The notes under the pieces: generated by a model
Database searches by the model: none
The model's input: the letters and a program-made list of their open reading frames with translations, nothing else
What the model was told of the DNA's origin: nothing
Program-made: the position numbers and the translations under genes
Assembly: GCA_024691125.1 (NCBI GenBank)
Contig: JAILNV010000095.1
Coordinates: 1 to 37,347 of the forward strand
Origin: Lachnospiraceae bacterium
GTDB taxonomy: Bacteria > Bacillota > Clostridia > Lachnospirales > Lachnospiraceae
DNA length: 37,347 nucleotides
Direction: 5' to 3'
Shown: piece after piece, positions 1 to 37,347 of the stretch
How the letters are laid out: the number at the start of each line of letters is the position of its first letter
How positions within the stretch are numbered: the first letter of the stretch is position 1

Positions 1-663
1 GAAACCGTCTGTACGTCCGATCTGAGCTGAAGAACCTGTTGTACCCTGGATGATAAGAGCGTTGATCTCTTTGATACCCTGAGCATCTGCGTAAGCCTTA
101 AGCCACTCGCCTGCTGCCTTACCTTCTGTAAGGAAGTCAGATCCTACCCATGAAACATACTTGTCTGAATCATCGATGGTTCTGTCGATTACGATTACAG
201 GAATGCCTGCGTCTTCACACTCTGTAAGAACTGTATCCCAACCCGTTGAAACGATGGGGTCGATGATGATGTAATCAACATCCTGCTCGATGAAGGATCT
301 TACTGCCTCAAGCTGTGCTGCTGAATCATTGTCGCAGTCTACAAAGCTTAAGTTGTAACCATTTGCCTCACTGAAAACGTCCTGACATGACTTGGTTGAA
401 GCTGTACGCCAGTCAGACTCATGACCAACCTGTGCGAAACCTACGTTGATAAGCTCGCCTGAAGCTGCTGCGGGCTCTGCTGCCTCTTCTGTAGCTTCTT
501 CTGCGGGAGCTTCTTCTTCCTTAGCTTCCTCTGCAGGTGCCTCTGCTGCGGGTGCTGCCTCAGCTGCGGGTGCTGCTGCAGGTGCTGCTGCCTGGCCACC
601 ACAAGCGGTAAGGCCAAGAACCATTGTTGATGCAAGAATTGCTGCCAAAAGTTTCTTCTTCAT
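1..663 (-). CDS. Sugar ABC transporter substrate-binding lipoprotein, YtfQ-like (3-prime end cut by window)
   Basis: This encodes the extracellular binding component of a carbohydrate ABC transporter. 221 codons are visible and the gene runs off the left edge. The start ATG at 661-663 follows an AGGAGGGA ribosome site. Residues 1-21 form a lipoprotein signal ending in the lipobox LTAC (Cys21), so the protein should be membrane anchored. Residues of about 24-60 are an Ala/Pro/Glu-rich linker. The mature domain starts at NVGFAQVGHESDWRTA and includes the stretches AVRSFIEQDVDYIIIDP and IIQGTTGSS, which match the periplasmic-binding-protein I fold. They resemble YtfQ (galactofuranose binding) more than ribose-binding RbsB. 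The exact sugar cannot be read from the sequence. It lies downstream of a YesN/YesM pair on the same strand, which makes it a likely target of that system. Confidence 0.88.
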   Translation of the reverse strand, partial: MKKKLLAAILASTMVLGLTACGGQAAAPAAAPAAEAAPAAEAPAEEAKEEEAPAEEATEEAAEPAAASGELINVGFAQVGHESDWRTASTKSCQDVFSEANGYNLSFVDCDNDSAAQLEAVRSFIEQDVDYIIIDPIVSTGWDTVLTECEDAGIPVIVIDRTIDDSDKYVSWVGSDFLTEGKAAGEWLKAYADAQGIKEINALIIQGTTGSSAQIGRTDGF

Positions 664-701
664 AAATAATTCCCTCCTGTTACGAAAAAGTTATTTGTTT
701 T

Positions 702-722
702 GTCAAGGGCTATTCCTTTGAC
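702..722. promoter_or_regulatory. Imperfect inverted repeat in the sugar-binding-protein leader
   Basis: The arms are GTCAAGGG (702-709) and CCTTTGAC (715-722), with a 5-base centre and one mismatch. The repeat lies between a possible -10 (TAATAT on the minus strand, 724-729) and the start codon. It could be an operator or a small mRNA hairpin. Function is inferred only from position. Confidence 0.3.
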
Positions 723-778
723 GATATTATCCTAACGTTTTTATTTCAAGAAAGGAATTGACAAAAAACTTAAGTATG

Positions 779-843
779 TTGAAATTTTTAACCCTCTTAT
801 CACCTATGGTTGAATTTTCTACGATTCGGGTTTGATTTTTTAC
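779..843. promoter_or_regulatory. Three phased direct repeats, candidate AraC-type (YesN) operator
   Basis: Three related 12-mers occur in the same orientation: TTGAAATTTTTA (779-790), TTGAATTTTCTA (810-821) and TTGATTTTTTAC (832-843). Their starts are 31 and 22 bases apart, close to three and two helical turns, so the copies would lie roughly on one face of the DNA. They sit in the gap between the histidine kinase gene and the sugar-binding-protein gene, upstream of the latter. AraC-family regulators commonly bind direct repeats spaced this way. Assignment to the neighbouring response regulator is inference. Confidence 0.45.
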
Positions 844-850
844 TTAACTC

Positions 851-2359
851 CTAATCCTCCGCTATTACCGCTGTCTCTCCCGACGTTATCTCATACGGAA
901 GTAATACAGTGACCACTGTTCCCTTACCGTATTCCGAATCAATATGGATCCCGTACCTTTGCCCGAACTTAAGCCTTATACGCTCATTAACATTGTAAAG
1001 ACCGAATATTTCGCCCTCTTCCCTGTTTCCGCCCGCATCTGTCTGTGTTTCAGTTTTTTCGCCGGCGTTTTTCTTCCTGTTTATCTGTTCAAGTCTTTCC
1101 TGTGTTATCCCGATCCCGTTATCTTCTATATTTAAATAGATGCACTCACTCTCAATCTTGCCTGTGATGGAAATATTCCCGCCGCCGCGTTTATTCTTGA
1201 TACCATGATACAGCGCATTCTCAACCAGCGGCTGTAGAGTGATCTTAGGTATTTTGGACCCATATATTTCTTTTGGAACATCGATACTGTATGTGAGGAT
1301 ATCCTGATATCTTACCTGCTGTATCTCAAGATAGCTGTTTACATGCTTCATTTCCTCACCAATGGTAACGATATCCCTTCCCTGTCCCAATGATGTCCTG
1401 AAAAAATCTGACAGACTTCCAACCATACTCACAACCTTGGTCTGATCTCCTGCCTCCGCAAGCCATATTATGGTATCCAGTGTATTGTATAAAAAATGGG
1501 GATTTATTTGTGCCTGCAGCAGTTCCAGCTCGGCAACGCGCAGATTCTCCTGCTCTGTCCTAACCTGTGATATAAGATTGTTTATCCTCTCGATCATTTC
1601 ATCAAGCGACCTGCTGAGCACTCCGAGTTCGGCTCCCGTGTCAAGATTGGCACGTACACTGAGATCTCCTCCTGCCACTCTTTCGGTAACACGGCTTAAC
1701 TCCCTTACCGGACTGGTAATTGACTGGGATAAGTTAAATGAAATAAGTATTACCAGGGCAAGAACTATCAATGCCGCAAGAAACAGGTAGGAGAACCCCT
1801 TCTCGTAGAAGCTTAACATCTCATTCTTAACCTGCTGCATATCCTGTATCTCATAATAAATGAACTGCAGTATCGTTTCTCTGACAAGACCCGTAACTAT
1901 CTGCACATCATTTTCCCATATTTCTATATTATCCTCATACTTGTCTCCATCCTTGAGATTGTCCCTGATCCTGTGCGTATAAGTACTTAGATTATTCAGA
2001 TACTTACGTACATCCTCCAGACGGGTTGCATTATCACTGCTTATATCAGTCTTGGCATCCAGTGAATTCACTACTCTGGTAGCCTCGTTCAGCATGCTTT
2101 CCAGATCTGATTCCTCATAGGTTTTGTTTTCGACTATAACAAGATATGTTTCATAATCGAAATCCTTCTTGAAATCAAGACTGAACTCGCTGGCACTTCC
2201 TGCAGCATCTATTATTTCATTGTATCTTCTGTTCTGGATCGTCAGCGTAACCATAAAAAAGCCCATAAGAATAAGTATGGGCAGGATAATTACAACGTAC
2301 GAATATCTGATTTTGGATGCAAGGGGCATATCTGCCCAAAGGTGTTTGATTTGTTTCAT
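851..2359 (-). CDS. Sensor histidine kinase, YesM family
   Basis: This is a membrane sensor kinase of 502 residues. TM1 is at about residues 20-42, followed by an extracellular sensor segment to about 188 and TM2 at about 190-212. A HAMP linker follows (about 212-265), then the His_kinase domain with the phosphoacceptor His288 in QINPHFLYNTLD. The ATPase domain has an N box (LVENALYHG), a G1 box (EDNGIG) and a GLYNVNERI segment. This architecture is standard for YesM-type kinases that sense extracellular sugars or oligosaccharides in Firmicutes. Its ATG overlaps the regulator stop by four bases (ATGA), so the pair is translationally coupled. The signal is not known. The downstream sugar-binding lipoprotein suggests a carbohydrate cue. 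Confidence 0.93.
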   Translation of the reverse strand: MKQIKHLWADMPLASKIRYSYVVIILPILILMGFFMVTLTIQNRRYNEIIDAAGSASEFSLDFKKDFDYETYLVIVENKTYEESDLESMLNEATRVVNSLDAKTDISSDNATRLEDVRKYLNNLSTYTHRIRDNLKDGDKYEDNIEIWENDVQIVTGLVRETILQFIYYEIQDMQQVKNEMLSFYEKGFSYLFLAALIVLALVILISFNLSQSITSPVRELSRVTERVAGGDLSVRANLDTGAELGVLSRSLDEMIERINNLISQVRTEQENLRVAELELLQAQINPHFLYNTLDTIIWLAEAGDQTKVVSMVGSLSDFFRTSLGQGRDIVTIGEEMKHVNSYLEIQQVRYQDILTYSIDVPKEIYGSKIPKITLQPLVENALYHGIKNKRGGGNISITGKIESECIYLNIEDNGIGITQERLEQINRKKNAGEKTETQTDAGGNREEGEIFGLYNVNERIRLKFGQRYGIHIDSEYGKGTVVTVLLPYEITSGETAVIAED

Positions 2360-3960
2360 GATAACTCTTTATACTGTGTGGGGGTCATGCCCTGAGTCCT
2401 CTTAAAGAGATAGGAAAAATAGTGAGGATCCTTGTACCCCACCTCATAGCTTATATCCGAACCCCGTTTGGACGTGCAGCGAAGAAGTTCCTTAGCTTTA
2501 TTCATGCGGTAATCCGTAAGATATTTTATAAAAGTCATACCGGTCTGGGCACTGAAGACCGTGCTAAGATGGTTGGGCGAGAAATTAACGTGGCCGGCTA
2601 TCTTGTTAAGAGATAATTCCTCATCCCCGTAATTCTCTTCTATATATCTCTTAACCTCATCTATCACCGAGCTGTACCGGTTGCTGGCGCCGGCGTCTCT
2701 TAAATCGATCGCCTTCTCTATTATACGGATGAAATATTCTTTTGATGTCTCCTTATCGCGGATATCCCCCGCCGCAACATCAAAGGTATCTATACAGCCT
2801 TTATCCGCACCTATCTCATCCACAAATGCAATCACGGCAAAATATGCCTCCGTAGCCAGATAATTCCGGAACATTCCGGAATTCATTGCACCGTCACCCA
2901 GATTACCGAGGAATTCATCGATAAAATACTCCGTCTCATCCTTCTGGCCCTGACGAAGGAATTCCGTTATCCTTGTCCTGCTTACTTCCTTGGGATCTAT
3001 ACTGCTTATGCTGAAACTGGTCTCTTCTGTCGATATCGGCTGCTCTGAATTCACATATCTTCTTATTCCGTTCCTGTCAGAGAAAAATCTGTGAGCATAG
3101 GCCTGTGAAGCCTGTCTGAAGGATTCAGGCAGACCCGAAAGCCTCTCCGTAGGTTCACCGATACCGCCGTGACAGCTTATGTGACTGTATTTGGAAGGCA
3201 GTTCATCAATGTATGATATTATTTCTTCCTGTATTTTTTCAAGCTCTTCAACAGAATCAGCCCTGAACACTATTGCCTTGCCCTCTGTATTCCTGTCGAA
3301 GATAAGCGCACTCCGGCCTGCTGCCAGCTCTTCTATCTTTTCATATAGTGAAACCACGCTGCCCGAGTACTCTGTCTGTGTGTGATGAGAGGATATCACC
3401 TGAAAAAGCATTACGCTGTACTGTCCCGCTGACAAGTCCATGTCAAGGCTGCGGGCAAGCTCAAGGAGCTCTGTAAGGTTAAGGTCGCCTGTAACCATAT
3501 GCTTAAACAGCTTCCTTTTATCTTCTACGGAGTTCTCGGCCATTTCGACCATGTACTTCTCCCTGAGTTTCCTCTCTCTTTGCTTCTCTTCTATCTTGCC
3601 TGCGAGCTTATCTACCTGTGCCAGCAGTTCATTTCCGTTTATGGGTTTGTTAAGATAGTGTGCGACACCTATCGTTATCGCTTCCTTGGCATAGCTGAAC
3701 TCGGCATATCCAGAAAGGATGATGATCTCGATCCAAGGATAATCCTTCTTGATAAGGCGCGACAGCTCCAGACCGTCCATGAACGGCATCTTTATATCCG
3801 TTATGACAATATCCGGCTGAAGCCGCTGTATCATCGGAAGAGCCAGCTCTCCGTCTGAAGCCTCACCGACGAAATCGTAGCCATGCCCCGCCCAGTCTAT
3901 ATTGTTTTTTATTCCTTCACGTACTACGAATTCATCCTCTGCGAGGAAGATCTTGAGCAT
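2356..3960 (-). CDS. Response regulator with AraC-type DNA-binding domain, YesN family
   Basis: This is a 534-residue transcription regulator, partner of the kinase encoded immediately after it. The receiver domain occupies about residues 1-125: acidic residues in FLAEDE, phosphoacceptor Asp55 in VITDIKMPFMDG, and a conserved Lys in LNKP. A middle region of about 300 residues has no clear family. The C-terminal 100 residues are an AraC/XylS double helix-turn-helix (SLNKIAGHVNFSPNHLS, and EVGYKDPHYFSYLFKR). The start at 3960 was chosen because AAGGAGAG lies seven bases upstream and the protein then begins MLKIFLAEDE. An in-frame ATG 14 codons earlier lacks a ribosome site. It probably activates the sugar transport genes to the left. 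Confidence 0.92.
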   Translation of the reverse strand: MLKIFLAEDEFVVREGIKNNIDWAGHGYDFVGEASDGELALPMIQRLQPDIVITDIKMPFMDGLELSRLIKKDYPWIEIIILSGYAEFSYAKEAITIGVAHYLNKPINGNELLAQVDKLAGKIEEKQRERKLREKYMVEMAENSVEDKRKLFKHMVTGDLNLTELLELARSLDMDLSAGQYSVMLFQVISSHHTQTEYSGSVVSLYEKIEELAAGRSALIFDRNTEGKAIVFRADSVEELEKIQEEIISYIDELPSKYSHISCHGGIGEPTERLSGLPESFRQASQAYAHRFFSDRNGIRRYVNSEQPISTEETSFSISSIDPKEVSRTRITEFLRQGQKDETEYFIDEFLGNLGDGAMNSGMFRNYLATEAYFAVIAFVDEIGADKGCIDTFDVAAGDIRDKETSKEYFIRIIEKAIDLRDAGASNRYSSVIDEVKRYIEENYGDEELSLNKIAGHVNFSPNHLSTVFSAQTGMTFIKYLTDYRMNKAKELLRCTSKRGSDISYEVGYKDPHYFSYLFKRTQGMTPTQYKELS

Positions 3961-4020
3961 GATGTGTCTCTCCTTATCTTTCTGTCTTTTTATCGAATCC
4001 ATCTCTTTGGACCCATCTCA

Positions 4021-4068
4021 AATGCTTCGCATTTTCGATGCGTGGGCTCGTAAAATACTCACCCACGC
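4021..4068. repeat. Small hairpins between dnaB and the response regulator gene
   Basis: The segment holds a short hairpin, AATGC/GCATT (4021-4033), and a second, GCGTGGG (4040-4046) paired with CCCACGC (4062-4068) around an A/T-rich loop. They lie between the dnaB terminator and the regulator start. They could be leader structure or a fragment of a dispersed intergenic repeat. The sequence alone does not decide. Confidence 0.35.
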
Positions 4069-4082
4069 TACAAATAATAACC

Positions 4083-4120
4083 CAAGCCTCTATCATGCAA
4101 GCATGAGAGGCTTGTTTTAT
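4083..4120 (-). terminator. Rho-independent-type hairpin after dnaB
   Basis: CAAGCCTC (4083-4090) pairs with GAGGCTTG (4107-4114), and the inner TCATGC pairs with GCATGA, with a TA bulge. A T-rich run follows on both strands, so the hairpin may work in both directions. It lies 32 bases past the dnaB stop. Confidence 0.65.
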
Positions 4121-4145
4121 TATTTCTATTGTCCGAGTACCTTAC

Positions 4146-5477
4146 TCATCTTTTCGCCAGGTTTGCGAACTTGGTGTAATCCGGAAGCCATGCCAGCTCC
4201 ACGGTTCCTATCGGGCCGTTCCTCTGCTTTGCTATGATAACTTCGGCTATGCCCTTCTTATCCGATTCCTTATTATAATAATCATCCCTGTAGAGGAACA
4301 TTACCACGTCCGCATCCTGTTCTATCGCACCCGATTCACGCAGGTCCGAAAGCATCGGACGGTGATCCTCTCTCTTCTCGACCGCACGCGACAGCTGGGA
4401 CAGAGCCACTACCGGAACATGAAGCTCCCTCGCCAGTGCCTTCAGGGATCTTGAAATCTCCGATATCTCCTGCTGTCTCGAATCGGTACGTCCGTTGCCC
4501 GACATAAGCTGGAGATAATCGATTATCACTATCGAAAGCCCGTACTCCTGATGATATCTTCGGCACTTTGACCTCAATTCACCTATGCTTATTCCCGGAG
4601 TATCATCTATTATAAGCTTCGACTTTGCGATGATATCCGCTCCCTCTATAAGGCTCTCCCAGTCGGCGTCATTAAGATCTCCTGTCCTTATCTTCTGGGA
4701 ATCCACATGCGATTCGAGCGAAAGCATACGGTTTATCAGCTGCTCCTTACTCATTTCCAGCGAGAAGATCGCTGCGCACAGCCCTGACTTAAAGCAGATA
4801 TGCTGTGCTACGTTCAGGACGAATGCAGTCTTTCCCATGGAAGGCCTTGCTGCAATAAGTACAAGATCTGAGGGCTGCAGACCTGCTGTCTTGTAATCCA
4901 GATCCGTGAAGCCAGTAGCTACTCCGGTAACATTTCCCTGGCTCCTTGACACAATGCTTATATGCTCAAGCGCATCCACTACTACCCGGCGTATCGGGAC
5001 GAAGTCCTCACCGCCGCGTCTTGATACTATATTAAATATCCTCTTTTCGGCATCTGCCAGGATATCATTCGTTGATTCCCTTGGATTGTAGCAACGGTTA
5101 TTGACCTCATCATTGCATTTGATGAGCCGTCTCATCACCGCCTTGTCGCTTACTATTCTTATGTATTCCTTTATATTGGCCGAAGTATAGGTGTCGTTCA
5201 GAACATCCACCATATACTCCATATTACTGATCTCCTCGGGAACATCCATTTCAACAAGCTTGTCCTTCAGAGTAACCAGATCTACAGGCTTGCCGGCATT
5301 ATACAGATCTACCATTGCCTGGAACAGAAGTCCGAATTGATTTTCGTAGAAATCATCCTTAATTAAATTTTCGGATGCCACAACTATGGCATCCTTATCC
5401 ATCAGCATACTTCCTATGACCGACTGTTCCGCCTCATGATCATGGGGAAGTATTCTCTTTATAACCGCGTCACTCAC
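4146..5477 (-). CDS. dnaB: Replicative DNA helicase DnaB (DnaC of Bacillus)
   Basis: This is the hexameric helicase that unwinds DNA ahead of the replisome, at 443 residues, normal for the family. An N-terminal domain (about 1-110, starting near LPHDHEAEQSVIG) interacts with primase. A RecA-like ATPase domain follows, with Walker A ARPSMGKT, Walker B IVIIDYLQLM, and the conserved C-terminal motifs LSQLSRAVEKR and DLRESGAIEQDAD. The start codon is GTG at 5475-5477, preceded by GAGGAG. It is the last gene of gdpP-rplI-dnaB, only 14 bases after rplI, and a terminator hairpin follows. No intein or insertion was seen in the ATPase domain. Confidence 0.97.
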   Translation of the reverse strand: MSDAVIKRILPHDHEAEQSVIGSMLMDKDAIVVASENLIKDDFYENQFGLLFQAMVDLYNAGKPVDLVTLKDKLVEMDVPEEISNMEYMVDVLNDTYTSANIKEYIRIVSDKAVMRRLIKCNDEVNNRCYNPRESTNDILADAEKRIFNIVSRRGGEDFVPIRRVVVDALEHISIVSRSQGNVTGVATGFTDLDYKTAGLQPSDLVLIAARPSMGKTAFVLNVAQHICFKSGLCAAIFSLEMSKEQLINRMLSLESHVDSQKIRTGDLNDADWESLIEGADIIAKSKLIIDDTPGISIGELRSKCRRYHQEYGLSIVIIDYLQLMSGNGRTDSRQQEISEISRSLKALARELHVPVVALSQLSRAVEKREDHRPMLSDLRESGAIEQDADVVMFLYRDDYYNKESDKKGIAEVIIAKQRNGPIGTVELAWLPDYTKFANLAKR

Positions 5478-5491
5478 CGGCTTCTCCTCGC

Positions 5492-5938
5492 TTACGCTTC
5501 TTCTACCTTAACTCTTATGGTTCCTGTTACCTTGGGATGAAGCTTTACTGCAACCTCATAGCTTCCAAGACTCTTAATAGGCTCGTCTATTACTATCTTC
5601 TTCTTATCTATATCAAGATCGTGCTGCTTCTTGGCTTCTTCTGCTATCTCCTTGCTGGATACTGAACCGAAGGTCTTTCCACCCTCACCGGCCTTTAACT
5701 TAACAATCACCGTTTTTTCGGCTATTGCAGCTGCAAGTGCCTTGGCATCCGCGAGATTCTGGGCTGCTACCTTCTCTTCATTGGCCTTCTTAAGCTTAAG
5801 ATCGTTTAAGTTCTTACTGTTGGCCTCTACGCCCTTCTTCTTTGTAATAAGGAAATTCTTGGCATATCCGTCGCTGACATCGACAACATCGCCCTTCTTT
5901 CCCAATGATTTAACATCCTCAAGTAAAATTACTTTCAT
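5492..5938 (-). CDS. rplI: 50S ribosomal protein L9
   Basis: This is large-subunit protein L9, 148 residues, which binds 23S rRNA at the base of the L1 stalk and helps frame maintenance. The N-terminal signature [17 protein letters not shown] and the following DGYAKNFL match the family. A long connecting helix and a C-terminal domain ending VKVEEA follow. The start at 5938 has an AAGGGG site upstream. An upstream in-frame ATG (at 6002-6004) would add 22 residues unlike L9 and lies within gdpP. The start is one base past the gdpP stop, so translation is probably coupled. Confidence 0.97.
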
Positions 5939-5939
5939 C

Positions 5940-7985
5940 TTATATTGCCCCTTCCTTCTGCATATTTTCAAGTGTTTGCATAAGCAGGTCCCTCGCGTCT
6001 TCAAGGCTCATGTCCTGAAGCTGTGCACCCGCCACATTAAGATGTCCGCCGCCGCCGAGACGCTCCATGATTATCTGGACATTGACCTCGTCTATCGACC
6101 TCGCCGAAATATATATCTGATTCTGATAGTCTGTAAGTACGAATGATGCCTTGATACCGTTTATATTAAGAAGCTCGTTGGCTGCCTGAGCGCCAATGAC
6201 GGTAGGTGAATCGATTCCGGAACCGTCGAACAGCGATATGGCATATACATCTTTAAAGACTTCAACGTTCCTTACAGCATCATTACGCGCCTTATATGCA
6301 TCCATATCAGGCCTGAACAGCTTACGTACCCTTGTAACATCAGCACCGTTTCTTCTTAAATAAGCTGCGGCTTCAAAGGTTCTTACGCCTGCCTTGGTCA
6401 TGAAATTGTCCGTATCAACCATCATACCCGAATACAGGCAGTCGGCCTCGAGTGATTTAAGCTTTATATTGTCACCAATATACTGCAGGATCTCAGCTAC
6501 CATTTCCGATGCGGATGACGCATACGGTTCGATATAGGAGAGAGTTGCATTATCTATTCTTTCACTTCCCTGTCTGTGATGATCGAGAACAACTATAGTC
6601 TTACATCTGCTTATAAGATCGGCACACTCGGTACGGCTCGGCCTGTTAACATCAACGACTACCAGCGCTGTATGCTGATCCACGGCATCAAGAGCCTGCA
6701 TACTGTTAAATATCAGATCTTCGCCGTAATCGCCCGATTTCATAATGGCTTCATACAGAGGCCTTATAGATGTAGTAACCTCATTTACAACAATATGTAC
6801 CTTCTTTCCGAAGGATTTCGCCGCTCTGTATACTCCGACTGCCGATCCGAAGGCATCTACATCCGGAATCTTATGACCCATAACAATGACTTTGTCTGCA
6901 CCTTCGATTATCTCACGCAGTGCGTGTGCCTTAACACGAGCCTTAACACGTGTATTCTTACCCGATGCCTGACTCTTGCCGCCGTAGTAAGTAATATTAT
7001 CCTCTGTCTTTACAACCGCCTGGTCGCCGCCGCGTCCGAGCGCAAGATCGATACAGGTTCTTGCATATTCGTAATTCTTAAGATAACTCTCGGCTTCCAG
7101 TCCGACACCGATACTTAAGGTTACAGACATTTCATTTCCGATGTTAACCGTCTTAACATCCTCAAGCAGCGCAAAGCGGTTCTCGCACAGGCTCATCAGA
7201 TGCTTCTTGGTAAGCAGGACAAGATATTTATCTTTCTCCAGCTTCTTTACGAGGCCATCATAGGCTGACATATATTTGTTGATCTTTCTGTCTATCAGGG
7301 CTACAAGAAGAGATCTTCTTACTTCCTCAATACTCGACAGTGCTTCATCAAAATTATCGATATATATAAGCGCAACCGCAAGCTTCTGCTCATCAATCTC
7401 TGTCTGCAGCTTGTTTACCTTGGTCTCATCAAACATGAAGAGGGCAATTATGTAGCTGTTGTAATCAAAGGATTCTATGATCTCCGAATCCGATACTATC
7501 GACAGCATTGATACCTTCTTCATGCTGACCCGGTACTCACAGTCCTCATGTGTGATCATGGTCTCTGTTTCATTCTCGATGCCGGGCAGATGATTCTTTG
7601 TTATCGCGGGAATCACCGATGAAATGGACTTACGGGTATTACGCTTAACCTTCATCGTATGCTCGAAGGTTTCATTGGTCCACACGATCTTTCCCGTATC
7701 ATCCAGCAATGCATATGGGATCTCCAGTTCTCTTAAGAGCTGGCGCTGCACCTGACCGTATTTGGTTGCAAAGCTTACCATCTCATTAAGGATCAGACTG
7801 CGGTTCTTAAAATACAGGAACAGAGCTACTCCAATATAAACAACCGCAAACACGGTCGTTGCAAACCCTGCCCTGCGGTCTATGAAGTAAACTAATATGT
7901 TAAATATGATCAACAATATGGAAAAGAATAAAGGCCACAGTACATATGCTCTGATCTGACCCTTTAATCCCACATTACGGCTCAT
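5940..7985 (-). CDS. gdpP: Cyclic-di-AMP phosphodiesterase GdpP (YybT family)
   Basis: This is a 681-residue membrane enzyme that hydrolyses the second messenger c-di-AMP to pApA, affecting osmolyte transport and cell-wall stress. Two TM helices lie at about residues 14-35 and 40-58. A PAS-like segment (about 85-190) and a degenerate GGDEF domain (about 195-335; the signature is reduced to GRGGDQ) follow. The catalytic DHH module has [12 protein letters not shown] (His371, Asp375, Asp377), VVDVNRPS, and the DHH triad at 468-470. The DHHA1 domain ends with [12 protein letters not shown]. All expected metal-binding residues are present. The start has a GGAGAGGG site. It heads the conserved operon with rplI and dnaB, behind a clear promoter at 8056-8085. 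Confidence 0.96.
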
Positions 7986-8055
7986 TACGATTCCCTCTCC
8001 TGCTCAGACACTTTCGGAATGATATCTGCAAAAAAGTATAAAACCCGTATTTAAC

Positions 8056-8085
8056 ATTATATCATAACAGTCGTATTACTAACAA
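8056..8085 (-). promoter_or_regulatory. Sigma-A-type promoter of gdpP-rplI-dnaB
   Basis: On the minus strand, TTGTTA (8080-8085) and TATAAT (8056-8061) are separated by 18 bases. The site lies about 70 bases upstream of the gdpP start. Confidence 0.7.
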
Positions 8086-8138
8086 CTACAAGCCCTTGTG
8101 GGATAGATGATATCGTATACCAATTCTTGTTGAAACAA

Positions 8139-8161
8139 CCCGGTACATATTATTATCCGGG
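8139..8161 (-). terminator. Weak hairpin after the J-domain gene
   Basis: CCCGG (8139-8143) and CCGGG (8157-8161) flank an A/T loop. On the minus strand it is followed by GTTGTTTC. The stem is only five pairs, so termination is uncertain. Confidence 0.35.
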
Positions 8162-8169
8162 CAGATAAT

Positions 8170-9759
8170 TTACGACAGTCTCTTCTTTAACTGCTCATAC
8201 TCATCCTTAAGCTCTATATATGTGTCCACATCACCGTTGCCTGAATCGGGGTGATATATAAGACACAGCTTTTTATATCTTAACGACAGCTCGTCAACAT
8301 TCGTACAGCCTTTAAAATACTTGGTCTCTACACCGCCGACCGTAGAAGCCTGATTATCATGTGCGCTGCTTCCGGAATTCCGCGTATTCCTGCTTCCAGT
8401 ATTCTTTTCACCCCTGCCGTTACCGTTATTACTGCTTCCGCCATTTCCTTTATTGCTGCTTCCGCCGTTTCCGCTTCCTGTGTTGCCATCGGCTTTCTTA
8501 CCGTTTTCCGTACCGGTATTGTCCGTTCTTGCCGTCCTCTTATTTCTCTCCCTGCGTCTTTTCTCCTGGCGCTTTCGCTCTTCTTCTCTCCTGCGTCTTT
8601 CTTCCTCTACTGCCTTCTCGTATTCTCTCTTGATCTCTTCCTCTATATCATCGGCATTCTCCTTAGCCTTTTTCCTGTTCTTATTCTGTTTTGCTTCCTC
8701 AGCCTCGCGTTCCTCTCTCTCCTTGCGCTCCCGTTCTTCACGTTCTCTCTTACGCCTTGCCTGCTGGGCCTGTGATCGTTTACTCTGCTGTGACTGCTTC
8801 TGACGCTCCTCTTCCTCTCTGGCCTTGCGGACGTTAATGGTATTCTTAAGCATCTCGATATCATTGGAAAGTTCGCTTATTCTTGCCTCGTATTCAAGCA
8901 GAGGTTTTTCTCCGCTACGGTAGAAGTCAAAATAAATCTCATCGAATTCCTTGTTTATCCTTCCAAGTATCTCAAGCTCATTATCATCAAGGTCTTCCTT
9001 GGCTGCTATGGCCGTTATCTGCTGTCTGTATTCATCAAGCTCATCCTTTATCTCATCATTTTCGTTCCTTCCATCACTGTAATCCGGAACCAGCTTCTTC
9101 CTGAGCTCATCTACAAGTCCCGAGAATGTATCGCCCGATTTATCGAGCGCATCCTCAAACTGATCCCTTAATTCACGCCCGTATCCTATCGTTCTCTTAA
9201 CAATATGTCTCCAGTCAGCATCAACATCAAGGCTTTCCCTTCCGCCACCGGCAGGATATTTACGTATTACAGGCTGTGCCCGTCTGATCGAAATATATGA
9301 ACACATGAAAAATGCAAAGCTTACCACATATATCATGACAAACAAAGTAGTCATTTCACGAAAAGCCATACATTCCACTACCGTAAACATACAGGAATAA
9401 AAGAAGGCATTAACCACGATCACAAAGATGTTTCTTGAATATGAACGTCCCCTGGAAGTGGCCTCGGCGACCATATATTTGTATCCCATGCATAACAGAC
9501 ATATGACAGCCGAAAGCCATGATATGTCAAAATCAAGGATCACAGTCAGCGAGAGCCCGAAAATAAACCCGTTCGTAACAAACAGCATTGTCCTTATCGA
9601 AGGATTGCCGTTAGCCACGTTCAGGATAAGCTCATACAGGATAAAAGCTGCAATGACTGTTATTACCGTCATCACCGGACTCATGGAGGTCGCTCTTGCG
9701 AACCCTATAGCCGTAACAAATACCATTATGATTGAAATGATGTTATCAATCTTAGCCAC
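8170..9759 (-). CDS. Polytopic membrane protein with charged coiled coil and C-terminal J domain
   Basis: This is a 529-residue protein of unknown role. About six hydrophobic segments fill residues 1-170, for example SPVMTVITVIAAFILYELIL and TTLFVMIYVVSFAFFMCSYI. A cytoplasmic helical region with Glu/Arg/Lys-rich coiled coil (about 260-410) follows, then a Gly/Asn/Ser-rich linker (about 415-470). A J-domain-like end carries the HPD motif (about 503-505) in LCLIYHPDSGNGD. J domains stimulate Hsp70 (DnaK) ATPase activity, so the protein may bring DnaK to the membrane. The start is GTG at 9757-9759 with GGAG upstream. Neighbours do not clarify its job. The J-domain call rests on the HPD motif and flanking helices. 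Confidence 0.8.
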   Translation of the reverse strand: MAKIDNIISIIMVFVTAIGFARATSMSPVMTVITVIAAFILYELILNVANGNPSIRTMLFVTNGFIFGLSLTVILDFDISWLSAVICLLCMGYKYMVAEATSRGRSYSRNIFVIVVNAFFYSCMFTVVECMAFREMTTLFVMIYVVSFAFFMCSYISIRRAQPVIRKYPAGGGRESLDVDADWRHIVKRTIGYGRELRDQFEDALDKSGDTFSGLVDELRKKLVPDYSDGRNENDEIKDELDEYRQQITAIAAKEDLDDNELEILGRINKEFDEIYFDFYRSGEKPLLEYEARISELSNDIEMLKNTINVRKAREEEERQKQSQQSKRSQAQQARRKREREERERKEREEREAEEAKQNKNRKKAKENADDIEEEIKREYEKAVEEERRRREEERKRQEKRRRERNKRTARTDNTGTENGKKADGNTGSGNGGSSNKGNGGSSNNGNGRGEKNTGSRNTRNSGSSAHDNQASTVGGVETKYFKGCTNVDELSLRYKKLCLIYHPDSGNGDVDTYIELKDEYEQLKKRLS

Positions 9760-9800
9760 AGATCTATCTCCGGTCAGTAAAATAATACTGATTTTCTTAA

Positions 9801-11291
9801 TTAGTTCTTTTCATATCCGCAGAGCGTGTCGGTAACTGTTCTGAACGGCACTCCCTCTTTCTTAGCCACACCGGCTATATCGTCATATTCCCACTTCTTC
9901 CTTAATACCCCATAGCCTTCCGATACCTTGAGCCTCATTGTACCGTATGGTGTCGTTCTCTCCTCTATGCGGCGGGAAAGAGTGTAACGCGGGCAAATGT
10001 ACTCTCTTATGCCCAGGGTTGATGTATGTGCAAAGATAAGCCCTACCATCTTATCTTTATCTTCATTGCGGCATAGTACCTTAAGCTCCATGCCGGGTCT
10101 TGATTTCTTCATAAATACAGGAACCGTATAGGCCTCAAGCGCACCTGACTTAAGCAGTATATCAATTGCATATCCCATGTTCTCGCCTGTCATATCATCA
10201 ACATTGCAGACAAGCTCGGTGATCGTGCCTTCTGCCTCTTTTTTTACTGTTCCGTCCACGGATGCCATGTTTTTGCATGTCCCTGCCTTATCATTATTTC
10301 CGGAAACCGGTTCTCCAATAAAGGCTCTGACACAGTTAGCCTGCTCAAAGTCCTTCTTACCCATCCCGTAGCCTGCTGCCTGTATCTTCATTACAGGCAT
10401 ACTGCCGAACCGCGTTACATAATGCTTAAGCAGCGCAGCCCCCGTAGGAGTGCAGAGCTCACTTAATATATGCCCCTGATATATAGGAACATCCTTCAGT
10501 ATATATGCCGTCGCCGGCGCAGGTACCGGAAGTATGCCGTGCGCACAGTGTACATGACCGCCCCCGACATTTATAAAGGAGGCTTCTGTTATATCAGGTG
10601 CAAGCATATTTATAAGAAGACTGACAGCTGTTACATCTGCAACCGCATCCATGGTACCTACCTCGTGAAAATGGATTTCGGTTACAGGCATTCCGTGTGC
10701 GTGACTCTCCGCCTGCGCTATCAGGGTATAGACTTCCCGTGCATGTTCTTTAACTTCGGATGGAATGTTCAATCCGTTTATTATATGTTCTATATCATGA
10801 AGGCTTCTGTGAACATGGGAACGCGCACCGTGATGTCCTTCTCCGTGATGATGTTCGTGCCCGGCTTCATGATCATGCACGTGATCGTGGCTTCGCTCAT
10901 GATCATGTTCGTGTACGTGCTCATGGTCTCCGTGACTGTGTTCTTCATGTGCATGTTTATGTTCTTCATGTATATGATCGTGGATTTCATGTCCATGCCC
11001 GTGATCCTCATGCATATGGTCATGATGGTCATGCCCGTGACCGTCATGGCTGTGCGCATGGCCATGATGGGATGGCGCTTCCTCATGCCCATCTACCAGC
11101 ACCTTCATATGGGTACCTGTAATGCCGCATTTTACAGACTTCTCCTGGATTATCTTCACTCCCGGAATTCCGGCATTATTTATATCATCAATAAATCTTT
11201 TCTTATCTTCATCGTTAAGCAGTTCATATAATGCCGCAGCAAGCATATCACCTGCCGCTCCCATCGCAAGATCCAGATACAGTGTTTTCAT
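9801..11291 (-). CDS. larC: Nickel-pincer cofactor metallation protein LarC with His-rich insert
   Basis: LarC inserts nickel into pyridinium-3,5-bisthiocarboxylic acid mononucleotide in a CTP-dependent step, completing the cofactor of lactate racemase and relatives. The 496-residue product has the family start MKTLYLDLAMGAAGDM, the middle motif EIHFHEVGTMDAVAD, and the C-terminal part with VCNVDDMTGENMGYA and FMKKSRPGMELKVLCR. Residues of about 69-161 form a tract with about 40 histidines plus Asp and Glu, probably for Ni storage or delivery. N- and C-terminal halves are in one frame here; some homologues need a ribosomal frameshift. The ribosome site is GGGAGG. It follows larB by 55 bases and probably shares its transcript. 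Confidence 0.94.
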   Translation of the reverse strand: MKTLYLDLAMGAAGDMLAAALYELLNDEDKKRFIDDINNAGIPGVKIIQEKSVKCGITGTHMKVLVDGHEEAPSHHGHAHSHDGHGHDHHDHMHEDHGHGHEIHDHIHEEHKHAHEEHSHGDHEHVHEHDHERSHDHVHDHEAGHEHHHGEGHHGARSHVHRSLHDIEHIINGLNIPSEVKEHAREVYTLIAQAESHAHGMPVTEIHFHEVGTMDAVADVTAVSLLINMLAPDITEASFINVGGGHVHCAHGILPVPAPATAYILKDVPIYQGHILSELCTPTGAALLKHYVTRFGSMPVMKIQAAGYGMGKKDFEQANCVRAFIGEPVSGNNDKAGTCKNMASVDGTVKKEAEGTITELVCNVDDMTGENMGYAIDILLKSGALEAYTVPVFMKKSRPGMELKVLCRNEDKDKMVGLIFAHTSTLGIREYICPRYTLSRRIEERTTPYGTMRLKVSEGYGVLRKKWEYDDIAGVAKKEGVPFRTVTDTLCGYEKN

Positions 11292-11346
11292 AAGCTTCCT
11301 CCCTATGCCGGTTTACTGTTTTCATAATCTGCTTTACACTACTTTA

Positions 11347-12114
11347 TCATAAAGGGGTATCGCCTGACTTCTTTCCATGGTTTATCATGCTGGCGAGATA
11401 TCCTGCTCCGAAGCCGTTATCAATATTTACAACACTCACACCGGATGCGCAGGAATTAAGCATGGATAAAAGAGCCGACAGTCCGTTAAATGAAGCTCCG
11501 TAGCCGACGCTTGTCGGAACAGCGATCACAGGACAGTCGGCAAGTCCTCCGATCACGCTTGCAAGAGCTCCCTCCATTCCGGCGATCGCAATTATTACAT
11601 TGGCCTCCATTAACTCTTCCATATGAGACATAAGCCTGTGAAGTCCCGCCACACCCACATCATACAGGCGTATGACCTTATTTCCCAGAGCTTCTGCCGT
11701 AAGAGCGGCCTCTTCTGCCACGGGAATATCACTGGTTCCTCCTGTAGCAACAACAATGCTACCCGTTCCGTCGGGATCCGGCAGCCTTCCCACAGTAGCA
11801 AAAGCCGCTTCCTCATTGTAGCTTATCTCATATTTTTTCGCCAGTTCATCTGCCTTGGCTTTATCAATCCTGGTTATTATTACAGGCTCCTGTCCGTTAT
11901 TCACCATGGATCCGACTATAGACACTATTCTCTCAGCGCTCTTTCCGGCTCCGTATATTACCTCAGCCGCGCCCTGTCTGGTCCTCCTGTGCAGATCCAC
12001 CTTGGCAAAATCAATATCCTCGAAGGGTTCCTTCTTAAGGTTCAATAAAGCCTCATCTACAGATATCTTACCGTCTTTTACATCATTCAGTAGCTTTCTA
12101 GTATTCATACTCAT
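11347..12114 (-). CDS. larB: Pyridinium-3,5-biscarboxylic acid mononucleotide synthase LarB
   Basis: LarB carboxylates and hydrolyses nicotinic acid adenine dinucleotide, the first step of nickel-pincer nucleotide synthesis. The 255-residue product shows a characteristic N-terminal region (LNDVKDGKISVDEAL) and the PurE-like (AIRC) domain: VVATGGTSDIPVAEEAA, GVAGLHRL, AGMEGALASVIGGL and PTSVGYGASFNGLSALL. Its ATG overlaps the stop of the upstream Mur ligase gene by four bases (ATGA), and a second in-frame ATG lies two codons later. larC follows. LarE (sulfur donor) and LarA (racemase) are not in the window, so the rest of the pathway must lie elsewhere if it is functional. Confidence 0.95.
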   Translation of the reverse strand: MSMNTRKLLNDVKDGKISVDEALLNLKKEPFEDIDFAKVDLHRRTRQGAAEVIYGAGKSAERIVSIVGSMVNNGQEPVIITRIDKAKADELAKKYEISYNEEAAFATVGRLPDPDGTGSIVVATGGTSDIPVAEEAALTAEALGNKVIRLYDVGVAGLHRLMSHMEELMEANVIIAIAGMEGALASVIGGLADCPVIAVPTSVGYGASFNGLSALLSMLNSCASGVSVVNIDNGFGAGYLASMINHGKKSGDTPL

Positions 12115-13304
12115 ACCGTTAATGCGTAAAGCTTAAACATTTCTCCCCTGTGTTCAAAGTTCTTAAAATAGCCGTAAGAAGCTGCTGCGGGCGACAGAAG
12201 GCATATCCTGCCGGGTGCTGTTAACTCTTTTGCCCTTTTAACGGCAGCCTCCAGATCCTCTTCATAATAACATCCGGGGCATGAGCTTACTTCATTATAA
12301 ATTCTTTTTCCGGTTTCATAGGCAAAGATATATTTTACCCCGGGATGTGTCTTTATATAACCGATCAGCTCATCATAATCGATTCCCCTGTCCATTCCGC
12401 CGATAAGAACGGTATCAGTATCCGGAAGAGCAGTCAATGCTGCTATTGTGGCATGCGGTATCGTTGATATTGAATCATCATAGAACCTTATCCCGTTATT
12501 CTCCCCTATATACTGCAATCTGTGCGGCAATCCCTCAAACTGCGCCATGGACTGTTTTATATCTTCTCCGGCCGCGCCAAAAACATCATGTGCTATCCTG
12601 TATACGAACTCGGCATTTATATAATTATGCTCACCGGGAATCTTCAGTATATAATCACCAACCTCTTCCGTGTTTATCACCGTTATGTCGGCTGCCGTCT
12701 CAACGGCCGGAACATTATCTCCGACAAACAGCCTGTCGCCTTCGCGCTGATGAAGAGTTATATTCTTCTTGGCCCCGAAATACGCCTCCATTGTTCCGTA
12801 ATAGTCAAGATGCTCCTCATATAGATTAAGAAGCACGGCAATATGCGGAGATACCTTGGTGTTAACCAGCTGATGACAGGACATCTCGAATACGACTATG
12901 CTTTCACCGTCTATATCATCATACCGGTCAAGGCAGGGCAGACCTATATTTCCGAGAAGGATCACATTGCGTCCCGTGCAGTCTGACAGTGCTCTGGCCA
13001 GCATTGCGGATGTGGTGCTTTTGCCCTTTGTACCTGTTATGCCTACGGTCTGATCCCTGAAGCATTCAAGGAATATCTCCGTCTGTGAGGTGAACCTGTC
13101 ATTATCCTCAAGCATTACTATCCCGGGGCTCTTGAAGATAATATCATATGACTCTTCATCGAATCCGTCCCTCTTTCCTTCAAAAATATCAATGCTTTTC
13201 GGACTGCAGTGGGCTTTCAGGAAGCTTTCCGTCGACTTACCTTCACGTCCGTAGCCCCATATAAGTATTCTTTTATCATCAAATCTTTCTTTAATATCCT
13301 GCAT
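12111..13304 (-). CDS. murD: Mur ligase, MurD-like (UDP-MurNAc-L-Ala:D-Glu ligase family)
   Basis: This is a cytoplasmic ATP-dependent amide ligase of the peptidoglycan family. The chosen product has 397 residues, shorter than typical MurD (about 450). It has a reduced N-terminal UDP-binding domain (ILIWGYGREGKST), ATP loop GITGTKGKSTTS, central EMSCHQL and LNLYEEHLDYYGTM, and C-terminal LSPAAASYGYFKNFEHRG, close to the MurD signature. The start ATG at 13302-13304 follows AGGAAGGA. A TTG at 13347-13349 with AGGAG would add 15 residues but places a strong hairpin inside the coding region. The gene overlaps larB by four bases. Whether it is the main MurD or a paralogue with another substrate is unclear. 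Confidence 0.82.
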   Translation of the reverse strand: MQDIKERFDDKRILIWGYGREGKSTESFLKAHCSPKSIDIFEGKRDGFDEESYDIIFKSPGIVMLEDNDRFTSQTEIFLECFRDQTVGITGTKGKSTTSAMLARALSDCTGRNVILLGNIGLPCLDRYDDIDGESIVVFEMSCHQLVNTKVSPHIAVLLNLYEEHLDYYGTMEAYFGAKKNITLHQREGDRLFVGDNVPAVETAADITVINTEEVGDYILKIPGEHNYINAEFVYRIAHDVFGAAGEDIKQSMAQFEGLPHRLQYIGENNGIRFYDDSISTIPHATIAALTALPDTDTVLIGGMDRGIDYDELIGYIKTHPGVKYIFAYETGKRIYNEVSSCPGCYYEEDLEAAVKRAKELTAPGRICLLSPAAASYGYFKNFEHRGEMFKLYALTV

Positions 13305-13326
13305 TTCCTTCCTGTCAATCTTTGAA

Positions 13327-13356
13327 AAGGGACCTGCCTTATATGGCAAGTCCCTT
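13327..13356 (-). promoter_or_regulatory. Hairpin in the 5-prime leader of murD-larB-larC
   Basis: On the minus strand AAGGGACTTGCC pairs with GGCAGGTCCCTT around ATATAA: 12 pairs including one U-G wobble, followed by two extra T residues. The wobble is a C-A mismatch on the other strand, so the structure fits a minus-strand RNA. It lies between the promoter at 13397-13425 and the murD ATG. It may act as an attenuator or hide a translation signal. Confidence 0.5.
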
Positions 13357-13396
13357 GCTCCTGCTTTCTTCCTTAAAATACCTGTTTAGTGAAAAC

Positions 13397-13425
13397 AGCA
13401 TAGCATAAAAATGCCGTATTTGCAA
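13397..13425 (-). promoter_or_regulatory. Promoter of murD-larB-larC
   Basis: Minus-strand TTGCAA (13420-13425) and TATGCT (13397-13402) are separated by 17 bases. Transcription would begin near 13390, giving a leader of about 86 bases. Confidence 0.65.
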
Positions 13426-13502
13426 GTACGTTAAAGGGTTCGAATTATTCCCGATAGCCATTCCTTATATTTCATGATAGAAACATGGTATAACCTAAAC
13501 TA

Positions 13503-13531
13503 TTGACTTTTATTTGTCTTTGAAATATATT
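13503..13531 (+). promoter_or_regulatory. Promoter of the ECF S-component gene
   Basis: TTGACT (13503-13508) and TATATT (13526-13531) have a 17-base spacer. The leader is about 63 bases, with no known riboswitch motif recognised. Confidence 0.7.
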
Positions 13532-13600
13532 GCATACATGTTCCGAAACCGGGTTACTATTCAGGGCAGACTCAATATACATATAGAAGGAGAACCGATC

Positions 13601-14101
13601 ATGACAGACGTTAAAACAAGAAATATGGTTCGTACGGCTATGTTTGCCGCACTTACATGCATAGCTACTTTCATAATAAAGATTCCTACACCCGGTACCG
13701 GGGGCTACATCCATCCGGGAGATGCTCTTGTTATCCTTTCGGGAATTTTTCTGGGACCCTTATACGGGGCCGCAGCTGCAGGTATTGGATCAGCCATGGC
13801 TGATATCCTCGGCGGATATTTCTTCTATGCGCCTGTAACATTCCTGATCAAGGGCATAATTGCTCTTGTATGCGGACAGATATTTAAATATTCGGTACTT
13901 AATATCACAAATCCAAGGGCAAAATGTATACTCTGCGGTCTGTTCTGTACGGGCTTTGTGGCATTCGGATATTTCCTGTTTGAACTGCTCATTTACGGAA
14001 GCGGTGCTATTGCAAGCGTACCTGCCAATCTTATACAGGGACTGTCAGGTCTGGTCATCTCGAATCTTTTATACGGATCCATGAAAAAAATCATCAAATG
14101 A
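13601..14101 (+). CDS. ECF transporter S component (substrate-binding membrane subunit)
   Basis: This is a 166-residue integral membrane protein of the small vitamin-uptake S-component type, working with a shared energising module (EcfA/A'/T) not present here. About five to six TM helices are visible. The start ATG at 13601 follows AAGGAG. The N-terminal MVRTAMFAALTCIATF, then GGYIHPGDALVILSGIFLG and AAAAGIGSAMADILGGY, are typical of the COG4720/PF07155-like group (family name from memory). The substrate cannot be read. The following cobS gene hints at a cobalamin precursor, and other possibilities are pyridoxine, thiamine precursors or niacin. It is divergent from the lar operon. Confidence 0.85.
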   Translation: MTDVKTRNMVRTAMFAALTCIATFIIKIPTPGTGGYIHPGDALVILSGIFLGPLYGAAAAGIGSAMADILGGYFFYAPVTFLIKGIIALVCGQIFKYSVLNITNPRAKCILCGLFCTGFVAFGYFLFELLIYGSGAIASVPANLIQGLSGLVISNLLYGSMKKIIK

Positions 14102-14102
14102 C

Positions 14103-14131
14103 TTGCAATACGATACCACATATGGTAAAAT
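14103..14131 (+). promoter_or_regulatory. Promoter of the 14.1-kb small RNA
   Basis: TTGCAA (14103-14108) and TAAAAT (14126-14131) have an exact 17-base spacer and start one base after the ECF gene stop. The predicted transcription start is near 14138. Confidence 0.75.
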
Positions 14132-14137
14132 ACGCTT

Positions 14138-14269
14138 GTCTTGTTACAAAATCTTGTGGTTTCACCTCCTTGTATAAACCTCAAGATTTCCCCACAATAT
14201 GGCAAGAGTTACTTACCCCCTAGGTATCCTTGCTATAAGAGGACTATCACATCTGTGGTAGTTCTTTTT
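14138..14269 (+). ncRNA. Candidate small RNA with anti-Shine-Dalgarno loop
   Basis: A unit of about 130 bases has its own promoter and terminator and no credible reading frame. Hairpin 1: AAATCTTG (14149-14156) pairs with CAAGATTT (14182-14189), then after a T-T mismatch GGTTT (14158-14162) pairs with AAACC (14176-14180). Its 13-base loop (14163-14175) is CACCTCCTTGTAT, and TCACCTCCTT (14162-14171) equals the 3-prime end of 16S rRNA. Hairpin 2: GCAAG (14202-14206) with CTTGC, inner TACC/GGTA, and a C-rich loop CCCTA. Hairpin 3 is the terminator. C-rich loops that pair with ribosome sites are known in Gram-positive regulators such as RsaE. The family is not identified. A cis-acting leader for cobS is the alternative. 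Confidence 0.65.
14240..14269 (+). terminator. Rho-independent terminator of the small RNA
   Basis: AGGACTATCACA (14240-14251) pairs with TGTGGTAGTTCT (14254-14265): 12 pairs with two G-U wobbles and a two-base loop, followed by a T run to 14269. Confidence 0.85.
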
Positions 14270-14347
14270 ATATACAAAACATAAAGACAGAAATATTCCA
14301 AAATATATTAGTCCACCGAACTCATATGAAAATGGCAGGTTAACACT

Positions 14348-15133
14348 ATGTTCAGGTCAATTGCGATAGTCTTTTCAACATATTCAATAATTCCCATGCC
14401 GATATTTAAATGGAAGGAAGAAGATCTAAGATACAGCATGTGTGCATTTCCTTTAGTCGGTCTTGTGCTTGCCGCTATTTCATATGGTGCTTACAGTCTG
14501 CTTCTCTGTCTTGGAGCCGGCAACCTTCTTATTGCAGGCATTATGACGATCCTTCCTCTAATCATCACGGGAGGTATCCATATGGACGGTTATATGGATA
14601 CAATGGATGCCCTGTGTTCTTACGGGAGCAGAGAAAAAAAGCTTGAAATCCTCAAAGATCCTCATATAGGGGCTTTCGCGGTTATCCATGCGATCATATA
14701 TACAGTAACGGCTCTGTCCCTGTGGAGTGAGCTTATCAGACTTGATATTGAAGGTTATATGGGAAATATGTTATTCTGTTTAGTAATGGCGGGATACGTA
14801 ATGTCCAGGACTCTGTCGGCTATATCCGTCTTAAGCTTTAAGAAGGCTAAGGATAACGGAATGGTAAGCGATCTTTCCAAAGCCCAGGGGACAAAATGCC
14901 GGTTGATCGTTGCAGCAATCCTGATTCTGCTTATCGTTTTATTGTGTGTTTTTTACGGGATATATTCCTTATGTGCCGTCATTCCGGCTATATCGGTATT
15001 CCTGTTATACAGAAGAATGTCTTACAGAAGATTCGGAGGTATCACAGGTGATATTGCAGGGTGGTTCCTTCAGCTCTGTGAACTGTCAGTGCTGTTTACA
15101 ACGGTTATTACCGCTATGATATATAAGCTTTAA
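14348..15133 (+). CDS. cobS: Adenosylcobinamide-GDP ribazoletransferase (cobalamin synthase) CobS
   Basis: CobS joins adenosylcobinamide-GDP with alpha-ribazole (phosphate) to form adenosylcobalamin (phosphate), the last assembly step, at the membrane. The 261-residue product has several TM helices and the conserved acidic motif GGIHMDGYMDTMDAL, with a following KDPHIGAFAV segment. The start ATG at 14348 has only a weak AGG upstream, and the gene lies about 80 bases past the small-RNA terminator. cobT, which makes the alpha-ribazole phosphate it uses, is about 6 kb away on the other strand. No cobalamin riboswitch box was recognised upstream. Confidence 0.94.
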   Translation: MFRSIAIVFSTYSIIPMPIFKWKEEDLRYSMCAFPLVGLVLAAISYGAYSLLLCLGAGNLLIAGIMTILPLIITGGIHMDGYMDTMDALCSYGSREKKLEILKDPHIGAFAVIHAIIYTVTALSLWSELIRLDIEGYMGNMLFCLVMAGYVMSRTLSAISVLSFKKAKDNGMVSDLSKAQGTKCRLIVAAILILLIVLLCVFYGIYSLCAVIPAISVFLLYRRMSYRRFGGITGDIAGWFLQLCELSVLFTTVITAMIYKL

Positions 15134-15180
15134 CCGTCTCAGACAGTTTCCTCCTGACCGGTATTTAAAAGGTGATCGTT

Positions 15181-16998
15181 ATGGAAAGTTCAATGTATGT
15201 ATGCAGAAGCTGCAAAAGAATATTTAAGCTTAAAGGAAACAATAAACGTGCCAAATGCACTCATTGTGACAATGTTTTCCTTATTGATATGCATATAAGT
15301 CTTGAGGACTGGCAAAGCAGCAGTAAGGAAGAACGCGGCAGACGTATTCATAAGTATATTAAGGAAAGTGAAAAGAAAGAACAGGAATCAGAAGATACTA
15401 AACCCGCAGAGGATATAAAATCCGCGGAAGATACGAAAAACACGGAAGATATCGTAGTTTCAGATAATACCGGGGTCTCAGATAATACCGGCACATCGGA
15501 AGATATCAAACCCACGGAAAATAGTGTGGCTTCGGATAATACTGAAGATTCAGATGATACCGGAGCTTCGTACGATACTGAGGCTTCAGATGATACCGTA
15601 ACTTCAGATGATTTCGAGGCTTCAGACGATACCAAGTCCTCAGAGAATACCGGAATTTCAGATAATTCCGAGGCTTCAGATGATATCGGGATTTCTGATG
15701 ATGCCGGGACTTCAGATGATATCGGGAATTCAGATAATATTACAGACGAAGATGATTCCGAAAGCGAAGAAGAAAAACCCTCAGAAGAAGTTTTAAATGC
15801 ACCTTCAAATGCAGATTCTAAATCCGGAGCGGAAAGCTTTGATTTCAGTTTCGAAGAAGAGAGTGAGAGCGATCTTCTGGAATTCGGTTTCGGTGTCGGT
15901 GCATCTAATTCCGGCAGCTTCAGTTTTAATCCCGATGATAACGGATCTACCGGAAATAAGCAGTTTGAATTCGAATTCGAAGAAGATGAAAGCGGGCTGT
16001 TTGATTTCTTACCCGAGGATAACTCCGGCTCTGAACCCACTGCTCAGACCGTATCCGATCCCATTGCAGATGAACCTGTTTCAGAAGCCTTAAACGAATC
16101 CATTCCATCTGAAGACAAAACGTTTGTTTCAGAAGAAACAGCAAATACTATTAAATCTGTAGTTGCACAGGAAGCTCTGAATGAATCATCTGACGGAACT
16201 GAAGCGCAGGTTCTGCAGGAATCTGTACCGGCAGATGAAACAGCAGTATTTGATACAGAAGATGACATTTCAGAATCTCCTGTAAGAGGAAATGCCCTTA
16301 AGCCTGAAGCTTCAGAGCATGCAGCAAAGCTGGAAGAACATAATTCAGATAATGATCTGTTCTATTTCGGTGACAGTGATAACGACAATACCGACAATAC
16401 CGATATTTATATAGATATTCCTAAATCCTCCGTTTTCTCGACAGAAGCATCGGATGAGACTTTAAAGCCTCTGTATTTGCCTGCTGAAGATGAGGAAGCT
16501 TATACGGAACCTGAGATTTTACCTGTTGATGATGAGGAAGACAGGGAAGAAGCGTTGGATCCTTCAGTTCCGGCTGCCGAAGCGGAAGAAGCAGTATCCG
16601 AAATGGAGAAGACGATGGACGCACCCGCTCCTGCTCCGAAAATCAGGGAAATCGTATCCGAAACCGGCAGTGACACAGGCGGCAGTGACATAGGCAATGC
16701 TGCATCAGACAGAACAAAGGATAATACTTCAAATGATAATCCCGACAAAACAGCAAAAGGAAGCACTGTAGTCAACGAATATCATTATGAATACAAAACA
16801 GGAAGTATCTTCCTTAAGCGTCTGTTCAGCGGCATCGGTATGGCATCGGGACTGACGATCCTTGCCCTTGGCGCATTTGCCCTAAAGCTTCAGGAAGATG
16901 CATTATCCATATCATCTATGGGAATACTGTTTGCGATGTGTATCGGATGCGCCATACTCAGTTACTTTGGATGTAAGCTTGGAGAGACTCTGGAATAA
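15181..16998 (+). CDS. Zinc-ribbon, acidic hexapeptide-repeat membrane protein
   Basis: This is a 605-residue protein of unknown function. Residues 8-29 form a CxxC-x14-CxxC zinc ribbon (Cys8, 11, 26, 29). After a charged helix come 16 tandem hexapeptides of the form S-D-D/N-T-x-x (DNA 15460-15747). A long Asp/Glu/Ser-rich disordered region follows, and two TM helices lie near the C-terminus (about 550-572 and 580-600). The ATG at 15181 has AAAGGTG upstream. A GTG three codons earlier is less likely. The ribbon and the acidic region should be cytoplasmic if the TM pair forms a hairpin. It follows cobS by 47 bases, perhaps on the same transcript. Repeats of this type are prone to length changes between strains. 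Confidence 0.8.
   Translation: MESSMYVCRSCKRIFKLKGNNKRAKCTHCDNVFLIDMHISLEDWQSSSKEERGRRIHKYIKESEKKEQESEDTKPAEDIKSAEDTKNTEDIVVSDNTGVSDNTGTSEDIKPTENSVASDNTEDSDDTGASYDTEASDDTVTSDDFEASDDTKSSENTGISDNSEASDDIGISDDAGTSDDIGNSDNITDEDDSESEEEKPSEEVLNAPSNADSKSGAESFDFSFEEESESDLLEFGFGVGASNSGSFSFNPDDNGSTGNKQFEFEFEEDESGLFDFLPEDNSGSEPTAQTVSDPIADEPVSEALNESIPSEDKTFVSEETANTIKSVVAQEALNESSDGTEAQVLQESVPADETAVFDTEDDISESPVRGNALKPEASEHAAKLEEHNSDNDLFYFGDSDNDNTDNTDIYIDIPKSSVFSTEASDETLKPLYLPAEDEEAYTEPEILPVDDEEDREEALDPSVPAAEAEEAVSEMEKTMDAPAPAPKIREIVSETGSDTGGSDIGNAASDRTKDNTSNDNPDKTAKGSTVVNEYHYEYKTGSIFLKRLFSGIGMASGLTILALGAFALKLQEDALSISSMGILFAMCIGCAILSYFGCKLGETLE
15460..15747 (+). repeat. Tandem 18-bp coding repeats (16 hexapeptide units)
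   Basis: Sixteen degenerate units of 18 bases encode S-D-[DN]-[TI]-x-x. Units diverge by synonymous and non-synonymous changes, so this is an old minisatellite rather than a recent expansion. Confidence 0.8.
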
Positions 16999-17076
16999 TA
17001 TATTCAGAACTAATCAGAACAGCACATATATTAAAATATTTACTATAATTCTTATGAAACAAGAAAGGAAAAAATC

Positions 17077-17451
17077 ATGGAAAAAACAGCATTCAACAGA
17101 ATGGTAAGATTTACGGCTTTCATCCTTGCGCTCTCCCTGATTCTTTGTATAATACAGCCTGTCTCCGTTAAGGCACAGGTATATATTCTGCCTGACGGAA
17201 CTGTCTTTGATTCCGATTTCTATGCAGCACTTTATCCGGATATGCAGGCCGGATACGCAGGCGGAAAATATCCCGAAAGATTATTATGGCACTACCTGAC
17301 TTATGGAATAAAGGAAGGACGTATACCTTCCCTCTGTTCCATGTATAACCCTACTCCTGCAATAAAGAGTACACCAAACGTATATCTGCCGGGAAGTTCC
17401 TCTGTTGTACCGGTACAGTATTTATATCCTTATACCCCGTACTTTTATTAA
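17077..17451 (+). CDS. Small secreted protein with a PD-HY-YG-EGR surface motif
   Basis: This is a 124-residue protein with a signal peptide (about 1-33, hydrophobic FILALSLILCIIQP, probable cut after VKA). The mature part contains FDSDFYAALYPDMQAGY followed by LLWHYLTYGIKEGRIPS. This resembles the repeated DxxYYxxxxPD...HYxxYGxxEGR unit common in secreted and cell-surface proteins of Clostridia. Here there is one unit, followed by a Pro/Tyr/Ser-rich tail ending in PYTPYFY. The start has AAAGGA upstream, and a TATAAT at 17044-17049 may be its -10. The role is unknown; it may bind the wall or another surface protein. No sortase motif was seen. Confidence 0.75.
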   Translation: MEKTAFNRMVRFTAFILALSLILCIIQPVSVKAQVYILPDGTVFDSDFYAALYPDMQAGYAGGKYPERLLWHYLTYGIKEGRIPSLCSMYNPTPAIKSTPNVYLPGSSSVVPVQYLYPYTPYFY

Positions 17452-17494
17452 AGTAACGGTAACTGTCAAGAGCAGGCAATTTCATTAACCTTTT

Positions 17495-17523
17495 TTGCCA
17501 CATTTGATCAAGCTGCGTATAAA
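17495..17523 (+). promoter_or_regulatory. Promoter of the double-glycine leader peptide gene
   Basis: TTGCCA (17495-17500) and TATAAA (17518-17523) have a 17-base spacer. The leader of about 67 bases carries a palindrome. Confidence 0.65.
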
Positions 17524-17551
17524 TATACAGAGATGAAACAATAACGAGTCA

Positions 17552-17565
17552 GGGAACCCGTTCCC
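17552..17565. promoter_or_regulatory. Palindrome GGGAAC-CC-GTTCCC in the leader
   Basis: Six-base arms surround a two-base centre, located between the promoter and the start at 17597. The loop is too tight for a good RNA hairpin, so a DNA operator is more likely. CGTTC here can also pair with GAACG just downstream. Confidence 0.4.
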
Positions 17566-17596
17566 GTGATTCGCGTAGAACGAGGAGGAAATAGAT

Positions 17597-17878
17597 ATGA
17601 GTAACGAAACAATAAAGAACGGAGCATTAATGACAGATGAAGAGCTTCGCAGCTTAAGCGGAGGAGTGATCTTCAATGCATCGGGAATTATAGGTTCGGA
17701 TCCGTATAATCCGTGGGAACTTATAGACAACTATAACGGAAATGTCCTTGCCCGCTTCAGGACAAGAGAAGATGCGATCCGGTATTCACATGATAAATAC
17801 GGTTATGATAATGCCATGGATACCATGGAAGTAAACTGGGATCAGGTATGTTCGCTTAGAAGATACAGTCAGAATTAA
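17597..17878 (+). CDS. Small peptide with double-glycine leader
   Basis: This is a 93-residue peptide behind a very strong GAGGAGG site. Residues 1-23 match a bacteriocin-type double-glycine leader: GALMTDEELRSLSGG, with Met at -12, Glu at -8, Leu at -7, Leu at -4 and Gly-Gly at -2/-1. Such leaders direct export and cleavage by ABC transporters with a C39 peptidase domain. The predicted 70-residue product has NPWELIDNYNGNVLARF, then an EDAIRYSHDKYGYDN helix, and ends with WDQVCSLRRYSQN. It has one Cys and is not strongly hydrophobic, so it does not look like a classical pore-forming bacteriocin. No transporter, immunity or modification gene is adjacent. It could be a signalling or surface peptide. 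Confidence 0.75.
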   Translation: MSNETIKNGALMTDEELRSLSGGVIFNASGIIGSDPYNPWELIDNYNGNVLARFRTREDAIRYSHDKYGYDNAMDTMEVNWDQVCSLRRYSQN

Positions 17879-17908
17879 CCATTCCCGTTTATTAAAACTA
17901 CATATAAT

Positions 17909-17944
17909 AAATGCCGCCAACGGATTCCTCCGCAGGCGGCATTT
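17909..17944. terminator. Bidirectional terminator
   Basis: AAATGCCGCC (17909-17918) pairs with GGCGGCATTT (17935-17944), ten perfect pairs with A/T tails on both sides. It separates the leader-peptide gene (plus) from the transpeptidase gene (minus). Confidence 0.85.
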
Positions 17945-18010
17945 TTGATCATTACATATATTCTATTATCTGCTATATCATCCTTTAAGATACTCTGTTT
18001 AATCAATCAG

Positions 18011-18559
18011 TTAATGCACATATACCGTGGTTCCGATACCAACCATATTATAAAGTGCAATGGCCTGGTCATGCGGAATGTTCACACAGCCATGTGAACC
18101 GTTCCTTAAATATATATCCCCTCCGAAGCTCTTCCTCCACTTTGCATCGTGTATACCACAGCCTCCGCAGAAACGCATCCATCTGTCTACCCATACATGC
18201 CATGACGGCCCGTTAAGATATTTGCCCGGGATACAGCTGTTTATCTGGAAAAGGCCTCTCGGAGTACTCCTTCCGGGGCTTCCGGTAACACACGGAGTAT
18301 ACAGCACTGCCGCCCCGTTCACAAAATACGTAAGCGTCTGATTGGCAATATCCACATCTATGTATGTCATTGCCGGATTAATGGCAGGTGTTGACGGAAT
18401 CTCCGAAAGCGGATCAACATAAGGAGTATCAACAGGTACACCCATGTCTGCTGCCGGAGGTGCCAGCATGATCTCCGTCGCATACGCCTTCTGTGGGAAA
18501 AACACAACAGCCAGTACACAAAGCATCAACAATGAAAAGCCTGAAAATAATTTTTGCAT
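18011..18559 (-). CDS. Secreted L,D-transpeptidase, YkuD domain
   Basis: This is an exported enzyme expected to form 3-3 peptidoglycan cross-links or attach proteins to peptidoglycan, 182 residues. The signal peptide (about 1-27, LLMLCVLAVVFFPQKAYA) is followed by a Pro-rich linker with a DPLSEIPSTP segment. The YkuD domain starts near YIDVDIANQTLTYFVNG. The catalytic motif is intact: His in GIHDAKW and the nucleophile Cys in GSHGCVNIPHDQA. There is no LysM or peptidoglycan-binding repeat, so it is a minimal form. The start at 18559 is supported by AGGGGGA. An upstream ATG 14 codons earlier lacks this. The promoter at 18613-18641 diverges from the next operon. Confidence 0.92.
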   Translation of the reverse strand: MQKLFSGFSLLMLCVLAVVFFPQKAYATEIMLAPPAADMGVPVDTPYVDPLSEIPSTPAINPAMTYIDVDIANQTLTYFVNGAAVLYTPCVTGSPGRSTPRGLFQINSCIPGKYLNGPSWHVWVDRWMRFCGGCGIHDAKWRKSFGGDIYLRNGSHGCVNIPHDQAIALYNMVGIGTTVYVH

Positions 18560-18612
18560 ACAGAATCCCCCTATAACAATATACAATGTCTGCAACAACA
18601 AAATCCCTCAAT

Positions 18613-18641
18613 ATTTTAACTTTATTTCCCATGTTTTACAA
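18613..18641 (-). promoter_or_regulatory. Promoter of the L,D-transpeptidase gene
   Basis: Minus-strand TTGTAA (18636-18641) and TAAAAT (18613-18618) have a 17-base spacer. Confidence 0.65.
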
Positions 18642-18675
18642 GTATGAAATCGTATTTTCCCCCAAAACCTGTCTC

Positions 18676-18704
18676 TTGCCTATATAAAAGGTAAAAGGTA
18701 TAAT
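18676..18704 (+). promoter_or_regulatory. Promoter of the coiled-coil/VWA operon
   Basis: TTGCCT (18676-18681) and TATAAT (18699-18704) have a 17-base spacer. It lies 27 bases before the ATG at 18731. Confidence 0.75.
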
Positions 18705-18730
18705 ATTCCTATATAATCAAAGGAGTATAT

Positions 18731-19099
18731 ATGTTGCATACTATAAGTCTGCAGGAAATAGAGAGCTTCCCTTCAGGGGTTCTTCGTCTTACGGAAGAAG
18801 TTTCAGTCCTGATCAGGGATATCCGGACAGGTTCGGCCGAATTAAAAGCATCCTCGATACCCCTGTTCTTTCCAAGAATAGAATTTCTTAAAAAAAAGCT
18901 TGAAAAAAAGAAATCCGAAGCGGAATCAATGATAGACAGGATCCGGGCAGACGACCGTTTCAAGAATGACAGTGACACTGCTACTGCTGCAATAAGGCAG
19001 CAGCTTGTCATAATAAACAACGACATCAAACTGCTTAATGAAGTACATGCCAGCCTTAAAGATGCCGGAAATAAACTGAAAGAGGTAAAGCTGTTGTGA
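18731..19099 (+). CDS. Small coiled-coil protein, first gene of the VWA operon
   Basis: This is a 122-residue, highly charged, mostly helical protein with no signal peptide or TM helix. Long heptad-like runs appear from RIEFLKKKLEKKKSEAES to the C-terminus (KLLNEVHASLKDAGNKLKEV). The family was not recognised. The start has AAAGGAG and follows a strong promoter. Its stop overlaps the next start by four bases (GTGA), so the three genes of this operon are likely made in fixed ratio. It may be a cytoplasmic adaptor for the membrane protein encoded next. That is inference from coupling only. Confidence 0.75.
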   Translation: MLHTISLQEIESFPSGVLRLTEEVSVLIRDIRTGSAELKASSIPLFFPRIEFLKKKLEKKKSEAESMIDRIRADDRFKNDSDTATAAIRQQLVIINNDIKLLNEVHASLKDAGNKLKEVKLL

Positions 19100-19800
19100 A
19101 AAAAGGATGGTTCATAGGTGCCGGAATTTCGGCCATGCTTATCCTGATGATGTTTATCTATAGAGACGATATGATCATAAATGCCGGATTACGGGGTTAC
19201 CGCGCCGGTATGACTCTTCTCGGTGCGATTCTTGGCGGAATGTCAGTGGGTTCCGTACTTACCTTGCTTAAAAACAGAAAACCCAAGGATGACGTGCAGC
19301 CGGTCAGAGTCTCTCCTTCTCTTGACATAGGAAGCAGGCTTAATCCCGAATATATAAAGGCCAATCTGTATGAGGTAACGGGAGATGCAACGGATGAGAC
19401 CGTAAGGAAAGCGGTTAAAACAGTGATAAAGACCATGGATGTCATGGATGATCTTCAGGACAGACTTAAAGAGCTGCTTGACAATAACGGTGCGGATGCT
19501 CTCAGAGATACGGAAAACATACTGGATGACGTCGAGCAGCATATCTGCAGAAATGTAAGAAAGTTTATAAATAATATAACAATTCTTGACATGAAGAACA
19601 GCCGCGACAGGGAGAAGATAGTAACCAGCGCTGTTGAATGCAGTGAGCAGAATCAGAAGCTGCTGAAGCTGACAAAGGACTTCATGACATCGCTTGTGGA
19701 ATTTCTTAACAGGCAGGGTGACAGCAGCAGTGAAGAAGAAATAAATATGTATAAAGAAGCTTTAACAGAACAATTATCATTAAAAGGAGAATCTATATGA
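19096..19800 (+). CDS. Two-helix membrane protein with long cytoplasmic helical domain
   Basis: This 234-residue protein starts at a GTG that overlaps the preceding stop. Two TM helices occur at about residues 5-22 (WFIGAGISAMLILMMFIY) and 35-58 (AGMTLLGAILGGMSVGSVL). A soluble, helix-rich domain (about 75-234) contains VRKAVKTVIKTMDVMDDLQD and a DMKNSRDREKIVTSAVE segment. No enzyme motif was found. The domain has a general look of helical XpaC/TelA-type partners, but I cannot assign it. Its ATGA overlap with the VWA lipoprotein gene suggests that the two products act together across the membrane, this one inside and the lipoprotein outside. Confidence 0.75.
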   Translation: MKKGWFIGAGISAMLILMMFIYRDDMIINAGLRGYRAGMTLLGAILGGMSVGSVLTLLKNRKPKDDVQPVRVSPSLDIGSRLNPEYIKANLYEVTGDATDETVRKAVKTVIKTMDVMDDLQDRLKELLDNNGADALRDTENILDDVEQHICRNVRKFINNITILDMKNSRDREKIVTSAVECSEQNQKLLKLTKDFMTSLVEFLNRQGDSSSEEEINMYKEALTEQLSLKGESI

Positions 19801-21458
19801 AACGAGCATTGGTTTTATTAATGGCTGCTGCCTTAATGCTTGGCGGCTGTGGTAAAGTCAGGGACGAAGGGTATAAAAGCTCATTATCAGAGGAGGATGC
19901 CCAGAAAGAGCTGAAAAGCCTTATTACCAAGGTAGATGTTAAAGAAAAGAGCAATCCGATACTGGATATTTATTCGGATGAAACCTCGGAAGCCGACAAT
20001 CTGGCCGATATTGATACCTTCCCCATAATGGTTAAAGGAACAGGAAGCATAAACATTGAAATAGCTGCAGCGACCGAGCTGTCAGCCGATACTCCCGATG
20101 ACTGGCTTAATGAGGTTGCCAAACGTTTCAACAGTGAATCACACACAATAAACGGCAAATCCGTATCCGTATCGGTACGTAAGATCACCTCCGGAGAAGT
20201 GGTCACCTATATTCTCAATGATAAATATCAGCCGGATGTCTTTATACCCAGTAATGACGCCTGGGGAAAAATGCTGGATTCATCCGGTTACAGGACAGGC
20301 ATGCTGACCGACAGAATAGCCGGAAATACGGCAGGTATCCTTATCAAAAAGGAAGTATATGAAAAATTCAAGGAAAAATACGGCGAAGTAACAGTCCAGA
20401 ATGTTCTTGAGGCGGCAAATAACAGGGATCTTATTTTCGCCTATACTAACCCTTATACAAGCTCCACCGGCCTGAATGTCCTGTGCGCGATGCTTGCATC
20501 CTTCGATCCGTCCGATCCGCTGTCGGATAAGGCTACGCAGGCGCTTCTTGAATACCAGAAATCCTCTCCTCCGGTCGCATATACTACCGCTGTGCTGAGA
20601 AATCAGGCAGCCAAGGGTGTTATCAACGCAATGGTCATGGAGGAACAGGCATATATCAATACTCCCGAGCTTAAGAGTTATGTCTACACTCCCGTCGGAA
20701 TAAGACATGATCATCCCGTATATACCTTTGAATGGACCTCTGATGAAGCAAAGGAGGCTGCCGAAGAATTCGTGGAGTTCTGTAAGAGCGCCAAAATGCA
20801 GGAGCTTGCAAGTGACAGAGGCTTTAACAGACATGATGAATATGTTTCTCAGGATACCGGAATGAGCGGTCTTGATTATCTGGCAGCCCAGAAGGTATGG
20901 AAGCAGAATAAGAACGGCGGTAAGCCTATCGTTGCCGTGTTCGTAGCCGATATATCCGGTTCAATGGATGGCGAACCGCTTAATTCGCTTAAGCAGTCCC
21001 TGATAGCTTCATCCTCCTACATAAGCTCTGAGCACTATATAGGTCTGGTCAGCTATTCAAGCGATGTGACCGTTAACCTGCCCATCGCACAGTTCGACCC
21101 TACTCAGCGGGCATATTTCTCAGGAGAAGTAAAGGCACTTAACGCCAATGGTTCGACTGCAACATATGATGCTCTTCTGGTCGGGGCAAAGATGCTTAAA
21201 GACTTCGAAGCCACAGTCCCGGATGCCAAGCTTATGCTGTTCCTGCTTACCGACGGTCAGCAAAACAAGGGGTATTCCTACAGCAGGATAGAAGATGTGA
21301 TAGGAGGATTAAAGATACCTGTATATACGATTGCCTACAATTACTCGGATACTACCGAGCTGGCAGCCTTGTCTAACTTAAATGAGGCAGCCCAGATCAA
21401 GGCAGACAGCGATGATGTCAGCAACGTACTCAGAAATCTGTTTAACGTAAATCTGTAA
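19797..21458 (+). CDS. Lipoprotein fusing a solute-binding domain to a von Willebrand A domain
   Basis: This is a 553-residue surface lipoprotein. The signal ends in lipobox LGGC (Cys18). Residues of about 80-355 look like a type II periplasmic-binding fold (INIEIAAATELS at its start, DVFIPSNDAWGKML, FAYTNPYTSSTGLNVL), related to extracellular solute-binding proteins. Residues of about 375-553 form a VWA domain with an intact metal site: DISGSM, the Thr in NGSTATYDALL, and Asp in LLTDGQQ. VWA domains bind proteins through Mg2+, so this may link a sensed ligand to protein assembly on the cell surface. It is the third gene of an overlapping operon. Its stop lies 12 bases from convergent cobT with no clear terminator. 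Confidence 0.87.
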   Translation: MKRALVLLMAAALMLGGCGKVRDEGYKSSLSEEDAQKELKSLITKVDVKEKSNPILDIYSDETSEADNLADIDTFPIMVKGTGSINIEIAAATELSADTPDDWLNEVAKRFNSESHTINGKSVSVSVRKITSGEVVTYILNDKYQPDVFIPSNDAWGKMLDSSGYRTGMLTDRIAGNTAGILIKKEVYEKFKEKYGEVTVQNVLEAANNRDLIFAYTNPYTSSTGLNVLCAMLASFDPSDPLSDKATQALLEYQKSSPPVAYTTAVLRNQAAKGVINAMVMEEQAYINTPELKSYVYTPVGIRHDHPVYTFEWTSDEAKEAAEEFVEFCKSAKMQELASDRGFNRHDEYVSQDTGMSGLDYLAAQKVWKQNKNGGKPIVAVFVADISGSMDGEPLNSLKQSLIASSSYISSEHYIGLVSYSSDVTVNLPIAQFDPTQRAYFSGEVKALNANGSTATYDALLVGAKMLKDFEATVPDAKLMLFLLTDGQQNKGYSYSRIEDVIGGLKIPVYTIAYNYSDTTELAALSNLNEAAQIKADSDDVSNVLRNLFNVNL

Positions 21459-21470
21459 ATTTATTTCTAT

Positions 21471-22574
21471 TCAGAACCGTACATACTGCTCTACTCCGGT
21501 TTCTTCGAATCTGAAGCCGTTCTTATAGATTTCCGCAGCCATATCAAGCAGCGGAAACAGCATTACGGCTCCGGTGCCCTCACCAAGAGCCATTCCGGCG
21601 TCAATGACCGGCTTAAGGCCCAGTTCTTTAATAACACAAGCCATGCCCGCTTCCTTTCCCATATGGGATGCGAGCATGGCTTTTTGGGTTCCGGGTTCCA
21701 TCCTTTCTGCACATAATGCAGCTACGGCGCTTATAAAGCCATCAATGATCACAGGGATATTATATCTGGCTCCGCCGATAAATACTCCTGCAAGCCCCGC
21801 TATATCAAGGCCTCCGACACATGCCAGAGCTCTCTCAGCCTGACTAGGAGATTTAGGTACATTATCCTTTGATCCGGCCATATCGGATGTGTACTTAATA
21901 TCAGATACCATTATAGGGTCAGTCATATGCCTGAGTCCGTGTAATTCAATCCCTCTTTCAATAACCTCAATCTTTCTCCTGTATGCCTCATCACTCAGTC
22001 CTGCTCCTCTGCCGGTAACCTCCGGTACGGAAATTCCCGTTAGAGCTGCACATAAGGCAGATGCCGTTGTTGTATTGCCTATCCCCATCTCACCTGTAGC
22101 AAGTATTCCATATCCCTTATCACGACATTCCCCGACTATTTCAATTCCGGTCTTAACTGCCTGTCTTACCTCATATAAAGACATTGCCGGCTCATTAAGA
22201 AAATCGGAAGTACCTCTTCGTATCTTCCGATTTATTACTCCCTCAGGAGAGCCTTCAATATTTATCCCTATATCTATTGGGATTATATCTGCACCTGCAT
22301 GCTCTGCCATCCTGCATACGGTGCTTTCTCTCTGCCCCATCCAGCCTGCGACCTCTGCCGTAACATCCTGTCCGCACTGGCTGACGCCTTCCTCAACGAT
22401 TCCGTTATCCGCACACATTATGATAACGGCTCTCTTACTTATATCCGGTATTACACTGCCCTGCACCGCTCCTATCCTGCAGATCATATCCTCGAATACT
22501 CCCAGGCTGTTAAGCGGCTTGGCTACGGTATCCCATCTCTTCTGTATCTCTCTGTATATATCATTATCAGACAT
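21471..22574 (-). CDS. cobT: Nicotinate-nucleotide-dimethylbenzimidazole phosphoribosyltransferase CobT
   Basis: CobT moves phosphoribose from nicotinate mononucleotide to a benzimidazole (or other base) to make the alpha-ribazole phosphate that CobS attaches to the corrin. The 367-residue product is of family length. It shows VIIMCADNGIVEEGVSQCG, the nucleotide-binding motif GEMGIGNTTTASAL, and the C-terminal LGEGTGAVMLFPLLD, whose Glu is the expected catalytic base. The start at 22574 has GGAGA upstream. It lies 133 bases downstream of the MotB-like gene on the same strand and is convergent with the VWA operon. The lower-ligand preference cannot be read from sequence. Confidence 0.96.
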   Translation of the reverse strand: MSDNDIYREIQKRWDTVAKPLNSLGVFEDMICRIGAVQGSVIPDISKRAVIIMCADNGIVEEGVSQCGQDVTAEVAGWMGQRESTVCRMAEHAGADIIPIDIGINIEGSPEGVINRKIRRGTSDFLNEPAMSLYEVRQAVKTGIEIVGECRDKGYGILATGEMGIGNTTTASALCAALTGISVPEVTGRGAGLSDEAYRRKIEVIERGIELHGLRHMTDPIMVSDIKYTSDMAGSKDNVPKSPSQAERALACVGGLDIAGLAGVFIGGARYNIPVIIDGFISAVAALCAERMEPGTQKAMLASHMGKEAGMACVIKELGLKPVIDAGMALGEGTGAVMLFPLLDMAAEIYKNGFRFEETGVEQYVRF

Positions 22575-22707
22575 CTTATATGTCTCCGACTCCCTTTTAT
22601 AGTGAACGAATTTATTCCATCTACTATAAAACTATCCCAAACTGTCCTGTTTAATTCGTAACAGATCCTAAGCCCCTGAGGTTCTATGCAGATATATATT
22701 ACAGTGT

Positions 22708-23643
22708 TTACTGCATCTCCTCTGCATTAAGTATCTCTATCATTTCACGGATCATTTCCTCATCCTTAAGCCTGAAGAGGAATTCCACACGCCTTGAAGC
22801 CTCCATATCCACCTCACCATGCTCATCAAGCACAGGGTTGCTGTACGAACGTCCCGTTGCGGATGTAACCTCTTTAAGCTCATCCAGCTGAGCCTTGTCA
22901 AGTACCTTACTGTTCTCCGAAAGACAGTATTTAGCAACAGACAGCGCTCTTTTCTGGGAAAGCTCAAGATTGAAGAGATAATCACCTTCCGTGTCTGTAT
23001 GACCTTCTATAAGGATTTCTGAAATATAATCCCTGTATCTGGGACTCAGCAGTACATCGCAATATCTTGGCAGGAACTCTGACAGGAATTCCTCACCCGA
23101 CGGCGTTAGATTAGCCTGGTTATACGCAAACAGAATACTGGCATCAAAGGTGATCGCTCCGGTCTTCTCATCAACCGCAACATGCAGATCAGAATTGTCG
23201 AACTCCTTCCTTAACTCCTCTATAAGCTCTGTCCTTACACCGATGATATTGTCAAGCTTCTGCTGCTGTTCGCTCATCAGGGCTTCCAGCTTATTTAAGA
23301 GCTCATGCTGTTCTCTCAGGGTCTTCTCCTGGATAGCTATCTTCTCACCCTGCTCGGCCAGCGCTTCCTCCTGCGCATTTAACATCTTAGCCTGCTCATC
23401 CAGTGTATTCTTCTGTCTTGCTACGATGGCCCGCTCCTTGTCAAGCTCATCAGCCTGAATGACAAGCTCCTGCTCCTTCCCGAGAAGCTCAGTTTCCTTG
23501 GCATCATACTGCATCTTGGCATGCATCATCGTGAAAGCAATGATCAGCACAAATGTCAGCAACAGACCTGCCATCATATCAGAATATGACAGCCAATATG
23601 TGGTTTCTTCATCGGTTTTCCGTCGTCTTCCGGTATTAATCAT
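22708..23643 (-). CDS. MotB/ZorB-like protein: TM anchor, coiled coil and OmpA peptidoglycan-binding domain
   Basis: This is a 311-residue stator-type protein. One TM helix (about 23-42) is preceded by a conserved Asp22 in YWLSYSDMMAGLLLTFVL, equivalent to the proton-carrying Asp of MotB and ZorB. A long coiled coil (about 48-130) is rich in EKELVIQADELDKER-like heptads. The OmpA-like domain (about 165-290) has GHTDTEGDYLFNLELSQKRA and SRRVEFLF, which bind peptidoglycan. The start has AAGGGA upstream, and the upstream MotA-like stop lies 13 bases away. Flagellar MotB is an alternative, but the long tail of the partner and the lack of flagellar genes favour a ZorB-like stator. The function here is unproven. 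Confidence 0.88.
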   Translation of the reverse strand: MINTGRRRKTDEETTYWLSYSDMMAGLLLTFVLIIAFTMMHAKMQYDAKETELLGKEQELVIQADELDKERAIVARQKNTLDEQAKMLNAQEEALAEQGEKIAIQEKTLREQHELLNKLEALMSEQQQKLDNIIGVRTELIEELRKEFDNSDLHVAVDEKTGAITFDASILFAYNQANLTPSGEEFLSEFLPRYCDVLLSPRYRDYISEILIEGHTDTEGDYLFNLELSQKRALSVAKYCLSENSKVLDKAQLDELKEVTSATGRSYSNPVLDEHGEVDMEASRRVEFLFRLKDEEMIREMIEILNAEEMQ

Positions 23644-23656
23644 CTTTTTCCCTTAG

Positions 23657-25237
23657 TTACATATTTGTGTAGTAATTCTCAAGCCTCTGCATGAAGCCTG
23701 CAAGCTCCTCTATCGACTTGGCCGTTCTTACGAAGCTCTGCTCTATGCTCCTGTATGAGTAATCAATGGTTCCGTTCATCTGCGAAAGAACCTGCTGTAT
23801 CTGCTCTATCGTATTCTTAAACTGGTTCTCCACTATCTGAAGATTATTATTAATAATATCGAAGGTGTGGCCAACGTCTTCCGGCATATCACGCGTAGTC
23901 TCACGTATCTCACTTAACATCTGCGTCTGAGCCTTCATTGATGCATCGCTCAAATGAAGAGATCCTTCCAATGATCTCCTGTACTCTTCTATCTGGGCAA
24001 TATAACGGTTAATACTGTCGATGACCATTCTGTCATCTTCCCTCTCTTTATTGAGTATTTCCACATTCGTATTAACCTGTCCCTGCAGCTTCTGCAGACG
24101 TTCGGTATATACCTTAAGAGCATCCGCAACCGCCCCGGTCTTATCGGCTATGGCATCTATATTCTCCGCAGTGCTTATATTCTTCTCAAATATATTCTGC
24201 ATCTGCTTTTCATTATTGCCCTGCAGAACAAGCGTCTTATCTATCGTCTCGGACAGTGCTGTGAACATATTTCCAAGCGAACGGTTCAGTTCATTAATAA
24301 ATGCATTAACAACCATAGAAAGCTGATCCATCTGGTTCTTGGTAGCTATATTGGTAAATCCGGTGATCGTATTATCAAGCCTGTCAAACTGTGGATCAAG
24401 AAGCTCTCTTAATCCGTTTGAAAGAAGGTGTGACATATTCTGCGCAAGGCTTACGACCGCTTCCGTCTGCTGCTGCTGCATTTCCATTAACCGGTTAACA
24501 CTGTCAGGCATTGCATCAGGCATTACATATTTCTTATAGGCTGCGATAAAATCACTCACCGCGCATTCCGCATCATCAAGCACTCTCTTGTATATCCAGT
24601 TAAATACAAGCGAAAAGATCATACCGTAGATGGATGTATGGAAAGCAACCTTGATACCTGCCATCAAAGGATCGATACTGTTTGTTATCTCAGCTGTCGA
24701 ACCGGTATTAAAGCTCTGAAGGCCGATTGACAGACCAATGAAGGTTCCCAGTATTCCAAGACCTGTCATTACACCTGCAACCTGGTTCATCCTGTTTCTG
24801 TGCACAACCGAGTCTATAAGGTTAAAATTAATATATTCCTCAATATCGCACTTATAATATGGCCTTTCCATATTCAGGATACGGTTTAATTCATACCGGT
24901 ATCCCTTGAACTGCTCCTTCAGTATTTCATCCTCAAACAGCTCTTCCTTCTCCTCCTTATATCTTTCCCAGAGGAAGCGGTGAGTATGCTTAGCATCATC
25001 ATCAATCTTTTCTATAACACGGTTAAGATCTCCGGTTATCTTTATTGTTGGCCTCAGGCTCCCCACATAAGCCGAAACAAGAATGGCTCCGGCTATGATA
25101 AGCATAACGACATTAACAATAAGATTGGCCATTCCCCCTGCCTGTCCCTCTGAGAAAAGATTGAGCCAGATACAGACCACAACAACCGCAATATATGTTA
25201 TAAGGATCCATACTTCATATAATTTTCCGTTTCGCAT
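23657..25237 (-). CDS. MotA/ExbB/ZorA-like proton channel with long coiled-coil tail
   Basis: This 526-residue membrane protein is expected to form the pentamer around the MotB-like dimer. TM helices lie at about 8-26, 33-55, 170-190 (TGLGILGTFIGLSIGLQSF) and 215-235 (HTSIYGMIFSLVFNWIY). The motif GTFIGLSIGL is characteristic of the MotA/TolQ/ExbB channel family. A cytoplasmic helical tail of about 280 residues follows. ZorA of the Zorya defence system also has a long tail, usually longer than here. The start has AAGGAG. The gene heads an operon with the MotB-like gene behind a promoter at 25363-25391 and a structured leader. No ZorC, ZorD or ZorE homologue is adjacent. Confidence 0.87.
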   Translation of the reverse strand: MRNGKLYEVWILITYIAVVVVCIWLNLFSEGQAGGMANLIVNVVMLIIAGAILVSAYVGSLRPTIKITGDLNRVIEKIDDDAKHTHRFLWERYKEEKEELFEDEILKEQFKGYRYELNRILNMERPYYKCDIEEYINFNLIDSVVHRNRMNQVAGVMTGLGILGTFIGLSIGLQSFNTGSTAEITNSIDPLMAGIKVAFHTSIYGMIFSLVFNWIYKRVLDDAECAVSDFIAAYKKYVMPDAMPDSVNRLMEMQQQQTEAVVSLAQNMSHLLSNGLRELLDPQFDRLDNTITGFTNIATKNQMDQLSMVVNAFINELNRSLGNMFTALSETIDKTLVLQGNNEKQMQNIFEKNISTAENIDAIADKTGAVADALKVYTERLQKLQGQVNTNVEILNKEREDDRMVIDSINRYIAQIEEYRRSLEGSLHLSDASMKAQTQMLSEIRETTRDMPEDVGHTFDIINNNLQIVENQFKNTIEQIQQVLSQMNGTIDYSYRSIEQSFVRTAKSIEELAGFMQRLENYYTNM

Positions 25238-25263
25238 GGCAGCTGCTCCTTGTCAGGTTTATA

Positions 25264-25287
25264 AATCAGGAAGCCTTTCTCCTGATT
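25264..25287 (-). promoter_or_regulatory. Hairpin in the leader of the MotA/ZorA-like gene
   Basis: AATCAGGA (25264-25271) pairs with TCCTGATT (25280-25287), eight perfect pairs, 26 bases upstream of the start. A second short stem, AAACG/CGTTT, lies further upstream near 25335. No T run follows, so a role in translation or stability is more likely than termination. Confidence 0.4.
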
Positions 25288-25362
25288 CTTCATACTTAGG
25301 CTTATTTGGTAACTGTTCAGCCCGTATTTAAACGCTTCGTTTTACGCCGAACAACCTCTATC

Positions 25363-25391
25363 ATTGTATCAACAATCACTTTATATAACAA
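25363..25391 (-). promoter_or_regulatory. Promoter of the MotA/MotB-like operon
   Basis: Minus-strand TTGTTA (25386-25391) and TACAAT (25363-25368) have a 17-base spacer. The leader is about 118 bases. Confidence 0.7.
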
Positions 25392-25415
25392 GTAAAATAT
25401 ATAATTCATTGTGCG

Positions 25416-25470
25416 TTTGTCATGATGTGATGAAAACATTTTTTGTCACGATAACTTGACTTTATGACAA
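25416..25470. promoter_or_regulatory. Repeated TTGTCA boxes, candidate operator
   Basis: TTTGTCAT (25416-25423), TTGTCA (25443-25448) and an inverted TGACAA (25465-25470) lie between the two divergent promoters. The last lies inside the spacer of the plus-strand promoter. A regulator binding here could control both genes. Confidence 0.35.
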
Positions 25471-25484
25471 CCATATGCTAATAT
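25456..25484 (+). promoter_or_regulatory. Promoter of the 134-residue unknown gene
   Basis: TTGACT (25456-25461) and TAATAT (25479-25484) have a 17-base spacer, one of the strongest matches in the window. Confidence 0.75.
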
Positions 25485-25547
25485 AGTCAGCGGGAGAAAA
25501 CATGATTCATATCATGTAATAAATAATTTATTAGAGGGTGTTATCAT

Positions 25548-25952
25548 ATGTTTACAAGAAAAGAGCTTGCTTATTTCAATGTGTGCAGGCGCGTTTACCC
25601 ATGGATAGGTAACTGCGCAGTCTCATCCGGTCTTATTTTGATCACCGATAATATGTTTAATAAGGAATGGCGTTTCTTCAAGTATTCTCTTGAGGGAGTG
25701 GATTATTATGTAATAAAAACCCGCCCTGATGACAACGGGCAGTTTATTCTGTGTACTGTGGAATCCTTTGACATGGCAATGATCGCATTGGAAAAAATAC
25801 TGTGGAACAAAGCCTCGTCAGAGCAGCCGGATCTTAGCAAGATCCCGCTTGAATATGTGCTGTCGGCACCCGCAAGGCTGAATATGCGCAATATGTCGAC
25901 CCTGTTCCTGTATAATATCCTTCCTTTTAAAACAGGAGTCAGCGGAAGTTAA
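25548..25952 (+). CDS. Unknown 134-residue protein
   Basis: I do not recognise this protein. It has no signal peptide or clear TM helix. Aromatic and basic residues alternate with beta-like stretches (EWRFFKYSLEGVDYYVIKT, GQFILCTVESFDMAMIALE). An Ala/Arg/Asn segment and a hydrophobic FLYNILPF lie near the C-terminus. The ribosome site GAGGGTG is about ten bases from the ATG. It has a strong promoter of its own and is the only plus-strand gene for over 10 kb on either side of about 25.5-37 kb. Its stop lies seven bases from the convergent permease gene, with no terminator between them. Shared control with the divergent MotA-like operon is possible. Confidence 0.75.
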   Translation: MFTRKELAYFNVCRRVYPWIGNCAVSSGLILITDNMFNKEWRFFKYSLEGVDYYVIKTRPDDNGQFILCTVESFDMAMIALEKILWNKASSEQPDLSKIPLEYVLSAPARLNMRNMSTLFLYNILPFKTGVSGS

Positions 25953-25959
25953 GGACAGC

Positions 25960-27081
25960 TTAATAACCTGTCCCTCTCCTCTCAAGCCATGGCAGTAAAT
26001 ATGTACTGTAAACAAGATCTATTATAGCCACCGCGGGAATAGCTATAAGAATTCCGGTTACCCCGAACATATTGCCGCCCACAACGATACCGACCAGTAC
26101 CCACAGGCCGGATACTCCGAGTGAATTACCAAACAGCCTGGGCTTCAGTACATATCCGTCCAGTAGCTGCACTACTGCAAAGAAAATGATGAAAACAAGC
26201 GCATGTGAAGGCTTGACCATAAGCAGTACGAACGCTCCTATAATTGTTCCTATGATAGGACCGACGGTCGGTATGAAATTGGTTATTCCCACAACAAAGG
26301 CTACCAGACCGGCATACTCCATGCCTGCTATGCTCATAAAAACAGCGGTTACAATACCCACAATAAAGCTGTCTATTACATTAAACACAATATATCTGTT
26401 GAAAATATCATCACATTTACGCAGGAACCTTCTTACCTCATCATAATGATCCTGACGGAAAACCGCCTTAAGCAGCCTATGTAAGCCTGTCTTTAACTTT
26501 TCCTTTTCCGCGAGCAGATAAATAGAGAGGATAAATGCTATCAGCCAGTGTACAATGTTCTTTCCGGCATTTGTGGATATATCCACGATATTATTCATAT
26601 TATCGCTCATGAAATTCACAATATAATTCATTATGTTTTCAGAGGACCCGATAAAGTTCTTAACATCCAGCTTAAATCCAAGCACCGAAAGCTTATCCAG
26701 CATCGAGCTTAGCGAATTCACATATTCATCAAAATGGGAAGCAAATGTCTGGGCGCTCTCAACCAGCTGAGGCGCAAGTACATATAAAGCAAATGAAATA
26801 AACAGAAGAACTCCGATAAACGCAAAGGTATTGGCAAGCAGATTCTTCCTTTGTTCTGATTTTATCTTTTTAAAAACAGTTCTCTTGAACCACTTGGCCA
26901 GAGGATTAATGACATAGGCTATTATACAGCCGAATAATACAGGTCTGAAAAAGCCGAGGAAGGTTTTAAGCGCATCAAGAACACTGCCCAGATTGGAAAG
27001 GGCAACAAACAGCGTAACCGCGATACATGCGGCTACCGTATATGGATACCATGGTGCATCTTTTATGGATCTCTTCCTCAT
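25960..27081 (-). CDS. AI-2E family permease (YtvI/PerM type)
   Basis: This is a 373-residue polytopic membrane protein. Helices appear at about 12-30, 40-60 and 78-98, in a central block, and in the conserved C-terminal bundle. Family marks include LFGCIIAYVINPLAKWF near the N-terminus and GITNFIPTVGPIIGTIIGA followed by LKPRLFGNSLGVSGLWVLVGIVVGG near the C-terminus. Members of PF01594 include an autoinducer-2 exporter and Na+/H+ exchangers, so the substrate is open. The start has GAGGAGG. It lies downstream of malQ on the same strand with two hairpins in the 114-base gap, so it may be a separate or partly coupled unit. Confidence 0.9.
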   Translation of the reverse strand: MRKRSIKDAPWYPYTVAACIAVTLFVALSNLGSVLDALKTFLGFFRPVLFGCIIAYVINPLAKWFKRTVFKKIKSEQRKNLLANTFAFIGVLLFISFALYVLAPQLVESAQTFASHFDEYVNSLSSMLDKLSVLGFKLDVKNFIGSSENIMNYIVNFMSDNMNNIVDISTNAGKNIVHWLIAFILSIYLLAEKEKLKTGLHRLLKAVFRQDHYDEVRRFLRKCDDIFNRYIVFNVIDSFIVGIVTAVFMSIAGMEYAGLVAFVVGITNFIPTVGPIIGTIIGAFVLLMVKPSHALVFIIFFAVVQLLDGYVLKPRLFGNSLGVSGLWVLVGIVVGGNMFGVTGILIAIPAVAIIDLVYSTYLLPWLERRGTGY

Positions 27082-27105
27082 TTCTTCCTCCTCTTCTTTT
27101 CACAT

Positions 27106-27176
27106 CATAAGGCTTCGGATTCCTTATGACCACTCTCCGGATCAATATCTTCCATACACTACCACCCTTCCGGAGA
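27106..27176. repeat. Two inverted repeats between malQ and the permease gene
   Basis: CATAAGG (27106-27112) pairs with CCTTATG (27122-27128). TCTCCGGA (27134-27141) pairs with TCCGGAGA (27169-27176) across a 27-base loop. No T run follows on either strand, so these are not clear terminators. Confidence 0.4.
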
Positions 27177-27195
27177 TACCGGGCAGGCAGCTATC

Positions 27196-28692
27196 TTACT
27201 CAACCCTCGGAACCCTGCTGTATAACTCGGTAAGTCCTCTTATACTTGAGCAAAGCTCATTTGAGAGGAAATTGGGACGAAGTCTCCACTCCCAGTTACC
27301 CTCCGCGGTTCCCGGTGTATTGATCCTTGCTTCCCTTCCGAAGCACAGATAATCCTGAAGCGGTATTATACACAGATCGGCAACCGAACGGTATGCCTCC
27401 CTTATTATATCCCATACCAGCGCGCCGTAATCCGTATTCATCGAATTAACATATCTTCTGCAGAAGTCCCTCTCTCCTTCATTAATCTCTTCCACCCATG
27501 CACGTGTGGGAGTATTGTCATGGGTTCCCGTGTATACGACACAGTTATTGATATGACGATGGTTCACATAGCAGCTGTCCCAGCTCGTGAAGCCGTACTG
27601 AAGCACCTTCATTCCCGGGAAGCCCGACTCCTTAAGAAGAGCCTCATTCTCCGGAGTATTGTTTCCAAGATCCTCCGCGATTATCTTAAGCTCTCCAAGC
27701 TTATCCTTAAGCGTATTGAACAGATCCATTCCCGGTCCCTTATACAGCTTCCCGTTCTCGGCTGTCTTGTCACCGTACGGTACCGCATAATATTCACAGA
27801 AGCCGTGGAAATGATCTATCCTTATAACATCATAGAATTCGTAATTTCTCCTGATCCTGTCTACCCACCAGTCATATCCGGCTTTCTTCTGCATTGCCCA
27901 GTCATAGATAGGATTTCCCCACAGCTGGCCTGTTCTTGAGAAAGCATCGGGCGCACAGCCTGCCACAACCTTCGGCTTAAGCTCCTTATCCATAAGGAAT
28001 ACTTCAGGATGTGCCCAGCAGTCGGCACTGTCAAGCGATACATAGAAAGGCAGGTCTCCTATTATCTTAACATTCTTCTCACCTGCATATTCCCGCAGCT
28101 TATTCCACTGTTTATCGAACTCATACTGTTCGAAATATACAAGCCCGATCTCATCCTTTAACTCTTTGCGTATCTTATCAAGCGCTGTTTTCTTGCGTTT
28201 CTTAAGATCATCCTCCCATTCCGTCCAAGGCGCACCCTCAAGCTTATGCTTGATCGCAGTGAACAGTGCATAATCCTCAAGCCACACACTTTCCTTTTTT
28301 ATGAATGACTTTAGCTCCTTATCCTCTTTTCCTGCTTCCGTAAAACGTTCATAGGCCTTCTTCAGCAGAGTTCCCCTGTTATTATACTGTGCTCCGTAAT
28401 CCACTCTGGTCGCATCATTACCGAAGTCCATTGCATTGCATTCATCCCAGGTAAGCAGGCCTTCTTCTATAAGAGCTTCAAGTGAAATAAAATAGGGATT
28501 TCCGGCAAAGGCCGAAAAAGGCTGATAAGGAGAATCCCCATAACCCGTGGGACCTACCGGCAGTATCTGCCAATAACCCTGTGCCGCATCATGTAAAAAA
28601 TCAACAAATTCAAATGCTTCCCTCGAAAAACATCCTATCCCGAACTTTGAAGGGATCGAAAAAATGGGGAATAACACTCCGCTCTCTCTCAT
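27196..28692 (-). CDS. malQ: 4-alpha-glucanotransferase (amylomaltase) MalQ
   Basis: This cytoplasmic GH77 enzyme transfers alpha-1,4-glucan chains between maltodextrins, releasing glucose, in maltose or glycogen metabolism. The 498-residue product has SIPSKFGIGCF and GPTGYGDSPYQPFSAFAGNP near the N-terminus. It has the nucleophile Asp in IRIDHFHGFCEYYAVPYG, acid/base Glu in IAEDLG and stabilising Asp in GTHDNTPT. All three catalytic carboxylates are present and the length is normal. The start has GAGGTG upstream. It follows the DUF815 ATPase gene by 58 bases, so the two are probably co-transcribed. Confidence 0.96.
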   Translation of the reverse strand: MRESGVLFPIFSIPSKFGIGCFSREAFEFVDFLHDAAQGYWQILPVGPTGYGDSPYQPFSAFAGNPYFISLEALIEEGLLTWDECNAMDFGNDATRVDYGAQYNNRGTLLKKAYERFTEAGKEDKELKSFIKKESVWLEDYALFTAIKHKLEGAPWTEWEDDLKKRKKTALDKIRKELKDEIGLVYFEQYEFDKQWNKLREYAGEKNVKIIGDLPFYVSLDSADCWAHPEVFLMDKELKPKVVAGCAPDAFSRTGQLWGNPIYDWAMQKKAGYDWWVDRIRRNYEFYDVIRIDHFHGFCEYYAVPYGDKTAENGKLYKGPGMDLFNTLKDKLGELKIIAEDLGNNTPENEALLKESGFPGMKVLQYGFTSWDSCYVNHRHINNCVVYTGTHDNTPTRAWVEEINEGERDFCRRYVNSMNTDYGALVWDIIREAYRSVADLCIIPLQDYLCFGREARINTPGTAEGNWEWRLRPNFLSNELCSSIRGLTELYSRVPRVE

Positions 28693-28750
28693 TACTTATA
28701 CACCTCGGTTTCATATATTTTAGAATTCCCGTAACTGCTCAAAATGAATA

Positions 28751-30067
28751 TCACAGCTCTTTTTCCTGCTGATATATCAGATAATTTATAAACTGCTGGG
28801 CTGTTCTTCCGGAAATGCCTCCATGCGACATTTCCCACCTCATTGCTTCCTTCCTTAACGCTTCCTCATCCATATGAAGACCCGCCCTCTCTGCCAGAGT
28901 TACAACAATGTTTTCATACTCCTTTGGCATCGGTTTGGAAAATCCTATCGTAATACCGAACCTGTTAACCAGTGACAGCTTCTCTTCCACGGTATCCGAA
29001 TGATGGATGTCTTCCGAATTCGTATGATCATCCTTGTCATTCCACGTTTCTTTGATAAGGTGTCTCCTGTTGGATGTGGCATAGATAAGTATATTATCCG
29101 GCCTTGTTTCCACACCGCCTTCGATCACGGCCTTAAGATATTTATATTCTATCTCATTCTCCTCAAATGACAGATCATCCATATAGATAATGAATTTATA
29201 GTTTCTGTTCTTAATGGAGGATATGATCGTTGAAAGATATTTAAACTGATGCTTATATATCTCTATCATCCGAAGGCCTCTGTCATAATACTGATTGATT
29301 ATGGCCTTAACACTGGTCGATTTACCGGTTCCGCTGTCACCGAAAAGCAGTACGTTATTGGCCTTGCTTCCGCTGACGAAGGCCTCGGTATTCTCTGTAA
29401 GCTTCTTCTTCTGGATTTCGTAACCCACAAGATCATCAAGCGTTACGACGTCCATGTTGTTGATAGCTATAAAATCGATCCCACCGGATGCGTTCTCTCC
29501 TATTCTGAAGGCCTTGTTTAATCCGAACAGCCCTACTCCGTAATCCCGGTAGAAGTCCGTCACCGCCTTATAGAAGGAATCCTCGTCAGGAGCCTTTTCA
29601 AGCTGCTCTGACAGTGCCTGCACCTTCTCACTTACGTTCCAGTTATATATTTTTTTATTCTTCTTAACTGCCTGATAATTATTAAGAATAGAGAAGCAGT
29701 TCACTCCAAGCTCATTCTCAACATCCGAAAAGTCATAAAAGAATAATTTCCTGATCCTTGCAAAATCATCCTTCACGATAGTTGTAACGGTGCCTTCACT
29801 TATCACGCTCTTTTCGCACACGAGTGAGAAAGGATTCTCGCTCATCATAAGAAAAAAGGTAATGTAATTATGCCAAAGATTCTTATCGAATCCGTAATCC
29901 GTTGCCAGAACAAGAAGCCTCTTTAACTGTTCCTTTATATCCTTTATAACCTTGGATTTATTATAGTCACCTGTTTCGATTATTTCAAATATTTCGCCAA
30001 GTCTGCTCAGGATGCTGTTTTCATCCAGGCTTCCATACATGAACAGTTCTGATATTTCCCGGTTCAT
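28751..30067 (-). CDS. DUF815 (PF05673) AAA-type ATPase
   Basis: This 438-residue P-loop ATPase has Walker A GDSGTGKS at 243-250, Walker B FIIYMDDLS at 292-300, a sensor-like Asn/Arg in YATSNRRHL, and a C-terminal helical lid. The N-terminal 190 residues are all-helical and family specific. The biological role of DUF815 proteins is not established. The start at 30067 was chosen because GGGAGG lies upstream and an ATG ten codons earlier is less well placed. An extended -10 promoter lies at 30096-30101. malQ follows 58 bases downstream. Confidence 0.9.
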   Translation of the reverse strand: MNREISELFMYGSLDENSILSRLGEIFEIIETGDYNKSKVIKDIKEQLKRLLVLATDYGFDKNLWHNYITFFLMMSENPFSLVCEKSVISEGTVTTIVKDDFARIRKLFFYDFSDVENELGVNCFSILNNYQAVKKNKKIYNWNVSEKVQALSEQLEKAPDEDSFYKAVTDFYRDYGVGLFGLNKAFRIGENASGGIDFIAINNMDVVTLDDLVGYEIQKKKLTENTEAFVSGSKANNVLLFGDSGTGKSTSVKAIINQYYDRGLRMIEIYKHQFKYLSTIISSIKNRNYKFIIYMDDLSFEENEIEYKYLKAVIEGGVETRPDNILIYATSNRRHLIKETWNDKDDHTNSEDIHHSDTVEEKLSLVNRFGITIGFSKPMPKEYENIVVTLAERAGLHMDEEALRKEAMRWEMSHGGISGRTAQQFINYLIYQQEKEL

Positions 30068-30095
30068 TTCAATCCTCCCTCTTCTTTCAGCACAC

Positions 30096-30104
30096 ATTAT
30101 ACCA
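30096..30104 (-). promoter_or_regulatory. Extended -10 promoter of the DUF815 gene
   Basis: Minus-strand TGGTATAAT (TATAAT at 30096-30101) has the TG extension, with no good -35 at the usual distance. Confidence 0.5.
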
Positions 30105-30199
30105 CGAAATATCTGTTTTATAGTAAACTAAATTATTAATTTCGTTTAGCATTGCTTTCTGAATGAAAATAAGGAAATGCAATCAGATGAAATAATGAA

Positions 30200-30237
30200 A
30201 GGACACTCTCTTTGAATTTCTATCTCCGAAGTGTCCT
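30200..30237 (-). terminator. Terminator after the GTPase pair
   Basis: AGGACACT (30200-30207) pairs with AGTGTCCT (30230-30237). On the minus strand TTCATTATTTC follows. It lies 23 bases past the stop of the 310-residue P-loop protein. Confidence 0.65.
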
Positions 30238-30260
30238 CTTGTTATAATTTGATTATAAAG

Positions 30261-31193
30261 CTAGGTAAACGAGATTACCTCCTCCTTGGGTTTTCCCGTA
30301 GGTTCGATACTTATAGCCTGTAAGACCGGCCCTTCCTTGCCGTAGTCATCGAAATACTCGATGTTTACTTTGGCCTTTACCTTTATATACTGCCGGTTGA
30401 CAAGCTCATCTTCCTTATCATATTTACATGCATATCCGAGGAAGGCTATATCTTCGGCACAGCATGTCATGGCCATCCTTCCGGGAACGAAATAGCCCTT
30501 GGGGAACTGCGGCGGATGAAGCACCATTCCTGTGTATTCGATGGTACGCCCCTCGTATCTGTCCATGTTATCAAGGGCATCCAGATACCATACTCCATAT
30601 CCCGTATCGTCAAGCACTATCGGATCCTTCGTAAGATCATAGGGCAGATCCTCTTCAAGGGTCACGTTCATCTCCCCGTCCTTGTTCTCGAAGATAATAT
30701 CTGCCCGCTGATTTAAAGCCTTGATATTTCTCTTATATGAAGCGATCTTTTCCTCCAGCCCGTCACAGCGGTTCATTATGATAAGCTCCGAGCCTCTTAT
30801 CTGCTCTGCCAGCAATGACTTCATATTGGTGAAATATGATTCGAAGGTAGCTCCGTTGATCATAGTGATCTGCTGCTCCACCTTCCATGTCCATGGCAGC
30901 TTATGATTCTTAAGTATCCACATTCCGTTGAACTCGATAACTATACGGCCGGGCTTGTACTTCTTCTCAAGCTCTGAAAGCTTCTTTGTCGTGAAATCAT
31001 CCTCATCATCGATGATTTCCATTATGGTACGTGTTCTCTCAAGAACCTTGGGCTCGTATTCCTTCTCACCCTCTTCGCAGACTATAAGAAGCGTAGTCTG
31101 GCGGCTCTGAAAGTATGGTTGTGTTATTGTATAATTTATGAAGTCGGTTTTTCCACTGTCAAGAAAACCGTTGATTATAAATACTGAGGTCAT
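30261..31193 (-). CDS. CobW-like P-loop NTPase lacking the metal motif
   Basis: This 310-residue protein belongs to the COG0523/CobW neighbourhood. The P-loop GFLDSGKT is at residues 9-16. A switch-like segment IVIEFNGMW and a nucleotide-base motif IIMNRCDG (for NKxD) follow. A C-terminal domain of about 100 residues starts near IEYTGMVLHPPQFPKG and resembles the DUF1980/TIGR03943 C-terminal region often found with such GTPases. The CxCC metal-binding motif of CobW-type chaperones is absent. The ribosome site is GGGAGG. It follows a complete CobW GTPase gene by 60 bases, which suggests joint work in metal or cofactor delivery; the metal is unknown. Confidence 0.78.
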   Translation of the reverse strand: MTSVFIINGFLDSGKTDFINYTITQPYFQSRQTTLLIVCEEGEKEYEPKVLERTRTIMEIIDDEDDFTTKKLSELEKKYKPGRIVIEFNGMWILKNHKLPWTWKVEQQITMINGATFESYFTNMKSLLAEQIRGSELIIMNRCDGLEEKIASYKRNIKALNQRADIIFENKDGEMNVTLEEDLPYDLTKDPIVLDDTGYGVWYLDALDNMDRYEGRTIEYTGMVLHPPQFPKGYFVPGRMAMTCCAEDIAFLGYACKYDKEDELVNRQYIKVKAKVNIEYFDDYGKEGPVLQAISIEPTGKPKEEVISFT

Positions 31194-31253
31194 ATCTGCC
31201 TCCCTGAATTCAAAAAATCCCTGTCATACTGCCTTGATCGGTCCTGATGATAT

Positions 31254-32393
31254 TTATTTAAACAGCTCTCTGATGGCGTCTTCCTTAAGCTCCGATCCTA
31301 TTACACAGATCTTACCGGTAACCTCTGCCGCACCGTCCCTTACCTCACACTCACCGGGCACGTAATCGAAGTGGATGAACCTGTCGCCCTCTGTAGGAAG
31401 CATACCCTTGCAGCGAAGTATAGTTCCGTACCTGGATGTATCGTCAAGCTCTTCAAGACATTCCTCAACCTTTTCCTTGGTATATTTGGTAGATGTCTCA
31501 ATACCGATGGATGTAAATACCTCATCCGCATCATGGTGGTGATGGTGATGACTGCCCACAACCTCTGTGTCGTGGGAGCCCGCCGGCTTTGAGGCATCAG
31601 AGGAATCCGAATGGATTCCTTCCTTATGATCGTGATCATGGCAGCCGCAGGAACACTCTTCATGACTGTGCTCATGGTGATGATCATGCTCGTCATGGTG
31701 ATCATGATCTTCATGGTCGTGGTCATGATCGTCATGATGATGTTCGTGGTCATCATGCATCTCCATGACTTCTTTCAGGAGCTCCGCCTCAAGATCCTTG
31801 GCATCCTCAATGGTCTCCAGTATCTTGCTTCCCTCAAGCTTATCCCAGGGTGTTGTGATTATTGTTGCTTTGGGATTATGCTCCCTTATAAGAGCAACAC
31901 AGGCATTTACCTTCTCATCCGTCATATTACCGGTACGGCTAAGGATTATTGTTCCCGCATGCTCGATCTGATTCTCAAAGAATTCACCGAAATTACGAAG
32001 ATACGGCTTGCATTTCTTGGCATCAACCACTGCAACGGCACTGTTAAGATGAACACCCAAAGCTCCCGTCGATCCTTCAACTGCCTTCATAACATCCGAC
32101 AGCTTACCTACACCCGAAGGCTCGATCAGTATCCTGTCAGGACTGTATTTATCAAGTACCTCTTTAAGAGCCGTTCCGAAATCACCGACCAGTGAACAGC
32201 AGATACAGCCTGAATTCATCTCGTTAATAACTATTCCGGCCTCTTTGAGAAAGCCTCCGTCTATTCCTATCTCTCCGAACTCATTCTCAATAAGAACCAC
32301 CTGTTCACCCGAAAGTGCCTCCTTAAGAAGTTTCTTGATAAGAGTTGTTTTTCCTGCTCCCAAAAAACCGGATACAATATCAATCTTTGTCAT
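31254..32393 (-). CDS. CobW/COG0523 metal-chaperone GTPase with His-rich tract
   Basis: This is a 379-residue GTPase of the metal-delivery family (Zn, Co or Fe). P-loop GFLGAGKTTL, the metal motif CICC in NSGCICCSLVGDF, LIEPSGVGK, and SRTGNMTD for the base-recognition loop are visible. A tract at about residues 213-290 is dominated by His and Asp, includes ECSCGCHDHDH and a run of six His, and is followed by the CobW C-terminal domain (RYGTILRCKGML and FDYVPGECEVRDG). The start at 32393 lies after GAGGTG. A GTG three codons earlier is part of that site. It is the first gene of the pair with the CxCC-less relative. The metal cannot be decided from sequence. Confidence 0.92.
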   Translation of the reverse strand: MTKIDIVSGFLGAGKTTLIKKLLKEALSGEQVVLIENEFGEIGIDGGFLKEAGIVINEMNSGCICCSLVGDFGTALKEVLDKYSPDRILIEPSGVGKLSDVMKAVEGSTGALGVHLNSAVAVVDAKKCKPYLRNFGEFFENQIEHAGTIILSRTGNMTDEKVNACVALIREHNPKATIITTPWDKLEGSKILETIEDAKDLEAELLKEVMEMHDDHEHHHDDHDHDHEDHDHHDEHDHHHEHSHEECSCGCHDHDHKEGIHSDSSDASKPAGSHDTEVVGSHHHHHHDADEVFTSIGIETSTKYTKEKVEECLEELDDTSRYGTILRCKGMLPTEGDRFIHFDYVPGECEVRDGAAEVTGKICVIGSELKEDAIRELFK

Positions 32394-32475
32394 TTCTGTC
32401 ACCTCTCTATTTAAAATATCTGTAACCTATGCTATAATAATCGCCTGGTTTCTCGGATCGGGCGGTTATTTTTAT

Positions 32476-33765
32476 TTAAATATTTTTCTCTAACAGTTTC
32501 TCAACGCTTACAAGCTTCACACACAGTACGAACACCCTTGCCGCATCCTTCATCTCCTCAGTCGAGGGGAAGGTCGGAGCTATTCGGATGTTTGAATCCC
32601 TTGGATCCTTTCCATAAGGATATGTTGCGCCGGCACCGGTGAGTGTGACTCCGAGTGCTTTGCATCTTGCCACTATTTCCTTCGCGCAGCCATCCATTGC
32701 ATCAAATGAAATGAAATACCCTCCCTTGGGCTTAACCCAGCTTCCGATATTCAGTCCCGTCAGCTCTTTCTCGAGAGTATCCGTAACTGCTGCGAACTTG
32801 GGTCTAAGAAGCTCTCCGTGCTTCTTCATATGTGCCTTTAACCCGTCAATATCCTTAAAGAACCTGACATGACGCAGCTGGTTTATCTTGTCATGACCTA
32901 TGGTCTGCACGCCCATCATCTTAAGGATCCACTGAACATTGTCAATCGAAGAAGCAACCGCTGAAACACCGGAACCGGGGAAGCTTATCTTAGATGTTGA
33001 AGCAAAGATAAATACCATGTCCGGATTACCGGCTTTCTTACACTCATCCAGGATATTAAGTATCTCATCCTGATCGTCATCATAAAGGTGATGAACACAA
33101 TAAGCATTATCCCAATATATACGGAAATCATCCGCAGCGGGCTTAAGGTTCGCAAACCTTCTTACGGTTTCATCCGAATAAGAGATGCCCGTGGGGTTGC
33201 TGTATTTCGGCACACACCATATACCCTTTACCGCAGGATCATTATTGACATACTCTTCAACCATATCCATATCGGGACCTGTCTCAGACAGAGGTATATT
33301 GATCATCTCGATACCGAACTGCTCTGTTATCTTAAAATGCCTGTCATATCCCGGAACAGGACAGAGGAACTTCACCTTGTCAAGCTTATGCCACGGAGTA
33401 CCGCCTTTAACTCCGAAACAGAAGGATCTTGCAATCATATCATACATAAGATTAAGGCTTGAATTACCGCCTACTATGACATTGTCCTTCTCAACCTCCA
33501 TCATATCAGCCATAAGACGCCTGCATTCGCCTATACCGTCAAGATCGCCGTAATTACGTGTATCTGTTCCAAGCAGGGTGTGCATATCAGACCCGCTGTT
33601 CATAACATCAAGCATCGGCATGGCGATCTCAAGCTGTGACAGTCCCGGCTTACCGCGTGCCATATTAAGCTTAAGCCCCTTGGCCTCCTCTTCCTTATAC
33701 TGTTTTTCAAGCTCTTCCTTTAACGAAAGCAGCTCTTCTTTGGTCATTTCCCTGTATGCTTTCAT
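32476..33765 (-). CDS. Aspartate-type aminotransferase, PF12897 (MocR-fold) class
   Basis: This is a 429-residue pyridoxal-phosphate enzyme. Recognised features are LNMARGKPGLSQLEIAMP near the N-terminus, VGGNSSLNLMYD (cofactor phosphate binding), CVPKYSNPTGISYS, YWDNAYCVHHLYDD, the Schiff-base Lys in FASTSKISFPGSG, and a C-terminal SNIRIAPTFPS whose Arg binds the substrate carboxylate. This matches the unusual aspartate aminotransferase group (type Ic) found in actinobacteria and clostridia. The start at 33765 has AGGAGAG with six bases between. Two upstream in-frame starts are weaker. Monocistronic behind a clean promoter. Confidence 0.9.
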   Translation of the reverse strand: MKAYREMTKEELLSLKEELEKQYKEEEAKGLKLNMARGKPGLSQLEIAMPMLDVMNSGSDMHTLLGTDTRNYGDLDGIGECRRLMADMMEVEKDNVIVGGNSSLNLMYDMIARSFCFGVKGGTPWHKLDKVKFLCPVPGYDRHFKITEQFGIEMINIPLSETGPDMDMVEEYVNNDPAVKGIWCVPKYSNPTGISYSDETVRRFANLKPAADDFRIYWDNAYCVHHLYDDDQDEILNILDECKKAGNPDMVFIFASTSKISFPGSGVSAVASSIDNVQWILKMMGVQTIGHDKINQLRHVRFFKDIDGLKAHMKKHGELLRPKFAAVTDTLEKELTGLNIGSWVKPKGGYFISFDAMDGCAKEIVARCKALGVTLTGAGATYPYGKDPRDSNIRIAPTFPSTEEMKDAARVFVLCVKLVSVEKLLEKNI

Positions 33766-33847
33766 TTTCATCTCTCCTGATGCCGTTTTCTGTTTCATAA
33801 TCAGCTACACTACCATTTAGGATCTGATCTTTTCTTAAACTTTATGA

Positions 33848-33876
33848 ATCTTATCACATTTTTTTATGCATATCAA
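33848..33876 (-). promoter_or_regulatory. Promoter of the aminotransferase gene
   Basis: Minus-strand TTGATA (33871-33876) and TAAGAT (33848-33853) have a 17-base spacer. Confidence 0.7.
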
Positions 33877-33947
33877 CCTTATGTCTGACCCTTATATTCA
33901 GGCATCATCACATATTCAGCATCATCCGTGCTTTATCAGACGTCCGG

Positions 33948-34907
33948 TTACGGATTAACAATACACCTGTCTTCTCCGTTCAGATATGCCTTTATATTAA
34001 GATATACCTCCTGCATCAGCCTGTTCCTTGCTTCTACGGTCGCCCATGCTATATGCGGAGTTACAAGAAGCCTTCGGTCACCGCTCAGCTCTCTCAGCGG
34101 GCTGTCCTTCCTCATTGGCTCTCCATCGATCACATCCAGAGCCGCTCCGGCTATTTTCCCGCCCTTTATTGCTCTTACCAGTGCCTTTTCATCCACTATA
34201 GGACCCCTGCCCATATTTATAAGGTATGCGGTATCCTTCATCTTATCGAAGGTCTCGTCCGAGAACAGATTTCTTGTATTATCGTTAAGCGGTGCGTGTA
34301 TCGATATTATATCCGATTCCTTCAGAAAATCATCCCATGAAAGCCTTGTGAACCCTTCTTCATCATGATTCCCGCTTGTGGAATAATAAACCACCCTGCA
34401 GCCGAATGCGGAAGCCACACTTGCAATCCTTCTTCCTATATTTCCAAGGCCGGTGATACCGAAGGTCTTACCGGACAGTTCATTAAAGTGCTCTTCGAAA
34501 TGCGTAAATATCGGTGAGTCACAGTATTTTCCATCCTTCACATAATCATCATAATACCTTAGCTTCTCATACAGATAGAATAATGATGCAAAGGTATGCT
34601 GGACGACACTTTCCGTGGAATATCCCTTAGCATTGCTAACCTTGATCCCCCGGCTTCTGCAATAGTCAATATCCACATTATCATATCCCGTTGCCGTTAC
34701 ACAGACAAGCTTAAGTCCCTTAAGATCTCCTATCGTGCTTTCATTGATGGGAAGCTTATTGATTATAAGAATCTCTGTATCTTTTGCTCTTTCTGCTATC
34801 TCAGAAACCTTAGTCGTCTGATATGAGATAAAATCACCCAGCCCCTCAAACTCAGAGAGATCAACATCCGATCCCACATTCAGTATTTCCAACGCTGTAA
34901 TTTTCAT
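33948..34907 (-). CDS. D-2-hydroxyacid dehydrogenase (NAD-dependent)
   Basis: This 319-residue oxidoreductase reduces a 2-keto acid or oxidises a D-2-hydroxy acid such as hydroxypyruvate/glycerate. It shows VTATGYDNVDIDYCRSRGI, the Rossmann motif GLGNIGRR, the catalytic Arg in NMGRGPIVDE, a Glu in DGEPM, and catalytic His in TPHIAW. The length is normal. The start has GAGGAG. The gap to the upstream YfcC transporter gene is 23 bases, so the two form an operon. The substrate is probably what the transporter moves. Glycerate/hydroxypyruvate or D-lactate are options, and the sequence does not decide. Confidence 0.93.
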   Translation of the reverse strand: MKITALEILNVGSDVDLSEFEGLGDFISYQTTKVSEIAERAKDTEILIINKLPINESTIGDLKGLKLVCVTATGYDNVDIDYCRSRGIKVSNAKGYSTESVVQHTFASLFYLYEKLRYYDDYVKDGKYCDSPIFTHFEEHFNELSGKTFGITGLGNIGRRIASVASAFGCRVVYYSTSGNHDEEGFTRLSWDDFLKESDIISIHAPLNDNTRNLFSDETFDKMKDTAYLINMGRGPIVDEKALVRAIKGGKIAGAALDVIDGEPMRKDSPLRELSGDRRLLVTPHIAWATVEARNRLMQEVYLNIKAYLNGEDRCIVNP

Positions 34908-34930
34908 CTTTTACTCCTCAATTTTTATCT

Positions 34931-36358
34931 TCAGAATCCAATCCCTGATGCTATCATCAAAAAGGCAAAAGCGACCAGCCACCATATGATAAACAAAGGG
35001 GACAGATATCTTACCCACTTGCCAAACGGAACCCTGCAAATCGCAAGGGCAGCCAGTATCTCTCCTCCGGTAGGTGCCATTATATTGGTGAAAGCATCTC
35101 CGAGCTGATATGCAAGAACAGCTGTCTGCCTGGTCATCCCGGCCTTATCCGCAAGAGCCATCATAAGAGGCGTGGTTATCGCAGCCTGAGCTGAACCTGA
35201 AGGAACTATTACATTAAACAGCTCATGGAATATAAACATTCCTATCGGCATAGCCCTGTACGGCAGCTCCTGAAGCATGCCTGACATCGCATGAAGCACC
35301 GTATCCATCACATTGGCACCGTTCAGAATAACTATTGCGGCATTTGCAAGGCCTATCATTATACAGGGCAGCATCATATCCTTACAGCCCCGTATGAAAA
35401 ACTCACATATATTCTTAGGCCTCAGGCCCCCCACTGCACCGCCTATGATACCTACCGCAAGAAAGATTCCTGCAAGTTCATCCACGTAATATCCCCATTT
35501 TATCATCCCAATGACAGAGAATATCATTCCGATCAGGAATACGATAAGGGCATATATCTGACGATTCGTAAGCTTTCCGACATTATCAAGCTTAATCTTC
35601 TTTCCTTTATTGAATTCCTCATCATATAAATATGAGCCGCTGAACTTAGGGTTCACCTTGACCATATGGGCACGCCACATAACATAGGCTATGGATACGG
35701 CTTCAAGGCAGATAAACATGACTATCCTAAGACCCATTCCCGAGAATAAGGGAAGGCCGGCTATCTTCTGTGCCGTTCCTTCAGTGAAGGCATTGGTTAT
35801 CGAACCAGCATACCCGGCAGTCGCTGCAATGAAAATAATGCCTACGGCAGTGAGTGAATCGAAACCGACCGTGATACAGCATGCCAGCACAAGCGGAACA
35901 AATACAAGAAATTCCTCGAAGTTACCGCAGAATGCCGAACCGCATCCAAACGGTATCATCAGTATCGGTATCAGCAGGATTTCCCTGCCATTAAGTCGTT
36001 TCAGGATATTGGCCATCCCGACGTTCAGTGCACCCGTTCCGTTTATTATCGCAAACATGCCTCCGATGATAAGAAGGAAGAAGATTATGCCTGCTGCCTC
36101 CTGCATCCCGAGAGTAAGCGATTCAAGCACAACCAGCAGATTTACCGGTGTCTTCTCGACATAATGGAAGCTGTCCGGAACGACTATCTCCTTTCCGGTC
36201 TCTTCGGATTCCACTCTTTCATACTGACCGGCCGGAATAATAAATGACATGAAAGCACACACAGCCACCACTATCACCATGAGCAGCATCGGATGAAGTG
36301 TGTCTGTCTTCTTAATGCTTTCGTTGTCCTTTTCAATATTCTGAAAAAGCTTTAACAC
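34931..36358 (-). CDS. YfcC/DcuC-family anion transporter
   Basis: This is a 475-residue permease with about 12 TM helices. It includes HPMLLMVIVVAVCAFMSFIIPAG at the N-terminus, FGCGSAFCGNFEEFLVF, AGYAGSITNAFTEGTAQ and, near the C-terminus, VPSGSAQAAITTPLMMALAD and YQLGDAFTNIMAPTGGE. The PF03606 group includes short-chain carboxylate, C4-dicarboxylate and ornithine/arginine carriers. The start is GTG at 36356-36358 with GGGAGG upstream. A clear promoter precedes it. The dehydrogenase gene 23 bases downstream suggests a hydroxy- or ketoacid substrate, by inference. Confidence 0.9.
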   Translation of the reverse strand: MLKLFQNIEKDNESIKKTDTLHPMLLMVIVVAVCAFMSFIIPAGQYERVESEETGKEIVVPDSFHYVEKTPVNLLVVLESLTLGMQEAAGIIFFLLIIGGMFAIINGTGALNVGMANILKRLNGREILLIPILMIPFGCGSAFCGNFEEFLVFVPLVLACCITVGFDSLTAVGIIFIAATAGYAGSITNAFTEGTAQKIAGLPLFSGMGLRIVMFICLEAVSIAYVMWRAHMVKVNPKFSGSYLYDEEFNKGKKIKLDNVGKLTNRQIYALIVFLIGMIFSVIGMIKWGYYVDELAGIFLAVGIIGGAVGGLRPKNICEFFIRGCKDMMLPCIMIGLANAAIVILNGANVMDTVLHAMSGMLQELPYRAMPIGMFIFHELFNVIVPSGSAQAAITTPLMMALADKAGMTRQTAVLAYQLGDAFTNIMAPTGGEILAALAICRVPFGKWVRYLSPLFIIWWLVAFAFLMIASGIGF

Positions 36359-36391
36359 CCTGATACCTCCCGTGTAAATGTCATACAGTTT

Positions 36392-36420
36392 ATTGTACCC
36401 TAAATAATTCTGTAATTCAA
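36392..36420 (-). promoter_or_regulatory. Promoter of the yfcC-dehydrogenase operon
   Basis: Minus-strand TTGAAT (36415-36420) and TACAAT (36392-36397) have a 17-base spacer, just past the isomerase terminator. Confidence 0.7.
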
Positions 36421-36456
36421 CATAGACGGTTTGAAGAAATTCAGCTTTAAAACAGA

Positions 36457-36486
36457 AAACAGGGGCGTCTTACGACGCCCCTGTTT
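36457..36486 (-). terminator. Rho-independent terminator of the isomerase gene
   Basis: AAACAGGGGCGTC (36457-36469) pairs perfectly with GACGCCCCTGTTT (36474-36486), 13 pairs with a TTAC loop. On the minus strand TTCTGTTTT follows. Confidence 0.9.
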
Positions 36487-36512
36487 ATTACTTCGCGGTA
36501 CCCCTTATGATA

Positions 36513-37347
36513 TTACTTAAAAGGGTTCTCGGTAGGATAAGGAAGTGATGCCGGCTGATTATAACCGATCTCGTCTACCTTAACGCCGATATACTTAAAT
36601 ACTTCGTAAAGAGCCTTTCCGAAATGTCCGAAAGCAACTGCTCCGTGATGAGGATAATTCTTCTCAATAAGTACATGACGATAGAAACGTCCCATCTCAG
36701 GTATAGCGAATACACCGATACCACCGAAGGATCTTGTTGCTACAGGAAGAACCTCGCCTTCAGCTACATATGCGCGAAGGATCGAATCAGCTGTTGATTG
36801 CAGTCTGTAGAAGGTAACAGGTCCGGGAACGATATCGCCTTCAAGCGTTCCGTTGGTAACCTCAACAGGAAGTGAACGAGCCATGATGGCCTGGTTCTTC
36901 ATCTCGCAGCTTGTAAGCTTCTTAGAGCAGGTATTTCCGCAATGGAAGCCCATGAATGTATCTGTATGCTTGTAATCGAACTTGCCCTTGATGCTGTCTT
37001 CATACATGCACTTGGGAACTGAGTTGTTGATATCAAGAAGAGTAACGATATCATCACTTACACAGGTTCCGATATACTCGCTTAAGCAGCCGTAGATATC
37101 AACCTCACAGGATACAGGGATTCCGCGTCCTGTAAGACGTGAATTAACGTAGCAGGGAACGAATCCGAACTGGGTCTGGAATGCCGGCCAGCACTTACCT
37201 GCGATGGCAACGAATTCCTTGGATCCCTTATGTGCCTCGATCCAGTCAACAAGAGTAAGCTCATACTGAGCAAGCTTGTTAAGAACCTCGGGCTTCTTGT
37301 TTCCTGCGCCAAGCTCCTCTGCCATTTCCTTGGCAACATCAGCGATC
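36513..37347 (-). CDS. L-fucose/L-arabinose isomerase-family sugar isomerase (5-prime end missing)
   Basis: The C-terminal 277 residues are visible; the frame stays open to the right edge and reads IADVAKEMAEELG before any credible start, so the gene begins outside the window. The family match rests on GKCWPAFQTQFGF, SRLTGRGIPVSCEVDIYGCLSEYIG (acidic metal ligands), GFHCGNTC, and a C-terminal HHGAVAFGHFGKALYEVFKYIGV. This is COG2407-like, aldose-ketose isomerases related to FucI and AraA. The sugar is not determined. It ends with a very strong terminator. Together with the YtfQ-like binding protein at the other end of the window it suggests use of deoxy- or pentose sugars. Confidence 0.82.
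   Translation of the reverse strand, partial: IADVAKEMAEELGAGNKKPEVLNKLAQYELTLVDWIEAHKGSKEFVAIAGKCWPAFQTQFGFVPCYVNSRLTGRGIPVSCEVDIYGCLSEYIGTCVSDDIVTLLDINNSVPKCMYEDSIKGKFDYKHTDTFMGFHCGNTCSKKLTSCEMKNQAIMARSLPVEVTNGTLEGDIVPGPVTFYRLQSTADSILRAYVAEGEVLPVATRSFGGIGVFAIPEMGRFYRHVLIEKNYPHHGAVAFGHFGKALYEVFKYIGVKVDEIGYNQPASLPYPTENPFK

Follow-up and report, generated by a model that had tools for sequence, protein, structure and literature searches.

A probable small regulatory RNA with an anti-Shine–Dalgarno sequence in a hairpin loop from a few Lachnospiraceae

The DNA under study is a stretch of 37,347 nucleotides from a Lachnospiraceae bacterium (the window). Between the gene for an ECF S component (ecfS) and cobS, positions 14103–14269 hold a predicted RNA unit consisting of a promoter, a 132-nt three-hairpin stretch, and a U-tailed terminator (Table 1). 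The stop codon of ecfS and the −35 box of the promoter are one base apart. The initial annotation, made from the letters of the window, had described a stand-alone noncoding RNA that runs from its own promoter to its own terminator and carries an anti-Shine–Dalgarno (anti-SD) sequence in a loop. Copies in changed gene contexts, the predicted fold, and the absence of a conserved reading frame bear this description out. Its parts were also recovered: the TTGCAA-17-TAAAAT promoter is present, with a spacing that recurs in all five copies that we found; the first hairpin, with 8+5 pairs around a mismatch and UCACCUCCUU in its loop region, lies where it was described; the C-rich loop of the second hairpin is a CCCCC; and the fold contains a terminator hairpin with a U tail that ends at 14269. 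To this description we add a third C-run, situated in the linker (14190–14193), and a variant motif, UCAUCUCCUU, in one of the five copies.

Table 1. Predicted RNA unit in window coordinates, and gene contexts of its five copies
Feature	Position or locus	Strand	Basis or occurrence
Sigma-70-type promoter TTGCAA-17-TAAAAT, TGG 5′ of the −10	14103–14131	+	same spacing in 5/5 copies
−35 box TTGCAA	14103–14108		spacer to −10, 17 nt
−10 box TAAAAT	14126–14131
Predicted small RNA, 132 nt	14138–14269	+	start inferred from −10 and onset of invariant block
Hairpin 1, 8+5 pairs flanking a U-U mismatch	14149–14189	+	fold
Anti-SD motif UCACCUCCUU in loop 1 (putative seed 1)	14162–14171	+	exact in 4/5 copies
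CCCC within linker UUUCCCCAC (putative seed 2)	14190–14193	+	invariant in 5/5 copies
Hairpin 2, apical stem variable with compensation	14198–14237	+	fold, copy comparison
CCCCC loop of hairpin 2 (putative seed 3)	14216–14220	+	CCCCC in 4/5 copies, UCCCC in 1/5
Intrinsic terminator hairpin, 13 pairs, loop 14251–14254, U tail	14238–14269	+	fold; stem invariant
ecfS / cobS context	window and L002		2 copies
Context of a gene without Pfam match / DUF445	L003		1 copy
Cation efflux / glutamine synthetase context	L004, L005		2 copies

Taken alone the promoter is uninformative, as a scan of 13700–14700 returned 3 promoter-like sites with 3.0 expected. Its weight comes from the copies in relatives: the layout TTG..., a 17-nt spacer, and TA...T is common to all five, the window included. 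A palindrome in the promoter region, TACCACATATGGTA, was dropped as a candidate feature because it is not kept in L003–L005. The predicted fold of the RNA has an energy of −44.2 kcal/mol (z −6.5), which none of 200 shuffled sequences equaled. In this fold the UCACCUCCUU motif has a mean unpaired probability of 0.75–0.77, with the CUCC core mostly open and the first U mostly paired (0.1–0.2). The linker CCCC is predicted to be unpaired at 1.0, flanked by a preceding UUU that is paired in all five copies and a following AC that is paired in three of them, and the four C common to the loops of hairpin 2 are likewise predicted to be unpaired at 1.0. The terminator was missed by a terminator scan with a stricter loop rule but found by the fold; its loop occurs in four different forms among the five copies (AUCU, AUUU, GUAA, or GAAA), none with a C-run. 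The UCACCUCCUU motif, which we take to equal the 3′ tail of 16S rRNA, is as a 10-mer not beyond chance, with 0.13 occurrences expected in the 37 kb window and a presence in 11 of 100 shuffles, so that its significance comes from its location inside a conserved RNA.

Three gene neighborhoods harbor the five copies; across them, promoter, RNA, and terminator align whereas the flanks do not. Pfam was run on L004, and the context of L005 was assigned from its similar sequence. In the window, the RNA sits between ecfS and cobS with one strand used throughout and a terminator at its end, an arrangement that suits a cis element, either a leader or attenuator of cobS, as the initial annotation had entertained, or simply a terminator for the gene upstream. 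However, the downstream gene is cobS in two copies, DUF445 in one, and glutamine synthetase in two, which leaves three of five copies followed by something other than cobS, and the RNA has a conserved promoter of its own. Moreover, among the 11 of 13 ecfS loci for which we surveyed the downstream side, two have the RNA followed by cobS, and nine have other sequence and no such RNA. The survey and the changing contexts both argue against a cobS leader. Given that the context changes between copies, the cis-element reading is largely refuted already, and we consider it very unlikely. By sequence and by this change of context, the predicted unit has its own promoter and terminator, as the class of C-rich or anti-SD small RNAs (sRNAs) does.

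Eight of the nine ecfS loci without the RNA have a converging gene of one family, presumably a G3E-type GTPase, which is the immediate neighbor in six and is separated from ecfS by one small gene in two. The window differs from these eight in that ecfS is followed by the sRNA and cobS (13514–15133), suggesting that the locus was rearranged; a gene resembling the converging GTPase-like gene starts at 31193 (−) in the window. Two other parts of the window caught our attention. At 15172–16998 lies the gene for a 608-aa protein with a zinc-ribbon-like CxxC...CxxC start and a long acidic part rich in Ser, Asp, and Thr, for which Pfam gave no match at E ≤ 0.001. The region 9801–12114 encodes a nickel-insertion protein with a long insert rich in His, Asp, and Glu, beside an AIR-carboxylase-domain protein and a Mur ligase; we assume that the first of these is LarC-like and the AIR-carboxylase-domain neighbor LarB-like.

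To judge the conservation of the RNA, we set it against fourfold-degenerate sites of rpoB. Between lineages the sRNA is 84.2–88.0% identical vs 44.4–51.5% at these sites, and within two close pairs the values are 97.0 vs 68.7% and 100 vs 87.5%. This far greater likeness indicates that the sRNA is under selection. Recent transfer between lineages could also explain it; the diverged promoters and the clustering of the changes count against such transfer. Most of these changes map to three places: the apex of hairpin 2, the loop of the terminator, and loop 1 on its 3′ side. The one copy without the exact anti-SD motif (L003) differs from it by a single C-to-U change and also has a 1-nt deletion at the mismatch of hairpin 1. 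Conservation of the motif is matched by that of the loop and stem bases on its 5′ side. A chance motif was ruled out, given that the RNA is conserved in three contexts whereas synonymous sites have diverged far more. Conserved C-rich and anti-SD motifs in unpaired regions, a mark of the sRNA class named above, are found here, the unpaired state being a prediction.

Compensatory stem changes among relatives, which the initial annotation had put forward as a check, occur in the apical stem of hairpin 2. Hairpins 1 and 3 hardly vary, so that the evidence for their pairing is energetic rather than covariational. Counted outward from the loop, the first five pairs of hairpin 2 are standard in all lineages. 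At pairs 1, 4, and 5, at least one lineage has substitutions on both sides with pairing and the NCCCC loop kept, and pair 5 appears as A-U, U-A, and C-G, in an alignment anchored by hand on the loop that compares three independent lineages plus near copies. In a MAFFT alignment, a double change is seen at one of 46 pairs, and four pairs look broken in L004 and L005.

The same comparison speaks to the possibility that the locus is a short peptide gene. A 20-codon ATG frame begins at 14199 in three of five copies, and all five have a frame of 17–30 codons that starts with TTG at transcript position 33. Neither frame is preceded by a Shine–Dalgarno (SD) sequence, however; the ATG frame is not listed in L004 and L005, which have a 1-nt insertion, and a 1-nt deletion in L003 shifts the TTG frame. 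The initial annotation had seen no reading frame in the unit; none is conserved across the five copies, and we regard a peptide gene as extremely unlikely. The compared sequences show a stand-alone unit under selection that lacks a conserved frame and retains its C-runs, one of which is borne by a covarying stem.

A DNA search located the sRNA unit in 5 of 99 genomes, its own included, all of one genus. A covariance model (R1) recovered the same 5 among 37 genus members at E ≤ 1e-34 and gave weak matches in 5 further genomes of the genus at E 0.002–0.34. With a model built without the terminator (R2), the same 5 of 37 were followed by 3 genomes at E 0.6–2.8. Across the family (397 genomes), three genomes matched at E ≤ 0.001, namely, the strong match of the genome itself and two weak ones (33.0 and 27.4 bits). 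A covariance search across Lachnospiraceae and a comparison with Rfam had both been suggested with the initial annotation; the former produced strong matches only in the five carriers, and the latter no matching family (Rfam 15: no match at gathering score over the window and none at E ≤ 10 over 14000–14400). The weak covariance matches were rejected as distant homologues, as the matching in the inspected alignments comes from the terminator or from generic hairpins, and CAYCTCC or CTCCTT occurs in none of 10 weakly matched stretches. One weak R1 match, in genome G029 (L043, 1501–1625, +), carries a linker-like TTTCCCCACAA plus a separate CCTCC and is probably due to chance. A pattern scan of 84,980 named genomes, with a pattern so exact and narrow that diverged relatives could escape it, returned only four loci, all from metagenome-assembled Lachnospiraceae (one from goat rumen); these appear to be L002–L005.

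An rpoB search gave a match in 27 of 30 genomes, and in a tree of 25, with two partial sequences excluded, the five carriers and four noncarriers form one supported group of nine. Two changes are enough to explain the carrier pattern on this tree, a number as low as in 1 of 500 label shuffles, and the sRNA may have a single origin among the carriers. In three genomes that stand outside this tree (G003, G028, and G027), the ECF protein reaches 70–76%, vs at most 65% for the carriers G012, G022, and G036, and these searches did not find the sRNA in them. The carrier pattern may therefore be patchier, and several of the searched genomes are incomplete. In these searches the family is restricted to one clade.

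We also considered a phage origin, for which a pattern scan of IMG/VR returned six contigs. This candidate was rejected: inspection by eye showed that the matches are complementary to the ribosome site that precedes a phage gene, R1 aligned to these contigs over only 25–29 positions at 10–11 bits, and blastn against phage and plasmid records gave no match. In the six contigs (L052–L057), the complement of the phage ribosome site with its flanks, AAGGAGGTGAAACC, matches hairpin 1 over 25–29 positions. This case illustrates that anti-SD hairpin patterns can arise as the antisense of ribosome sites.

We conclude that the locus very probably encodes a genuine small regulatory RNA that is not yet catalogued, occurs in a few Lachnospiraceae, and has an anti-SD sequence in a hairpin loop. 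The reading that we favor, and consider likely, is a trans-acting sRNA of about 132 nt that uses three C-rich seeds to silence chosen mRNAs at their SD regions. An RNA of this length would be delimited by its own promoter and terminator and would expose C-rich stretches in loop 1 (UCACCUCCUU), the linker (CCCC), and loop 2 (NCCCC). These stretches would pair in trans with the G-rich SD regions of some mRNAs and block ribosome binding, so that the mRNA would be silenced, and the bases that flank the SD core would supply target selectivity. Pairing with SD regions is likewise the mode of LhrC in Listeria, RoxS and FsrA in Bacillus, and the rhizobial NfeR1, of which LhrC and NfeR1 serve as precedents for the mechanism. 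Transcription, pairing in the cell, silencing, and the identity of targets are in this account what we infer. The sRNA may act without Hfq: a search for this protein found it in none of nine genomes, while the same search was positive in 5 of 14 controls including E. coli and B. subtilis. A strongly folded, Hfq-free sRNA is plausible on these grounds.

To estimate pairing at ribosome sites, we sampled about 267 kb of the 3.52 Mb genome, window included, which provided 194 translation starts. Loop 1 pairs at these starts with a mean of −9.7 kcal/mol vs −6.4 inside genes, and the 16S tail with −9.9 vs −6.2, the gene starts having been chosen by best SD, which raises the pairing of both. The linker and loop 2 pair weakly, with −6.0 and −6.2 kcal/mol, respectively, at starts vs −4.2 and −4.5 kcal/mol inside genes. 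From its pairing energies at starts, loop 1 is predicted to be able to mask ribosome sites. The 10-nt site AAGGAGGTGA occurs 26 times in the five genomes, four of these being the sRNA itself, vs 52 times for the reversed control. Among 19 viewed loci around this site, several turned out to be normal ribosome sites that belong to unrelated genes. One gene with the full site as its ribosome site, near 1952 (+) in L128, is the second-best partner of loop 1 in the sample; we take it to be an IstB-like IS21 helper.

Two candidate targets were followed. The first, by eye an ABC permease gene with a 10-nt site, is present in two of five carriers and two of four noncarriers, and the site is weaker in the noncarriers, with pairing of −12.9 and −10.8 there vs −19.3. 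The second is a membrane-protein-like gene whose start pairs with loop 1 at −18.5 vs −12.5 with the 16S tail; it is present in one of five carriers and one of four noncarriers, and the noncarrier has the same start region. Neither candidate is evidence for a conserved target.

Across the 194 start regions, loop 1 and the 16S tail have similar mean pairing energies, and over 10 nt loop 1 is taken to be identical to that tail in four of five copies. Both observations would also suit a global competitor, in which a near copy of the 16S tail titrates strong SD sequences and lowers initiation on many mRNAs under some stress. Such a role is improbable in our judgment, because the sequence on the 5′ side of the motif, in both loop and stem, is equally conserved, which suggests that specificity or structure is wanted, the C-runs of the linker and loop 2 do not copy the 16S tail, the core is altered in one copy (UCAUCUCC), and full-length AAGGAGGTGA sites are few. 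We likewise give little credence to a 16S-tail mimic with three seeds that acts, in competition with the 30S subunit at strong SD sites transcriptome-wide, as a lineage-specific brake on translation initiation. The C-runs could instead bind a protein, as such runs may do, or titrate a G-rich sRNA rather than pair with mRNAs. Sponge RNAs that pair with C-rich sRNAs exist, with RosA in Bacillus as an example (excerpt of PMC8216469). The anti-SD sequence, however, fits SD pairing directly, and we see a protein-binding or sponge function as quite unlikely.

Silencing of chosen mRNAs by a trans-acting sRNA would most likely make this a new clade-restricted sRNA family with a mechanism of an already known kind. 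Among open-licence papers we found none on sRNAs in Lachnospiraceae, and the best 10 of 197 matches in a search on related genera included none on this family, as they concerned other bacteria or archaea. The RNA would add an sRNA family in Lachnospiraceae. It would also suggest a renewed emergence, in a clade where our search detected no Hfq, of the multiseed anti-SD design already described in Listeria, Bacillus, and rhizobia, and it would provide a clear test case for how a nearly universal anti-SD seed gains target specificity.

The initial annotation had not recognized the architecture, and the missing Rfam match agrees with this, but sRNAs that carry anti-SD or C-rich sequence in stem-loops or single strands follow an established design. 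LhrC of Listeria has an Rfam entry. As described in the excerpt of PMC4132741, LhrC shares with our sRNA a low-GC host, pairing at SD regions, and a dispensable Hfq; it differs in having five copies and its third motif in the terminator loop, whereas we found one copy per genome with the third motif in hairpin 2. The LhrC arrangement of CUCCC in loop A, linker, and terminator loop is not found here, the terminator loops being without a C-run. The "cuckoo" RNAs αr14/NfeR1 (excerpt of PMC10746234) are similar in their three hairpins, an unpaired anti-SD motif, stems that vary while motifs are kept, and a sigma-70-type promoter. According to the same excerpt, αr14 has variable stems and CCUCCUCCC in each of its three hairpins, and NfeR1 silences independently of Hfq at the translation start. 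In contrast to these three identical motifs from alphaproteobacteria, our sRNA has three different C-rich motifs and comes from a different phylum; its third hairpin is a terminator without C-run, and its sequence does not contain CCUCCUCCC in each of the three hairpins. RoxS, FsrA, and CsfG of Bacillus also have several C-rich regions, which they use for mRNA pairing (excerpt of PMC8216469); our sRNA has no Rfam match. The streptococcal csRNAs (excerpt of PMC3091779) resemble it in their unpaired anti-SD stretches, terminator hairpin, and own promoters, but their anti-SD sequences lie mostly between hairpins, together with an anti-start-codon sequence and under CiaR control, whereas ours lies in loop 1. 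PmaR, a C-rich-loop sRNA of Agrobacterium, mostly activates and mostly binds away from ribosome sites (excerpt of PMC6234868), so that a C-rich loop alone is no proof of silencing at SD regions. By sequence, the sRNA falls outside every family tested, and among the kinds of sRNA compared it looks like the silencing kind.
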